DNA of 64,000 nucleotides from Bradyrhizobium sp. sBnM-33 (GTDB lineage: Bacteria; Pseudomonadota; Alphaproteobacteria; Rhizobiales; Xanthobacteraceae). This document shows, one piece after another, positions 1 through 64,000 of this stretch. The first letter of the stretch is position 1; the number at the start of each line of letters is the position of its first letter. The notes under the pieces are model-generated. The model made no database searches. It saw only the letters and a list, made by a program, of their open reading frames with translations, and had not been told where the DNA came from. The position numbers and the translations under genes are program-made. The stretch spans positions 2,666,001 through 2,730,000 of the forward strand of contig NZ_CP136624.1 of NCBI RefSeq assembly GCF_032917945.1, given 5' to 3'.

Positions 1-303
1 GGCGCTGACGCGCTGCTGCCGGATATGGCGGCCGAGGCCTTGCTGGCTGACAAGGCCTTCGATGCCGACAAACGGGTGATCGAGCCGTTGCTGGCACGGG
101 GAAAGTCGTTCGTGATCCCGCCCAAGAGCAACCGCAAGGTCCAACGCGACTTCGACAGAGACGCCTACAAGGCGCGCCATCTCATCGAAAACTTCTTCTG
201 CAAGCTCAAGGAATACCGCGCCATCGCAACCCGTTACGACAAAACCGCCAGAAATTTCCTCGCCGCAATTCACCTCGCGGCTGCTATCATCTGGCTCAAT
301 TGA
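1..303 (+). CDS. IS5-family transposase, C-terminal part (cut by window start)
   Basis: The reading frame is open from the first base and ends at TGA 301-303. The last 100 residues show the C-terminal signature of IS5-type DDE transposases: HLIENFFCKLKEYRAIATRY followed by KTARNFLAAIHLAAAIIWL, with the catalytic Glu in LIENFF. The bases just after the stop (about 298-316) look like the terminal inverted repeat of this IS group, so the element probably ends near 316. The N-terminal part lies outside the window, so intactness cannot be judged. A more decayed C-terminal fragment of a related transposase lies near 62950. Confidence 0.85.
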   Translation, partial: GADALLPDMAAEALLADKAFDADKRVIEPLLARGKSFVIPPKSNRKVQRDFDRDAYKARHLIENFFCKLKEYRAIATRYDKTARNFLAAIHLAAAIIWLN

Positions 304-502
304 GGACAGGCCCTAGCCTTACCGCTACATACCTTCGCTACTGCGGCCGTTCGGAGTCGAATTCGTGCTCCAGCAACTCAGTTACTCACACGTCAGGCTT
401 GTCGCAAGCGCCGTCCTTCCAAAGGAGCGGGTAGGGGGATAGCTTGACCGTGGCACCAATTTGTGATCACATATCTAGAATCAAGATGGGGGAAATGCGA
501 AG

Positions 503-1237
503 GTGAAGGATACTAAACCGCTGCCGCCACTGCCGTCGGTTGCCCGGGATTCGATGGCAGATCAGGTTTATCGCCATTTGCGTGACGGCGTGATGGCCGG
601 CCGCTTCGCGCCGGGCCAGCGGCTGACAATTCGTGGTCTTGCTGAGGCGCTGGGCTCGAGCCCGATGCCGGTGCGCGAGGCGTTGCGCCGCCTACAGGCT
701 GAAGGCGCATTCAAGTTCAGCGACACGGCGCGGCTGAGCGTGGTTCAGCTGTCGGGGGCGCAACTGCGCGATGTGCGCGATGCACGGGTGGCGCTTGAGG
801 GTCTCCTGGCCGAGCGCGCAGCCTCCCGCATGACGGGCGTTGATGATGCCGAAATCACGCAGCTCTATGATCGCCTCCAGGCAGCCGCCGACGCGCTCGA
901 TGTGCCCGGTTATCTACCGGCGAATTTCGCCTTTCACCGGCGGATTTATGAGATCGCTCGAGCGCCCATCATCCTTGGTGCGGTCGAGAATTTCTGGGTC
1001 CTGATCGGTCCTTGCTTCGTGCTCGTTGCACCCGACGCCACGCACCTGCGACGCTCCATGGACGCGCACCGCCGCATCCTCGATGCGCTGATGCATCGAG
1101 ACGGTCCCGCCGCCCGCGCGGCTGTGACCGATGACATCATGCAGGCGGCCAACTGCCTGTCGCGCGTTATCGACAAACCGGAAAAGGCGCGATCGGTCGC
1201 TGCTCCAAAGCGCAGGCGCCGAGATGTGTCGGCATGA
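503..1237 (+). CDS. GntR-family transcriptional regulator (FadR/FCD type)
   Basis: A 244-residue protein starting at GTG 503. Residues about 18-80 form a GntR winged helix (QVYRHLRDGVMAGRFAPGQR, then the recognition-helix region SSPMPVREALRRL). Residues about 95-225 are a helical FCD ligand-binding domain; the Asp, His and Asp/His positions that bind metal in this family appear around FAFHRRIY and DAHRRIL. Such regulators usually repress neighbouring catabolic or transport genes until a small carboxylate binds. The next gene, 200 bp downstream on the same strand, is an ABC substrate-binding protein, so local control of uptake is a reasonable inference. The C-terminus is Arg/Lys-rich. Confidence 0.9.
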   Translation: MKDTKPLPPLPSVARDSMADQVYRHLRDGVMAGRFAPGQRLTIRGLAEALGSSPMPVREALRRLQAEGAFKFSDTARLSVVQLSGAQLRDVRDARVALEGLLAERAASRMTGVDDAEITQLYDRLQAAADALDVPGYLPANFAFHRRIYEIARAPIILGAVENFWVLIGPCFVLVAPDATHLRRSMDAHRRILDALMHRDGPAARAAVTDDIMQAANCLSRVIDKPEKARSVAAPKRRRRDVSA

Positions 1238-1438
1238 GTGTCGTGCAGCGTCTGGTACTTTATCCCGAGCTGCGCGACCTGATCGCTGGGTGTTGTCGGC
1301 GTCACCTTCGGTAGGTCTGTACCGAGGCAGGCGAACTTCGTAGCTGCTCCTTTGCAAGAGGCTGCCTGAGGCTTATCCAGCCAAACCATCTACTTCGAGC
1401 TTGTTCACTCAAATCGACAATCTAGGCAGGGGACTTGA

Positions 1439-3064
1439 ATGTTTGGAAATCAGTCGCGCCGCAACTTCCTCAAGCTGGCGGCGAGCGGAAGTGCGATGTT
1501 CACGCCGGACCTTTTTACCGGACCTGCACATGCGCAGGATGTTCCGACCCTCACCGTCGCCTGGGGCGCGGATATCGATTCCTTTGATCCATCGCAGTTC
1601 AAGTCCGATGGCGCCTACATCGTTCAGGCAAACATCTACGACACGGTGCTGGGTTGGGGGGCGGAGCCAGTCACCGGATCGCCTAACCTGTCGATTTCCA
1701 AACCCGGTGTTTTCATCGGTGGCATCGGCGAAAGCTGGAAATTTGAGAATGGCGACAAGACCCTTGTCGTAAAGATCCGACAAGGCCTGAAGTTTCCGAG
1801 CGGCCGGCCGGTCAATGCCCAGGCGGTGAAATATCTCTTTGACCGCGGACTGCAATCACCCGGCTATATGCGGCTCATCTTTCCGACCATGATCGGGGTG
1901 ACGCAAGCAGATCAGTTCGAGGTTCGCGACGACAGCACCTTTGCCATCAACCTGCCGGCACCAAGCGCTATGTTGCTCGATGTGCTCGCCCTGTCCAACA
2001 ACGCACTTCTTGATCCCGACGAGATCAAGCTACACGCGACTGCCGACGACCCCTGGGCCGCTCAATGGCTCAAGCGCAACACGGCCGGGCTTGGGCCCTA
2101 CAAACCCGTGAGCAACAATCCGGGCGTCGAGGTGATCCTGGAAGCGACCCCCGGTTATTGGGGACCGGCACCGTATTTCAGGCGCATCGTCATCAAATAT
2201 GCATCCAATGAGGCAGACCGGATTCTGCTGCTCAAGCGCAAGGCCATCGATATGGTGGTCGGGCCTAACTCGATGTCGCCCAAGAATCTCAAGAATCTCG
2301 AGGGCGCGCCGGGCCTCACTGTGGTGTCTCTGCCCGACACCAACTGCAATTTCCTATGCATGAATCTGAAAAAGAAGCCGTTCGACAACGTGAAGGTTCG
2401 TCAAGCGATCAACTACGCGATGCCGATCCACGCGATCATCCCAAATGTCCTTTACGGCTATGGCGAGCAGATGAAAAGCCCGATCGCAGCTCAGACCCCC
2501 GGCTATGACGGTTCACTCTCGCCGTATAAATATGATGTCGGCAAGGCCAAGTCATTGATGGCCGAAGCCGGGCACGGCTCAGGACCAATTCCAGTAAAGC
2601 TTGCGGTTCGTGTGGGCTATGCGCCCCACGAGCAGGCAGCGATTTGGATCCAGCGCGAGCTGGAGAAAATCGGCTTTCAAGTCAGCATCGAGAAGGAGAC
2701 CGACGCAACCTTCCGCCAGCTGTCATCGAGCGGCGGGCACGAGCTGTCGATTGAATCCTGGCAATCCTGGATCAACGATCCAGTTTATCACCTCTATTGG
2801 AACTTCCATAGTAAGGCGACGGCGACCAACAAGGGAGCCTACGCCAATCAGGTCCTCGATAAGATCATCGACGACAATATGCGCGAGGCTGATCCTGGCA
2901 AGCGTATGGCCGGGGTCAAGGAGGCGCAGAAGATCCTTTTGGATGATGCGGCCTGGGGTCTGCTTTGGTACGACAATTGGGCCAGAGTGACGCGTTCCGA
3001 GCTCGCGGGCGTTGCGAAATATTGGGATTCCTTTGAGCGCTTCAACAAAATGAAGCTGGCTTGA
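1439..3064 (+). CDS. ABC transporter substrate-binding protein, family 5 (peptide/nickel/opine type)
   Basis: A 541-residue periplasmic solute-binding protein. The N-terminus carries a Tat-type signal (SRRNFLKLAASGSAMF) ending near AHAQ, followed by the family-5 fold (LTVAWGADIDSFDPSQF; later NLKKKPFDNVKVRQAINYAM, the SBP_bac_5 signature, at about residues 318-336). It should capture a dipeptide, oligopeptide or similar solute for a Dpp/Opp-type importer. The length is normal for the family. The rest of the transporter is not intact: a permease fragment follows at 3093 and an ATPase fragment in opposite orientation at 3241, so this binding protein has no local partner. Confidence 0.92.
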   Translation: MFGNQSRRNFLKLAASGSAMFTPDLFTGPAHAQDVPTLTVAWGADIDSFDPSQFKSDGAYIVQANIYDTVLGWGAEPVTGSPNLSISKPGVFIGGIGESWKFENGDKTLVVKIRQGLKFPSGRPVNAQAVKYLFDRGLQSPGYMRLIFPTMIGVTQADQFEVRDDSTFAINLPAPSAMLLDVLALSNNALLDPDEIKLHATADDPWAAQWLKRNTAGLGPYKPVSNNPGVEVILEATPGYWGPAPYFRRIVIKYASNEADRILLLKRKAIDMVVGPNSMSPKNLKNLEGAPGLTVVSLPDTNCNFLCMNLKKKPFDNVKVRQAINYAMPIHAIIPNVLYGYGEQMKSPIAAQTPGYDGSLSPYKYDVGKAKSLMAEAGHGSGPIPVKLAVRVGYAPHEQAAIWIQRELEKIGFQVSIEKETDATFRQLSSSGGHELSIESWQSWINDPVYHLYWNFHSKATATNKGAYANQVLDKIIDDNMREADPGKRMAGVKEAQKILLDDAAWGLLWYDNWARVTRSELAGVAKYWDSFERFNKMKLA

Positions 3065-3092
3065 AGCGTAGCCCGGATGAGCTGAATAAGTC

Positions 3093-3209
3093 ATGTCGTG
3101 CTTAGCTTCCATGCCTCGTAGAGTAACTCTGCTGGCGCCGACCTTGTTCGGCGTCAGGGTGATCTGTTTTTCCCTGATCGAGCTCTTGCCCGGCAATCCC
3201 AACCTCCCG
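3093..3209 (+). pseudogene. Remnant of a DppB-type ABC permease N-terminus
   Basis: The frame starting at 3093 reads RRVTLLAPTLFGVRVICFSL followed by IELLPGNP. That is the typical first transmembrane segment and following loop of DppB/OppB permeases. Similarity stops after about 35 residues and the frame runs into unrelated sequence. It lies 28 bp after the binding-protein gene, the usual place for the permease gene, so it is read as a truncated operon member. Confidence 0.6.
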
Positions 3210-3240
3210 TGGCCTCCAACGCGTATCAGTCATCGTGCGG

Positions 3241-3400
3241 CATGGAGTTGCCGCAGCCAGTTTCGCCGACAAGGCCCAGCGTCTCACCCTCGCCGATCGA
3301 GAACGAGCCACCGTCCACTGCGCGCACGGCCGCCTGCTCACCATGCAAGCGGCGCAGCCCCGTTCTTGGTCCTTAAGTTCAAAGGTCTTCTTCAAATCGG
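3241..3400 (-). pseudogene. Remnant of an Opp/Dpp-type ABC ATPase N-terminus (inverted)
   Basis: The reverse strand reads [11 protein letters not shown], then after a one-base frame change [20 protein letters not shown] and [19 protein letters not shown]. This is the start of an OppF/DppF ATP-binding protein through its Walker A motif, with GKS changed to GNS. It is on the opposite strand to the binding protein and permease remnant, so an inversion or a separate insertion has occurred. It is too short to be functional. Confidence 0.6.
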
Positions 3401-3520
3401 CGTGACCTTCAGACGAGATGTTCTAACGTCGTAATGCCTTTGCCGAAAGTTGAAGACCACCATCACCTATCGGCCGGATCAGCTGCCCCGCGCCGCCGAA
3501 GACAATAATCGGAGAAGTTG

Positions 3521-4576
3521 ATGTCCATAGAACTGTTGATGCTTGGCGACCAACCCGTGGCTGGCCTTGCGGCTCGCACCAGGCTTGCCGAAGAGAGCGG
3601 ATTCGAGACCGTCTGGCTCGCTGATGAGCGCTTTTTCCGGGAAACCTACTCGTGTCTCTCGCTTCTGGCGGGGCAAACTGCGCGCGTCAATCTCGGTCCC
3701 TGCGTCACCGATCCATTCGCGCGCCATCCAGCTCTAACCGCCATGGCTTTGGGCACCCTCGATGAAGTTTCGGAAGGGCGCGCCATCCTCGGCATCGGCG
3801 CCGGCGTCTCCGGCTTTGCGGAGCTCGGGATCCAATCGCGCAAGCCCCCGCTCGCTATTCGCGAAGCCGTTGATCTGATCCGTCAGCTCATGGCTGGGCA
3901 GGAGGTCGACTATCAGGGCGAGATCATTCAGTGTCACCGCGGCCGGTTGAATTTCGCGCCGCTGCGATCGCGTGTTCCTGTTCGTGTCGCTAGCAACGGA
4001 CCGCTGGGCCAGAAAATGGGCGGTGCAATCGCCGACGGCGTGATGATGGAGGGCTGTGGCTCCGTCGAGGAAGCAAAGGCCTTCGCATCGACGGTCGCCG
4101 AAGGTGCGCGGAAGGCCGGCCGTTCTCCGAACGAGGTCAAGCTTGTCGCGCGACTCGATTGTTGTATCACTAACGACGGTAAGCAAGCGCGGGATATATT
4201 GCGGCCTTCGGTGACACGGATCATCGCGCAAGCCAATTCGAGGTTCTACACGCTGGAAGCACAAGGATTGACTCTGCCGAAGAATGTCGTCGAAACCATT
4301 GGTCCCGTTGCCTATGCTGCCGGGGTGGCCCCGTTCGCGCCTCTTTTTCCTCTCGTCACCGACATGCATGTCGACGCTCTCACTCTCTGCGGGACTGTGC
4401 AGGAAATAACCCAACACATGGTTGACCTTCGCCGCGCCGGCATCACGGGCTTCAACATTTTTCCTGTTCCGGCTCCTGGCACCACCTATGAGGACGTTAT
4501 TATGCGCTTCGGAACGCAAGTCTGGCCCGCTGTCGAGACGGCTTTTGCGAAAGAGTCCGACAATGGGACGGCTTAG
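3521..4576 (+). CDS. LLM-class flavin-dependent oxidoreductase
   Basis: A 351-residue luciferase-like TIM-barrel protein. It starts at ATG 3521 with GGAGAA just upstream; a TTG one codon earlier is less likely. Visible family features are the early LAEESGFETVWLADERFF strand-helix, the VNLGPCVTDPFARHPALTA segment, the GIGAGVSGFAELGI loop and the flavin-site strand VPVRVASNGPLGQKMGGAIADGVM. Members are FMN- or F420-dependent monooxygenases or reductases (5,10-methylene-H4MPT reductase-like). The substrate is unknown. An SDR gene follows about 270 bp downstream, and together they could act on the same ketone or alcohol, but that is inference. Confidence 0.9.
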   Translation: MSIELLMLGDQPVAGLAARTRLAEESGFETVWLADERFFRETYSCLSLLAGQTARVNLGPCVTDPFARHPALTAMALGTLDEVSEGRAILGIGAGVSGFAELGIQSRKPPLAIREAVDLIRQLMAGQEVDYQGEIIQCHRGRLNFAPLRSRVPVRVASNGPLGQKMGGAIADGVMMEGCGSVEEAKAFASTVAEGARKAGRSPNEVKLVARLDCCITNDGKQARDILRPSVTRIIAQANSRFYTLEAQGLTLPKNVVETIGPVAYAAGVAPFAPLFPLVTDMHVDALTLCGTVQEITQHMVDLRRAGITGFNIFPVPAPGTTYEDVIMRFGTQVWPAVETAFAKESDNGTA

Positions 4577-4677
4577 GTCTCACGGACTCGTTTTGTTGGA
4601 ATCCGCTCGACGGGGCACGCGTATTTCATTGAGAGTGTAGTGCAGCCACGGGCGGGAGATCCAAGATGATGAGCTTG

Positions 4678-4846
4678 TTCAATAAAAAAGGCAAGCGCGA
4701 CAGTAGAACGGATCGAAGTAGCCGATCGCGCCGCCTAGGAGGCGGAGCTGGCCACATCCGCCAAGGATCTGATCGAACTAATACACAATAAATATCTGGA
4801 CGAGTCGAAGCTGAAGTTCATCTGGTCTACGAGGATCGATCCATGA
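4678..4846 (+). pseudogene. Unidentified coding remnant overlapping the SDR start
   Basis: One frame reads KASATVERIEVADRAA, a TAG stop, then EAELATSAKDLIELIHNKYL and DESKLKFIWSTRIDP, ending at a TGA that overlaps the SDR start codon (ATGA). The composition looks like real protein, and the 4-bp overlap is typical of translational coupling, but there is no start codon and one internal stop. I do not recognise the family. It is probably the tail of a gene once cotranscribed with the SDR. Confidence 0.3.
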
Positions 4847-5625
4847 GTGCGGGCGAAAAAGATCTTGAGGGCAAGGTCGCCCTTGTCACAGGTTCTTCGT
4901 CCGGCGCGGGCGCTGCAATCGCCATCGAACTCGCTAGGCGAGGGGCGCGTGTCGCAGTGCACTGCCGGCGTGCATTAAGTGACGGCGAAAGCGTTTGCGC
5001 TCGCATCGCTGCAATCGGTGGAAAGGCAGCGGTCTTTCTGGGTCACCTCAGCGATCCCGAGGCGCCGTATGCACTCGTTTCGCGCATCGCGGAGCGTCTC
5101 GGAGACGTCAACATCCTAGTCAACAATGCAGGTCCCTATGCGGATGCGCCGTTTCGGTCGTTGTCCATCTCGCAGTGGGAGACGGTGATGGCGATCAACG
5201 TAAGGGCGCCGTACCAGCTCGCTCAAAGCGCGATCGCAGGCATGGAGCGAACCGGTTGGGGACGGATCATCAATGTGAGCGCAACCTCGGCTTACGCGCG
5301 GTCGCATTCGGTATATGGCCTTGCCAAACAGGCTCTCATCCATTTGACGGAATGCCTCGCGCTCGAATTTGCGCCACTCGTCACCGTAAATGCAATTGTG
5401 CCCGGCCAGATCGCCAGCGAACGCACCGACACGATGGTCGACTACAAGAGCTCCGTGATCGCGGAAACGCCCTTGGCAAGGCTCGTGACGGAACAGGAGG
5501 TTGCCCGAATGTCAGTCCTTCTCTGTACTCCAGAGTTTTCTGCGGTGACGGGACAATCAATCATCATGGACGGTGGCCGATCGCTGCCGCGCACGCTGAA
5601 ACTCAATCTCACAACGATCGGCTAA
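4843..5625 (+). CDS. Short-chain dehydrogenase/reductase (FabG-like)
   Basis: A 260-residue classical SDR. The N-terminal Rossmann motif is TGSSSGAGAAI (about residues 16-26), NNAG follows at about residue 92, and the catalytic set is complete: Asn in INVRAPYQ, Ser in NVSATSAY and the Y-x-x-x-K in YGLAKQAL. The end (SAVTGQSIIMDGGRS) is the usual C-terminal SDR signature. It should catalyse NAD(P)-dependent oxidation or reduction of a hydroxyl/keto group; the substrate cannot be read from sequence. The start overlaps the stop of a preceding remnant. Confidence 0.92.
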   Translation: MSAGEKDLEGKVALVTGSSSGAGAAIAIELARRGARVAVHCRRALSDGESVCARIAAIGGKAAVFLGHLSDPEAPYALVSRIAERLGDVNILVNNAGPYADAPFRSLSISQWETVMAINVRAPYQLAQSAIAGMERTGWGRIINVSATSAYARSHSVYGLAKQALIHLTECLALEFAPLVTVNAIVPGQIASERTDTMVDYKSSVIAETPLARLVTEQEVARMSVLLCTPEFSAVTGQSIIMDGGRSLPRTLKLNLTTIG

Positions 5626-5646
5626 TTGTACGCAGGAGAAAGACCG

Positions 5647-5838
5647 ATGCTTTCCCTTGCAAAAGGCCTCGCCTCTACCAGCTGCAGCATACGTCAAAAG
5701 GGACGTTACCTCTTGCCGGCGCGAGGACGATCCCTCGGCCGTTTAACCAAAGTTGCTAGACTTGTCGGCCATAATCGATTCGATCGGCCTTTCGGCGGAC
5801 CTAGAGAAAAGCCTCGTAAGCCGCCGCTTCTGCGATGA
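5647..5838 (+). CDS. Short ORF with strong RBS downstream of the SDR; not recognised
   Basis: ATG 5647 is preceded by a strong Shine-Dalgarno (AGGAGA, about 8 bp upstream), 20 bp after the SDR stop. The 63-residue product is basic and low-complexity towards the end and matches no family I know. It may be the start of a once longer third operon gene, now cut short, or a non-functional ORF behind a genuine RBS. Confidence 0.3.
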   Translation: MLSLAKGLASTSCSIRQKGRYLLPARGRSLGRLTKVARLVGHNRFDRPFGGPREKPRKPPLLR

Positions 5839-6172
5839 ATTTCACCGAAATAGTGGAGGAATGGCGCGCGTAACGCCGAGTATCGTGCGTTAGGAATGTT
5901 ATTCTGTCATCACTGGATGGGAGATCGAAGGTGAGGGGTACAACAGCGGCCGACCCGCCGGATCCACTTGCCGGATCGAGAAGTGATGTTGATGCGGCCT
6001 ACGCACCTGTTGTCAGCTGCGACGGAGCCGGGAGGAGGGCTCCTCATTTGCAAGTTCGGTCGGCGTAACGGCAAGAGCTCTAAGCGCGCTCGAAGCGGTC
6101 GGTTTTTGGCGGCGTGGGCGGTTCTGCTCTTATGCAGGTTTGTCTCTTAACCCGCTCCTTGGAGCTAACTTG

Positions 6173-6301
6173 ATGCCGCCACTTTGGGTCGACACTTCGC
6201 AGGACAGTCTTGAATTTTCGCCCGCGGCGATTCGCTGTTGGGCATTCGTGGCGGCCTTGGTCAATCTCGCTTTCGTCGCATTGGTTGTATTGTTGGCGTG
6301 A
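6173..6301 (+). CDS. Putative small single-pass membrane protein (42 aa)
   Basis: ATG 6173 lies 8 bp after GGAG. The 42-residue product has a polar N-terminus (MPPLWVDTSQDSLEFSPAAI) and one hydrophobic stretch of about 20 residues (WAFVAALVNLAFVALVVLLA) ending exactly at the stop, giving the topology of a small tail-anchored or single-pass inner-membrane protein. No homolog is recalled. It sits alone between the SDR region and the dehydrogenase gene. Confidence 0.4.
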   Translation: MPPLWVDTSQDSLEFSPAAIRCWAFVAALVNLAFVALVVLLA

Positions 6302-6431
6302 CCGCGAGGCGCGATCTTGCTGATTGAATAAATTGTCTCATCAACATCGGAAACGCGCAACCCGCAACTAGGGAGCTTGGTGCGCTGTAGCATGAGCATC
6401 CGATGTTTCAAAGTCAGCCTCAGGAGCTAGC

Positions 6432-7691
6432 GTGACTGCATACCGTGGGCCAGTGTTTGAGATGGCCGTAAAGCAATTCGAGGTGATCGCGAATTATCTG
6501 GGCATACCGGATGACGCAAGGCCCCGCCTATTGCTGCCGAAGCGATCTGTCACGGTGTCGTGTCCAATTCATCGTGATGACGGCACAACGGCGGTGTTCG
6601 AGGGCTACCGGGTGCAGCACCACCTGACGCTTGGCCCGACAAAAGGGGGTACCAGGTTCGCGCCAACAGTTGACCTCGGCGAAGTCGCAGCGCTTGCTAT
6701 CTGGATGAGCTGGAAGTGTGCGCTGGTCGGATTGCCATATGGTGGCGCCAAGGGCGGAATTAACGTCGACCCTTCCAGCTTGTCAAAGCGTGAGCTTGAA
6801 GCCCTGTCGCGCCGGTATATGCAGGAAATGATCCCCTTTGTTGGGCCGCACACAGATGTCATGGCTCCCGACCTTGGGACAAACGAGCAGATCATGGCGT
6901 GGTTCATGGATACATACTCGATGTATCAGGGCCAAACCGTCACCGAGATCGTGACAGGCAAACCTGTCAGCGCCGGCGGAACGCTCGGTCGCCGTGAAGC
7001 GACAGGCCGGGGTGTGGCTCATTTGGTTCGCCGCTCCGCGGACGAGCTCAAGATCCGACTCAATGGCGCAACAGCCGTCGTTCAGGGCTTTGGAAATGTC
7101 GGTTCGGTCGCCGCGCTCGAGCTGCATAATATGGGGGTGAAGGTGATCGCGGTCAGCGATCACACGGGCGCGCTCTATCGGCCTCAGGGGCTCGACATAC
7201 CACAGCTGGTCAGACATGCGGCCTTGCAAGGTAACCTGGATGGCTACTCCAACGAGCTCGCTCTAGACCCAGCAGAGATGCTGACGATGCCCTGTGACGT
7301 GCTTGTTCCGGCCGCAGTGGAACGGGTCATCGACGCCGAAATAGCGGGTAAGCTGCGCTGCCGTATTCTTGCTGAGGGCGCCAACGGCCCGACAACACCG
7401 GAAGCCGATCGGATCTTGGAAGGCCGTCAGGAGGAAATCTTCCTCATCCCCGACATTCTGTGCAATTCGGGAGGTGTGGTGGTCAGCTACTTCGAATGGG
7501 TGCAGGATCTGCAGCGGTTATTCTGGGAGGAGGAGGAGGTAATGCGTCAGGAGTATCAACTTCTGGATCGTGCCTTCGATCGCGTACTGGCACGAAGTAG
7601 GCGGGAGAACATATTCAATCGCACCGCGGCAATGGCCATAGGTGTGGATCGCGTTCGAAGTGCAAAGGAAACACGTGGGCTGTTCCCATAG
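6432..7691 (+). CDS. Glu/Leu/Phe/Val dehydrogenase (glutamate dehydrogenase-like)
   Basis: A 419-residue amino-acid dehydrogenase with GTG start at 6432 and AGGAG six bases upstream. The N-terminal substrate domain contains TLGPTKGGTRF and the active-site motif LPYGGAKGG (about residues 105-113, with the catalytic Lys), followed by VMAPDLGTNEQIMAWFMDTY. The NAD(P)-binding domain shows VVQGFGNVGSVAALEL (about residues 217-232). AEGANGPTTPEADRIL and the helix around CNSGGVVVSYFEWVQDLQ complete the family profile. It interconverts an amino acid (probably glutamate) and its 2-oxo acid with ammonia. Length matches bacterial GDH (about 420 aa). It stands alone, with more than 500 bp without genes on the 3' side. 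Confidence 0.93.
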   Translation: MTAYRGPVFEMAVKQFEVIANYLGIPDDARPRLLLPKRSVTVSCPIHRDDGTTAVFEGYRVQHHLTLGPTKGGTRFAPTVDLGEVAALAIWMSWKCALVGLPYGGAKGGINVDPSSLSKRELEALSRRYMQEMIPFVGPHTDVMAPDLGTNEQIMAWFMDTYSMYQGQTVTEIVTGKPVSAGGTLGRREATGRGVAHLVRRSADELKIRLNGATAVVQGFGNVGSVAALELHNMGVKVIAVSDHTGALYRPQGLDIPQLVRHAALQGNLDGYSNELALDPAEMLTMPCDVLVPAAVERVIDAEIAGKLRCRILAEGANGPTTPEADRILEGRQEEIFLIPDILCNSGGVVVSYFEWVQDLQRLFWEEEEVMRQEYQLLDRAFDRVLARSRRENIFNRTAAMAIGVDRVRSAKETRGLFP

Positions 7692-8253
7692 CATGTTCGT
7701 TTCCATATTTGCGTCTGGTTCGACGTCCTGTGTCGCAGCTAGGACGAGCCGGCCCACTCTGAATTGCGAAGTCTGAGCAACTCTGTGTTCGGATCGCCTT
7801 GAAGGTCTTCCTGGTGTGCTCGAAGCTACTTAGGATCCGCTGGTAAATCGGACTGCCTCCTAATTCTCTCTCGCCTTGGCAGCCGACGGCAAAGATAAAT
7901 TTTGGGCAGGCCATCGAAAGCAGGGCGTTGGGCGTAGACTAAAATTTGCGAAGATCCTGTGATCCGATTCAGGAAGAACTGCCTCGTAGCGACCGCTTCC
8001 ATCGAGATCCTAGCGTGTCCATCGGGTATGGGCGCGCGGTTGATCCTATTGAATTAGTGAGCTATGTTGTGGCCCTGTTCTGTTCAGGAGTACGTGCAAG
8101 GTTGACGGCATTTAGCCGACCTTCGAAGGCGTGATTGTACCTGAGGGTTGGCGATCGACTCGACTGCGATTGAGCCGGGCATCACAAATCCTGTAACGGG
8201 ATGAGCCGTATGATCGGCTACCCATAAGAAATCCTCTTCTTAATCGGCATGGT
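7692..8253 (+). other. Gene-poor stretch, no supported feature
   Basis: About 560 bp between the dehydrogenase and the histidine kinase. Short open frames exist but none has a convincing start, composition or family resemblance. No terminator-like hairpin with a T-run was seen after 7691. Confidence 0.5.
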
Positions 8254-8268
8254 ATGGAGGGGACAATC

Positions 8269-9819
8269 ATGTTGTGGCAACGATTAATCCGTCCCGCTGC
8301 TCCGCGCGAGGTGCCGTACGAAGTGCGCCGGAGAGAGGAGCTGCTCGAACAAGCGCAACGCATCGCCCACGTCGGCTACTGGGAACGCGATCTCAGAACA
8401 GAACGGATCACCTTTTCGGACGAAGCATGTCGCATCTTCGGGCTCGCGCCGCGTGAGGGCACCATTACGACTGAGGAAGTGACCGAGCGGTTACATCCGG
8501 AGGATCGTGCAATCTGGAGCTCAGCACTAGCGCACACGCTACGCGGCGGCTCTCGCTGCGACTTTAATTATCGGATAGTGAGGCCGGACGGCGAGGTGCG
8601 GTTTGTCCACAGTCAGGGTGATCTGACGAGGGACGCGTCTGGCCGACCTCTCAGCCTGTTTGGAGCGGTCCAAGATGTCACCGATCTCAAACGGGCGGAG
8701 CATCTGACGCAGCTGGTTTTTGAGCGTTCACCGGATGCAATCTGCATCATTGGGCGGGACTATCGGTACCAACGTGTTAATCCGGTCTTCGAACTCATTT
8801 CGGGAAGATCAGCGAAGGATCTCGTCGGGATGCACGTGGCCGATGTCTTAGGGACTACAGTTTTTGAGCAGACGGTCAAACCCAAGCACGACCGATGTTT
8901 CGAGGGAGAAGAAGTCAGATATGCGGACTGGTTTACTTACCCTGACACTCGACGCTATATCTCGATAAGCCATTCGCCCTTGCACTCCAAGTCGGAGCGG
9001 GTTGAAGCCATCCTTTCGATCTTTCACGACCTCACAGACTATTCATTGGCGTCCGACGCCTTGCGATCGGCGCAGGCTGAGCTCGCGCACGCCAATCGCG
9101 TCGCAACCATGGGGCAACTCACGGCCTCAATTGCTCACGAGGTAAACCAGCCAATTAGTGCGGTGGTAATGAACGCACAGGCAGCTTTGCGCTGGCTCAG
9201 CGTTGATCCGCCCAATCTTGAGCAGGTCCGTCAGTCTCTAGACCTGATCGTTAAAGATGGGGTACGGGCCGGGGAAGTCGTGAGCGGGATTCGCGGACTT
9301 CTGAAGAAGGCACCGCCTCGGAAGGATGGCATCGACATCAACAACGCTGTCCTTGATGTCGTCGCTCTGACCCGAAGCGAAGTGCTAAAGCACGGCCTTT
9401 CGCTGCAGACAGACCTCGCGACCGGTTTACCGCTCGTGCAAGGCGATCGCGTCCAGCTGCAACAGGTGATTCTTAATCTTGTCATGAACGCCGTGGACGC
9501 GATGATTTGTATCGCGGACGCGGAGGAGCTCAGGATTAGCACTTCGAGCGATGCCTCTGACCGCGTACTCGTGTCTGTGCGGGATACCGGACCGGGCGTG
9601 GATCCGAATATCGTGGACCGCCTCTTCGAGGCCTTTTACACCACCAAGCCTGAGGGGATGGGAATGGGCTTGGTCATCTCTAGTTCGATCATCGAGGCGC
9701 ATGGGGGACGGTTATGGGTCACCGCGAATGAACCTCGGGGGGCTGTGTTCCAGTTTAGCCTGCCTGCAAAACAAAACGGCGTTTCTGGTGATAGACCGCG
9801 CCAAGTCTTGGCAGCATGA
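8269..9819 (+). CDS. Soluble PAS-PAS sensor histidine kinase
   Basis: A 516-residue protein. ATG 8269 is preferred because GGAGGGG lies 7 bp upstream; an in-frame ATG at 8254 would extend it by five residues. Order of domains: a PAS fold with PAC-like end (about 25-145; VGYWERDLRTERITFSDEAC to LFGAVQDVTDLKRAE), a second PAS (about 145-265), a HisKA dimerisation helix with the phospho-acceptor His in ASIAHEVNQPISAVVMNAQA (about 285-305), then a HATPase domain with N box LNLVMNAVDAM, G1 DTGPGVD and G2 GMGMGLVIS. There is no transmembrane segment, so it senses a cytosolic signal. The HEVNQP class resembles FixL/DctB-type kinases, but no heme-binding PAS signature is evident. No response regulator is adjacent. 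Confidence 0.93.
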   Translation: MLWQRLIRPAAPREVPYEVRRREELLEQAQRIAHVGYWERDLRTERITFSDEACRIFGLAPREGTITTEEVTERLHPEDRAIWSSALAHTLRGGSRCDFNYRIVRPDGEVRFVHSQGDLTRDASGRPLSLFGAVQDVTDLKRAEHLTQLVFERSPDAICIIGRDYRYQRVNPVFELISGRSAKDLVGMHVADVLGTTVFEQTVKPKHDRCFEGEEVRYADWFTYPDTRRYISISHSPLHSKSERVEAILSIFHDLTDYSLASDALRSAQAELAHANRVATMGQLTASIAHEVNQPISAVVMNAQAALRWLSVDPPNLEQVRQSLDLIVKDGVRAGEVVSGIRGLLKKAPPRKDGIDINNAVLDVVALTRSEVLKHGLSLQTDLATGLPLVQGDRVQLQQVILNLVMNAVDAMICIADAEELRISTSSDASDRVLVSVRDTGPGVDPNIVDRLFEAFYTTKPEGMGMGLVISSSIIEAHGGRLWVTANEPRGAVFQFSLPAKQNGVSGDRPRQVLAA

Positions 9820-10401
9820 GTCTCGATGCAAGTAGTCTGCTGGATCTGGCGGAAGGGTATCACAGGCGCATTGCCAACCCCTTCTCAGGCACCGAAAATA
9901 CTAGCGCTGCCCTGGCTCAACCGAGGAGGGCGGCTTGATGCAGGTTTAGAACACTTGCACTTCCGATCGATCTATGGGCTTCGCATTTCGGGTAAATAGA
10001 TCCAAAGATTCTAGGTCGGTTCCATCTTGGTCAGGCACGAGACGTGGTCGACTAGGCGCTCCGCAATGTCGGGTCGGGGTTGTTGAGGCAAACGGTTGAA
10101 CTCAATTATCGGTAGATGCCCTCTGATGTTCCTTGTCTTACAGCGCGGGCTGCCGGCGCCATCGGAGTAGAGTCACATTCGCTTCGAGACTTCGGTGTGA
10201 CTGATCCGAGCGCTGGGTCGCATTGATGCTAAGCTCGGCCTGGATCGTCGTATCGATCTTGCCCGGTTCTTGTTTGGAATCCTGCAAAATAGTGCCAAAT
10301 ATTGCTGGATTTCTGCTTCACATGGCGCTTGCTTCGCAAGTTTGCAGGAAAACAAACCGATCTTCCGACTAGAAAAGGTTGTCCAAGTACGGAGATTGCA
10401 G
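9820..10401 (+). other. Intergenic region upstream of ald; weak NifA/sigma-54-like elements
   Basis: No gene is supported here. A TGT-N10-ACA motif (NifA upstream-activator consensus) lies at 10127-10142. A GG-N10-GC element (TGGCGCTTGCTTCGCA) lies at 10323-10338, about 65 bp before the ald start. The -12 half departs from the TTGC consensus. TGT-N10-ACA alone is expected by chance about once per 4 kb, so a symbiotic promoter is only a possibility. Confidence 0.3.
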
Positions 10402-11148
10402 GTGAAGATCGGTGTTCCCAAGGAAATCAAGACGCACGAATATCGCGTCGGTCTGACGCCTGGAGCCGTCCGCGGATATGTGGCCGCCGGCCACAGCGTG
10501 CTGATCGAGACCAATGCCGGTGCCGGCATTGGCGCAACGGACGATAAATATCGCAAGGCCGGCGCAACGATTCTGGACTCCGCTCATGAGATATTTGCAT
10601 CGAGCGAGATGATCATAAAGGTCAAGGAGCCCCAATCTTCCGAATGGGCGCAGTTGCGAGAGAACCAGATTCTCTTCACTTATCTGCATCTGGCGCCGGA
10701 TCCGGAGCAGGCTAAGGGCCTGCTAAAGGCTGGGTGCACCGCAATCGCCTACGAAACTGTCACCGATGCGCATGGCGGTCTTCCGCTGCTTGCGCCGATG
10801 AGTGAGGTCGCTGGCCGGCTTGCGATCGAGGCGGCAGGTAGCGCCCTGAAGCGGTATGCGGGCGGGCGGGGGCTGCTGATCGGTGGCGTGCCCGGTGTTC
10901 AGCCGGCCCGCATCGTGGTGATTGGAGGCGGCGTAGTCGGTACGCATGCGGCACGGATGGCGGCGGGCTTGGGTGCCGAGGTCACGATCCTTGACCGGTC
11001 GATACCCCGGCTTCGTGAGCTAGATGAGCTGTTCGAAGGTCGCGTTCGTACCAGGTTTTCGACAATTGACACCGTTGAGGAGGAAGTATTTGCGGCCGAT
11101 GTTGTTGTCGGTGCGGTGCTCGTTCGAGGCGCGAGCGCGCCGAAACTA

Positions 11149-12432
11149 GACGACCGATTCCATGAAACCCGCGTGCTGCAGCAGGCTGAATTGATGGAAC
11201 GGACGGGTTGTTGGCGGATTCCTCGTTTGCGGTCGGCGAAACGAGGAGCTGTATCATGGCAGGATGGCGGCAAGCGGTCGAGTTGGCAATGAGTGATGAA
11301 GAGATTGCGACCTTGACGACGCTTTCGCGGTCGAGAATCGAACTGGCGAGCCGGGTGTCGCGGGCGCAGATGCTGCTGGCGTATCGGGAAAATCCTTCGT
11401 TCTGCGCGGTGGGCCAGAGACTTGGGGTCCATCATCAGACGGTGCAGCGCTGTGTCGAGCGGGCGCTGGCCGATGGCCCGCTGGCGGCCCTTGATGATCG
11501 TCCGCGACCGGGCAAGGAACCAACCATCACGCCGGAAGCCAAAGCCTGGTTGGTGTCGCTGGCGTGCGACAAGGCCAAGGACCACGGCTATCCACATGAG
11601 TTGTGGACGACGCGGCTCTTGGCGCGCCATGCGCGTGAACACGGGCCGGCGGCGGGGCATGCGTGTTTGGCCAATTTGGTCCAGGGAACGGTGTGCAAGA
11701 TCCTCGGCCGAGAGGAAATCAAGCCGCACAAGGTGCGTTACTATCTTGAAAATCGCGACGCCGAGTTCGAACAGAAGATGGCGGAGGTGCTGTGCGTCTA
11801 CCGCGAAGTCGAAGTCCTGAAGAAAGCCTCTGCCAAGGGAAAGAAGAAGCGGGGAAAGCCGGTGACGATCGTCTCCTGCGACGAGAAGCCGGGAATCCAG
11901 GCCATCGCAACGACGGCGCCGGATTTGCCGCCCAAGCCTGGCGTCCACGCCACCTTTGCGCGCGACCATGAATACAAACGCCATGGCACGCTCAGCCTGT
12001 TGGCTGGGATCGATCTGCTCACCGGCAAGGTCCACGCCCTTGTCAAAGATCGTCACCGCAGTCGAGAGTTCATCGAACTCCTCAGGCTTATCGATGCCGC
12101 TTATCCGCCGAACACTGCGATCAAATTGATCCTCGACAATCATTCCGCGCATATATCGAGAGAAACCAGAGCCTGGCTCGCCACTCGACCGGTGGGACGC
12201 TTCGAGCTCGCCTTCACTCCCAAGCACGGCTCATGGCTCAATCTCATCGAGGGGTTCTTCTCCAAGTTCGCCCGTTCAGTCCTCCGCCACATCCGGGTGG
12301 CCTCAAAACACGAACTCAAGGAGCGCATCATGGCCGGTATCGACGACGTCAATCGCCATCCGGTCATCCACACGTGGTCCTACAAACTCGCCGACGCCGC
12401 CTGATATGATTCGAACCAAGAAAACGCTAATC
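11149..12432 (+). mobile_element. IS630-family insertion sequence (copy 1) in ald
   Basis: A 1284-bp element flanked by the TA dinucleotide typical of IS630/Tc1 insertion (TA 11147-11148 and 12433-12434). Its ends are imperfect inverted repeats: GACGACCGATTCCATGA on the left, and GATTAGCGTTTTCTTGG read inward from the right. It contains one transposase gene in the same orientation as ald. A diverged relative is at 53204-54467. Confidence 0.9.
11256..12404 (+). CDS. IS630-family transposase
   Basis: A 382-residue transposase; the ATG at 11256 (MAGWRQAVELAMSDEE) is chosen because the second copy in this window starts at the same residue. The N-terminal half is a helix-turn-helix (VGQRLGVHHQTVQRCVERAL). 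The C-terminal half is a DDE domain with Asp in VSCDEKPGIQ, Asp in LILDNHSAHIS and Glu in LNLIEGFFSKFARSVL. No frameshift is seen, so it may be active. Confidence 0.93.
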   Translation: MAGWRQAVELAMSDEEIATLTTLSRSRIELASRVSRAQMLLAYRENPSFCAVGQRLGVHHQTVQRCVERALADGPLAALDDRPRPGKEPTITPEAKAWLVSLACDKAKDHGYPHELWTTRLLARHAREHGPAAGHACLANLVQGTVCKILGREEIKPHKVRYYLENRDAEFEQKMAEVLCVYREVEVLKKASAKGKKKRGKPVTIVSCDEKPGIQAIATTAPDLPPKPGVHATFARDHEYKRHGTLSLLAGIDLLTGKVHALVKDRHRSREFIELLRLIDAAYPPNTAIKLILDNHSAHISRETRAWLATRPVGRFELAFTPKHGSWLNLIEGFFSKFARSVLRHIRVASKHELKERIMAGIDDVNRHPVIHTWSYKLADAA

Positions 12433-12838
12433 TAGTCAGCCGCCGCATGTTAAGCTCGATGCGCAAAGGCTCTGTGATCGTGGATGTTGCTATCGATCAA
12501 GGCGGATGCTTCGAGACATCGCGTCCGACGACGCATGCTGATCCAACTTACGAGGTCGACGGCGTCATTCATTACTGTGTCGCCAACATGCCCGGAGCTG
12601 TCCCGCTTACCTCAAGCCAGGCACTGAATAATGCCACGCTGCCGTTTGGTTTGGCACTCGCCAACCAGGGATTTGCAACCGTGCTCGAAAATCCGCATCT
12701 GCGCGCAGGCCTCAATGTCTATCGGGGCCGGCTAACTTATAGGGCCGTGGCCGAGAGCCTCGGCCTGCCATTTTCACCGATCGAACAGGCTGCGGCCTGA
12801 TCCCAGAGGCCCCTCAAGGGCGTTTCCTCCCTGACTTG

Positions 12839-12869
12839 GGCCACTCCATTGGAGTGGCCTTCTTTGTTT
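12839..12869 (+). terminator. Rho-independent terminator of ald
   Basis: GGCCACTCCA and its exact complement TGGAGTGGCC (12839-12859) form a GC-rich hairpin followed by TTCTTTGTTT, 39 bp after the ald stop. Confidence 0.75.
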
Positions 12870-13265
12870 GGGTTCTATAGTTCGCTCAACGAAAAGTTGC
12901 CCTGGAACCAGAAGATCAAGGGGCAACGATCCCACACTCGACGTTTTCAAGCCGCCCGGCGATACGAAAGACGTGCTTTTGCGATAGTGGGGTGTAGGCG
13001 CGGCGCGTGCCATCGCGGTGCGATACTGTCGGCGCCTGTCCAGTTCTAGCCTTCGGCTTTCGGACCCCGGTCGCGCCATTCCCTTCCAGCTTCTTGATGT
13101 GAAGGTGGTCAGGCGCGCGGCGTACTCGCACGCTCCGCAGGAAGACTCGTCTGGAACGAGATGGAGTGCTCGGTTCAGTGGAGATGGCGGCCGACAGTGC
13201 GGACATGCCATCGAGGACCGGTTGTCCTTATCAAGACCATGATAGACCAAATCCTCCCGTTCGCT
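12870..13265 (+). other. Stretch without supported genes between ald and the IS21 end
   Basis: About 400 bp. Short frames on both strands lack starts, motifs or recognisable families; it may be degraded mobile DNA. Confidence 0.4.
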
Positions 13266-13345
13266 CACGAGTGCGTATTCCGACGATCGCGACCACCCGC
13301 TACGACGGATTGCGACCACCTATTCCGATCGATCGCGACCAGTGT
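13266..13345. repeat. IS21 right-end terminal repeats
   Basis: Three spaced copies of a GATCGCGACC/GATTGCGACC unit, in inverted orientation to the set at 20985-21082. They are probable transposase-binding sites. Confidence 0.65.
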
Positions 13346-13532
13346 GATGGTGCCGTCAGGTGCATTTTCTGATCTCAGTGTTTTGGCTCGGCGTCAAGCG
13401 CGGCGGAGGCCGTCCCCGTAGTCGACAGGAGGGACCCGCGCGCGCTGCGGAGTGCCCCCACGGCTGACGCAGCAGCGCGCGCGGGAGGTTCCTGTTGACC
13501 CACGGGGGCGGCCGGCGGGCTGGCGATGCGCT

Positions 13533-13712
13533 TCATGTTTTTGCTCCCGTGGGCGGCCTGCCGTTGGCCGGCGTTGTGGCGTCGGCCGGCGCCAGCCGCT
13601 CCTCGTCGGCTTTGAGCTTGCGCATGGACGGGCCGTCGAGCTCGATCCGATAAGCGTTGTGGACAATGCGATCCAGGACAGCGTCGCCGACGGTGGGCTC
13701 GCCGAACACGAC
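13533..13712 (-). pseudogene. istB: 3' part of split istB (IS21 ATPase)
   Basis: The reverse strand reads [20 protein letters not shown] followed by [20 protein letters not shown], ending at TGA (13533-13535). This is the conserved C-terminus of IstB proteins. It is exactly the part missing from the istB copy at 18709-19349, whose frame breaks at the same GEP codons. Confidence 0.85.
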
Positions 13713-13726
13713 AGAGTACCCCTATT

Positions 13727-14221
13727 TTGGAACGGGTCGTGTCTCACGTCACGATCACCGACCCGCATCATTTTCTGTTCGGGCACCGGCTTGAGGTGCT
13801 GAAGGAGCGGTCGGGGCGCGGTCCCGCCTACGTCGTTGTCGCGCTGCCCGACGGCCGGCGGCGGGCGGTTCGGATCGCGTCGACGGATCTTGCCGAGACG
13901 ATCACTGCCCGCCCAAACGCCGCCGATCTGCCGCGCATCAGTGCACGTACGCTGATCTCATTGATGCAACATTTGAGCGCGAGTCTGAGCCTTCTCGACG
14001 AGAAGGTGATTCGCGATGACCCACCGACCGCTTCCAGGTCGCGTTGCGTATCGACCCCTACCGACGTTGGCAAATCCACCTGGCCGTCCGGCCGACATTC
14101 CGCGCCTGTGGCCGAATCTGTCGACCGCGACGCAAACCCAGATCGCTCAAATCCTCGCCACGCTGTTGCGGCGGATGCAAGCGGTTCCCGGCACGCCCGG
14201 AAGAGGACTGGGTCGTGCTGA
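13727..14221 (+). CDS. DUF5372-family protein of cassette A
   Basis: The N-terminal 100 residues (VTITDPHHFLFGHRLEVLKE, then VVVALPDGRRRAVRIASTDL) match the pattern of small DUF5372 proteins found beside serine recombinases. Its counterpart in cassette B (VTDPTHPLYGRRFDLV) aligns well. The TTG start is supported because the cassette B gene also begins with TTG-Glu at the same place. After about residue 100 the frame continues 60 more residues that look out of frame, so the true product may be shorter. Function unknown; its fixed position suggests a recombination accessory or directionality role. Confidence 0.65.
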   Translation: MERVVSHVTITDPHHFLFGHRLEVLKERSGRGPAYVVVALPDGRRRAVRIASTDLAETITARPNAADLPRISARTLISLMQHLSASLSLLDEKVIRDDPPTASRSRCVSTPTDVGKSTWPSGRHSAPVAESVDRDANPDRSNPRHAVAADASGSRHARKRTGSC

Positions 14222-14240
14222 TCAGCTTGAACGTCGCTGA
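14016..14240 (+). CDS. Small overlapping ORF between DUF5372 and recombinase (cassette A)
   Basis: The ATG frame from 14016 contains IPRLWPNLSTATQTQIAQIL and ATLLRRM, a pattern I associate with short proteins encoded between the accessory gene and recombinase in such cassettes. Its C-terminus appears out of frame and it overlaps the DUF5372 frame heavily, so it may be decayed. Function unknown. Confidence 0.4.
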   Translation: MTHRPLPGRVAYRPLPTLANPPGRPADIPRLWPNLSTATQTQIAQILATLLRRMQAVPGTPGRGLGRADQLERR

Positions 14241-14547
14241 CGAGCGGCTCACGACAGCTGCAGTACCGCCTCGTCGATCGCGCCATCGGTCTGGGCTGGC
14301 CGCCGGAGCGCGTCCAGGTCATTGACGAGGATCTGGGCAAATCCGGTGCTGGCGGTGTGGATCGTCATGGTTTCCAGAAGCTCATTGCCGAGATCGGCCT
14401 TGGCAACGCCGGTCTCGTGGTGAGTCTCGATGCTTCGCGCTTGGCCCGCAATAACCGGGACTGGCATCAGCTTCTCGAACTGTGCTCGGTATTTGGCGTG
14501 CTGATTGCGGATGGCGAGCGGCTTTACGATCGATCATGTTGATACCT

Positions 14548-16610
14548 TCATTTGTTTGCTCTCGGGTCGAAAACGAGGTGATCTCGAGCTCCTGTCTTAA
14601 GCTCTCGCAACGCAACAATGCTGGCTTCCGTATCAGGAAAGAGGAATCGCTTGTCCCAGGGATCGCGCTGGATATCAATGGTGCCGCTGCGGATACGTCG
14701 CTTGATCCAAGAACTCGAAACTCCTAAACGCTTTGCCATTGCGGTCACCGGCAGCCAGCCAGCAATGTGACGAGCACGCGTTGTGACGCCGTCCTGCAGT
14801 ACGCGATGGCGCTGCCGCACGATCTGAACGGTTCGTACTGGAACATAATTTCGGCGCGGTGAGCGGTGCCCCTCCTGGGTCAAGGTATTGGCGATTTCGG
14901 CATCATCGAAACCCTGACGGGCCAGCTCAAGGATCCGTGCTTGCATCTCAGTCCCTCGAGTTAGAGCATGCAGTGCATGGACCCTCGGCTCGACTTCCAG
15001 TTCGGATATCTCGCCACCACACCAGACGATCCGGACCGCGATTCGATCGCGCGTGATGCGGTGGAGAACAACCTTGTCAAGCAGCGTTCGTAATAACTGC
15101 TTCTTATCTGCCCGGCTCACATCAGGCCGCTGCCAGAGCTCAGGCAAGTGTGGACCAAGCGCAAGAAACTCATTCTGCTCCTCTGGGGTCAACATGGCTG
15201 ATTTGCTCTTCGTGGCTCGGCGGGTGGTCAGCGCCTCTTCAGCCTGCCGGAGTTCGCGTAGCGCTCTTTCCCATCGCCGCTCCAGCTCAGCGGCGATGAG
15301 GCGATTGTCAGGATCGACCCGATTATACTGTCGTTCGGCCAGGAGTGCCTGATAGCGCAGTCGCTCAACCTGCTGCTCTTCGGCGCGATCAAGCGCTTCG
15401 TCAGTCTGCTGCCGCGCATTGAGCGCACGCCTCCAGGCCTCCACCTCAGCGGGAGCGATCGCTGCAAAGAAAGCAGCCACCACCTGTGCGTCGATTGGAT
15501 CGGCGGGAAGATGCTGGCATAGCGTCTTGCCTTGGTGGTTCAACAGGGAATTGCAGACGTAGCGAGACCCGCCCTTGTATTGTATCGACATCTTGTGGCC
15601 GCACCGGCCGCACCAAGTGATGCCCTGCAAGATAGCGGTCCCTTCTCGGGCACGCCACGCGTTTGATTGCGTTGGTATTCGGCATGGTTATCGCGCAACA
15701 TGGCCTGGATCCGCTCAAAGCCATCCCAATCGATGTATGCAGGATAGCGGTCCTTTACTACTACCTTCCACTCTGCCATTGGGCAGCGGGCCGTCTTCAG
15801 TTTACCACTTGCATAGGTCGTGCGGCAGGACTTGGTACGGCCATAGACGAAAGCGCCAGCATAGGCCGGATTCCTCAAAATTCCGGAAATCATGCTGGCT
15901 GATGGTGTCCGCCACGCAATATCGCCGAACCGGTCCCGCCGCGGTATGGAGAGCGCACGATCTCGGAATGACCGGATTACCTTGCCCACGGAGCCTCCCT
16001 CCAGAAATGTCGTGAAAACCAGTGATATCCGCTGCTGCACCTCCCTGCTCGGATCCTTCGATGCCACGCCATTGGCGTCACGCTCCAAACCCGCCGGTAA
16101 CAGTAACGTCAACTCGCCGCGCTCGGCCTTGGCGCGCAGCCCCGCCGTCAGACGGCCGCGCAGTGTGTGCAACTCCACTTCGGAGATTGTGCCCTTTAAG
16201 CCGAGTAACAGGCGCCCATTGGTTGAGCCAGGATCGTAGACGCCGTCGCGATCCGCAATGAGGCATTGCCGGTAGCCGCACAGATCGAGTAGCGGGTACC
16301 AATCAGAGCAGTTGCGCGCGAGACGTGTCACCTCGTAGGAGAGAATGATTCCGATTTCACCCAATGTGACGCGGGCGATAACGTCCTTGAAGCCCTCGCG
16401 ATGTGCGGCTGTCGATCCACTCAACCCAAGGTCGGCATCAACGACATCAATATTGGTATCATCCCAACCGAGATCGTTGGCTCGCTGTCGCAGTGCATAC
16501 TGCAGCCGCAGGCTTTCCTGGTTGGTCATCACCTGATGAGGCGTGGACTGCCGAATGTAAATTACGGCTCTGCGACACAGGTGGCTCCCCGTCACGAGAT
16601 CCGACCTCAT
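14548..16610 (-). pseudogene. Large serine recombinase of cassette B (single frameshift)
   Basis: The N-terminal part (16610 down to about 15620) has the complete catalytic start AVIYIRQSTPHQV with the active-site Ser, then DADLGLSGS, EVTRLARNCSDWYPLLDLCG, VYDPGSTNGRLLLGLKG and the recombinase domain ending ILRNPAYAGAFVYGRTK. Near 15625 a one-base loss shifts the frame. The other frame continues ILQGITWCGRCGHKMSIQYK (zinc ribbon), a coiled coil, and a C-terminal helix-turn-helix-like region (MAKRLGVSSSWIKRRIRSG). Restoring one base would give about 690 residues, the usual size. It may be a recently inactivated gene or a sequencing error. Confidence 0.85.
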
Positions 16611-16945
16611 GGCTCTCCTTCCAGCGAACCACGCGAGCTTGCCAATTTTGACTCGGAGCCGTGCCCTAAAGAATCATTTGTGGGCTGATTCGCCAAGCTC
16701 CTCAGCACCACGTCTCTTGAAAGCCGGAGCAAGTCTCGAATGCTTGCGAGCGAAAGCTTGCTTGACGGGACAGGCAGCCGCTCGCCATAGAGGTTGGTTG
16801 CTGAAGCTCGAATTCTCAGCAAAATGCCGTCGCGATAATGAACGAGAACGCAGCCGCCGGGTCGGAGCGAGCTTCCGGCCGATACCAAATCAAAGCGCCG
16901 TCCGTATAGTGGATGGGTTGGGTCGGTTACGGTAATCTGCTCCAA
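16607..16945 (-). CDS. DUF5372-family protein of cassette B
   Basis: A 112-residue protein from TTG 16945, ending in ATGA overlap with the recombinase start (16610). The N-terminus ITVTDPTHPLYGRRFDLVSA and the following strands (GGCVLVHYRDGILLRIRASA) match the cassette A protein. The overlap implies translational coupling with the recombinase, in line with an accessory role in integration or excision. Function unproven. Confidence 0.75.
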   Translation of the reverse strand: MEQITVTDPTHPLYGRRFDLVSAGSSLRPGGCVLVHYRDGILLRIRASATNLYGERLPVPSSKLSLASIRDLLRLSRDVVLRSLANQPTNDSLGHGSESKLASSRGSLEGEP

Positions 16946-18708
16946 CTGATCAGATGGCTCCCGAATGGGGGCATCATGCTGTGTGGTCGTACGATCCGCG
17001 CGCCTATCACGACCGCCTGCTGTTGGGCCTGTCCGGCATCATGAGCGAGGCGGAGCTGCATCAGCTTCGGATGCGCCTTCACCAAGGGGAACGCCAGAAG
17101 GCGGCGCGGGGCGAACTGCGGCTGCCGCTGCCGGCCGGTCTCGCCTACGATCGAGCGGGCACAATTGTTCTCAATCCGGATGAGGAGGTGCGGGCCCGTC
17201 TTCATCTCGTGTTTGCCAAATTCCGGGAACTGCAAAGCGCGCGTCGTGTGATGCGTTACTTGGACAGGAATGGATCGTCCTTGCCGGTTCGGCCGCTGCT
17301 TGGACCTTCTCCACACGAGATCGTCTGGCGTGCGCCAGATAGCACACGCGTCCTTAATATTCTTCAGAATCCGGCCTATGCTGGGGCGTATGTTTATGGC
17401 CGCCGGCAAAAGGATCCGAGCCGATGCCGGCCGGGATCGCTGACGGGAACGGTCAAGGTAGCGATCGCGGATTGGGCGGTTTGCCTCCACGCCGCTCACC
17501 CAGGCTATATCAGCTGGGAGGAGTTCATGGCCAACCAGGGGCGACTGGCAGATAACGTCTGCCGCTATGAGGCAGGACACTCTGGCGTACCGCGCAAGGG
17601 GGCAGCCCTGTTACAAGGAATTGCGGTCTGCGGTCGTTGAGGACGGCGCATGAGCATGCGCTACACGGGCCCGAATGCCGACTATCCGGTCTATTGCTGC
17701 CGCTCGGATCGGGACCAGCAAGGCAGTGCAATGTGCCAGGAAGTCCGGGCCTTGGCGGTTGACGCGCTGGTCGAGCGGATGGTCCTCGATGCCCTGGTGC
17801 CGGATCAGATTGAGATCGCACTCGCAGCCGCGGGCCAACTGGAGCAGGAGAGCCGTCAGCTCGAGCGCCAGTGGGCGCTTCGCGTGGAGCGCGCCCGCTA
17901 CGAGGCCGAGCGCGCTCGGCGCCAGTATGACGCCGTAGAGCCCGAGAACCGTCTTGTGGCGCGCTCACTTGAGCGGGCTTGGGAAGAGAGGCTGCGTGTC
18001 GCAGAGGCGGTCGAGCAGGAGCATGCGCGTTGGCGCGGGCAAGAGCCGCTTCTGATTGGCCCGGCGGAATGCGCAGGCTACAAGCGCTCGGCGAGAACCT
18101 ACCGCGGATTTGGAACGCGGCCACCACGTCGGCAGCCGATCGCAAGCGCATTCTGCGATTTGTGATCCGCGAAGTCGTTCTTGATCAGAAGCGGACCCGA
18201 GGTCAGGTGTGGCTCAAGATCGTCTGGCAGACCGGTGCAACCAGCGAGCATCACGTGCAACGGCGCGTTCAGACCTACCGCGATTACATCGACATTGATC
18301 GGTTGCGGCAACGGATCGTCGAGTTGAATGCTGAACACAAAATGGATGCCGAGATCGCGGCAATACTCAATCAGGAAGGCTTTGTCGCGGCCCGAGGCTG
18401 CGCCTTCAAAGGCGAGAATGTCTGGCTGTTGCGTACCCGCTGGGGCATTCCCACCGTCAAAATCAACGGCGTGGACAAGAATCCGATGCGCTGGCCCGAT
18501 GGAAGCTTCTCAATTCAGGGCGCTGCAGCCGAGCTCGGCGTCACCCCGCAAACGGTGTTCGATTATCTCGCGCGGGGATTGCTGGCAGGTCGTCAGTTAG
18601 CCAAAGGCCAGCCATGGCAGATCGAGCTCTCAGACGACCAAATCCGTCAGCTTCGCAATCGGGTACGACGCACCAAGCGTTCGAAGAAGGAGGCATCATG
18701 AAGTCATC

Positions 18709-19349
18709 GGCTCGCCAATAACCTCGTGCCAAGTTGCCACAGGGAGTTGGCTGGTGATGAGGATGGAGCCGCGGCCATGACGGTCCTCGACGATCTCCAT
18801 GAGATCGCGCCGCTGACTGGCTGAGAGGCGGTCGGGTCCCCAATCGTCCAATACAAGCAAATCGACCTTGACCAGCATCCGGAACAGTCGCGGGAAACGG
18901 CCGTCGCCATGAGCGAGATCGAGATCAGCGAACAGACGCGGCACGCGCGTGTAGTGGACCGTGTAGCCGTCGGGGCAAGCCTTTTGCGCGAGCGCGCAGG
19001 CTAACCACGACTTGCCGATTCCGCACGGGCCGGTGACCAGCAGGCCGCGGTGCTCGGCGATCCAGCGGCAGGTGGCCAACTGTTGGAACAGCGCCTTGTC
19101 GAGCCGGCGTGGCGTGCGGTAGTCGACGTCCTCGACCGCGGCTTGGCTGTGCCGCAGCCGGGCGGCGCGCAGTCGGGCCTGGAAGCGACGGGTGCTGCGA
19201 TAGGCGACCTCGCGGTCGAGCAGCAGAGCCAGCCATTCGGCGTGCGCGAGATTGCGAGCCTCCTCTTGCACCTCGAGCTCGGTGAAGGCTTGCGCCATGC
19301 CGTCGAGCTTGAGCGCTCTGAGCTGGTCTAGAGTGGGATGTGAGAGCAT
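18709..19349 (-). pseudogene. istB: 5' part of split istB (IS21 ATPase)
   Basis: From MLSHPTLDQLRALKLDGMAQ the frame gives about 212 residues of the IS21 AAA+ helper ATPase: Walker A GPCGIGKSW, Walker B LLVLDDWG and HGRGSILITSQLPVATWHEV. The IstB frame stops at IGEP, where cassette A begins, and runs into an unrelated stop at 18696. The missing C-terminus is at 13533-13712. Confidence 0.88.
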
Positions 19350-19363
19350 CAGTCGTCATCTCC

Positions 19364-20899
19364 TCAATGGAAGTAGGTCGGGCCACGGATGTTGTCGTGC
19401 GCTATCGCTGGCCCGTCCGTGGGCGTTGCGGGCTGCTGGCGATCGAGATTGTTCTTGAGGATCGAGTTGACCGAACTGTAGGAGCGCGCGCCGATCTCGA
19501 GCGCGCGGCCGCACGCAGCCTCGAGCCTCTCGCGGCCATATGTCTTGGCAAGCCGCAGGATGCCGACACAGGCGCGGAAGCCTTGCTCGGGATGCGTGCG
19601 CTCCCGCAGGATAGTCGCGATCAGTGCCGACGTGCGGCGGCCGATCTCGGCGGCGCTTCGCCGGAGGCGCTCTGGCGTCCAGTCGGCATAGCGCCGGTGG
19701 CTCGACGGCATGTGCTCGCGCACCGTCGTATGCTTGCGGTCGGAGGAAGAGCGCACATGGGCGGCAACGCATTTGCCGCAGTGGAAGACTTCAATCGTGC
19801 GCGCCGTGATGCGCGCCCAAACCTTCTCGCGCAGCAATTGGTGCGGCACCGAGTAGTAGTGCTTCTCGATCTCGACGTGGTAGTCGAGCGCGACCCTGCA
19901 TTCCTTCCATTCGGCAAAGACGTAGGGGTCGGCCGGCAGCGGCTTGAGCGCCGCGCGCTCGATCTCGTCGAACAACGCGCGGCGGCTCGCGCCGAGATGG
20001 CGCGACACGCGGTTGTTGAGCTGCGCGACCAGCTCGGCGATGGCCACGTTCAATGCGGAGAGCGAGAAGAACTGCCGGTTGCGCAGCTTCGCGATGATGA
20101 ATCGAGTCGCGACTTGCACCGCAACTTCTACCTTAGCTTTATCTTTTGGGCGCCGCGGCCGGGCTGGAACAATGGCGGTGTTGTAGTGAGCTGCCATCTC
20201 GGCGTAGGTGCGATTGACCGTCGGCTCATAGAAGCAAGCCCTGGTGACGCCCGAGCGCAGATTGTCGGACACCATCATCGCCGGAACTCCGCCGATGAAC
20301 GCAAAGGCGCGCGTGTGCGAGCCGATCCAGTCGGACAGGCCCTGCGTCCACGTGGCCTCCGCGTATGTGTAGCTCGTCGCGCCGAGCGAGGCGACGAACA
20401 GCTGGGCTGTCAACATCTCGCCGGTCGAACCATCCATCACTTCAAGCGTCGTGCCGGCGTAATCAACGAACATGCGCTCGCCAGCGACGTGGCTCTGTCG
20501 CATAGTTGGCGACAGCCGCGCCGCCCAGGCGCCATAGAGCTCACAGTAGCGCGAGTACCCGTAACCCTCCGGGTAGGCCGCGCGATGCTCCTCCCACAAT
20601 AGCTGCAGCGTCACCCCCGGCCGGCGAAGCTCGCGGTGGGCCGCCGCCCAGTCTGGCTGTGGTCGACGATTCTTTGCGCCGACTGTTGGAGGTCGGTAGA
20701 GCCGGGTCTCCAGCGCCTCGTCCGTCAGGCCTTCCGGTACCGGCCAGGTGAGGCCAGCGCGCCGTGCCCGCCGGATGCACTCCCCGGCGGCCGTCGCGCT
20801 CACCCCCAGGCTGGCGGCGATCTTGCGTTTGGACATGCCGGCGGCCGACAGCCGCAGCACGTCGCGGATTTTGCGCATGGGTAATCTCGGTCCTGGCAT
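19364..20899 (-). CDS. istA: IS21 transposase IstA
   Basis: A 511-residue transposase; the ATG at 20899 (MPGPRLPMRKIRDVLRLSAA) is preferred over a longer frame from 20956. It has an N-terminal helix-turn-helix (MSKRKIAASLGVSATAAGEC), an integrase core with Asp in FVDYAGTTLEVMD, Asp in MMVSDNLRSGV and Glu in KDKAKVEVAVQ, and a C-terminal Mu-type beta domain. istB starts 14 bp after its stop. No frameshift is visible. Confidence 0.92.
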   Translation of the reverse strand: MPGPRLPMRKIRDVLRLSAAGMSKRKIAASLGVSATAAGECIRRARRAGLTWPVPEGLTDEALETRLYRPPTVGAKNRRPQPDWAAAHRELRRPGVTLQLLWEEHRAAYPEGYGYSRYCELYGAWAARLSPTMRQSHVAGERMFVDYAGTTLEVMDGSTGEMLTAQLFVASLGATSYTYAEATWTQGLSDWIGSHTRAFAFIGGVPAMMVSDNLRSGVTRACFYEPTVNRTYAEMAAHYNTAIVPARPRRPKDKAKVEVAVQVATRFIIAKLRNRQFFSLSALNVAIAELVAQLNNRVSRHLGASRRALFDEIERAALKPLPADPYVFAEWKECRVALDYHVEIEKHYYSVPHQLLREKVWARITARTIEVFHCGKCVAAHVRSSSDRKHTTVREHMPSSHRRYADWTPERLRRSAAEIGRRTSALIATILRERTHPEQGFRACVGILRLAKTYGRERLEAACGRALEIGARSYSSVNSILKNNLDRQQPATPTDGPAIAHDNIRGPTYFH

Positions 20900-20984
20900 T
20901 TGCCCCCGCTCCTCGTGGAAAGGAGCGAAGGCCATGCTGATTCGCAGATCACCCAACGGCGCCCGTCACACCCGTCCACAGGCT

Positions 20985-21082
20985 GGTCGCGATCGCCCGG
21001 AATGGGTGGTCGCGATCAATCGGAACGCCTGGTCGCAATCAATCGGTAGAGCCGGTCGCGATCGCTCGGTGCGCGCACTGAC
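20985..21082. repeat. IS21 left-end terminal repeats
   Basis: Four spaced copies of a GGTCGCGATC-type unit just upstream of istA, the inverse of the right-end set. The end is placed near the GTCAGTGCGC on the reverse strand. Confidence 0.65.
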
Positions 21083-21163
21083 GAGGCCAGAACGCCGTCA
21101 AGTTCGAGCGCCCCGGGGCGATGGGACGGAAGAGATACACAGAGTGCAGCATGTGGCGCTTGT

Positions 21164-22342
21164 TCAGTTTGTTGGATTTTGATGGGACCCGACCAATTCC
21201 CAATCCCAGCTCAGATGGCCAGGGAACTCGTCCTGATATTCCCTGAGCATTCGGTGGTTGTGCCGCTTGGCCTCGGAGTGGCAGATCTGCTGTTCATCGG
21301 CGCATTTGACGACCAAGGCCTGTGGCTCGATCTTTGCCCCGCGGTTCACCTTGGCGCGCAGAGCGGAGGTTGAAAGCCGCAGTTTCGTGAGGCCGTTCGC
21401 CGCAGCGTAGTTGAGGGGCTCGTAGTAACAAAGGACGAAGTATCTGTAGTCATTGAGATCGAGACTGTAGTTTGCCCCGAAGTAGCGCAAGTGAAGTGTC
21501 GCTCCAAAGCGATAGAAGATCGCCAGCGCGGTTATATCTTCATCACGCTTGGAAACTGCTGCGGCACCGAAATACGATACACCTGACTTTCTCTGCCCCG
21601 CGAGGATCCCTTGCACCCACTCGCGATCCTGCATGCCACCGTACCGTGACCTGTTCTGGGTGATGAGATCAGCGGCTACCGAGTCATCGAGTTCGTCGGG
21701 CGCGCCCCATTCGACCCGACTTCCCATTCGCCGGAACGCCGCGATTTCAGACTTGGTCTGATTACGATCATGCGCGCGCCAGCTTGCCATCATCCCGGCA
21801 AGCCCTGTATCAGGCACCTCCAGCGAGGCTTGGGCAGAATGCAGAACGACGGCCCCGCCTATGGCATCTGCAAATTCCACCGCAGCCTGGTAGGGCATGT
21901 ACGGCATCACAAAGCCGGCATATCCCCGCTGCTGCGCATACTCTAGCGCGCAGCGTCCCAACTCTGCTAGAGCCTGATGCCTTCGCCTGCCCTGAATGCA
22001 GGGAATCTCGTTGTGTGTGTTGCGCCGACCGCCGAGCCAAAGAAAGCCCTCTTGCCAGGGGCCCCGAACGCCCGCCATGCAAGCTGGTAGGAAGAACATC
22101 CCAGGCGATTGGTCTCCTTCCCAAAGCGTACATGCGGCGACGAGCCCGGCCGACCCGTGGACGGAAAGCACGTCCGTTGCACCGAGTGAATGTTCGAGGC
22201 CTCGCAGCCACCGGTAGCTGTTGTAGAAATTGTCGTCACTGACGAGGGCATCCCATTCATGCTCGTCCATGTCGGACAGCTTTTGCGAAACGCCTGAGCA
22301 AAACGCGTGGGACGCGTCGCTCCTGAAAGGGAAAAATTTCAT
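21164..22342 (-). CDS. GNAT-fold acyltransferase-like protein (BioF2/FemAB-like)
   Basis: A 392-residue protein of the GNAT/FemAB-like class that includes PF13480-type proteins. Visible features are the N-terminal WDALVSDDNFYNSYRWLRGL, a central SWRAHDRNQTKSEIAAFRRM helix, and the second GNAT half ALAIFYRFGATLHLRYFGAN followed by YRYFVLCYYEPLNYAAANGL. Members transfer acyl or aminoacyl groups to amines; the substrate is unknown here. It lies 12 bp after a methyltransferase gene on the same strand, so the two form an operon. The low GC content relative to the trp genes suggests horizontal acquisition. Confidence 0.75.
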   Translation of the reverse strand: MKFFPFRSDASHAFCSGVSQKLSDMDEHEWDALVSDDNFYNSYRWLRGLEHSLGATDVLSVHGSAGLVAACTLWEGDQSPGMFFLPACMAGVRGPWQEGFLWLGGRRNTHNEIPCIQGRRRHQALAELGRCALEYAQQRGYAGFVMPYMPYQAAVEFADAIGGAVVLHSAQASLEVPDTGLAGMMASWRAHDRNQTKSEIAAFRRMGSRVEWGAPDELDDSVAADLITQNRSRYGGMQDREWVQGILAGQRKSGVSYFGAAAVSKRDEDITALAIFYRFGATLHLRYFGANYSLDLNDYRYFVLCYYEPLNYAAANGLTKLRLSTSALRAKVNRGAKIEPQALVVKCADEQQICHSEAKRHNHRMLREYQDEFPGHLSWDWELVGSHQNPTN

Positions 22343-22354
22343 GGCTAGTCCGAT

Positions 22355-23119
22355 TTACTGTGGGTCACGAGCGCGCACACCCTCGATGATGATCGAGTGT
22401 GGCTTTTGAAGATATGCATGCAGCTCTTTAGGAGCCTGACCCAAAGCGGCGCATTCTGGGGCATCCAGTTCCCGCCACTTCAACGATCGGAGGCCGGCTT
22501 GCCCTAACGCCCGCTCCAAAGAAGCAGCGGACCAATACGATGCGAAGACGCTGCCCTGCTTTCCGTTTTTGCAGAGTCGTATCCTTACACCTCCACCATC
22601 GACATATGGTTTCTGAAGATCATCGGCGCTGAGCCTGAGGCCATAGCGTTCGTAATAGCTCCGACGTGGATCGTAAGATGGGTGAATCGGCAGTGTCAGC
22701 AAGCGCGCGCCAGGACGTAACAGACCGACCATGTCGGCGCACATATCTTGCAGCTCAGGTCCGCGGCTAGCGTATTGCAGCACATGCACGGCAAGAACCA
22801 GGTCGAATTGACCTATCAAATCGGGGCTGAGACGAGTGACGAAGGAGATGCCCGGAGACTCCTTCTCCGCCCGACGCCGCGCGTAGTTGAGCATGCCTTT
22901 CGTCGGATCGTATCCTACAACCCGGCCCGCGCCGCGTTGCTTTAGCCAGCGGGAATACATCCCCGTGCCGCACCCGAAGTCGAGGACCGAGAGACCCTCA
23001 ACGTCACCAATAGCCTGTAATACGCTTGGAATTTCGATCTCTTTTCGAAAGGGCCAGTGAGCGGTGTCTTCATATAGAGTGGCAAGTTCATTGAATTGGC
23101 CCGCATTGTTTTTGGACAT
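22355..23119 (-). CDS. Class I SAM-dependent methyltransferase
   Basis: A 254-residue protein; ATG 23119 (MSKNNAGQFNELATLYEDTA) is preferred to a longer in-frame start because AGAGAGGTG lies just upstream. Motif I is VLDFGCGTGMYSRWL (about residues 44-58), motif II acidic VVGYDPTKGML, motif IV FDLVLAVHVLQYA. The C-terminal half (PSYDPRRSYYERYGLRLSAD) is less common and may shape substrate choice. It probably methylates a small molecule. First gene of a two-gene operon with the acyltransferase-like protein. Confidence 0.88.
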   Translation of the reverse strand: MSKNNAGQFNELATLYEDTAHWPFRKEIEIPSVLQAIGDVEGLSVLDFGCGTGMYSRWLKQRGAGRVVGYDPTKGMLNYARRRAEKESPGISFVTRLSPDLIGQFDLVLAVHVLQYASRGPELQDMCADMVGLLRPGARLLTLPIHPSYDPRRSYYERYGLRLSADDLQKPYVDGGGVRIRLCKNGKQGSVFASYWSAASLERALGQAGLRSLKWRELDAPECAALGQAPKELHAYLQKPHSIIIEGVRARDPQ

Positions 23120-23675
23120 GAGGACACCTCTCTTTTCCTTACCTATGCGGTATATTGGCGCGAACCTTGCGCATGAGCGTGGTCTTGGGATTCGGGAGTT
23201 CACAAGGAAGTGGGCGCTTGCAGGGCGTGAACGCCAAAAGCGCAATCCAGGAGCGCTCGTTGCAACGCGCGAGAAAGGTCCGCACGATGATCAACATGTA
23301 GCGCTCGCATTTCAGCTCCTCCTGTACGTGCCAAGAGTATTGAGCAAATCAACTCGACGAGGGTGGCCATCCTAGGTCGACTGCAGCGCAACCTTGTCGA
23401 GCTCCGTCAGCGCAAACCCATCTTGATGTTGCGGCGTCTCTGCCGCCCTCCGACAAGAACCAAAGCCGCTCCTGGGCAAACGCCACGCGGGCACCCAGCG
23501 ACGGACGGGCGAAGCCTGAATTGGCGGACCATCACTCAAGCGTGCGGCGTCTATGGCATCGATTCGAATCAATCGAGCAAGTTTCATCTGAACTCCGGGC
23601 TCGGTGCCTCCGAGACTGCGATGGACGTAATCGATCCTGCCCGTCCTCAGCAATCGGCGTGCCGCAAAAGACATT

Positions 23676-23796
23676 GTGCGAGCCTTGCTTGAAAAAGGGC
23701 ATAACCACGTGCTTCGCGCCGCGCTGGAGGAATAGTTGCATTCTACTGTCCGGTTCCGCTCATCATCGTCTCCAACCGGACGCGGCTGAATACGAC
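23676..23796. repeat. Diverged direct repeat, copy 1
   Basis: Begins GTGCGAGCCTTGCTTGA and ends near TCTCCAACCGGACGCGG; it aligns along about 120 bp with 24306-24426. Origin unknown, possibly a decayed mobile-element fragment. Confidence 0.55.
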
Positions 23797-24305
23797 AAGG
23801 CCAGCCTCAACTGACTAAGGTCCGCTCACGCGCTGAATTCAGATCGTTCCTTGAGGATAAATGTGCCCTATGGCGACCTACCTAAGCGCACAGTATCGGA
23901 GCATCAGCTGGTGTGATGCGGCTTGCGGCACGCGATCCAATGATGCTGTCGTTGGCCGACGACGCTGCCGTGCTCCAGCGGCCGTCTCGAGGCCATGTGC
24001 CAATAGATGCCGATCCGGTACGAACGCGTCTGCTGATCACTGCAGCTCATGGCGAGACATGTCGTTCCTACGCAAAAACGGGGAAAGCGGAGTTGCAACG
24101 AGTCAATAGGATCGCGGGTCGTGACGCCTACGAATTCGCCAGGCCAACTTCCTGTTGGACACAACTACAGATAGCAGCGAGAGTATTAGTCCAACTTTGA
24201 CTGCTGTGGCTCAGGCTCCGGTGCGCAGACTATGTCCGATCCGCGCAACAGCTGCGGCTTCCTTCCATGTCATCACAACAATCGGGGTGCCGGTCGCGAG
24301 AATTG

Positions 24306-24426
24306 GTGCGAGCCTTGCTTGACGTGAGCATAAGCACCTGCGTCCGGACGACGGGGCGCTGGAATGAGAGTGCCACTTTGTCAGGTTTCCGACTTGGCGT
24401 CTCCAACCGGACACGGACCGAACGAC
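24306..24426. repeat. Diverged direct repeat, copy 2
   Basis: Begins GTGCGAGCCTTGCTTGA and ends near TCTCCAACCGGACACGG; partner of 23676-23796. Confidence 0.55.
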
Positions 24427-24779
24427 AACATGGAGAGAGAAATGAAGGTGACCCCACCGACCTACCTCGCACGGCTGTTGGCGCTGGCAGGAGGCTGAAA
24501 TGGAAATCCCGGCCTTACTCCGGGGTGATCGCAGGCAAGCGCGGCTTTTTGGACGGGAAGGGCCGGTGTGCAAGCAAGCCCCCGCGTGTCGTACCACCGC
24601 CGCATTGGACAAATGCCGATCACTCGCTCAGATCGCGCCTGACAGCAATGCCCGACGAGAGCACCTGAAGCTGGCTCAGATATACAAGTCTATCGGGTGG
24701 GCCGCTCAGCGCTTGCAGGGGCTGCGCTACACGCAGGAGCGGCGGGCTTGTAACAGCTGGCTGACGCTCTCTCCTACAT

Positions 24780-25234
24780 TAGCGTCCCGTCGAGGCTCCT
24801 GGGCGGAAACGGAAGTGACCGCAAGAGCTGTCGGCGTCGCCGGCCACCTGATCCGCGGCAAGAACGTCGCGACCAATATCGGGCTGGCGACCATCACGCT
24901 GCGCAAGATCACCACGACCGGCGGCGTGCGGCTGCTCGATCGCAGGCTGATCCTGGCGGCACAGTGGTCCTCGTTCGGTGCGAACAACGACGTACCCGCC
25001 GGCTATCTGCCCGCGACCGGGTATGAACTGGTCAAGCTCTACATGACCTGGCATGCGACAAAGGACATTATGTTCACGGCGTCGATCGACAATCTGTTGA
25101 ACCAGTACTATCGGCCCTATGCCGTCCCCGGCAATTCCACCGATGGCACCAACCAAAGCGATGTGCTGTGGTCGAGCCCAGGACCGGGCAGAGTCTACAA
25201 GGCCGGATTGAAAATTCACTTTGGCGGAGCTTAG
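24780..25234 (+). pseudogene. C-terminal remnant of a TonB-dependent heme receptor
   Basis: The last 150 residues of an outer-membrane beta-barrel receptor: IGLATITLRKITTTGGVRLL, TGYELVKLYMTWHATKDIMF, SIDNLLNQYYRPYAVPG and the terminal strand YKAGLKIHFGGA. The plug domain and most of the barrel are missing. Heme specificity is inferred from the following heme-oxygenase-like and HutX genes. Confidence 0.75.
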
Positions 25235-25369
25235 TTCGACGAGCTGACAAACCAAACAAGTTGCATCGGGCCGCGCTGATGCTCCAGCGCGGCTTCGATG
25301 CATCCATGTTTCTAACCAACTCAAACGGTACGCCAGGCGCACCCCAGCAACCCAGCAAGGAGATTTCAA

Positions 25370-25705
25370 ATGTTTATCGCGATGAATCGGTTCCAGGTGA
25401 AGATTGGCTCTGAGGCGGCCTTCGAGACGGTGTGGCGCACGCGCGAGTCCTATCTCAGCAACATGGCCGGTTTTGTCGAGTTTCACCTGCTGAAGGGGAC
25501 CGTTGCCGAGGATCACACGCTCTACTCGTCGCACACGGTCTGGATCGACAAGGCGGCATTCGAAGCCTGGACCAAATCGGAAGAATTTCGCCGCGCCCAC
25601 GCCCGCGCCGACAACAAGACCGGCGAAAGCCTCTACCTCGGCCAGCCCAAGTTCGAAGGTTTCGAAGTGATCCTGAGCGAGCGCAAATCCAGCGCCGCTG
25701 CGTGA
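25370..25705 (+). CDS. Heme-degrading monooxygenase (HmuQ/IsdG-like, ABM fold)
   Basis: A 111-residue antibiotic-biosynthesis-monooxygenase fold protein: MFIAMNRFQVKIGSEAAFET, then GFVEFHLLKGTVAED and YSSHTVWIDKAAFEAWTKSE. This is the pattern of small heme oxygenases of the IsdG/HmuQ group, which open the porphyrin ring and release iron. It has an AAGGAGA Shine-Dalgarno and appears intact. It follows the heme-receptor remnant and precedes hutX, so it is a survivor of a heme-iron utilisation locus. Confidence 0.82.
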   Translation: MFIAMNRFQVKIGSEAAFETVWRTRESYLSNMAGFVEFHLLKGTVAEDHTLYSSHTVWIDKAAFEAWTKSEEFRRAHARADNKTGESLYLGQPKFEGFEVILSERKSSAAA

Positions 25706-25719
25706 CGGGGAGGGCTGTC

Positions 25720-26236
25720 ATGTTGAGCACGGAGCTTGCCGAACTCAAGGCGTATATGGCTGACAATCCAGGAGCAGTGATCGAGGACGTGGCGCGGGAG
25801 CGGAAAGTGAGCCCGCGCGCAGTCCTGGAGGCTATGCCTGAATCGATGGTGCGCCTCGGCCCCGGCAGTGAATTCGCCGCTGCGATGAATGACGTCGCGC
25901 AATGGGGCGAGGTGACGCTGATCGTCCACACCGACGATGCGATCTTCGAATTCACCGGCGCCATCCCTGCAGGCGAGATCGGCCGCGGCTACTTCAACCT
26001 GATGCAGCCGAAGGGGCTTCACGGCCATGTCCGGCACGAGCGCTGCGCGGCGATTGCCTTCGTCGAGCGGCCCTTCATGGGCAAGTCGTCGGCCTTCATC
26101 GCATTCATCAATGTGGACGGCGGCATCATGTTCAAGGTGTTCGTCGGCCGTGACGAAACGCGCGCGCTGCGAAGCAGACCAGTTGCAGCGCTTTCATGCG
26201 CTTGCGGAAAGGATCGCGCCCGCCCGCGCGGTGTAA
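25720..26236 (+). pseudogene. hutX: HutX/HugX-type heme carrier protein (3' frameshift)
   Basis: From ATG 25720 the frame encodes LKAYMADNPGAVIEDVARER, LEAMPESMVRL, VTLIVHTDDAIFEFTGAIPA and GRGYFNLMQPKGLHGHVRHE, followed by KSSAFIAFINVDGGIMFKVF. This is a nearly complete heme utilisation carrier. Around 26170 a one-base shift breaks the last 20 residues; the expected ending (ADQLQRFHALAERIAP) is in the neighbouring frame and stops at 26236. Only the C-terminal helix is affected. Confidence 0.8.
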
Positions 26237-26267
26237 CCGATCCGCATTGTCAGCCCGGGAGACGATC

Positions 26268-26786
26268 ATGCAGCGAACGATGCTGAACGTTATGATCCGT
26301 TGGTGTGGCGCGGCCGGCGTGGCTGCGTTGCCGAGTGCGGCGCTCGCCACCACCGATGTCGCGCTGCTGCCGCGCAACCTGTCGCCCTGGAACATGTTCG
26401 TGAATGCGGACATCGTGGTGCAGGCGGTCATGGTGGGCTTAGGCTTCGCCTCGCTGGTGACGTGGACGATCTGGCTGGCGAAAACCATCGAGATCCGCCG
26501 CAAGACCGCGACCGCCAAACGGCGCCTCAGCCTCTTGGAAATGGATGCCGTGCTGGCCAGGGCCGAGCAGGAGAGCCGCGGTGGCAAGGACGCCGTGGCG
26601 GCGCCAATGGACATGATGCCGGGACCCGAGATGCAGCAGGCGGATGCGTCGCCGCCCGAGCCCGCGGCCGCAGAGGCCGTGCGGGAGCAGATCGCGCCGA
26701 CTACGAACATCGTGGAATTGGCTTTGATCTCGCGCAAGCGAACCGACCGCGGTAGGAACTACGGCTCACAATCGAGAAACCAATGA
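26268..26786 (+). pseudogene. exbB: Truncated ExbB (TonB-system energiser)
   Basis: ATG 26268. The product has a signal-like N-terminus, then LSPWNMFVNADIVVQAVMVG and FASLVTWTIWLAKTIEIRRK, the start and first membrane helix of ExbB-type proton-channel proteins of heme systems. After the following loop the frame continues through TNIVELALISRKR and ends without the MotA/TolQ/ExbB channel domain. It cannot energise TonB. Confidence 0.75.
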
Positions 26787-26901
26787 GCACGCCTGCGAGA
26801 CGACGGAATCATTTGGCGCAAGAAAATCCACACATCCGTGAACAAATAAGTTGAGCAAAGCACTATCGCACCAAGGTCTACCCGAAGCCGGAGGATACTA
26901 G

Positions 26902-28251
<1,350 letters not shown>

Positions 28252-28288
28252 AAGAGTCGAATTTGAGTGAATCCGAAAGGCGCGAACA

Positions 28289-28954
28289 ATGAGTGATAAA
28301 CTTGGTCTGCTTTCAGAAGATGCCCTCGCGAAGTACCGCTCAGAGCTGGCAGATGAAGGTACGGTCCTGATTGCCCCCGAGACGTTGTTCACCAAAGATG
28401 AGTTGACGAGGATCGATCAGTTGCAGTCCGATATTCCCGAAGAAGAGGTTCGGAAGGGAGATGCCGGCGATTCTCACAATGTTTTTGTAAGACGAGTGCG
28501 CCTGGATCACGCCGGCCGTAATCCTAGCAACGTGAATGGTACAGCTTCAGCGCAGATCATCGAACTACTTGAAAGGACAGAGCGGATCTCCGCGCTCAGG
28601 AAGATCTTCGGAGCCTCATCAGAATACGTCATTCGCCGATGCCAAATGCATCGCATGCCGCCTGGGTCCTTCGTTGGCATCCATTTGGATGCTGAGAGCG
28701 ACCCCGACTTCGAGTATTCTGTGATTGTTCAGCTAGCGACAGATTTTGAGGGCGGTGAGTTCGTCGTATATCCAACCAACCGTAAACTCCAAATGTTTCG
28801 GCCACCTTTAGGAACCGTACTGATCACCACATGTAGGTTCCGGCATGAGGTAAGGCAGGTGCACGCCGGGGAGCGTCGGTCACTCGTCTACTTTTGTTCA
28901 AAATACGGCGGTGCGAACCGCAGGATAATCGAAAGCCCTGCCGCTCGCGCATGA
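28289..28954 (+). CDS. 2-oxoglutarate/Fe(II)-dependent oxygenase (prolyl hydroxylase-like)
   Basis: A 221-residue protein with the double-stranded beta-helix iron site: HxD in GIHLDAESD (about residues 131-133), distal His in FRHEVRQVHAGERRSLVYF and the 2OG-binding Arg in GERRS. The N-terminus (LIAPETLFTKDELTRIDQLQ) is typical of this family. It should hydroxylate an unactivated carbon of an amino acid, peptide or small metabolite. Only 37 bp separate it from the diiron-GFA gene, so they are probably cotranscribed. An ISNCY element begins 8 bp after its stop and may have cut off further genes. Confidence 0.85.
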   Translation: MSDKLGLLSEDALAKYRSELADEGTVLIAPETLFTKDELTRIDQLQSDIPEEEVRKGDAGDSHNVFVRRVRLDHAGRNPSNVNGTASAQIIELLERTERISALRKIFGASSEYVIRRCQMHRMPPGSFVGIHLDAESDPDFEYSVIVQLATDFEGGEFVVYPTNRKLQMFRPPLGTVLITTCRFRHEVRQVHAGERRSLVYFCSKYGGANRRIIESPAARA

Positions 28955-29720
28955 GGTCGGCTAGCTACTTTCCGGCGCAAAAACCGCGGCTCTGAAGGGC
29001 GGGGTCAACCACGCAGACAACGAGAAGCCCCGCCGGGGGGCGCGGCGGGGCGATGTGAGGCCAAGGTTGCGCTGGAAGTGGACTACCTTTGGAGTGACTG
29101 TTCGTCCATCACGCGACCGATGCTGATGAGGTTGTCGGCGACAACGCCGAGCCCGACCCAGCGCTTCATTCCGCTGCTGCCTTTGTAGCGACAGCGATCG
29201 AGCCCGTGCCGCCGTTTGGCCACGCTGATACGCCCCTCGCATCCGGTCCGCCATTTCTGGCCGTTGCGGAACCACCGCTTCTTCTGCTCGCGCTTGCGCG
29301 CGACGCTGTTGGTGGAGCGATTGGGGATGCAGACGCGTTTGACGCCGCTCGCCTTCGCCGCGGCTTCATTCCTGGCGGAATAGAACCCGGCGTCTGCTGC
29401 GACCAGGCGCGGCGTGCGACCGAGCTTGGCTTGGTGGATTTCGATGGCCGGAACCAACAGGTCCGAATCGCTCGGCCGCCGATCGTAGACTTCGTAGTCG
29501 ATCACGATTTGGTTTTCGGCCTCCTGCAGCTTGACCATCTTGCCGAACTCGTTGGGCTTGCCGGCCTTACCCTTGCGAATGATCGTAAGCGTCGAGCTGA
29601 GGCCGTTCGGGGATAGCGATCGTTTACCCGACGGCGAGTGAAAGGCGTGGATATCGATGCCCGGGCGATTGACGTCGATTTGGCCGGTTGGTTTCTTAAA
29701 CTCAACCGAGAGCCCTGCCG

Positions 29721-30158
29721 ATGTCTATCGAATCCCAGTTGCGCGAGAAGTTGCGGAAGATCGAGGCTCTTTTCGCGGGTGCCGGAACGGCCGGCGAGCG
29801 GCTCGCGGCGGAAGCGGCGCTGGAACGTGTTCGGGAGCGTTTGACGGAACTTGGTCGGCAAGATCCGTCAATTGAGATGCAGTTCTCGATGCCGGATCAA
29901 TGGTCGCGCCATCTGTTTCTTGCCTTGTGTCGGCGTTATGGCATGAAGCCGTATCGCTATTATCGGCAGCGGCGCAACACGGTCATGGTTCGCGCACCCA
30001 AACGGTTCCTCGATCAAGTTCTGTGGCCGGAGTTCTCCGAGCTTGACCAGGCCCTGCAAGCCTATCTTCATCAAGTGACGCTGCGCGTGATCCGTGATGA
30101 GGTCTTTGCCGACGCGAGCGAGGCGCAGGAGATTCCGGAGGCGTTACCACCGAACTGA
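29721..30158 (+). CDS. IS66 passenger ORF, hypothetical protein
   Basis: A 145-residue protein in opposite orientation to the IS66 tnp genes. It starts MSIESQLREKLRKIEALFAG followed by TAGERLAAEAALERVRERL, a helical segment like the N-terminus of DUF2786 proteins, then a central QWSRHLFLALCRRYGMKPYR and RNTVMVRAPKRFLDQVLWPE. I recall similar ORFs beside IS66 tnpC in rhizobia, but the function is unknown. Apparently intact. Confidence 0.7.
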   Translation: MSIESQLREKLRKIEALFAGAGTAGERLAAEAALERVRERLTELGRQDPSIEMQFSMPDQWSRHLFLALCRRYGMKPYRYYRQRRNTVMVRAPKRFLDQVLWPEFSELDQALQAYLHQVTLRVIRDEVFADASEAQEIPEALPPN

Positions 30159-30234
30159 TGGATACGGTCAGGAAGGCTGACTTTGCTTTTGTCTCAGGCA
30201 ATGGTTCGTCGATTTGCCATCGAGCTGAGGCCGT

Positions 30235-31215
30235 TCAGGCTTTGAAGTTCCATGGCATGAGCTGGTCGATGTTAGAGATCGGCCAGCCTTGAGCAATGCG
30301 CTCAAGGGTCTGCGTGAGCCAGGCGTGTGGATCGACATCGTTCATTTTTGCGGTTTGCAAAAGCGTGGCGAGGGTTGCCCAGGTCCGACCGCCGCCAGCG
30401 GATCCTGCGAACAATGCATTTTTCCGAGTAATTGTTTGCGGTCGGATGGCGCGCTCGACAATGTTGGAATCGATTTCGACCCGAGGCTGCAGTTCGAAGC
30501 CAATTTTGCCCATCCATTGCGCCATCAGCGAACGGTCCAGCTCGACCTGGTCCCGCGCATAGATGGCTTCCTGCTGATAAAGCGGCAGACCATCGGCATA
30601 TTTGGAGACGGCGATTTGGGCCAGAAGCGCCTCGGTGGGGATGCCGCTCTCGATGATATGGGGTGGCGCCGGCGCCTGGATCACGCCGTCGCGATTCCTG
30701 TAGGCGTATTTCGGGCGGCGCGTGACGATCACCCCGAACTTCGCCGGCATCACGTCCAGACGCTCCGACACGTCCTCGCCGATCAGAACCTTCTCCAGCC
30801 CCTCGCAGCTTGCGGGAATCTCAGGTTCGATGACAATCTCAACCCGCTCCAGATGAGCCGCGAAGCCCTTCCGCGGACGCCGCGCACGTTTCGGCTTGTC
30901 CTCAACGGCGCTGTCGAGCTCAGCTTCGATCGCCGCCATGCCGGTCTTTATTTCGTCGAACACGAAGGCGTGCTGCTCGTCGCTCAATGTCGCGCCGCGC
31001 AGACGCTCCGAGCGAGTGCCGTACCGCGACCGCTCCAGCATCCTCACGATCGCCGTCAGCGTCGCGATCCGCTCGTCAGCCGTCTTGTTCGCCACTTCGA
31101 GATGGCTGGTGCGTGCCTCCAGCAGCGCCCTCTGTTTGGCCATGGCGACGATCATCGCCTTGAGCGCGTCAACGTCGTCGGGAAGCTCTGCAACGGCCAT
31201 CGTCATCGCCGCCAT
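30235..31215 (-). pseudogene. tnpC: IS66 transposase TnpC with deleted catalytic core
   Basis: The N-terminal part (coiled coil LEARTSHLEVANKTADERIA, zinc-finger-like and SERLDVMPAKFGVIVTRRPK region, LIAQIAVSKYADGLPLY-like LLAQIAVSKYADGLPLYQQE) is joined at MGKIGFELQP directly to the C-terminal VEIDSNIVERAIRPQTITRK and NALFAGSAGGGRTWATLATL. About 190 residues with most of the DDE core are missing, without loss of frame. The frame is open to 31353; start 31215 is a choice among several Met codons. The element cannot transpose by itself. Confidence 0.85.
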
Positions 31216-31303
31216 CAGAGCATGTTCGCGGTCGGTTTCCCAAACTTTCCAAAGGCCTGATTCAAAATGCCACAGATTTTTCAGCCCATCGATTGCGGCC
31301 GCT

Positions 31304-31624
31304 TCACAGCCACCGGTCGGACCTTCTTCCAGTCCAGCCATCGACCAGCGCAAGCAACTGCGCGTGGTTCAACCGCACCGTGACCGGCCCAATCCGGGGC
31401 CAGCAGAACTGCGTTTCCTCAAGCGTCTTGGCGAACAGACATACTCCTGTACCATCAAACCAAACCGCCTTGATCCGGTCTGCTCTTTTCGAACGGAAGA
31501 CGTAGAGCGCGCCACTGAATGGATCAGCGCCGCCGTCCCGCACCAGAGCCATCAAGCCGGTCGCCCCCTTGCGGAAGTCAACCGGTGTGCTCGCTACATA
31601 AACCTGCACGCCGGCCGGGATCAT
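31304..31624 (-). CDS. tnpB: IS66 accessory protein TnpB
   Basis: A 106-residue protein with the IS66 Orf2 signature: VQVYVASTPVDFRKGATGLM, DPFSGALYVFRSKRADRIKA and VWFDGTGVCLFAKTLEE. Its start overlaps the tnpA stop by 4 bp. Required with TnpA and TnpC for IS66 transposition; intact here. Confidence 0.92.
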   Translation of the reverse strand: MIPAGVQVYVASTPVDFRKGATGLMALVRDGGADPFSGALYVFRSKRADRIKAVWFDGTGVCLFAKTLEETQFCWPRIGPVTVRLNHAQLLALVDGWTGRRSDRWL

Positions 31625-32007
31625 GCCTTGCGAACCGCCCGGATCACGTCGGCAAGCCGGGCAGGCTCGACGTCGCCGCCGGCGCGAACCACCACATCGC
31701 CGATAACGATTTCTACCAAGTCGCTCCGCATCGCATCAAAGCGCGCGAACTTGACCGGCTTGTTCGCCGCTGCTGCCAATGGCACAACCACTCCAGAGGC
31801 CTTCGCCTTGCGACGCCACGCGAAAAGCTGCGACGGATCGAGCCCATTTGATCGCGCAATCGCCGATACATTTGCTCCCGCAACCAACGTCTCTCCCACG
31901 ATCCTGGCCTTCTCCTCCTCCGACCATGACCTGTAACTGCGCGCCGGACTGTTCGACAGCCGCACAGGGCTCGCCGTGAGAACCTCGAAGCTTCTGCTAT
32001 CAGACAT
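31621..32007 (-). CDS. tnpA: IS66 accessory protein TnpA
   Basis: Start at 32007 (MSDSRSFEVLTASPVRLSN). A helix-turn-helix follows: SWSEEEKARIVGETLVAGAN then VSAIARSNGLDPSQLFAWRR. Ends with DLVEIVIGDVVVRAGGDVEP and overlaps tnpB by 4 bp. Intact. Confidence 0.9.
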   Translation of the reverse strand: MSDSRSFEVLTASPVRLSNSPARSYRSWSEEEKARIVGETLVAGANVSAIARSNGLDPSQLFAWRRKAKASGVVVPLAAAANKPVKFARFDAMRSDLVEIVIGDVVVRAGGDVEPARLADVIRAVRKA

Positions 32008-32090
32008 ACGTTCGCTCACAGGAGTCTCCTTACAAATCACAAGGAGATTCTCTGCTGTTCGAACACGCCGCGCTATGCGGGGTCTCCTAC

Positions 32091-33649
32091 CTTTCAATTA
32101 CCCATAATTTTTGCCTCGATCGCGGCTCCCAGTTCGATGTCGGTCAGCCGCGATAGTCCTCGCCAGATCACGGTATTTCCTGGAGGCGGATCGTTGGCTC
32201 GGGCCAAGTACCCGCCGAGCCGCGCGATCTTGACCACATAGTGCGAGAGTGTGCTTCGTCGAGAGCGATTGCCATCCCTGTCTTTCACCAAGTGATCAAG
32301 AAGCCTGATTTCAGGATCTGTCAGCGCCGTTTGCGGTAGGGCATTCGGCGAGGAACGATTGAGCATCGTCATCCAGAAGACGCGCCAACTCACAATGCAG
32401 AAAACCGCGATCAGATTGACCAGACGCTCAGCGGTTCGCAATTTCGACTCCTCCGCCTTGCAGCCCGATTTGAGGATCTTATGGAAGACCTCGATCTTCC
32501 ACCTCAACCCGTACCATTCGATCTTCTCGATGGCGTCCTTGCGCGATTGGACCGGGAGATCGGTGAGGAGCTTCCACTCGATCTTCTTTCGCCGCTTCGG
32601 CCTTCCCCGCTCTTGAGCATGGATCACGGTCAGAGTGAGTGCGGGATATTTCTTCTGCTTGCCGATCGGCGGCAGAATTCGAAGCTTGCGGAAACGAATT
32701 TCGAGAAGCGCTTCATCCGGATCGCCTTTGTCGTCCTTGAACTTGATCCGATGTAGGCCTTTGACCGTGACCTCGTCCATTTCGTCGGCAATTGTATGAT
32801 TGCCGTCCCCGGCAAGCCGATCAACACAGGTTCGCACCAGGAAATGCGTTCCAACCTCCTCGGCCAGGCAAAACAGCTCATAGATGTCGCTCTCGCGATC
32901 ACCAATATGAACGCATCGTGCAGGGGCAGCGAGAAGTTCGGTCGATTGCCGTAAATTCTCCAGCCAGCGGATGCTCTCCTTCTGCTCGATAGGAACCCGT
33001 GTCGGATTGATCTTTCGCTTCAGCGCCGTCGTCCCCTTGAACTTCTTGCGTGTCCAGAACTTGATTGCCGCCAGTCCGAACGGAAGCCCCTCGGTCGTCA
33101 CGGCGAGGCTCGAATGCATCAGGATGCCGCACTGCGTGCGCCCTGCCGTCTTGCCCGTAAAGCCAATCAGATCCGGCTTCTCGCGCTTGAAGCTGAATTC
33201 CGTCGTGTCATGGAGGACGAGGATCGGTCCCTCCGTCGTCGCTGCGCGCCCGCGCGTCGCCTCGAAATGACCGCAAAGAATATCCGCCTCGTTGACCCGT
33301 TCGTTGGAGAAGAAGCGATAGGCGGCCTTCGTGTTGGCCCAATCCTGACAAACCAGCGGGATGCTTTGACCCATGTCGCTCCCGATTTGTGCGAGCAATT
33401 TGCAGAACCGGCGGCCAAGCCGCTCATCCTTAAACTCGCATCCCGCAGTTTCCCGATCAACCCACGTCTCGACACCCGTCGTCACTCGCTGAGAACGTGC
33501 CTCCGCGCATTCCGTCAACACCAGCCCCATCGCGCACCCCACACTTCCGAATCAGGTGCTCAACAAGGAATCACAACAGATTCTGCCGATTCAAGATTTC
33601 GCCCGCGGCGCGTCGTTCAAATCCGACGTCAAATGTGGGTAATTGAAAG
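32091..33649 (-). mobile_element. IS4-family (Tn5-like) element inserted in IS66
   Basis: 1559 bp, flanked by the 9-bp duplication GTCTCCTAC (32082-32090 and 33650-33658). Terminal inverted repeats start CTTTCAATTACCCA on both sides. Contains a single transposase gene. Confidence 0.9.
32094..33542 (-). CDS. IS4-family transposase (IS50/Tn5 group)
   Basis: A 482-residue transposase. The N-terminal DNA-binding domain is of the Tn5 type (WVDRETAGCEFKDERLGRRF, then ANTKAAYRFFSNERVNEADI). Catalytic Asp lies in ILVLHDTTEFSF, second Asp in VHIGDRESDIYELF, and the YREK-like Glu region in WYGLRWKIEVFHKILKSGC. It appears intact; the stop codon lies within the left inverted repeat. Confidence 0.93.
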   Translation of the reverse strand: MGCAMGLVLTECAEARSQRVTTGVETWVDRETAGCEFKDERLGRRFCKLLAQIGSDMGQSIPLVCQDWANTKAAYRFFSNERVNEADILCGHFEATRGRAATTEGPILVLHDTTEFSFKREKPDLIGFTGKTAGRTQCGILMHSSLAVTTEGLPFGLAAIKFWTRKKFKGTTALKRKINPTRVPIEQKESIRWLENLRQSTELLAAPARCVHIGDRESDIYELFCLAEEVGTHFLVRTCVDRLAGDGNHTIADEMDEVTVKGLHRIKFKDDKGDPDEALLEIRFRKLRILPPIGKQKKYPALTLTVIHAQERGRPKRRKKIEWKLLTDLPVQSRKDAIEKIEWYGLRWKIEVFHKILKSGCKAEESKLRTAERLVNLIAVFCIVSWRVFWMTMLNRSSPNALPQTALTDPEIRLLDHLVKDRDGNRSRRSTLSHYVVKIARLGGYLARANDPPPGNTVIWRGLSRLTDIELGAAIEAKIMGN

Positions 33650-34577
33650 GTCTCCTACGCCCTTACGAATGATCTCCGTCGAGGGCTCGAACACGCTGAA
33701 GAGCTTGTCCTCTGCCCGCGTATTGCCGCGGAAGATGCGTTCCCGGGCCTGCCGCATCACCTGCCGTACCAGCGGCATCATCGCTTCCAGCTCCTGCCGC
33801 AAGCCTTGCAGCGCCAGCCGCTTCAAGATGCCCCTGGCCCGCTTCACGCCGGTGGCGATCTCATGGGAGAAGCGCTTCGCTTGCCCCACCACACGGCTCG
33901 TCGAGTTCAACAGCCGCCGGTAGCCTTGCTTGAGCTTCTCGTGATTGAGCGGTCCTTTGGCACGTGCGGTTCGCGAGATATCGAGCAGGCGCAGTTTTAC
34001 GCTTCGCGTTCGGTCGCGCAGTTTTGTTCCGGCCGTGCCGACGATCTTGGTGACCTTCTTCATGGTGCGGATCAACACCCTGACCCCGTCGCCCAGCAAC
34101 ATGCTGTCGGTCGGGTAGTGGATGTTGGTCTCCACCACCGTCGTATCCACGCGCATTCTGCGTCCCTGCGTCACCCCTTGTTGCTGCGCGATTTGCACGA
34201 TCCGGTCGTGGATCTGCCTGATTGTTTCCGGATCCACAGCCAGGCCCCAGCGCCCCATCGTCTTGGCGTCCGGCGTCTTGCCGCCGCCCACCCGGGTGAA
34301 GTCGCGGTACACCAGGTTGGCGCGCACTTCGCGTTCCAGCACGTGATAGCTCCAGTTGCGAACGTGCTTGAGGATCAACAATCGCAACACCACCTCGGCC
34401 GGCGCCCCCAGCCGACCACGACTCTTGGGATGTCGTCTCGCCAGCGCCTCGTACACCGCACCGACGATCTGTTCATCCGCCAGAACCCGGTCAGCATGGG
34501 TCATCCAGCCTTCGCGAAGATCGATCACTTCCCCGGCGATCAAGCCGTCGCCGAAGCTCAGTTGCGCTCTGCGCATC

Positions 34578-34922
34578 TCAATCACGTTTCTTCCTCCCCC
34601 GCGGCAGCGCCGCATCAGGGCGCAGCAGGTGGTGATTGAGCTCGCAGATCGCCTCGATCGCGTCTTTCAGCTTCTGGTAATTGTCCAGCCAACGGCGCAC
34701 CTCGGCAACGCGCTCGCGCCGCACGCTGAACTGACGCACGCGTCCGCCCGCATAGCTTACCGTCAGGACATGCACCTGGTGCCCTTCGCCGCGCGCGCAT
34801 TTCTGGCAGCCGCTCTTATGACGAACCGTGCGCTCCAGCAGCGAGCCGCGCAGCAGTTCGCCAGTGACCGGTAGCTTGTCGACAAGCTTCTCACGCGTTT
34901 GAAGGGCTCGATCACGAATCAT
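34578..34922 (-). CDS. DUF6788-like accessory ORF of ISNCY
   Basis: A 114-residue protein ending 1 bp before the ISNCY transposase start. Core features are the Cys pair and the following strands HKSGCQKCARGEGHQVHVLT and VRQFSVRRERVAEVRRWLDN, typical of DUF6788 proteins next to transposases. Function unknown. Confidence 0.65.
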   Translation of the reverse strand: MIRDRALQTREKLVDKLPVTGELLRGSLLERTVRHKSGCQKCARGEGHQVHVLTVSYAGGRVRQFSVRRERVAEVRRWLDNYQKLKDAIEAICELNHHLLRPDAALPRGRKKRD

Positions 34923-35048
34923 TCATAAGAATGAATCAACGCTGCCGCTTCAAGTCAACGCCAATCCGTCCGACCTTGCAGTTTTCGCCACAGCGAGCGA
35001 TTCTGGCAGCCGCACAAGGCCGCCGATTTTTTGCGCCGGAAAGTAGCT

Positions 35049-35669
35049 AAGCTAGATAGAATGGATTATGATGGCGTGCGAATGAGGTCTATGGATGCAG
35101 GCCGGCATTCCCTAACTAGACGAATGCCGGACTCGACGCACGAAGATACTTTGCTGTCTTCCTCGCCCGTCGCTATCGTCTGTACAGTGATGCTGGATGG
35201 TAAGTTATCAGACTGGAGCGAGTTTTGCTGCGTGAAGAGGAGAGGGGAACGCTAACCACTGGCGCAATGATGGTCAAAGTGCGAGGCTCATATCCCGGAC
35301 AAGATATTGTACGTCCAGCCGATCTGCCTAACTACTTTAATCAACTAAAGAATGTAGCCAATGACTGCAGATTTGGGTGCCGATCTGCATCGCTCCGGCA
35401 TTCTCGTGCTCCGCGTCGTCCCAGAACTAAACCGTTTGCACGGTTGCGTGGTATAGGAAACCTGACAAGGTTGGTGCGCCGAACAACTTGGGTTTGGAAC
35501 GGAAGAATCGACAGTGCTGCGCCAGTCAACCTGGAAGAGAGTGCTTCGCCATCTTCTTAGGGCGCGTTTTGGCTTCAACACATGGTTGGGAATAGGGATG
35601 TTGTTCAAGCTGAAACAAATGGACCGAAGAAGGCATCCTGAAGAGCGGAACATGGGGCAGTGATCCAAA
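35049..35669. other. Gene-free stretch downstream of ISNCY with an inverted repeat
   Basis: About 620 bp. Fragments of open frame on the plus strand (for example DTLLSSSPVAIVCTVMLDGK near 35143) look protein-like but are short and need frame changes. I cannot assign a gene. Confidence 0.35.
35102..35130. repeat. Perfect 9-bp inverted repeat (hairpin)
   Basis: CCGGCATTC, an 11-base loop, then GAATGCCGG. No T-run follows on the plus strand. It may be a regulator-binding site or attenuator; no neighbouring gene decides. Confidence 0.4.
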
Positions 35670-36986
35670 TCAGAGCATCGTCAATAATCGATGCTCGAAA
35701 TTCCGGCCCACCAGCCTGTCGCGCGCGATCACGAGACACTCCACCGTGCCTGCCTCTTGGTCGGCGGCAAGCGGAATAACGCCTTCCTTGTGTATGCGAT
35801 CAAATAGCAATCCTTCATCGACAAAACAATCAAGTGCCGTTTGGAGGGAGTTTAGTCGGACGTTCCGCACAGATGAAATCACGTAGGAATGGGACCAGTC
35901 GGCTCCTAGCAACCGGTCAGCAATGCTGTGCAGTACCGAGCCACCGCCCCACCGACCGTTCGCTTCATTAAACAGCAGCCGCCCGTCGATCGAGAAAATG
36001 GCATCTATATTGATCATTCCGCGGTAACCCAAGGTCCGCGCAAGCTCCACAAATCGATAGGCGTGCGCGTAAGCGGTCGAGTACTGCTCATTGCTCAAGT
36101 CGCTTGGAAGCTCTAGACCAGTCCAGACGAGAGCTCTTTCGGCCCGACCTTCGCTTCCATGCAGACGTATGTTTCCACTGTTGACGTATGCGATTGAACC
36201 ATTTTCCTCGATTTCGAACTCAAGGTAGAACAGAGAACTGGCCAAGTGGTATGATTCTACGACCACTGTTTTACACGAGGGGGTTGTCATCTCAGACCAA
36301 AGTGCATCAGGATCAAACGACGGCCAAAGGACCCGGCGGGTCTCCCTTGCCCCAGGTAGTGGAGCGCTCCCCTTGCCGGTTAATATGACATTTCCAACCC
36401 CGCCGGCTCCATTGTCTAATTTTACAATGACGCTGCCGGTTTCAAGCCTTAGGGAGTTGACCGCTCTGAACAATTCTTCTGAGCTTGTTGCTATGCATCC
36501 ACTGGGCAACGGAAGCGTGACACTTGTTGCCAATTGACGGAAGTGGCTCTTGCGGTTCAATAGATCAGGGCCTCGCTGCAGAGCGAAGTCGTTCCCTTTC
36601 TGCTGTATGCCGAGCATCGCCGCTAAGCGCGCAACGCCTTCAGTAGAGTAGCAAGCACAGAGTTTCCAATGTGTTTTCTCACGAATGTGGCGTCGGATTT
36701 GTTCAACAATTGTATTGGACTGCAGAGTGAAATCACTAAGGACCCGGGTCTCGTGCGCGTTTTCTGGCACGAGCACCAAGACGGTCGATGGGTCGAACCT
36801 TAGCGTCGCGCCAACGTAGCGTAGCAGATCAGTTGGGATCGCTACCGGAGAGACAATTAGGTCGCCCGCTTGTGCAAACCATACGGAGCGCCAGGCTGAC
36901 TTGGCGGCAAGCGAAAGTTGGATTGCCGTCAGATCGGCACCCGACATTTGGGCGGTACCGGCGTTCATAATTAGGATCCGCGGCAT
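35670..36986 (-). CDS. ATP-grasp ligase (PGM1-like peptide ligase)
   Basis: A 438-residue protein; start at 36986 (MPRILIMNAGTAQMSGADLT) chosen over a longer frame from 37052. A pre-ATP-grasp domain (about 1-140) is followed by the ATP-grasp core: SVIVKLDNGAGGVGNVIL (nucleotide-binding loop), TVVVESYHLASSLFYLEFEI and metal-binding LLFNEANGRWGGGSVLHSIA. This layout resembles PGM1-type ligases that join nonproteinogenic amino acids or peptides by acyl-phosphate chemistry. The substrate is unknown. It lies 177 bp downstream of the acyl-CoA ligase gene on the same strand. GC content is low for this window. Confidence 0.75.
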   Translation of the reverse strand: MPRILIMNAGTAQMSGADLTAIQLSLAAKSAWRSVWFAQAGDLIVSPVAIPTDLLRYVGATLRFDPSTVLVLVPENAHETRVLSDFTLQSNTIVEQIRRHIREKTHWKLCACYSTEGVARLAAMLGIQQKGNDFALQRGPDLLNRKSHFRQLATSVTLPLPSGCIATSSEELFRAVNSLRLETGSVIVKLDNGAGGVGNVILTGKGSAPLPGARETRRVLWPSFDPDALWSEMTTPSCKTVVVESYHLASSLFYLEFEIEENGSIAYVNSGNIRLHGSEGRAERALVWTGLELPSDLSNEQYSTAYAHAYRFVELARTLGYRGMINIDAIFSIDGRLLFNEANGRWGGGSVLHSIADRLLGADWSHSYVISSVRNVRLNSLQTALDCFVDEGLLFDRIHKEGVIPLAADQEAGTVECLVIARDRLVGRNFEHRLLTML

Positions 36987-37163
36987 CAACGAGCTCCGTG
37001 GTACTTGGCATATCGGTCCGGCACTACGATGAACGTGCGGAAGCGTATTCATGTAGGTACAGTTGTTCGAAACGACTTCAGTGAGCTAGAGACATAAGTT
37101 CGCGTGCAGGCGGCAAGAGAAATATTGCCAACGCCCAATCCGCGATATTCATTTGGTGCCTCC

Positions 37164-38687
37164 TTACCGACTTGATTGCGCATCGAGCTCTTTGAGCATA
37201 AAATGCTGGATCTTGCCCAACCCCGTTCGCGGCAATTCTTCCGTGAAAATGATTTCGCGCGGCACTTTGAAACGGGCGAGCTGCGACTGCATATGCGCGG
37301 TCAGTGCTTCCGCTTCAATCCGCACGCCCGACTGCCTGATCACATAGGCGACTGGTACTTCATCCCAGCGCGAATCGGGCCGACCGACGACAGCGCATTC
37401 TGCGACATCGGGATGCTCCATAAGCACACGCTCGACTTCTGCCGGATAAACGTTTTCCCCGCTGGAAATGATCAGATTCTTCTTGCGATCATGGACCCAA
37501 AAATACCCATCAGCATCGCGGCGGCCGATGTCGCCAGTGTGATACCAGCCGTTATGCAGCGCCTCGCGCGTTGCTTCTTGATTGCCCCAATATTCGCAGA
37601 AAACATTAGGCCCGCGCACTGCGATCTCGCCCAGGGTGCCTGGCGGCAGCTTGTTGCCCCCATCATCGATGATTGCCGCTTCGCAGAAAAGGCCGGGCAG
37701 GCCAGTCGTACCCTCACGCGAGAGATCACCGCCGAGTCTCGTATAGACAGAAATTGGGCAGGTCTCCGTGGAGCCATACACCTGCAGCACTGGTACGCTG
37801 CGTGCGACAAAGCGTTCGATCAGGTGCTGCGGCACCATGGTTGAGCCGGTGGAAATTGCTCTGAGTGAGCTTAGGTCGGTGGTCGACCACTTGGGATGCT
37901 CGGTCAGGCCTTGAATCATGGCAGGAACCAGCACGGCCAGAGTTGGCCGTTCGCGCTCGAACGCAGCGAGCGTCGCCTCTGGCGTAAACCGCGTGTGGAT
38001 CGTAACCGTCGCGCCGTGATGCAACGCTGGCGTCGTCTGGATATTGAGGCCACCCACGTAGAACAGCGGCAACACTGTCAAGACATGGTCAGCCGAGGTG
38101 AGGCCATGCATGTGCTGACTCATAACCCCATTCCACAGCAAGGCCTCTTGGCGCAGCACAGCCCCTTTCGGCCGCCCTGTCGTGCCCGAGGTATAGACGA
38201 TCAGAAGTGGGCAGGATAGGTCCGTGTACAAATTGCGACCATCGCCGCGCCCTCGGTCTAGAAGGCCATCCCATTTGCTTCCGCCGAGGGGCGCAAAATC
38301 CAAGCCGACGACAAAGATATCCGGCAGTTGCTCCGCCAGCGCCGGCAGGAGTGCCTCGAAGGCGTGTTCGATCACCAGCACCTTGGCGGCGGCGTCGGAC
38401 AGGATGAAGAGCTGCTCGGCGACCGCAAGCCTCCAGTTCAATGGCACGAGCATTGCGCCGAGCCGCGCGCAGGCATAGAGCAGCACCAGATGGTCAGGCC
38501 GGTTAAGGCTGAGGATCGCGACGCGATCGCCTCTCTCGACACCGAGCTGGCTTTTTAGGGCGCGCGCGACCTGCTCGATCCGTTGATTGAAGATCGCGTA
38601 GCTTAAGGTCTCGCCCTCGAAATTGATCGCGGGCTTGTCGGGAGTGAACGCCGCGTTGCGCTCAATCAGCGTGCAGAGATCAACCAT
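37164..38687 (-). CDS. AMP-dependent acyl-CoA synthetase/ligase
   Basis: A 507-residue adenylating enzyme, start at 38687 (MVDLCTLIERNAAFTPDKPA). Core motifs are complete: A3 LIVYTSGTTGRPKGAVL, A5 LQVYGSTETCPIS, A7/A8 WYHTGDIGRRDADGYFWVHD and RKKNLIISSGENVYPAEVE, A10 Lys in PRTGLGKIQ. The length and lack of a carrier domain indicate a free-standing CoA ligase for a fatty, aromatic or similar acid. It could activate a carboxylate for the neighbouring ATP-grasp and acyltransferase-like enzymes, which is inference. A weak GG-N10-GC element (reverse strand, 38710-38723) lies just upstream. Confidence 0.92.
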   Translation of the reverse strand: MVDLCTLIERNAAFTPDKPAINFEGETLSYAIFNQRIEQVARALKSQLGVERGDRVAILSLNRPDHLVLLYACARLGAMLVPLNWRLAVAEQLFILSDAAAKVLVIEHAFEALLPALAEQLPDIFVVGLDFAPLGGSKWDGLLDRGRGDGRNLYTDLSCPLLIVYTSGTTGRPKGAVLRQEALLWNGVMSQHMHGLTSADHVLTVLPLFYVGGLNIQTTPALHHGATVTIHTRFTPEATLAAFERERPTLAVLVPAMIQGLTEHPKWSTTDLSSLRAISTGSTMVPQHLIERFVARSVPVLQVYGSTETCPISVYTRLGGDLSREGTTGLPGLFCEAAIIDDGGNKLPPGTLGEIAVRGPNVFCEYWGNQEATREALHNGWYHTGDIGRRDADGYFWVHDRKKNLIISSGENVYPAEVERVLMEHPDVAECAVVGRPDSRWDEVPVAYVIRQSGVRIEAEALTAHMQSQLARFKVPREIIFTEELPRTGLGKIQHFMLKELDAQSSR

Positions 38688-39713
38688 CAGTCTTCCGTTT
38701 TCCCTGGCTTGCACAGTACTTGCCTCCCGAAGCGGCCAATGAGAGCTCCTCTACGTCGCTCGGAAGGTGTCGATTACGGCTTTATTGTCTTAGATGAGGG
38801 GCCTTCCGTCAGGTATCTGCAAAAGAGTTCAGCTTGTGACGATCTCGTGAGGCTCAGGTAGGGTGGATGTAATCCGGAGACTTAAAGTGTAGGCTCTTGC
38901 TCACGTACTTCAGTGTTGCTCGACAGGGGCTGCGTGCATCAGACAATGGTGATAAGCGCACCATGACGAGAGTTTCCTGCGCGATCTTCTCAATACAGGC
39001 TCGCCACACATATAGGCGGCTCCGGCATGTCCACCTTTGAGGCCGACAATGGCCCGGCATTGGCCTTGAGTGTGATTGACTAGCAAGATCTTCCTGGAGC
39101 CGTCAGGTCTTTTCACATGCCGCTCCGAGATACCGGGCAATCTCTTGCGATGTCGCGCCGATCGTGACGAGCGAAATTTGCCGCCACAGCTCCTTGGGAG
39201 CTTCTGCAGCCCAATCGACCTTTATGCGTTTGCGCGATCTTGTCGCCATACCAGCTCCCAGGGATCTGTGCGGACAGAACAAAACACGCTTCTCGGATTG
39301 AGCGCGGCGCGGCCGGAAGCCGGCGCCACCTACTTTGAGATCGTACAATTTGACGCCACGTGCGATTCAAGTCCTATTTGGGCGGCCGTCGTGTGAATAT
39401 GTTCAAACTCCTAAGCCTCCGGGAGCAGCGATGATACGAAAACTGAAAAAGCACCGCCATTTCCTGATAGGATCTGGGCCGAGCCGGGCTAGCGTTGCCA
39501 GCGCCAAGGCCTTAAGGCGCCGTCTTAGTGAGCGGCGCAGCTGATGCGTGTCGGGTTCCCATTCAGGGCTGATCTTCTGGCCGCCATCATGCTGTTCGCC
39601 TCTGGGTAAGAAGCCGAGCTGCCAAAGGAGTCGCTATCGAGACAGATTAGGGACGAGTGTCACTTGCATGCAGGGCACTAACTCAGGATGCGAGCTGCTT
39701 CGGATCTTTCTGA
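38688..39713. other. Degraded stretch without supported genes
   Basis: About 1 kb. On the minus strand a frame from 39249 (MATRSRKRIKVDWAAEAPKE, then LWRQISLVTIGATSQEIARY) continues after a frameshift as SRKILLVNHTQGQCRAIVGL. It looks like a broken small protein of about 100 residues but I cannot name it. A dispersed repeat lies at 39318-39412. Confidence 0.35.
39318..39412. repeat. Dispersed diverged repeat, copy 1
   Basis: Begins GCGCCACCTACTTTGAGATC and aligns over about 95 bp with 55489-55585. Both copies share GATCGTACAAT and GCGATTCAAG/ACGATTCAAG blocks. Nature unknown. Confidence 0.55.
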
Positions 39714-39976
39714 TCAGAACCTTCTTTCGATGTGTGCGCGAATTGCATTTACTTTAGCGTCAATCCAGCCGCGCTCGCGTGCGCTTGCGACCATCTTGGC
39801 GTAGGCTGCTTCCCAGGTTTTGTTGTCCTTGGGGCAGCCAGGCAGGATAGGCACTAAATAGGCATCAGCGCATTGTCGTGGTCAACGAGCGTGATCCCTT
39901 TCAAGTCTGAAGGCTTAGCGGCATACGGGCCCTTCAAGACGAGCTTAAACCCGCAAAAATCGAAGGGCTCCGCCAT
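39714..39976 (-). pseudogene. Small conserved-looking protein, frameshifted
   Basis: Start at 39976: MAEPFDFCGFKLVLKGPYAA then KPSDLKGITLVDHDNALMPI. After a stop, a shifted frame continues LVPILPGCPKDNKTWEAAYA and KMVASARERGWIDAKVNAIR to a stop at 39714. The two parts read as one protein of about 85 residues with a helical end. Family not recognised. Confidence 0.5.
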
Positions 39977-40098
39977 TTGCACTCCCCTCTCGGGCAAGTA
40001 TTCTATCATCATAACTCGGCTCCTTCATTGTGGCTCTCAACATAGCCTTAGCCGTAGGGTGTCGTTACGAATGGCGACATTGCGGTGAAAACCTGCAC

Positions 40099-40624
40099 TC
40101 AGCCGTACAGTAACGTTCGAAGTTCGCCACGGAAGTTGATGAGTGGATTGCCTTGAGCTGATCGCGTCGCGACAATCCGGCCGATAAAGATCCCCATGGG
40201 TGCCGACGAGTTGGTGGTGATGCAAGACGCATTCGAGCACACAAACTGCGCTTTGCAGAACCGGTACGTCAAGAACGCCCTGATCCCATGGCGCTGTATC
40301 GAAACTTGGACAGCGTTTGCGCCATGCCGGCCGGCGAAACGCAGTGCGAGGTCCTGCTGATTGCCGCCGAGAAGACTCACGCCAAAAAGTGCCGTTGGCG
40401 AGTATCGCGTCGTGAGTTTCGGAACTGGCATTAATGCAGACCAGCAAGCAGGGCGGCTCCATGCAGATCGAAGTAATAGAACTGACCGTTAACCCTCGCC
40501 GTCGGACGGCCGTTCCGGTCGCTACAATGGAGACGCCGCTCGCCAGATTTCGCATGGCTTGGCGAAACTCGATCGCCTCGATGGACTGAATATCGCTGAT
40601 CCGGGGAGGCGATTGGCAGCTCAT
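40099..40624 (-). pseudogene. Flavin reductase-like protein (frameshifted)
   Basis: From 40624 the frame reads FRQAMRNLASGVSIVATGTA, RRRGLTVSSITSICMEPPCL and LVCINASSETHDAILANGTF. This is the N-terminal half of HpaC/NtaB-type flavin reductases that bind FMN and supply FMNH2 to monooxygenases. Further family segments (VSLLGGNQQDLALRFAGRHG; ALQSAVCVLECVLHHHQLVG-like; LINFRGELRTLLYG) follow but in alternating frames. At least two frameshifts destroy it. It might once have served a monooxygenase such as the LLM enzyme at 3521; that is speculative. Confidence 0.7.
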
Positions 40625-40925
40625 AGCCCAGCTCCGGAGTGGCGTTTGACCTCGAACTTTTGAACTATGCGGAGATTGCGTTGGTCGCGACTCTCGAACT
40701 TGCTTCCGCGCAGTGCGGGTTTGATCGCACCGATAATCTGACTGCTCCACAGCATGATCTGGCGATGCGGCTAAACACAATCGGTGGCTCCGCTTGGATG
40801 ATAGCGTTCAGCGTGCCTTTGCGTCAGATCGAATACGTTCCGCGTCCTCGTCGCGTAGCGACAGCGAAGGCGGCCCGTACGTCCGAAGGGCTGGCGGTCC
40901 GTGATCTGTCTGCGCGTGGCGTCAT

Positions 40926-41165
40926 TCACTGCGAATCGTTCCTCGGTGGTGATATGGGCATGGCCGCCGCGCCGCCTTGTTTTCCGATACTGTTGAAAAG
41001 GCGCTCTTTCCCGAAGAGAAGACGCTCATCCAGCGTCGCGTGCAACGAAAGCCGCAGCTCGGGCGAGATCGAGTCGTCTGTATCGATCACCTCACGAAAC
41101 TTACGAAACATGAGTTCGATCGTTGCGATCGATCCGAGTACCGTGATCATCCGCCAAGACATCAT
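40926..41165 (-). CDS. Small ORF, possibly coupled to the one upstream; not recognised
   Basis: 79 residues (MMSWRMITVLGSIATIELMF start) beginning inside the stop of the upstream ORF (4-bp overlap). No family recognised. Confidence 0.3.
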   Translation of the reverse strand: MMSWRMITVLGSIATIELMFRKFREVIDTDDSISPELRLSLHATLDERLLFGKERLFNSIGKQGGAAAMPISPPRNDSQ

Positions 41166-41404
41166 TGTTTGTCTCCTTCGCGGTACCGCGAAGCGCGAGT
41201 CCCCGAGTCGCCTGTCTTTTCGACGATCTCGGTGGTGCGCTTCGCACCGGCTCTGGCAATCTGAGTGGCCGTCGATCTTTCAGGCGCCGCCCTAGCCTCG
41301 ATTAGCTCAGCAAGATTGATACGGTACGCATCCTGCAGCCTGATAAGCGCTCTGCTCCGAGCATAGACTGCCCTCATCGGCCTCGAGTTGTGAAAACTTT
41401 CCAT
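41162..41404 (-). CDS. Small ORF with 4-bp overlap to the next; not recognised
   Basis: 80 residues; the N-terminal half is helical (RALIRLQDAYRINLAELIEA). The ATGA overlap with the following ORF is the main argument for reality; the RBS is weak. Confidence 0.3.
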   Translation of the reverse strand: MESFHNSRPMRAVYARSRALIRLQDAYRINLAELIEARAAPERSTATQIARAGAKRTTEIVEKTGDSGTRASRYREGDKQ

Positions 41405-41422
41405 GACTTTGCTCTAACCGTC

Positions 41423-41657
41423 TCAGGCTAATGCACCGCTATTTCGTGCAAACGGTGCATTTCGCCCCACCATCACCGGCCGCACTTCTCGGCCGTCGTC
41501 AAATGCAGGGGAGACCCACCGGCTCGGTGCTGATTGAGTTGCGCGGACCTTCTGGATGCTGACTAGCCGTCGCCAACAGCGGCGATACCTCACTATCGTT
41601 TGAGGCGAGCCGTATTCGGAGCGAAGCGAGCTCGGCTTGGAGACTTTGCGCGCCATC
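41423..41657 (-). pseudogene. Possible moaC start fused to unrelated sequence
   Basis: The frame starting in the trpC stop codon reads MARKVSKP, as moaC genes following trpC often begin in Bradyrhizobiaceae, then becomes unrelated. If correct, the trpDC-moaC segment was cut here by a rearrangement. Confidence 0.25.
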
Positions 41658-42474
41658 ACTGCACTCCGGTCGAAACCGCCGCCTCGCGCGAGAGCAGCGC
41701 GCGGGTCGCCGCCGTCACGTCAGCCTGCCGCATCAGACTTTCTCCGACCAGGAAGGTCGAAATGCAAAGCCGCGAAAGACGCAGAACATCGCCCGGGCCG
41801 CAGATACCGCTTTCGCCGACGATCAGGCGATTCTTCGGTATGAGCGGCGCCAGCGCCTCGCTGGTCGTAAGCGTGGTCTCGAAGGTGCGCAGGTTGCGGT
41901 TGTTGATGCCGATCATCGGCGAGCGAAGTTTTAGCGCCCGATCGAGCTCGTCGCGGTCATGGATCTCGATCAGCACATCCATGCCATGGGCCAGGGCCGC
42001 AGCCTCGATCTCGCGAGCGGTTTCGTCGTCGAGCGCCGCCATGATGATCAGGATGCAGTCGGCCCCCTGAGCGCGCGCTTGCACCACCTGATAGGTGTCG
42101 AACATGAAGTCCTTGCGCAGCACCGGCAGATATGTTGCCGCTCGCGCTGCCATCATGAAATCAGGGTGCCCCTGAAAGAAGGGCGTATCCGTCAGCACCG
42201 ACAGGCAGGCCGCGCCGCCCGCTTCATAGGCCCTGGCAAGCGAGGGCGGATCGAAGTCGCCCCGGATAAGGCCCTTGGAGGGAGAGGGCTTCTTGATCTC
42301 GGCGATCAGCGCATACTCATCTGCTGCGTGCTTGTTGCAGATGGCGGCGAGAAAACCCCGCGGGGGCGGGGCCCCCCGCGCGAGCGCTTCGACCTCTGAA
42401 AGCGGCAAGGCGCGCTTGGCGGCTGCGATCTCTTCGCGCTTGTAGGCCTCGATCTTGGTCAAAATGTCGGACAT
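41656..42474 (-). CDS. trpC: Indole-3-glycerol phosphate synthase
   Basis: A 272-residue TIM-barrel enzyme of tryptophan biosynthesis that converts 1-(2-carboxyphenylamino)-1-deoxyribulose phosphate to indoleglycerol phosphate. Typical segments: [38 protein letters not shown] (catalytic Lys), [73 protein letters not shown] and [12 protein letters not shown]. Length is normal and no lesion is seen. trpD lies 15 bp upstream in the same operon; the expected downstream gene moaC appears broken. Confidence 0.96.
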
Positions 42475-42489
42475 CGGTCAGCTCGGCTG

Positions 42490-43504
42490 TCAGTCGTTAG
42501 AGATTGCGACTAGATGTTTCAATCGCGCCGCCGCGGCACCGCTATCAAGCGACTTCTGCCCAAGGGCGACGCCTTCCTTCAAGGATTTGGCACGGCCGCC
42601 CCCGTTCAATGCCGCGGCCGCATTGAGAAGCGCGATATCGCGATACGGGCTTGGGGCGCCGTCGAGCACGCTTTGCAGCGCGACTGCATTGGCATCGGCA
42701 TCGCCGCCCTTCAGCCCCACGCTGCCGCAGCGGGGGAGGCCGGCCCTGTTCAGGGGGCACTTCGAAGGTGCGGATCTCGCTTGTCTCAATCGAGGCAACA
42801 AAGGTCGGCCCGGTCAGGGTGATCTCATCGAGTCCGTCCGAGCCGTGCACCACCCACACTGACTCAGCGCCAAGATTCTTCAACACCTGCGCCAAGGGCA
42901 GCACCCACTGCCGCGAAAACACTCCGACTATCTGTCGCTTGACGCCGGCCGGATTGCACAGCGGTCCGAGTAGATTGAAGATGGTGCGGGTAGCGAGCTC
43001 AATCCGGGTAGGGTGAACGTGCTTCATGGCGGGATGATGGACCGGCGCAAACATGAAGCCGATGCCGGCTTCGTGCACGCAGCGAGTGACGTCTTCAGGG
43101 GTGATGTCGATCCTCACGCCGAGCGACGCCAAGACGTCGGCAGCGCCCGAGCGCGAGGACAGTGCGAGATTGCCATGTTTGGCAACCCTCACGCCAGCAC
43201 CAGCGACGATGAAAGCGGCGCAGGTCGACACGTTGACCGAGCCCGAAGCGTCGCCGCCAGTGCCGGCAATGTCGACGGGATCGTGCGGCGCACTGACTCG
43301 CAGCATCTTACTCCGCATCGCGGAAGCGGCGCCGGTAATCTCTTCCACCGTCTCGCCGCGCACCCGCAGCGCCATGAGAAGTCCACCCATCTGCGCGGGT
43401 GTGGCTTCGCCTGACATCATGCTGTCGAAAGCGGATGCCGCTTCCTCGCGGGTCAGCGTGGCGCCGCCGGCGACTTTGCCAATATTCGAGTTGAAGGCGT
43501 TCAT
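42490..43504 (-). pseudogene. trpD: Anthranilate phosphoribosyltransferase (single frameshift)
   Basis: From ATG 43504 the frame encodes Trp[21 protein letters not shown], the PRPP site [60 protein letters not shown] and [20 protein letters not shown]. After RTFEVPPEQ (about 42750) one extra base shifts the frame; the C-terminus ([40 protein letters not shown]) continues in the other frame to 42490. Removing one G would give a normal protein of about 337 residues. It may be a real mutation or a sequence error in a G/C run. Confidence 0.92.
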
Positions 43505-44386
43505 CGTGCTTTCGAACGTGCTAGCTGTTGCTAGTGGCAGCGGTTGCGTGGGCGAAGGCGACCTCGTTGATCGATGAGCCGATCCCGATGGTCCAGCTTG
43601 GTGACGAGGGCGGGGGGCCGCTTGTCGCACAACATGCTTGAAGACTCTCTTTTGGCTCTTCTCTCGTCCGATGCGAACTCGACAAACGGCACGATCTCGC
43701 AGCTTTCCGGCTTCATCAGTGGGAAGTCAATTCGAATAGGCGTCAGTTCCAAGCCTGAAATCATGTGCACGGCAACCCCGCTGCCGCGTTAGCCGATAAC
43801 CATTGCTTGCGTGGTGTAGGTTTGGTCATAATTGGTTTCCAAGCCTACAACCTGACGCAGCGTAAGGTTCAACCCCCTTCAGTGGCTTGGCTGAACATTA
43901 TTCCAGTATTCCATTGTGCCGCTTCCTGAGGTACGAGGAAACAAGCGGCCACATGCAGGCCGCCGCAATCGTGGAAAACCCTTCCCAGCGCAGTCTGACT
44001 GATATGAGAACACTCACTGCGGGCGTTTCCAGACAGACGTGCTCAAGATCCCCTATGGGCGCAAAGAAGAAGAATTGAAAAACGGCAGCCCGATACGTGC
44101 CCCAGCCGACTTGTTCTGCAATGCCGACGTTTATTGCACCCAAGCGACGCGCGCGGTGAGGTGAGCGGAGCCGACATCGCGACATTGCAGATCCCGCCGC
44201 AACTCCTAGCCGCGTCCACGTGATTGCACGAAGCGGCGGATAGAGCATGTCGTCCAATGTGGAATAGATGCGGTTCAGAGTCCCCGAGCTTATGCACTAT
44301 TCTTGATTGTGGCCTCCTCGAGTGCTCGCCGTACTGCGGCGCAAGAGGTTGCGGTACGGAAATAGTTAGCTAAACGCACATCGCGC
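43505..44386. other. Intergenic stretch upstream of trpD; no firm feature
   Basis: About 880 bp. A frame on the minus strand at 43531-43770 ([20 protein letters not shown] start) has plausible composition but no known family and overlaps the trpD leader. Nothing else is supportable. Confidence 0.4.
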
Positions 44387-45803
44387 GAGCTATCGCCAAA
44401 TTTTGGTGACGGCCGAGCCGGTCAGGCGGCGGCGGTTATGGGCTGACGGTCAGTCGGTTTGGCGATGACCTCGATCCCGTCGTTGAATGTCACACCGAGA
44501 ACGAGTTTTGGCAACTGGTTGTGGCCATCGAGACGACGCCAGCTTTTCTGCGCGGCCTCCAGCAGTTTGAAGACCATCGCGAGCGCCGTCCTGTTGGACA
44601 GGCAACCCTTCGATCGGATCGTGCGGTGGCGCACGGTAGCGAAGGTGCTTTCAATGGGATTGGTCGTCCGCAGGTGCTTCCAGTGCTCGGCCGGGAAGTC
44701 GTAGAACGCCAGTAGCGTGTCCCGGTCCTTACTCAGGCAGTCGGCCGCCTTCTCGTATTTGGGCGTGTAGCTCTCGATGAAGGCGTCGAACGCCAACTCG
44801 GCGGCGGCCTTGGTTTCGGCCATCCAGATCTCCTGCAACGCGCGTTTGGCCTTCGGCTGCTGACTCTTCGGCAACTTGGCGAGCACGTTCGCGGTCTTGT
44901 GCACCCAGCAGCGCTGCTCGCGCGTTTTCGGCCAGACCTCGCCGGCGGCCTTCCAGAACCCGAGTGCGCCATCGGCAATGACGAGCCGCGGCGACACCTC
45001 GAGCCCGCGCCGCTTTAGATCGAGCAGCAGATCGCGCCAGTCCTGCGCGCTCTCGCGGGCGCCATCGGTGAAGCCGACCAGTTCCTTGCGGCCTTCCGGC
45101 GTCGCGCCGATCAGCACCAGGATGCACTGCTTTTCGTCTTCGAGACGTGCCTGGAGATGGATGCCATCGGCCCAGATGTAGACGTAGCGCTTCGCCGACA
45201 GATCGCGCCTCTGCCACGCGGTGTGTTCGTCAAGCCAACCGTCCTTCAGGCGGCCGATGGCGGATGCCGACAACCCAGCGGCATCCTTGCCGAGCAGCGC
45301 CGCCAGCGCCTCGGAGAAGTCGCCGGTGGAGATACCCTTCAGGTAAAGGATCGGCAGCAGCGTCTCGATCGATTTCGAGCGGCGCATGTAGGGCGGCAGG
45401 ATCGACGGAGAGAACCGGATGCGGTCGGGGCAGGTCACGTCCGCCTCGCGATCGCGCACCCGCGGCTGGCGGACGGCGACCGGACCGATCCCGGTCATCA
45501 CCTCGCGCTCCGGCAGGTGACCGTGGCGCACGACCCGCTGGTGGCCGTCTGCGGTCTTCAAATCGGCATGCTTGCCGAGAAAGTCCGCGACCTCGGCCTC
45601 AATCGCCTGGGCCAACAGAGTACGTGCCCCAGTACGTAGGATTTCCGTGAGTTGATCGACGACGTTCGTTGGCTGAATCAGCTGGATGATGTTATCTTTG
45701 GACACGGCATATCGCTCCTTTGGTGGAGAAGTGGAGGCGTCAAGCACCCCCACGATATGCCGCCTTTCCGATTCCCGCCGTCACCAACTTTCGGCGATAG
45801 CTC
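44387..45803 (-). mobile_element. IS256-family insertion sequence
   Basis: 1417 bp with inverted ends starting GAGCTATCGCC and an exact 8-bp target duplication CATCGCGC (44379-44386 and 45804-45811), as expected for IS256. One intact transposase gene inside. Confidence 0.95.
44422..45702 (-). CDS. IS256-family transposase
   Basis: About 426 residues from GTG 45702 (SKDNIIQLIQPTNVVDQLTE); a longer frame to 45753 is possible. Family features: LRTGARTLLAQAIEAEVADF, RFSPSILPPYMRRSKSIETL, catalytic Asp in YIWADGIHLQ, Asp in LVIADGALGFWKAAGEVWP and Glu in HLRTTNPIESTFATVRHRT, with the Cys-Trp-His-Lys signature RCWVHKTANVLAKLPKS. Apparently intact. Confidence 0.95.
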   Translation of the reverse strand, partial: SKDNIIQLIQPTNVVDQLTEILRTGARTLLAQAIEAEVADFLGKHADLKTADGHQRVVRHGHLPEREVMTGIGPVAVRQPRVRDREADVTCPDRIRFSPSILPPYMRRSKSIETLLPILYLKGISTGDFSEALAALLGKDAAGLSASAIGRLKDGWLDEHTAWQRRDLSAKRYVYIWADGIHLQARLEDEKQCILVLIGATPEGRKELVGFTDGARESAQDWRDLLLDLKRRGLEVSPRLVIADGALGFWKAAGEVWPKTREQRCWVHKTANVLAKLPKSQQPKAKRALQEIWMAETKAAAELAFDAFIESYTPKYEKAADCLSKDRDTLLAFYDFPAEHWKHLRTTNPIESTFATVRHRTIRSKGCLSNRTALAMVFKLLEAAQKSWRRLDGHNQLPKLVLGVTFNDGIEVIAKPTDRQPITAAA

Positions 45804-45893
45804 CATCGCGCCGGCTCGATGCCACTCGCTCGACCTGCCGCTTCAGATCGGCCATAACGGCGTGAAGCCCGCATGACGATCAGGCACCGCCTC

Positions 45894-46203
45894 TCAGTCC
45901 CGCGTTTTCCGGAGCCGGGGATACAGGGTGGGCGGGCAAGGAATGGCAGGGCCCATGCGCAGGCCTCCCATTGTTTCTAAGGTGCGGACGATCGTTAGAC
46001 CAGCATTCTCAAGGGCATCCAGGATAAGCCGGCGGGTCGGTTGGTGTTCGCCGGTCAGGGCGCCGTACGCCTCCTCGCGCTCAGCGAGCTTGTGCTCAGT
46101 ATATTCGCCGCAGACATTGCAGGATCATCGGTCGACCGCTCCAGGGATCATGCGATGCGATTTCGCACCAGTTATCGGAGTTGCATTTCGGACACTGCAT
46201 GGG
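45894..46203 (-). pseudogene. Small zinc-ribbon protein (frameshifted)
   Basis: Starts MQCPKCNSDNWCEIASHDPW at 46203 with one Cys pair. After a one-base shift near 46130 it continues SCNVCGEYTEHKLAEREEAY and PTRRLILDALENAGLTIVRT. The two Cys-x-x-Cys pairs suggest one zinc ribbon. Family unknown; broken by the shift. Confidence 0.45.
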
Positions 46204-46374
46204 CGGGGGCTCCTGGCGGGTTCTCAGCTCGCGGGCACTTGGGCAGCTTACCTCTGCAGAAGCATCGGGGGGTGTGGAGCTCGTCTCGGACATTCCAAAA
46301 GCGAATAAAGCTAGCGAGGCCAGCGCGGAAGAAAGCGAACAGACGTGGCAAACGCGCGCGGTCTTTGCAGCGCG

Positions 46375-46791
46375 CTAGCGGCGTGCCTTTTGGATCCTTG
46401 GTGGCTCACAAGTACTGAGCCTCGAAACCGCCCTTTCAGCTGCGGCGCAGGCGAACATTGCGAGCAAAGCGAGCGCGGCCCCCAACGCAAAGGACAGCGT
46501 TGCTGAGGCGAGGGCGCCGATAAGGCTCGGATCGATTGTGGCTCTGGTTGATATACGTTCGAGGAACGCCAAGACTGCAAGCGCAGCTCCACAGTTGATC
46601 AATATCAGAGCGCAAAGCGCAAACGGGACCGAATCGAGGGCTGCCCTTTTGACAAAGCTGCGAAGTCCGCCGTTGTGAAGGGCGCGCTGAGTATCTTCGC
46701 GGTTCGGGCCGTGATGCCATTTTCCATCTTTTACCACCTGCTCGCGACCCGAGTGTTCTTCAAGCGCTATGTGTTTGTTGGCGTTGTCCAC
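46375..46791 (-). CDS. Hypothetical membrane protein, two TM helices
   Basis: 138 residues from GTG 46791 with GGAG 8 bp upstream (a longer frame extends to 46941). A hydrophilic N-terminal half (about 60 residues, His/Lys/Arg-rich) is followed by two hydrophobic helices, FALCALILINCGAALAVLAF and LIGALASATLSFALGAALAL. No known family. Good RBS and clean topology support a real gene. Confidence 0.45.
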   Translation of the reverse strand: MDNANKHIALEEHSGREQVVKDGKWHHGPNREDTQRALHNGGLRSFVKRAALDSVPFALCALILINCGAALAVLAFLERISTRATIDPSLIGALASATLSFALGAALALLAMFACAAAERAVSRLSTCEPPRIQKARR

Positions 46792-48067
46792 TAAGTGTAC
46801 TCCTGGACCCGCTCGGGGGGCGACGAAAACATCGATTCGGCCGCGCGCGAAGAGCGAATCCGGCCTAAGGCGATAGCCCGGTTGCGTGTTTGCGACAGCA
46901 CATCGCGTTCGTTCAACGACATATCGGCATCCGATACTCATAGATCATCATTTGCGTGATGACGTCGTACGGGCACAGACCATTTCTGAAACCGTTCGCA
47001 GTGCTGCGTGAGGTTGCCAGACTTCAGCGGCTCACTGGTCCACACCGAAACTGGTTTGAAGCCCATCTCTTCTAGCTGCTTCGAGAGTGTCGACGATGGG
47101 CACATTGAAACCGGATCCGCCTGTCCTCAGATGAACTGACAACAACGCGGCCACGATTGCGATTAAAACCGTGGAGAGCGCCATCGATACCTCGCCGGTA
47201 TTCGCCAGCAGCAAGCCAGCGATCCCTCACCAATGCTAGCGTTCGAGCTGCGTCATCCAAGGCGATGATGGGAGTTGTCATCAATCAAACGGCGGCTTCT
47301 GGGTGGCATTCAATCCCTCGCTTCAACGGGACGGTGTTTGTTCTGCAGTACGGGACGACGGACCGGAATCGTGGTGGTGCGGTCAGGAATCCATCAGGGG
47401 GCACACGGATATTCCTATGACGCCCAGCGATCTGTTACGGCGCCGATCGGGGATGCGCGGATTACTCTGCTCTGCTTCTGACTGTCCTCTGTATCTTGCT
47501 CTGGTAGTTTCGGTGAAACGCTTTCGCGCTCACCCTGGTCTTCCTCGCCGCAATCCTGCTCGCGATGATCTCTCCGGTCTTGTGCGACCCGTTAAGGGAC
47601 GCACGCACCGCTCCGACCGCACCGCAGTCGTTGTAATCGGCGTCGATGTGCGACGGCGCGCCGAGGCTGGACATTTCTTTCGGCTTGCCGCGCCTGATCT
47701 GTGTGGGCGAACGCGATGCATGGTGACGTTGATCGAGCGGATGCCGGCAAGGAAGCGGCCGCTGGCTTCGAGCTCGGGGCCAGCGTGCGCCGCGCGCGTC
47801 AGCGCGAGCAACGCCGCGGCGAAGGTAATGCGTTTCACTTGTCTTCCTTTCCGTTCGGTGTGGAGGTAGACCGGCCGCCGATTTGAAGCCAGCCAGATCG
47901 AGGGTGGGTATAATCGGCGCCTTGCGCTTTGCGATTATCGCGCCGACTTCCATTTCATGTGCGGCTGGATCGCGCTGCTCTACCTCGATGATCCCGCCAA
48001 GGCGGCCCTGATCCGATCGCTACATTCTGAACACGCCGCAATGTGGCGCCTCAATCGGTGTATTGAG
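46792..48067. other. Long stretch with only small broken frames
   Basis: About 1.3 kb. On the minus strand a frame at 47530-47838 begins with a signal-peptide-like MKRITFAAALLALTRAAHAG but loses coding character. Around 47940-48060 the plus strand reads CGWIALLYLDDPAKAALIRS, unassigned. No feature can be called firmly. Confidence 0.4.
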
Positions 48068-49607
48068 CTAAGCGCTCAGGACGACTGCGAGCGCGTTTCT
48101 GGTGTCGACAGGATCAAGAATGCCGTCGTCCCAGATTTCGGAAGTTGCATAACAGGCGCTCGATCGTTCCCGATACTCTTCCAGAATCGGCTCTCGAATA
48201 GCTGCCAACTCCTGCTCAGACAGGCGTCCACCCTCGCGGGTTAATTGTCTTGCCTTGACATGGGTGAGCACGCCTGCTGCTTGCTCTGCACCCATCGCAG
48301 AAATCTGAGACTGCGGCCAGGTGAATATAAAGCGTGGATCGAAAGCCCGCCCGGCCATAGCGAACGTCCCCGCTCCGTAGGAGCCGTTGCAAACGACCGT
48401 GAACTTGGGCACCGACGCCCCAGAGACGGCCATGATCAGCTTGGCGCCATCCTTGGTGATGCCGCGCCGTTCGTATTCGCGGCCGACCATGAAACCCGTG
48501 ATATTCTGCAGAAAGAGCAGGGGCGTTCGGTTCTTGTCGCACAATTGGATGAAGTGAGCGCCCTTCAGCGCACTGTCGCTGAACAGCACACATTGTTTGC
48601 AATAACCCCGATCTGATATCCATAAAGCCGCGCGAAGCCGCACACCAGAGACTCGCCATAGAGAGACTGGTATTCGTGGACCGGGTGCCATCCACCAGAC
48701 GGGTGATGATCTCCCGCATGTCGAACTGCACTCGAGGATCCCTGGGAATGATGCCGTAGAGTTCGGACGCGTCGTACGCCGGCGGTTCAGGAGAGACTCG
48801 ATCCATCGAGGCTTTCGTGGCACGATTGAAGCGAGCGACATGTCCCGTGCGATGGCAATCGCGTGGATCTCGGAGCTTGCGAAATAGTCACTCGTCCCAG
48901 ACACGCTGGTATGCATATGAGCGCCACCAAGCTCTTCGGCGGATACCGTCTCGCCCGTGGCGGTTTCATGACCGGGGGGCCTCCTAGAAAAATCGCGCCC
49001 GTTCCCTCCACGATGATGTTGTAGTCGCTAAGCGCCGGAACGTACGCCCCTCCCGCGGTGCAATGACCCATTGCGATGGCGACTTTGAGAGAATGGACTG
49101 ATTGCGGAAGAGTCGACCCGCGTAGTATCGATCCGCGAAGAACTCCGCCTGCAAAGGCAGGAAACCACCAGCACAGTCGCACAGATGAACCACTGGCAGA
49201 CAGTTCTCGATCGCTATGTCCAAGGCCCGCACGATCTTCGTGACAGACAACGGATACCATGCGCCGCCCTTCACGCTGGCGTCATCCGCGTGAACAATGA
49301 CCTCGCGACCCGCTACGATGCCGATGCCGACGACCTGCGCAGCGCCAGGCACCTCGCCGTCGTAAGCCTTGTTAGCGGCTAGCGTCGAAAGCTCGAGGAA
49401 CGGAGTTTCTGGATCGGGCAAAGCCTCGATCCGATCACGTACAAACAACTTGTTTTGCCGATGCAGGCGCTCAAGGTCTCGTTCAGGACGGTTGAAGCGG
49501 ACGACACGTTGTCGTTCCTTCAATTCGGCCGCAAGTCGTCTATTGTGGAGTTCGTTGAGGCGGAATTCGTGAGATTTGACATCCGCTGCAGAAGCGATCC
49601 GCTGCAT
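48068..49607 (-). pseudogene. Acyl-CoA carboxylase beta (carboxyltransferase) subunit, multiply frameshifted
   Basis: From 49607: FRLNELHNRRLAAELKERQR, then [40 protein letters not shown]. Shifted frames continue [35 protein letters not shown] and [21 protein letters not shown] last frame holds IQLCDKNRTPLLFLQNITGF, MVGREYERRGITKDGAKLIM and SYGAGTFAMAGRAFDPRFIF. These are carboxyltransferase landmarks of methylcrotonyl/geranyl-type acyl-CoA carboxylases. At least four frame changes mean it is dead. The alpha subunit pseudogene lies directly upstream. Confidence 0.88.
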
Positions 49608-49608
49608 C

Positions 49609-51584
49609 TCAACGCCCTTCCTCTGAGAGCGTAACCAGCACTGCGCCTCGCTCGAAGCTCTCGCCTCCGTTGAAGTGAATTCGGTCGATCACGCCGTCCC
49701 GTGGAGAGCGTATGATGGTTTCCAACTTTATGCTCTCGATTTTCATCAGCGCCGTGCCTGCGGAAACGGGTTGACCAGGCGAAACGCTGGTCGTAACGAC
49801 GAGACCCGGCATTGGCGCGCTGGCCAGGAGATGATCTGCCTCATTATTCGCGCAAGCGAGCGTTCTCAACGGGTCGCGGTAGTGCAAAATGCGCGTCCTG
49901 CCGCGGATGTGCACGTGAATAACCTCGCCGTCGATGGCGAACCTGACCGGTTCGCTTTCGCCAGCGATGGTAAGGACGCCGCAAACGTCGCCTTACTGGG
50001 AGAACACGATTGGGCCAATCACTTTGTTACTCAAGAGAAGGCGATAGCCCTGTTGGCAACGTGAAAGCGATAACTGATAATCTACGCCATCAACTTCAAA
50101 ATAGTGTTTCACGTCAGTTTCTCCAGCTGCCCAGCGCTGCGTGAAGCTCGGGCACGGCATCTGTCCATTCGCGGATAGGTCTCGTCAGGAGGGCGGCTGT
50201 GGCGAGGAAGGCAGATAAGTCGGACGCAGGCTCGGCCGATGCGATGTGCGGATTTTCCTCAAGATATCCCGTATGGACGTGTCCGCTCAGAAATGCCTCG
50301 TCGCGGAGGATACGTGTGAGAAAGTTTGCATTTGTCTCGCAGCCGAGAAGCACCAGCTCCCGCATCGCGCGATGGGCCTTCAGCGCAGCCTCAATGCGCG
50401 TCGGCGAATGCGCGATGATCTTTGCGAGCATGGGATCGAACGCTGTCGTGATCTGCTGGCCTTGCAAGATGCCGCTGTCGATCCGTGCGCCGTCGCCGTC
50501 CGGGTACTCAAGAACAAGTACCTTACCAGTCGTCGGAACATATCCACGTTCCGGGGCTTCCGCATACAGTCTAGCCTCGATCGCGTGTCCTCTCGAGACG
50601 ATATTGGACTGGGAAAATCCAAGTTCGCGGCCCGCGGCGACATAGATCTGTTGAGCAACAAGATCGATGCCGGTGATCATCTCGGTCACAGTATGCTCGA
50701 CTTGCAGACGCGTATTCATCTCAAGAAAATAGAACTCTCCACCGTCAAAGATGAATTCGACAGTGCCTGCGTTTCGATAGTTGGCGGCGCGCGCGATGCT
50801 GGCGGCGTTTCGCAGACCCGCTTGCGCAACTCTGGCGACAGTGCGGGCGACGGCGCCTCCTCGATGATCTTCTGGAACCGGCGCTGCACCGAGCACTCTC
50901 GCTCAAAGAGATGGACCACGTTTCCGAAGGAGTCGCCGAGCACCTATACTTCGATGTGCCGCGGGTTTTCGACATATCGTTCGACGTAAAGCCGGCCATC
51001 GCCGAAGTACCTCTGCCCCTCACTGCGCGCCTGCGCAATCGCGTCCTCCAGGGTAGCGAGGTCGCGTACGATCCGCATGCCCTTGCCGCCACCGCCCGCC
51101 GATGGTTTCACCAGCAAAGGAACTCCAACAGCTCGCGTCCTGAATGTGAATGTCGCTGGATCATCTTCTTCGATCGCCGAAGGTGCGACCGGAAAACCGT
51201 TCCGCTGAACGAAGTTGTGGGCCCGGATTTTATCGCCCATCAGTTCTATGCTTTCAGGGGCGGGCCCGATGAACGCAATGACCGCCTTTATCACGGCCCT
51301 GGCGAACTCAGCATTCTCGGAGACAAATCCATAACCCGGATGAAGGGCGTCGGCGCTCGCCTTGTGGGCAGCAGCGATGGCGCGATATCGAGATAGGCAG
51401 CTATTGGCGTGCGACCGCTGATGGCAATCGCCGTGTCAGCCATGGAGACAGCCGGCGTCCCCGCATCGGCATCGTGGTAGACAATTGCAGAGCGAAGCCC
51501 CAGCCTTCGCAAAGTCTTGATGATTCGTACGGCAATCTCGCCTCTGTTGGCGATCAGAATGGTGTGGAAGGGTAACGTATGCAT
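49609..51584 (-). pseudogene. Acyl-CoA carboxylase alpha (biotin carboxylase-BCCP) subunit, frameshifted
   Basis: From MHTLPFHTILIANRGEIAVR (51584) the biotin carboxylase domain runs through several frames: LLVKPSAGGGGKGMRIVRDL (ATP loop), [40 protein letters not shown] and GHAIEARLYAEAPERGYVPT. The C-terminal biotinyl domain is readable (ASAPMPGLVVTTSVSPGQPV) with the biotin Lys in LMKIESIKLE; the usual AMKM is changed to LMKI. The beta-subunit gene starts 1 bp after its stop, so the two formed an operon for biotin-dependent carboxylation of an acyl-CoA. Decay is advanced in both. Confidence 0.88.
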
Positions 51585-51727
51585 TTCGCCTATTCGTCCA
51601 AGCAAGTGCCCGATGCCGGGAGTTCCGTCAGTCGCAAGCGGTTGGTGCCGCCTCAATTGCCCGCGCCCTTTCATCTGTCCTCATCCAGCGTTGCCGTCCT
51701 GGAATTCAGCCGGGGACTAGTACCTCG

Positions 51728-52054
51728 TCACAATGGTTCTGACTGGTTGATTCCGAGCCAATCTAAGATGGGCAGGTCTTCCGGAGGCACGAGGATTTGG
51801 ATGCTTCGGGCGATGCCGGGTTGACGGCTGATGAGACCATTTCGTTCGAGCGTCACGATCATCTGGTGTACCGAGGGCGGACTGACTTGAAAGTGGCGCT
51901 GCATGTCGGCCTCGGCGGGCGGGCGCCGGAACATGTGGGCGTAGGTGTAGATGAAAGCCAGGTACTGGCCTTGCTTTTCCGTGAAGCCTTGAGCGCTGAG
52001 GCTGCGCGCGGCGCCTGATTTTCGATTCATTTGTCGATTCGTCCGGTCCTCCAA
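51728..52054 (-). CDS. LexA-DNA-binding-domain-like protein inside IS630
   Basis: A 108-residue protein, divergent from the transposase (13 bp between start codons). FTEKQGQYLAFIYTYAHMFR followed by RPPAEADMQRHFQVSPPSVH and MIVTLERNGLISRQPGIARS is the winged-helix pattern of the LexA N-terminal domain. It has no LexA autoprotease domain. Lying between the element ends, it may regulate the transposase; that is inference. Internal Met at 52030 is an alternative start. Confidence 0.72.
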   Translation of the reverse strand: MEDRTNRQMNRKSGAARSLSAQGFTEKQGQYLAFIYTYAHMFRRPPAEADMQRHFQVSPPSVHQMIVTLERNGLISRQPGIARSIQILVPPEDLPILDWLGINQSEPL

Positions 52055-52067
52055 CAGGGAGGTCGGG

Positions 52068-53184
52068 ATGAATGTACGTTATCGGGTCGAACTGAGCCAA
52101 GCCGAACGCAGTGAACTCACCGCGATGTTGAGCAAGGGCAAACGGGCCGCCCGCAAACTCAAGCGCGCCCAGATATTGCTGGCAGCCAATGCCGGCTGCA
52201 GCGATGAAGAAATTGCGCGCACGGTAGCGGTGAGCGGTTCCACCGTGTACCGGACCAAGCGGCGTTTCGTGGAAGGCAATCTGGAGCGGGCGCTGAGCGA
52301 GGAGCCGCGTCCTGGGGCGGAGCGCAAGCTCACCGGCAAGGAGGAAGCCCTGTTGGTGGCCACCGCCTGCGCGAGTCCCCCGCAGGGCCGCGCTCGCTGG
52401 ACGCTGGAGCTTTTGGCCGGGGCGATAGTCAATCTCACCGATCACGAGAGCCTGTCAGGCGAGACGGTGCGCCGGCGGCTGGCCGCAAACGGTCTTAAGC
52501 CCTGGCGCAAGGATATGTGGTGCATTCCAAAGGTCGACGGCGAATACGTCGCCCGTATGGAAGACGTGCTCGACCTCTATGCCGAGGCGCCCGATCCCGA
52601 CCGACCGGTGGTCTGCTTCGACGAGAGCCCGGTCCAGCTCATCGGCGAGGTTCGCCAGCCGATCCCACCCGAACCGGGCCAGCTCGAACGCTACGATTGC
52701 GAGTACCGCCGCAACGGCACCGTCAATCTCTTCGTCTGCATCGACGTCCATTGCCCTTGGCGCAAGGTCAAGGTCGCCGAGCGGCGGACGGCAGTAGACT
52801 ACGCCCACTGCATGCGCGAACTCGTCGATGTCCATTATCCCGACGCCGCGTGCATCCGGGTGGTGCAGGATAATCTGTCGATCCACTCCGTAGGCGCCCT
52901 CTATGAGGCATTCGCACCCGCCGAAGCCCGACGGATTCTGCGCCGCCTGGAGTTCCACTACACCCCCAAGCATACCAGTTGGCTCAACATGGTCGAGATC
53001 GAGATCGGCGTGCTCCGCGGGCCAGTGCCTGGACCGCAGAAACGACGACCCACACTGGCTCCGCCGCGACGCCTGGGAACGACAACGAAACGCCGCCGGC
53101 GCTCGCATCAATTGGATGTTCACAACCGACAAAGCTCGCGCCAAAATGGGCCGCGCCTATCCCGTCGCTGCCAAAGAGTCATAA
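52068..53184 (+). pseudogene. IS630-family transposase (one frameshift)
   Basis: From ATG 52068: helix-turn-helix AGCSDEEIARTVAVSGSTVY, then DDE residues in VVCFDESPVQLIGE, RVVQDNLSIHSVGAL and SWLNMVEIEIGVLRG. Just after the catalytic Glu one extra base shifts the frame; the C-terminus (QCLDRRNDDPHWLRRDAWER, INWMFTTDKARAKMGRAYP) is in the next frame to 53184. Probably inactive unless recoding occurs. Confidence 0.88.
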
Positions 53185-53203
53185 TCACTGTGACGAGGTA
53201 CTA

Positions 53204-54467
53204 GATCATCGTTTTCTTGGTTCGAATCATATCAGGCGGCGTCGGCGAGTTTGTAGGACCAAGTATGGACGACGGGATGGCGATTGACGTCGTCGATTCC
53301 GGCCATGATGCGCTCTTTGAGTTCGTGCTTTGATGTAACCCTGATGTGACGCAGGACGGAGCGGGCGAACTTGGAGAAGAAGCCCTCGATGAGGTTGAGC
53401 CAGGAGCCGTGCTTGGGCGTGAAGGTAAACTGGAAGCGGCCTGCCGGTCGTGTGTCGAGCCAGGCTCTGGTTTCCCTCGAGATGTGCGCGGAATGATTGT
53501 CGAGGATCAACTTGATCGCGGTCCTGGCCGGATAGGCGGCATCGAGAAGCTTGAGGAATTCTACGAACTCTCGGCTGCGGTGGCGGTCTTTGACGAGCGC
53601 GTGGACCTTCCCGGTGAGCAGGTCAATGCCCGCCAACAGGCTGAGCGTGCCGTGACGTTTGTACTCATGATCGCGCGCGAAGGTCGCATGTACGCCCGGC
53701 ACAGGCGGCAGATCCGGCGCTGTCGTCGCGACGGCCTGTATTCCCGGCTTCTCGTCGTAGGAGACGATCGCTACCGGTTTGTCCGACTTCTTCGATCGGG
53801 CGGCGGCTTTTTTCAGGACCTGGACCTCGCGATAGACATACAGAACCTCAGCCATCTTCTGCTCGAACTCGGCGTCGCGGTTTTCAAGATAGTAGCGCAC
53901 CTTGTGCGGCTTGATTTCCTGCTGACCGAGAAGCTTGCACACCGTGCCCTGAACCAGACGGGCGAGACATTCATGTCCGGCCTCTGGTCCGTGCTCGCGG
54001 GCATGGCGGGCCAGCAGTCGCGTCGTCCACAACTCGTGCGGATAGCCATGCTCCTTGGCCTTGTCGCACGCCAGAGACACCAGCCAGGCCTTGGCCGCCG
54101 GCGTGATCACCGGCTCCTTGCCCGGTCGCGGGCGCTCATCGAGCGCCGCCAGCGCGCCATCAGCCGCCGCCCGCTCGACGCAGCGCTGGACCGTCTGATG
54201 ATGGGCGCCAAGTCTTTGTCCCACCGCAAAGAACGACGGGGTCTCGCGGTAGGCAAGCAGCATCGCAGCCCGCGATACCCGGCGCGCCGGTTCGGTCCGC
54301 GACCGCGAAAGAGCCGTCAACGTTTCAATCTCTTCGTCGGTCATCGCCAACTCGACCGCTTGCCGCCATCCTGCCATGATGAAACTCCTCGTTCAGTCAA
54401 TCGCAAACGAGGAATCCACAAACAAACCTCCCGTTCCATGACTGCCAAGTTCATGGAATCGGTCGTC
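53204..54467 (-). mobile_element. IS630-family insertion sequence (copy 2)
   Basis: 1264 bp, flanked by TA at 53202-53203 and 54468-54469. Outer end GACGACCGATTCCATGA is the same as in copy 1 (11149), and so is AAGAAAACG near the other end. It sits exactly at the TA bordering the preceding IS630 element. Confidence 0.88.
53232..54377 (-). CDS. IS630-family transposase (copy 2)
   Basis: 381 residues, closely similar to the transposase in ald but with many substitutions. Helix-turn-helix VGQRLGAHHQTVQRCVERAA; catalytic residues in VSYDEKPGIQ, LILDNHSAHIS and LNLIEGFFSKFARSVL. Frame intact. Confidence 0.93.
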   Translation of the reverse strand: MAGWRQAVELAMTDEEIETLTALSRSRTEPARRVSRAAMLLAYRETPSFFAVGQRLGAHHQTVQRCVERAAADGALAALDERPRPGKEPVITPAAKAWLVSLACDKAKEHGYPHELWTTRLLARHAREHGPEAGHECLARLVQGTVCKLLGQQEIKPHKVRYYLENRDAEFEQKMAEVLYVYREVQVLKKAAARSKKSDKPVAIVSYDEKPGIQAVATTAPDLPPVPGVHATFARDHEYKRHGTLSLLAGIDLLTGKVHALVKDRHRSREFVEFLKLLDAAYPARTAIKLILDNHSAHISRETRAWLDTRPAGRFQFTFTPKHGSWLNLIEGFFSKFARSVLRHIRVTSKHELKERIMAGIDDVNRHPVVHTWSYKLADAA

Positions 54468-54515
54468 TAGTCTCGAAGCGCGGGCGATCGAAGGCGCCGG
54501 CCTATTGGCGCTGGC

Positions 54516-54848
54516 TCATTTCGAGCCTTCCTTTCCTTTGGCAGAGTCTCGAACTGATATCACGTAGCGACATTGGTCACTCAGGTTTGTGAACTTGGCT
54601 CTGAGACAGGCAGTAATGGCGCCTGCATCAGGTATGTGGCTGCCACAAAAGCGAAACACGTCCGGAGTGCAAGCCTCTCGCTCCTCCGGTGTCGCCGGCC
54701 GATCTCGCGCACCCGCCTGTTCGGTGCATAGAGCTGTTGTCGTCACAACAGCAACAGCAACTGCTGTTGCACAGCGGTGTGCTTTGAAGAACCAAGACCC
54801 ATGCGTTCGCTGCTTTTGATTCACGATATCCTCTTCAAGTCGATACAT
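54516..54848 (-). CDS. Small secreted Cys-containing protein
   Basis: 110 residues if started at Met 54848 (MYRLEEDIVNQKQRTHGSWF); the frame is open to 54962. A hydrophobic signal-like segment (CATAVAVAVVTTTALC) precedes a mature part with ATPEEREACTPDVFRFCGSH and AITACLRAKFTNLSDQCRYV, i.e. four regularly placed Cys. This resembles short periplasmic rhizobial proteins with a Cys-rich repeat. Function unknown. Confidence 0.65.
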   Translation of the reverse strand: MYRLEEDIVNQKQRTHGSWFFKAHRCATAVAVAVVTTTALCTEQAGARDRPATPEEREACTPDVFRFCGSHIPDAGAITACLRAKFTNLSDQCRYVISVRDSAKGKEGSK

Positions 54849-55231
54849 CCTGCGGTATTGTTCGTCCTGCGCGAGGCGCAGTATGACCTGTCTACCGGGA
54901 AACAGGCCGGAACCATTCAAAGCATTGACGGCCGCGGAAGCGCACATTGCGTATCTGTACACCCATCGCAGCGGTGCCTCGGTCGCTTAGTCGTGAGATA
55001 CCGTAATTTTCCGAGCGCGAGGAGGCGGCTAACAACCCGCCAGTCGGCCGATACTCAGAGCCGCCAAGCAGGGCGAAACAACGATTGCGGCCCGGCTAGA
55101 CGAAAGAAGTTACGATAGCGGTAAGGTATACCCCGCCAGCAATTCCGGCATTCAGCTACGTCCAACACGCCCCCGAAGCTGCACCTGGTTGGGGAGTGCG
55201 AACCATTATCGGCCTGTAACAGCTGGGGCCA

Positions 55232-55444
55232 TCACCCACATGGTCCGCTCTCGCGACCTGCATTCCACCTCTTGCGAGGAGCGGCACGCGTGACATCGGA
55301 GATCGAGATTGTGCCAAATGCTTCGTCCTGTTCCGGCTGCAACTTGGCCAGTTCGCCATGCGCTCCATAGATCACTTCGCTTTCGGGGGAGTGCTCGAGG
55401 ATCGTGACGGGCCCTTGCGGCGTGAGCTTAAGAGTTTGGGACAT
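55232..55444 (-). pseudogene. Possible cupin N-terminal remnant
   Basis: The frame from 55444 reads MSQTLKLTPQGPVTILEHSP then ESEVIYGAHGELAKLQPEQD EAF, which resembles the first strands of cupin proteins (GPVTILE-SPE ... PAQDEHF). The remaining barrel is absent. Low certainty. Confidence 0.3.
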
Positions 55445-55488
55445 TCGCAATTCTCATCACCTGGCGGGAGGCTTTTAGATGGCCTTAG

Positions 55489-55585
55489 GGGCGCCACCTG
55501 CTTTTAAGATCGTACAATCTAACGCTGCGTACGATTCAAGCCCCTTCGAGGACTGCTCGTGTGGATATGTCCAAACTCGTGCGCC
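55489..55585. repeat. Dispersed diverged repeat, copy 2
   Basis: Begins GCGCCACCTGCTTTTAAGAT and aligns with 39318-39412 over about 95 bp. Confidence 0.55.
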
Positions 55586-56166
55586 CCCACGAGCCATCTC
55601 GCGCGAATCAGAGTGAGAGGCCTTCACTGGCGCGGAAAATCTCAGTTTCATTCCCATCTAGGCCGAGGGCAGCCGTGCACGTGTTAGAAGTGACAGCTCC
55701 AGCACGGCTGATCCCTCCAAGCCGGCAAGTCGGAGAGATCGAAACATTAGATTGGTTTGCGATCCCAGTCAGCGCAAATCGCGCGACGTGGTAGCAGTTC
55801 GAAGAGGAAAGAGCTTTCAAGCCCGAGATGGCGGGCGGTTTAGATGCTGCGCGTCTAAACCTTCGTCCTGGCAGAAACTTGACCGAGTGCGCTTTCGAAG
55901 GAGGTCGTGGCGGCTGGGGGTGGTATCGTGCTGGTCCGGCTGCCACCAGGTGTGTACGAGGCATGAGCAAAGCAACTCTATCAACCGCTCAATGCGTGTG
56001 CCCCGCTTCGGCTTTCTCAAGCGAATCGCGCCCCGTGGCTTCGCTCCTTCCGAGATATAGGCAATTGGGCCGAATTTGTGAATTTTGCGGGGAGGGCGGC
56101 CTACGTAATGTTGGAGGGGCTGATGTCGCATTTTCTTAATGTACGAACTGCATGCTCATTTGCATG

Positions 56167-56370
56167 AAACCGATAGATCCGTTCTACGATCCCAAATTCT
56201 GGCGAGGCCGTGCGGAAGCGACGCGGACCAAAGCGGTGTCGTTCGCTGAAGGCAAGTCCAGAGATAGGCTCCTTAAGATCGCCGAGGAATATGAGAAGCT
56301 AGCCCGACGCGCAGAGGAGTGGCCGACGCTTAAAGAGGATGGCGACGCAGAGCCTAATCACAGTTCCTGA
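56167..56370 (+). CDS. Small conserved rhizobial-type helical protein
   Basis: 67 residues: MKPIDPFYDPKFWRGRAEAT, then KSRDRLLKIAEEYEKLARRA. This is the pattern of short FW-R-AEEAR...ML-IAEDYD-LA-RAE proteins frequent in Bradyrhizobium. Function unknown; intact. Confidence 0.6.
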   Translation, partial: KPIDPFYDPKFWRGRAEATRTKAVSFAEGKSRDRLLKIAEEYEKLARRAEEWPTLKEDGDAEPNHSS

Positions 56371-56431
56371 TGCTTCGCCGGTTCTCGACAAAATCCGTAC
56401 GCATCCGGCGTAGGCCGCAGGTTGATTGTAT

Positions 56432-56600
56432 TAGTCGGGCGGCCAGCGCTTGAGCCAAGTCGGATTTTCTTTGTGCATCCGGACGAGCTCGATCAGATTT
56501 CCGAAGTCGGTGAAGGCCATGACGCCGTGTTCGCCGGCGCCATAGACCCAGATGACGTCGACCTCGGGATTTGGTCGCTCCGGCCCCTGAAACCGGGAGG
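56432..56600 (-). pseudogene. C-terminal fragment of an unidentified protein
   Basis: The reverse frame reads FQGPERPNPEVDVIWVYGAG then EHGVMAFTDFGNLIELVRMH and KENPTWLKRWPPD before a stop. The composition is clearly protein-like, but no start is visible and I do not recognise the family. Confidence 0.4.
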
Positions 56601-56703
56601 CCTATTTAGGAAATAGTCTCGCTTGCCAAACGCTTTCTCGGCATATTGATCGATCGAAACGATGATCGCTTGGCCGTGCTGGTGGCAGGCGTCGAAGCGG
56701 CCG

Positions 56704-56820
56704 GGTACTCCTGGTGCGGCCGCGCCGCGACAAGCTTTGGATGTTTCCTGGCGGGCGCCGGCGCGGCCACGAAACGGCGGAGCAGTGCCTCTGGCGCGAG
56801 ATCAAGGCGCCAGTATGCGG
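56704..56820 (+). pseudogene. NUDIX hydrolase N-terminal remnant
   Basis: VLLVRPRRDKLWMFPGGRRR then GHETAEQCLWREIK matches the first part of a NUDIX box (GG...E...RE), after which similarity ends before the second Glu pair. Confidence 0.5.
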
Positions 56821-56877
56821 CGTCGCAGGATTTAGGCAAGCGCGAGGCGGCGAGTTGTCGTGCGTTTTCGTGTGCAA

Positions 56878-56893
56878 TGTCGTGTTCGCAACA
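56878..56893 (+). promoter_or_regulatory. NifA upstream activator site (TGT-N10-ACA)
   Basis: TGTCGTGTTCGCAACA fits the NifA site consensus exactly and lies 113 bp upstream of the sigma-54 promoter at 57006, a usual distance for NifA activation. Confidence 0.65.
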
Positions 56894-57005
56894 TGTTGGC
56901 AGATACCAAACAAGTGCGGCTTTGGCTTTCGGAAGAGAAAGAACGCGCGGCGCTTCGTTTTGCGTCCAGCTGCCCGCGCAGCGGTGCGCGGAAGCATTAG
57001 GCGAT

Positions 57006-57021
57006 TGGCACGGCTTTTGCT
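57006..57021 (+). promoter_or_regulatory. Sigma-54 (RpoN) -24/-12 promoter of the M16 peptidase operon
   Basis: TGGCACGGCTTTTGCT matches the -24/-12 consensus TGGCACG-N4-TTGCW at every defined position. It is 90 bp before the start codon of the first M16 gene. Confidence 0.8.
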
Positions 57022-57110
57022 CCATTGTTTGCCAACGGCGTGCGGCTCTCTGCTTTGTCGGGATCGTCCGTTGCAGAATGTGAATCTCGATGTGACCAAA
57101 AGGCGATGGC

Positions 57111-58586
57111 ATGAAGAATTGTAGTTCCGTGACAACCAAGGTGCTAGGCACGGCCATTGTTGCAATGGCCTTGACGACACCCACCGCGCTGGCGGTCGAA
57201 TACAGAGCCGAATACAAAAGGGATAATAGCAGCAATCCTAGCCTCCGGGACGTTGCTGAAAACAAGAGCGTGCTTACCCAGATCACAGTCACCTCGGAAC
57301 GACCAGCAAGCTTCACGCTTGCGAACGGCTTGCAGGTGGTGGTGATCCCCGATCATCGTACCCCGGTCGTGACCCAGATGATTGGGTATAAGGTCGGCTC
57401 CGCCGATGAGACGCCGGGCAAATCGGGGCTTGCGCATTTCTTCGAACACTTGATGTTCAAGGGCACAGCGAAGCATCCGCCCGGCGAATTCTCCCAGACC
57501 GTGCTGCGCGTCGGCGGCGACGAGAATGCCTTCACCTCGCCCGACTACACCGGCTATTACCAACGCGTGCCGCGCGAGCAGCTGACGAAGATGATGGAAT
57601 TTGAGGCCGACCGCATGGCCGGTCTCGTTCTCCAAGATGAGAACGTGCTGTCCGAACGCGATGTTGTGCTCGAAGAATTCAACATGCGCGTTGCCAACAA
57701 TCCCGATGCGCGGCTCACCGAGCAGATGATGGCGGCGCTTTACCTCAACCACCCCTACGGCCGCCCCATTATCGGCTTTCGCCAGGAGATCGAGAAGCTC
57801 GACCGCGAGGACGCGCTCGCGTTCTACAAGCGCTTCTACGCGCCGAATAACGCGATCCTGATCATCGCCGGCGACGTCGATCCCAAGGAAATCCGCCCGA
57901 TGGTGGAAGAGAATTTTGGCGACATTCCTGCGCAGCCCGCGATCCCCGCGAAGCGCGTGCGGCCACAGGAGCCGACGCCCGCGGCACCCCGCACCGTGAC
58001 GCTCTCCGATCCCCGCGTCGAGCAGCCCACCTGGCGCCGCTCCTATCTCGTGCCGTCGGCTACCACTGCGGCCGCAGGCGAGAGCCCTGCGCTTGACGTG
58101 CTCGCGCAGTTGATGGGCGGCGGGATCAACTCCTATCTCTACCGCGTGCTGGTGATCGACAAGCAGCTCGCGAGCAGCACGGGCGCGAGCTACGAGGGCA
58201 CCTCGCTTGATGCCTCGCAATTCATGATCTCTGTCATGCCGAAACCTGGCGTCGAATTCGCCCAGATCGAGGACGCGATCGACAAGGTGATCGCCGACCT
58301 CGCGCAAAATCCCGCGCGCGCCGAGGATCTCGAGCGCGTCAAGACCCAATTGATTGCGCAAGCGATCTACGCCCAGGATGACCAGGCGACGCTTGCGGGC
58401 TGGTATGGCACCGCGCTCACCACCGGGCTCAGCATCGACGATATCCGAAGCTGGCCGGACCGCATCCGGGCCGTCACCGCCGAGCAGGTGTGCGAGGCCG
58501 CGCAAGCATGGCTCGACAAGAAACGCTCCGTGACCGGCTATCTGATCAAGGAATCTGCGCCCAAACGTAAGGAGAAGCGCTCGTGA
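57111..58586 (+). CDS. M16 family zinc metallopeptidase (catalytic subunit)
   Basis: 491 residues with an N-terminal signal peptide (ATG 57111; hydrophobic VLGTAIVAMALTTPTALA). The active-site motif HxxEH is present as HFFEHLMFKG (about residues 109-113), with the distal Glu in VLEEFNMRVANNP. The second half is the inactive M16_C domain. It is probably periplasmic and cleaves small peptides. The partner gene overlaps its stop. I recall similar paired zinc-protease genes (y4wA/y4wB) on the Sinorhizobium NGR234 symbiotic plasmid. A NifA/sigma-54 promoter upstream suggests expression in low-oxygen symbiotic conditions. Confidence 0.93.
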   Translation: MKNCSSVTTKVLGTAIVAMALTTPTALAVEYRAEYKRDNSSNPSLRDVAENKSVLTQITVTSERPASFTLANGLQVVVIPDHRTPVVTQMIGYKVGSADETPGKSGLAHFFEHLMFKGTAKHPPGEFSQTVLRVGGDENAFTSPDYTGYYQRVPREQLTKMMEFEADRMAGLVLQDENVLSERDVVLEEFNMRVANNPDARLTEQMMAALYLNHPYGRPIIGFRQEIEKLDREDALAFYKRFYAPNNAILIIAGDVDPKEIRPMVEENFGDIPAQPAIPAKRVRPQEPTPAAPRTVTLSDPRVEQPTWRRSYLVPSATTAAAGESPALDVLAQLMGGGINSYLYRVLVIDKQLASSTGASYEGTSLDASQFMISVMPKPGVEFAQIEDAIDKVIADLAQNPARAEDLERVKTQLIAQAIYAQDDQATLAGWYGTALTTGLSIDDIRSWPDRIRAVTAEQVCEAAQAWLDKKRSVTGYLIKESAPKRKEKRS

Positions 58587-60007
58587 CCCATTCTCTCACT
58601 CGGCGTGCCGTCCTCGGTGGGGCCTCGCTCGCGATCGCGACGCTCGGCTCTGCACCATCATTTGCCGCTACCAAGATCCAGCGCCTGATCTCGCCCGGTG
58701 GCATCGAAGCCTGGTTCGTGCAGGAGGCCACCGTCCCGCTGATCGCGATGGAATATGCCTTCGGCGGCGGCGCCAGCCAGGACCCGGCTGAGAAGCCCGG
58801 CGTCGGTCACCTGGTCGCCAGCCTGCTCGACGAAGGCTCCGCCGATCTCGATTCCAAGAGCTTTCACGAGCGGCTCGACCGCCGCGCCATTGAGCTGAGC
58901 TTTACCTCGTCCCGTGACCAGTTTCGCGGCTCCTTGCGCATGCTCAAGGACAACAGGGACGAGGCCTTCGACCTACTGCGAATGGCGCTGACCTCGCCCC
59001 GTTTCGATGCGGCCGATGTCGAACGGATCCGTGCGGCGGTGCTCGCGAACCTTCGGCGTGACTCCACGAATCCTTCAACGCTCGCCAATCGCAAGTTCCT
59101 TGAAGTCGCCTTTAACGATCATCCTTATGCTCGCCAGGCCGGAGGCACGGTCGAGAGCGTGCCGAAAATCGACGTCGCCGATCTGAAGGACTATGTCCGC
59201 CGCGTGATCGCCAAGGACACGCTCAAGATCGCGGTGGTCGGTGACGTCGATCCAGAGACGCTTGGCAAATTGCTCGACAAGACCTTTGGCAGCCTGCCGG
59301 CCAAGGCGCAGTTGACAGAGGTCCCCGATGTGGTTGCGGCAAAGCCGCCGCAGCGCGTCTACGTTCCGCTCGACGTGCCGCAGACGGTCCTGAGCTTCGG
59401 CGGTCCGGGCGTCCGCCGCAGCGAGCCGGATTTCATGGCGGCCGATGTCGTCAACCAGATCCTCGGCGGCGCCGGTCTGTCGTCGCGGCTGTTCCGCGAA
59501 GTCCGCGAGAAGCGTGGGCTCGCCTATTCCGTCCATGAGACGCTGCTCTGGATGGATCATTCCGCGCTGTTCGTCGGCAATACCGGCACCCGCGCCGATC
59601 GCGCCGGCGAGACGGTGGAAGAGATCGAAAAGCAGGTCCGCCGCATGGCCGAGGAAGGCCCGACCCAGCAGGAGCTCGATAATGCCAAGTCGTACCTGAA
59701 GGGCTCGCAGATGTTGGCGCTCGATACCTCGTCAAAGCTTGCGCGGGCGCTGCTGCAGTATCAGCTCGATAAGCTGCCGATCGACTATATCGAGAAGCAC
59801 TGCGCGCTCGTCGATGCGGTGACGCTGGAGGATGCCAGGAAGGCGGCGCAGCGGCTGTGGGGCCAGGGTCTGCTCACCGTCATCGTCGGCAGCTCCCCGC
59901 AGGCCGCAGCCCAGTCGACCACCGCGCCATCGGCCACGACGCCGCCGCCAGCGGCAGTACAGCCAGGCGCCGCGCCATCCGCCGCAACGCCGGCAACACC
60001 CAATTGA
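58583..60007 (+). CDS. M16 family peptidase-like protein (non-catalytic partner)
   Basis: 474 residues starting at GTG 58583, overlapping the previous stop by 4 bp (GTGA). The N-terminus has a twin-arginine-like signal (TRRAVLGGASLAIATLGSAP). At the HxxEH position the sequence is GHLVASLLDEGS, so the zinc site is absent; the C-terminal part keeps GGAGLSSRLFREVREKRGLA YSV, the Arg/Tyr substrate-binding region. Such proteins form heterodimers with a catalytic M16 partner. The tail is rich in Ala, Pro and Thr. Translational coupling supports a 1:1 complex. Confidence 0.93.
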   Translation: MTHSLTRRAVLGGASLAIATLGSAPSFAATKIQRLISPGGIEAWFVQEATVPLIAMEYAFGGGASQDPAEKPGVGHLVASLLDEGSADLDSKSFHERLDRRAIELSFTSSRDQFRGSLRMLKDNRDEAFDLLRMALTSPRFDAADVERIRAAVLANLRRDSTNPSTLANRKFLEVAFNDHPYARQAGGTVESVPKIDVADLKDYVRRVIAKDTLKIAVVGDVDPETLGKLLDKTFGSLPAKAQLTEVPDVVAAKPPQRVYVPLDVPQTVLSFGGPGVRRSEPDFMAADVVNQILGGAGLSSRLFREVREKRGLAYSVHETLLWMDHSALFVGNTGTRADRAGETVEEIEKQVRRMAEEGPTQQELDNAKSYLKGSQMLALDTSSKLARALLQYQLDKLPIDYIEKHCALVDAVTLEDARKAAQRLWGQGLLTVIVGSSPQAAAQSTTAPSATTPPPAAVQPGAAPSAATPATPN

Positions 60008-60242
60008 CCTTTGTGTTCGTGAGGTGACATTCGGTGCGCGTTAAGGACAAGCTGTCATATAGCCGTTATTTGGCCGACGTCCGACCTGCCTACATCAAGG
60101 GGCGGCCTCGCGAGAGCCCGTCACTTCAGTTAGTCGTTACGCATCCGAGGACTGCCGCGCAACGATTACGCGCGCGCATAGACGGTCTGGGTTATGATGG
60201 TCGCTAGCCGGTTGAGACGTTCAGGTTGCGACGGACCGCTGA

Positions 60243-60960
60243 TCAGAGGTGTTTCTCGACCGCGCGTAGCCTTTTCCATTCCCAAGGAAGCAACTCGTGC
60301 AGGCGCGAGGCAGGCAGATCGGCGATACGGGCCAGAACATCGGCGAGCCAGGCTTGCGGGTCGACATCGTTGAGGCGTGCGGTGGTGAGAAGCGTCAGCA
60401 TGACAGCGGCGCGGTCTGCCCCGCGCTGAGAACCGGCAAAGATCCAATTGCGTCTTCCGAGAGCGATACCGCGCAGCGCTCTTTCCGCAGCGTTGTTGGT
60501 CAGGCAGAGTCTGCCATCATCAAGGAAGCGGGCGAAGTCGGCCCAGCGCTTGAGCATGTAGTCGATCGGCTCGCGAACCGCGGAGGAGCGCGAGAGTGTG
60601 GCGCGTTCGGTCGAACAGCGGCTTGCTCTTTTGCTGTCGCACGCTGAGCCGCTCGGCGGCGGTCAAGCCGTTGATCTCGCGCTCGATGACGAAGAGTGCA
60701 TCGAGGCGTCTGACCGCCTCCAGCGCTATCGGGGAGATCGGCTTACCCTTCTTGCCCTCCCGGGCATTTTTTGCGATGTCGGCCAGCTCGAAGAACTTTC
60801 GCCTCGCATGCGCGAGGCAAAATGCCGGCATGATCGGCAGCGCTTTCTTCTTCGGATCGAACAGCGGCTCGAAGCCGTTGTAGCAGTCCGCCTGGACGAT
60901 TCCACTGAACCGGGCCAGATGTTTTTGTGGATGCTCACGAACATCGGATCGCGATACGCA
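60243..60960 (-). pseudogene. tnpC: IS66 transposase TnpC fragment (middle and C-terminus)
   Basis: The reverse strand gives HPQKHLARFSGIVQADCYNG, FCLAHARRKFFELADIAKNA and RRLDALFVIEREINGLTAAE. After a frame change follow DYMLKRWADFARFLDDGRLC-type sequence, LTNNAAERALRGIALGRRNW and the end DVDPQAWLADVLARIADLPA. The N-terminal half is missing and joined to a DUF885 fragment at about 60960. Confidence 0.82.
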
Positions 60961-60964
60961 CCCA

Positions 60965-61656
60965 ACCTTGGGAAGCCTGCCAAAAGAATTGCCGAGATCG
61001 CGGTACATCGCATCCATAACGCGGGAGGTTTCGCGGAGGTAGGTGCTCCGTCCCTCCTCAGTATCGGGATAGACAAGTTTGGGGCTTGTTTTGATGTGCT
61101 CGAAAAAAGCGGCGAGGTCGCCACCAAAGCCAAGCGAGTTCTTTAATCTTTCCATCTCTCCGTGGATCCGGGCCGACCTCCTCCAGCCCGTACTCGTGGA
61201 TTTGTGTCGCCGACGGCTCCGTCGTGGTCATGTGCCTGAGCGCCTGCGCGTAGAACTCAACCCCCGTTGGGGTGCTTCCAGGCGCCATCGTCACGTGCTG
61301 GACGAGGCCTCGAGCCGGCCCGCCGCCGCAATCAAATCGACGTAGGCCGGCTGGACGAACCTGATCATTGCTTCGATGGCTGCTTCAATAAGCTTGGGCT
61401 TCATCACGTAAGATATGGGCAGCGCCTCGACCTTCGCGCGGAAGTCCGCAAGCCACGTCGAGTCGTTTCCTGAACCATGAAAGGGCACGCCGCCCAGAAG
61501 AATGCGACAATCCCGGATGACCTTGTCGTAAACAAAACCGGGGAGCAAGGATCCCCTTGCGAGAACGCAACTCGACACCATCGATGACTTGTGCGACCAA
61601 CCTGCGGACGCCCTCGAGGCGAGAGATGTACCCCCGCCACCATTCCCGCGTTGATC
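60965..61656 (-). pseudogene. DUF885-family protein, broken
   Basis: Fragments in several reverse frames read in order ISRLEGVRRLVAQVIDGVEL, LADFRAKVEALPISYVMKPK, EFYAQALRHMTTTEPSATQI and LKNSLGFGGDLAAFFEHIKT. This is the succession expected for DUF885 proteins (peptidase-like, often exported). Frameshifts are multiple; the 3' end is lost to the IS66 fragment and the 5' end to the outer-membrane protein remnant. Confidence 0.6.
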
Positions 61657-62240
61657 AGTGAAGTGGGTCATATGGCGAAAGAGATGGTTGTCACGACCAC
61701 TGTAATTGGTCCACGGCAGGTAAGCGCGTCGGTGCTTAAGCGCCAACGCTCCGTGAGCATGGTTTCGGCGCTTAGACCGACACGAAATGCATCCCAGTTA
61801 GTATGCTGGCTGCCAATGATCCTGTCAGCCGGCGCCGGCATATATACATGGGGTTGGCGATTTGCACGCATCCCGTCGAGTCGGAGCTCTGGCCGTAATA
61901 GGGCCAGCCGATGAATGCGCCGACCTTATGGTTGGTGCCGCGCAGCAAATCGTAACCGGCGTCGGCCGTGTAGTATGTGAACCTTCCGTTGGCCTGGCCT
62001 GTTGATACAGGACAACGAGCGTTCGATGCCCCAATCTTCATTGTTTATGTTTCCTTTGTTGAAGCGCCCGGGGCCAATATTGCCCTTCAGGAATATTCCC
62101 CACGGGCTGTCAAGACCGCCAAATAGTTCTCCGGAAGTCTGTCCAGTCCGTGATAAGTGAGCCTCGAGATGAGAATGCTAGGATCTCCAGGTATATGAGG
62201 CGCAGCGCTATGGTCTCATTGGAATCGTCCCCGGCTGCGC
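61657..62240 (-). pseudogene. Outer-membrane beta-barrel protein, broken
   Basis: Reverse-strand pieces in order: SSRLTYHGLDRLPENY, LDSPWGIFLKGNIGPGRFNK, FTYYTADAGYDLLRGTNHKV, GAFIGWPYYGQSS, WDAFRVGLSAETMLTERWRL and YLPWTNYSGRDNHLFR. These are strands of an OMP family with a D-x-GY-LRG-x-KVG-F-GY motif. At least three frame changes; the C-terminus is missing. Confidence 0.6.
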
Positions 62241-62266
62241 CAGAGCCGCGATCCGCCTTCGAATGA

Positions 62267-62515
62267 CTAATCGGCCGTGTACGCAATGGGCGGCACGCTG
62301 GTGGGTTCTTTTGCATACAGCGGCGCGTCAGACCATTGCGCCGCCCGCGGGTCGGCGCCAAAGTGGTAATTCAACCCGACCTTTCCAATGTGATAGTTGC
62401 TCGATAGGCTGGTTGTGTTCGCCGGAAGAATTGCAAGCGGTGGAAACTGCACGGTCGGAGCGGTCGCGACACTCGGCCCGCCAAAATGCAGGTAGTCATA
62501 CTCAAATTTGACGGA
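62267..62515 (-). pseudogene. C-terminal fragment of an outer-membrane beta-barrel protein
   Basis: WSVKFEYDYLHFGGPSVATA begins the fragment; LSSNYHIGKVGLNYHFG is the terminal beta-strand typical of rhizobial Omp25/Omp31-like proteins, followed by a proline-rich tail to a stop at 62267. It lies upstream of another OMP remnant, so it comes from a second gene. Confidence 0.6.
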
Positions 62516-62636
62516 CCATGCAGGCGTAACCGCCTGCCTGCGATGCAGAAGACTTCATCTGGTGCGGCTGCCGGGGCCGGCTGATGGCCAAGGTGCCCGG
62601 CTTCGCCCAGGCCATTGCCGCTGGCGCATCACCGAA

Positions 62637-62925
62637 ATGGACAACTGGGACAGCGACTTCCTCGATCTTGTCGAAGAGGCGCATCTCACCTTCGAGGGTA
62701 AGTCCGATTGTGAAATCGCCTTCGGTGCGCTGAAGCGCCTTCTCGACGTCCGCTACAGCGCGCGAGACGGTTCGGCCTGCTCGGAGTTTCTCATGGGAAG
62801 GACACGACGAAAATGACCCCGCCTGCGGTCGCGGATCGGTTATGATCGGCACTGCGGGCAGGCTCGTCGGCCAATTCTTCATACACAATGGCGACGATAC
62901 AAGCTTCGTTTGCGAACGCGGCTGA
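62637..62925 (+). pseudogene. Hypothetical small protein, one frameshift
   Basis: ATG 62637: MDNWDSDFLDLVEEAHLTFE, then GALKRLLDVRYSARDGSACS. After one base shift it continues FSWEGHDENDPACGRGSVMI and GRLVGQFFIHNGDDTSFVCE to 62925. About 95 residues when joined. I recall similar unnamed proteins in rhizobial mobile regions; function unknown. Confidence 0.5.
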
Positions 62926-62944
62926 GTGCTTCAACAGCCCTGGC

Positions 62945-63075
62945 AGGTCAGCATCACCTCATCGAGTGCTGCTTCGGTAAACCGAAGCAATTTCGCCGCG
63001 TGGCGACCGGCTACGAAAAGACGGCCAGAAACGACCTGGCCGCCATCACGATCTCGGCTGCCGTGTTATGGCTCG
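62945..63075 (+). pseudogene. IS5-family transposase C-terminal remnant
   Basis: HHLIECCFGKPKQFRRVATG then YEKTARNDLAAITISAAVLW is the terminal segment of an IS5-type transposase, as at 1-303 but diverged. No other part of the element is nearby. Confidence 0.75.
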
Positions 63076-63096
63076 ATAGATCTCCACTCGAAAGGA

Positions 63097-63558
63097 TCAG
63101 GGTAGCGAAGCCGCACCGTGGCCCTGCGCAGTGTCCCAAACGAACTTCGCGCCGTCCGGCAGTTCGCAGATGAATTCGCCCTGATTCACGACTTCGGTCG
63201 CCCCGGCGGTCAGCTTGAAGGCCCGCACCGTAAGCTTGCCTTCGCGGCTGAGGCTGTGGCGGAATGTATTCCGTCAATCCACGGTTTGATGCGCATTGGC
63301 AAAGCTGATGCCGTTCTGGGCCGTCACCCTGAAGGCACTTATAACCAACCCGGCCTGCGTGGCCGGCCCGGGCTTGCCGCCATCGACGGTGGTACAGCGG
63401 TTCAGGTCCAGTATGAGCTTCACATTCTTGCCGGCCTGCAGGGCACTGAGCACCTCGGCGTATTTCGGCGAGGGCTCATCGGCCTTGGCGATCGTGCTCA
63501 CGCTTACAGCCGAAAGCAAGGACAACAGGATCGAAAGGCGTCTGCCACTGAACTTCAT
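63097..63558 (-). pseudogene. virK: VirK-family protein with an in-frame stop
   Basis: ATG 63558 has GGAGAAGAG just upstream. A signal peptide (RLSILLSLLSAVSVSTIAKA) precedes PKYAEVLSALQAGKNVKLIL, DLNRCTTVDGGKPGPATQAG and NGISFANAHQTVD, then a TGA at 63274. The same frame continues FRHSLSREGKLTVRAFKLTA and GEFICELPDGAKFVWDTAQG to 63097. That is a VirK-like small secreted protein of about 150 residues with one nonsense codon after residue 94. Function of VirK is not settled. Confidence 0.7.
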
Positions 63559-64000
63559 ACGCTCTTCTCCTCCACAACAACCGCAGGCAACGCAAGCGCC
63601 AACTTGCCCGATGTCGTGTTCGCAAACAGCCTGGCGGAGTCCGGACATATTCGGTCGCAACAACTACACGTGTCGCAACCGCGCGCAAGTCGTTGCGAAG
63701 GATAATCCAACCTCACAACCTCGGTACGTAAGGTATGCGAAGTGGCTTCACCATTTGTGACACCCTCTGCACTGTTTGGTCCAGCGGGTGGCAGCGTCGA
63801 AAGTACAAACGGCAATAGTGCGTGAATGCAAAGGAGGCCGATATGACCGAGAGGGTGCAGGCTCACATATAAGCGTAAGCGGAAGAGTTTCGAACGAGCA
63901 TTCAAGAAACGGGCATCTTGCCGAGCACTCCGTGTGGCCGCCCGGCAGGGACGCACCGCCCGAAGAAATGGTCGGGGAATGGACCGCCGGCGAAATTGAT
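63559..64000. other. End of window, no supported gene
   Basis: About 440 bp upstream of virK. A strong RBS with ATG on the plus strand at 63842 (AAAGGAGGCCGATATG) leads to a frame of only nine codons. Nothing else is supportable; a gene may start beyond the window. Confidence 0.35.

Follow-up and report, generated by a model that had tools for sequence, protein, structure and literature searches.

Small cargo-free serine-recombinase elements with clade-specific targets in other mobile genes and a putative attP within their own DUF5372 gene

The window, a 64,000-nucleotide stretch of Bradyrhizobium sp. sBnM-33 (NZ_CP136624.1), contains an IS21-family element whose istB gene is interrupted by a small element, A, and a second such element, B, lies within the recombinase gene of A. 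The features are as follows.

13285..21040, minus strand: IS21-family element hosting A (with B inside it); istA, istB pieces and terminal inverted repeats
13285-13342 and 20983-21040: imperfect terminal inverted repeats of the host IS21 (58-bp inverted match, 81%)
13404..13700, minus strand: 3' part of istB (IstB C-terminus from the G^E junction on), cut off by A; low end approximate
13699..13700: left core dinucleotide of A, TC, narrowed by L143 and L137-type insertions
13701..18711, plus strand: element A, IstB-targeting clade, 5,011 bp including B
13701..14221, plus strand: start-less DUF5372 gene of A; ORF of 178 aa with the ends joined, start signals at 18688-18700
14215..18701, plus strand: large serine recombinase gene of A; start approximate, split by B at the YDP codons, frameshifted
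14525..14526: core dinucleotide of B, TA, right end
14527..16989, minus strand: element B, recombinase-targeting clade, 2,463 bp
14527..14548, minus strand: right end of B; Shine-Dalgarno-like AAGG, ATG at 14537-14535, 11 nt from ATG to core
14548..16610, minus strand: large serine recombinase gene of B; resolvase, recombinase and zinc ribbon domains, frameshifted near 15600
16607..16989, minus strand: start-less DUF5372 gene of B; 4-bp overlap with the recombinase start
16990..16991: core dinucleotide of B, TA, left end
18688..18711, plus strand: right end of A; Shine-Dalgarno GGAGG, ATG at 18698-18700, 14 nt from ATG to core
18712..18713: right core dinucleotide of A, TC
18712..19349, minus strand: 5' part of istB (PF01695; same-genome intact copies)
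19364-20956, minus strand: istA of the host IS21

A sequence-only reading of this DNA had described two cassettes of like gene order bounded by short direct repeats, and both are present where it placed them, with GGCTCGCC at 13696-13703 and 18709-18716 for A, and TACGATC at 14525-14531 and 16990-16996 for B. In four uninterrupted IS21 copies of the same genome, the flanks of A overlap by exactly 8 bp (GGCTCGCC), and 400 bp of joined flank around B aligns without gaps to an intact relative (L140, 395/400 identical); because of these matches, the repeats are far better than chance. The 3' part of istB is 95.8% identical to the four intact copies, where it is contiguous with the other istB part, and the ORF crossing A's joined flanks is 99% identical to intact IstB. 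Removing each cassette does mend the host frame as proposed, that of IstB for A and that of A's recombinase, at the insertion point, for B. The repeats had also been taken as the cores, but comparing insertions leaves a core of just 2 nt, TC in A and TA in B, the remaining repeat bases reflecting site similarity. The core is the same at both junctions in most elements, differs between left and right in some (CA/CT, TT/CT), and changes with the target; core identity is not strict.

With B and one core subtracted, A has a length of its own of 2,546 bp. The recombinase genes carry the expected domains (PF00239, PF07508, and PF13408 cover the window pieces, and the same three occur in nearly all of 120 listed relatives), but both window copies are frameshifted. 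The small ORF noted earlier in A (14016-14240) overlaps DUF5372 (13701-14221) in another frame. As for the DUF5372 label, the two window proteins score 17.7 and 14.2 bits against PF17342, under the Pfam cut-off of 25, while PF17342 or the DUF5372 name is carried by at least 6 of 120 listed relatives found with a profile of the window gene; by this profile comparison, the window proteins are divergent relatives of PF17342. When the ends of B are joined, its DUF5372 ORF is 131 aa with the N-terminus MIDRTTTQHDAPIREPSDQLEQITVTD. A second copy of B, elsewhere in the same genome (L015, 6292-8757, 99.35% identity), splits another recombinase at the identical Tyr-Asp-Pro codons.

Recombinases related to those of A and B are present in many genomes and plasmids. 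They are about 690–700 aa long with an N-terminal resolvase domain, and the genes of the family are mostly annotated just as "recombinase family protein" and "hypothetical protein." Of 111 loci, 72 yielded near-full recombinases, 74 in all. Both ends could be located for 47 of them and for A and B of the window (49 delimited elements); the 27 others are second or broken recombinases, lie at contig ends, or have ends that were not located. Ends were typed by hand for 22 of the 49 (target homology plus core, with the sequence visible) and by script for 27. A rule taking the first CGA in a stretch was discarded, having left 19 script-handled elements out of frame by picking the target CGA or a wrong place. 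Its replacement, core matching, gave an in-frame ORF in 28 of 33 cases, the out-of-frame or ambiguous exceptions being L055 and L069, both in frame after their ends were set by hand, and L051, L064, and L066, which stayed exceptions. L093, with an open in-frame ORF and an ambiguous core, was left out of the counts, L058 and E2, taken from the 27 others, and also E1 were added by hand to make 52 elements, and L156, again one of the 27, was added in a further set of 8.

Excluding A with its nested B, the 48 delimited elements measure 2,439–2,633 bp core to core, in agreement with the minimal 2.5-kb element with a near-seamless footprint that had been suggested. Across several phyla element lengths are 2.4–2.75 kb, with no space for further genes between the ends. 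The boundaries are conserved: Mesorhizobium AR07 has five copies, 99.76–99.96% identical to L028, that share ~2,474 bp, and L028 differs from the other AR07 copies outside the element ends. Judged by these sequence comparisons, A and B are members of a widespread family with clade-specific targets, and the literature searches we made found no published description of such a family.

Joining the flanks restores a mobile-element gene in 40 of the 49 delimited elements (39 of 48 distinct insertions, L135 and L154 being one insertion present in two collections), namely tnpB of IS66 (19), istB of IS21 (11), a sibling recombinase (6), and a group II intron reverse transcriptase (4). The proposed check for empty sites is thus borne out by same-genome copies and by restored mobile genes. 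In all 40 restored cases, the insertion falls between codons and the core supplies positions 1 and 2 of the codon that follows; both orientations relative to the target occur. A occupies the G^E junction of istB and B the Tyr-Asp-Pro codons of A's recombinase, and within each clade the same codon of the same gene kind is hit, even across target genes of low similarity. Among the nine elements without a restored mobile gene, L137 matches istB and L047 tnpB, neither match spanning the insertion, L024 lies at a contig end, and L043, L054, and L057 have flanks that read by eye as tnpB, tnpC, and a DDE transposase, respectively. The remaining three are L038, whose target has no assignment, and two whose interrupted gene was judged by eye, a phage tape-measure gene for L028 and a restriction-enzyme gene for L050. 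Another element, L186, is inserted in a TRAP transporter gene.

Targets also follow the recombinase phylogeny. On a tree of 58 recombinases, built by a quick method with long-branch warnings, the 7 target labels on 47 rows (11 of the 58 rows have no label, and a dozen or so labels come from half matches or from inspection by eye) require 6 changes, which is the minimum, against a mean of 21.9 when labels are shuffled (0 of 200 shuffles as low as 6). L041 and L054 were dropped from the tree for a stop, the tnpB group has no support value owing to L093, and the row "winB" is P0002, a 99% database relative.

In the presumed circular form, attP would lie within the DUF5372 gene, a feature that appears to be new. 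The right end bears a Shine-Dalgarno-like sequence and a start codon, 11 or 14–15 nt from the core, which run in frame into DUF5372 once the ends are joined. Since both signals stay at the far end of the element, integration removes the start of DUF5372. The TTG earlier taken as its native start is unlikely to be one. With the ends joined, the ORF stays open across DUF5372 in all 52 elements, representing 28 clusters at 80% DNA identity (51 by a scripted motif test, and L053, which reads DQRHPLFG, counted by eye), and shifted-frame controls stop after 4–71 codons. With a variant of the test that accepts any ATG in the end, 6 of 33 elements also have an open shifted control (131–137 aa), which starts at another, overlapping ATG. 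The Shine-Dalgarno test on the 52 is lenient; a stricter pattern is present at 41 of 49 right ends. In the further set, with junctions set by hand, 8 of 8 are in frame, including three with recombinases just ~40% identical to the queries, although not all 8 are independent, as L186, L188, and L192 closely resemble elements among the 52. The cores of L156 and L190 each have more than one possible position, and we chose the one at which the target frame is restored; at the alternative position, the L156 ORF would not be in frame.

Two database proteins, P0125 and P0157, start as predicted for joined ends, and L184 is a head-to-tail element pair with a natural joined junction. Scans of viral_contigs for attP patterns gave 0 matches, and the tnpB-clade attP pattern was found in 0 of 265 genomes. 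The L184 junction, the sole one inspected in context, belongs to a tandem pair and not a circle, and P0125 and P0157 may be tandems too. Overall, the earlier view of an integrative element was largely right; it missed the conserved-codon target, mostly in a mobile-element gene, the way in which this target tracks the recombinase clade, and the division of the DUF5372 gene by the attachment site.

Could the split be incidental? DUF5372 might be translated in the integrated state from an internal GTG or TTG, as an ordinary accessory or directionality factor, with the right-end Shine-Dalgarno and ATG a by-product of a recombinase-binding arm. Most known serine integrases require a directionality factor, and such a factor must be made in the integrated state. 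Some DUF5372 could indeed still be made after integration, given that an in-frame GTG or TTG lies ahead of the domain in 29 of 49 elements and an SD-like sequence precedes one in 7 of 49. Together with the left arm, the right arm with its Shine-Dalgarno also forms a near-palindrome, the predicted binding site of the recombinase (both attP arms have ATxCCCC at a similar offset; 17 of 49 pairs printed), and part of the Shine-Dalgarno may exist for this binding. However, 20 of 49 have no start codon whatever ahead of the domain, none has an in-frame ATG there, and 42 of 49 lack an SD-like sequence before any start. Moreover, the spacing of the right-end start from the core and the DUF5372 frame are kept over deep divergence, and constraint on the arm leaves the kept frame unexplained, so that we consider an incidental split unlikely.

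Nor do the targets appear to mirror abundance, i.e. loose specificity with copies surviving in repeated transposase genes. In favor of such an account are the multi-copy nature of the target genes, which lie in plasmids and genome regions rich in repeats, the off-target copies L028, L050, and L186, and the known existence of multi-targeting large serine recombinases (passages of PMC10083194). Yet each clade hits the same codon in the same gene kind, targets follow the recombinase tree, and the off-targets L028 (S^YDQ) and L186 (M^FEV) keep a similar codon at the junction, which makes this account improbable. We give almost no credence to A and B being decayed prophage or ICE remnants, nested by chance and forming no element class; both window recombinase genes are broken, but that reading is refuted by common ends and empty sites, and it sits poorly with the sharp ends, the near-identical multi-copy elements, the lengths of 2.4–2.75 kb across several phyla, and the lack of room for more genes.

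We therefore favor, with a probability of about 0.82, the reading of A and B as small, cargo-free, site-specific transposable elements made of a recombinase and DUF5372, with attP in DUF5372 and codon targets in mobile genes. The boundaries, empty sites, target codons, clade specificity, both orientations, and the in-frame joined-ends ORF are read directly from sequence. The free form would be a circle with attP within the 5' part of the DUF5372 gene, and the recombinase, by the chemistry of its family, would join attP to the target at the 2-nt core in either orientation. The target is a motif of conserved codons that lies, for the most part, in a key gene of some other mobile element, and the recombinase clade determines which gene is hit. 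Insertion breaks the target gene and severs the Shine-Dalgarno and start codon from DUF5372, which would be made mainly from the circle, where it may act as a small nucleic-acid- or recombinase-binding cofactor that is off after integration; excision would presumably rejoin the element ends. More tentatively, and at somewhat less than even odds, these elements could be hyperparasites, in which circle-only DUF5372 drives or permits the attack on rivals at their conserved catalytic codons, loss of the start makes insertion self-limiting, clades specialize on victims, and nested stacks silence IS21, IS66, group II introns, and each other.

Among known systems, large serine recombinase integrative elements such as those of the phage integrases Bxb1 and phiC31, as treated in passages of PMC10083194, share with the family the resolvase, recombinase, and zinc-ribbon domains, a 2-nt core, no duplication beyond the core, and a clade-specific attB; the main text of that paper contains 0 occurrences of IS66, insertion sequence, or reverse transcriptase. 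In A and B, the recombinase gene likewise lies beside the attachment site, junctions are exact, and an empty site is present. The A/B family differs in being cargo-free and about 2.5 kb, in a core that is not strictly shared, in an attB within conserved codons of mobile elements, and in a putative attP inside its own gene. TnpX/TndX-type transposons (Tn4451, Tn5397) also use a large serine recombinase as transposase and insert at many sites. They carry cargo and have looser targets, whereas A and B have no room for a cargo gene between their ends and lack DUF4368 (no Pfam match in the window recombinase pieces at E 0.001), the domain of a multi-targeting clade of large serine recombinases in the portion of PMC10083194 that deals with it.

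IS607-family serine transposons (PMC6188088, PMC4058570) are also small, cargo-free, and driven by a serine recombinase, but they have an inverted recombinase domain order, another two-gene set, and minimal target specificity; in A and B, the resolvase domain is N-terminal in a large recombinase. The integration-dependent immunity of mycobacteriophage BPs, as outlined in part of PMC4557955, places attP inside a phage gene whose product is altered by integration. The likeness lies in an attP inside an element ORF, predicted for the A/B family from sequence; the BPs repressor loses a C-terminal tail, whereas DUF5372 would lose its 5' end and start signals.

The finding points to a widespread, unnamed family whose insertions hit conserved coding motifs in other mobile elements, which the family may thereby curb. 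It also provides a large set of natural recombinases whose target sites are known and distinct, which is useful for studying and choosing integrases, and offers a testable case of a gene that would be whole only when the ends of its element are joined.

We find two nested elements in the window, which lies in a closed 9.18-Mb genome (positions 2666001-2730000). Element A (13701..18711, plus strand) sits within istB of an IS21-family element, and B (14527..16989, minus strand) within the recombinase gene of A. The direct repeats and gene order that the sequence-only reading had assigned to both cassettes were all recovered here, and the recombinase pieces of A and B match resolvase, recombinase, and zinc-ribbon families. 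The interrupted host element reads:

19364-20956, minus strand: istA of the IS21-family element
19349-18712, resuming at 13700 downward, minus strand: istB of the same element, split by A

Four further copies of this IS21 in the genome are intact and ~96-97% identical to the flanks of A, and in them the left and right flanks meet, overlapping by exactly GGCTCGCC. Joining the flanks of B gives 400 bp that can be aligned, with no gap, to intact relatives of A's recombinase, with 395, 379, and 375 identical positions for loci L140, L184, and L143, respectively. A second B copy at locus L015, 99.35% identical and ~0.84 Mb distant, occupies another recombinase gene, also at Tyr-Asp-Pro codons.

A single genome-contig scan gave 74 related loci, not all of them full elements, from Alpha- and Betaproteobacteria, cyanobacteria, Planctomycetota, Acidobacteriota, Ktedonospora, and others; Bradyrhizobium records L024, L029, and L030 contain close relatives of B. 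Protein searches of plasmids returned 128 records for the recombinase-targeting B type and 197 for the IstB-targeting A type, and 20 matches, later 7 more, were retrieved for study. Mesorhizobium AR07 carries five copies that share ~2,474 bp, 99.76-99.96% identical to L028. Beyond its ends, L028 is unlike the other four, which sit in related recombinase genes. By eye, L028 (L028:5614-8087) is a B-clade copy in a probable phage tape-measure gene, at S^YDQ (^ marks the insertion point), while its near-identical sisters are recombinase-inserted. In comparisons of copies in different targets, the base kept at the left junction is that of the target and the base kept at the right junction is that of the element, so the crossover can be confined to two bases. 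Separately, an istB-like flank beside an A-type right end (L182 near 1500-1600, and L185) bears ~17 nt resembling the element's own left end, which suggests an imprecise event or conversion.

The joined ends place attP inside the 5' part of the DUF5372 gene. Every right end examined, by the recombinase stop, bears an SD-like sequence and a start codon that lies 11 or 14-15 nt from the core, and the DUF5372 frame is open at the left end. When the right end is joined through the core to the left end, a single ORF runs through DUF5372 in 52 of 52 elements, which form 28 clusters at 80% DNA identity; GTG is the start in one (L058). Shifted controls, with one or two bases inserted, meet stops after 4-71 codons. 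Were the frame free, all 28 clusters would be in frame by chance at ~4e-14; the clusters share ancestry, however, so this figure is a measure of conservation, not a probability from independent trials. When ends were set by core match alone, blind to frame, the ORF appeared at once in 28 of 33 elements, and a shifted control was likewise open in 6 of these 33, starting at a second ATG that overlaps the first; an earlier, cruder end-picking rule missed the ORF in 19. Eight additional elements, three with recombinases ~40% identical to the queries, are all in frame, including L187:2501-4567, whose right end bears CTG in place of ATG. In the integrated state, no in-frame ATG precedes the DUF5372 domain in any of 49 elements; only GTG or TTG is found in 29 and no start codon in 20, and 42 of 49 lack an SD-like sequence before any start.

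Database proteins and genomes also hold such junctions. Two proteins, P0157 and P0125, start as closed ends predict: the first 37 residues of P0157 are identical to the predicted L143 joined form, and the start of P0125 (MPDRTSTHHNAPIRFGDDQ...), from a 784-bp contig, fits the predicted AR07 pattern (MIDRTSTHLNAPIRFGDDQ...). A scan of 265 genomes of the genus for the A-type attP pattern gave 24 matches, spread over 16 of the genomes. Among 15 such loci read, 14 are element-target junctions or ambiguous, and in the remaining one (L183) two element ends truly meet. Here two A-type elements, 78-83% alike, lie head to tail with an attP-type junction between them (L184:2459-7721). Judged from these sequences, the protein starts and the head-to-tail pair indicate that the DUF5372 ORF does arise from joined ends in nature; the junction read in its context belongs to a tandem pair, and the circle is a predicted form.

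Elsewhere in the window's genome, L015:3700-11290 reads by eye as a stack of B in element E2, in element E1, in a tyrosine recombinase gene, and would thus comprise three nested elements with a fourth gene as outermost host; E1 and E2 likewise yield an in-frame joined-ends DUF5372-like ORF. L018:475-2984 holds a recombinase fragment of the A/B family adjoining a group II intron-like reverse transcriptase ORF. Within the window, 12000-12437 and 53200-53636 are inverted copies (87% identical) of a region that overlaps a transposase-like ORF (11208-12404).

Targets were assessed in 49 elements with both ends set, from loci selected by recombinase similarity, with no regard to target. Flanks were joined with one core, and a crossing ORF matching intact references on both sides was required. 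A mobile-element gene was restored in 40 of 49, or 39 of 48 distinct cases, since L135 and L154 are a single insertion present in two collections; in L142 the ORF spans the junction, yet the flanks stem from different istB copies. Targets are IS66 tnpB (18 at L^[LF][EDS][GA][IL]-type codons, mostly ^LEGIDW, and 1 at DMRKS^FNGL), IS21 istB (11, mostly G^D or G^E, two P^D), recombinase genes (6, at DG[VIT]^Y or ERL^Y), and reverse transcriptases (4, at [CF]^FD). In 40 of 40, insertion falls at a codon boundary, with the core forming the first two bases of the following codon. The tnpB, istB, and recombinase groups show both orientations; the reverse-transcriptase cases are antisense in 4 of 4. 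Four loci were read by eye: L054, L058, and L067 as insertions in IS66 tnpC, and L057 as one in a DDE transposase. The eight additional elements target tnpB (2), istB (1), reverse transcriptase (2), an integrase-type transposase at GSV^GDSYDNA (1, by eye), and a TRAP transporter gene (1, annotated), and in L187 the flanks no longer join and the target is not restored.

On a tree of 58 recombinases, the 7 target labels require 6 changes, the minimum, against a shuffled mean of 21.9. The tree was built by a quick method with long-branch warnings: L041 and L054 were dropped for a stop, 11 of 58 rows have no label, about a dozen labels come from half matches or by-eye reading, the tnpB group has no support value owing to L093, and B is represented by P0002, a database relative 99% identical to it. 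By itself, the reverse-transcriptase label changes three times, and L156 is distant from the other such rows, so this target was probably adopted more than once.

DUF5372 was not mentioned in the open-licence papers searched (subscription papers could differ). Titles and abstract starts in that literature gave no description of a serine recombinase with IS66, istB, group II introns, nested insertions, or hyperparasitism, and none matching attP combined with start codons. Among the papers searched, the nearest ideas are multi-targeting recombinases (PMC10083194) and the phage BPs switch, with attP in the repressor gene (PMC4557955).

The attP is near-palindromic, with matching arms at similar offsets in each half, which would account for insertion in both orientations. 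Large serine recombinases bind attP, synapse with a target, and exchange strands at a 2-nt core; by analogy, the recombinase here would bind this near-palindromic attP, synapse with its target, and swap strands at the 2-nt core. In B, the DUF5372 gene and the recombinase gene share 4 bp, so translation of a circle could pass from DUF5372 into the recombinase. Integration strips DUF5372 of its start. DUF5372 has a weak KOW/SH3-like fold match, consistent with a small binding protein. Given the start lost upon integration, we tentatively propose, at somewhat below even odds, that it is a circle-stage cofactor, perhaps helping to bind attP or to choose the target, and that integration silences it. 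The conserved codons that the recombinase reads belong to very common mobile genes, so targets would often be available and host genes would be spared.
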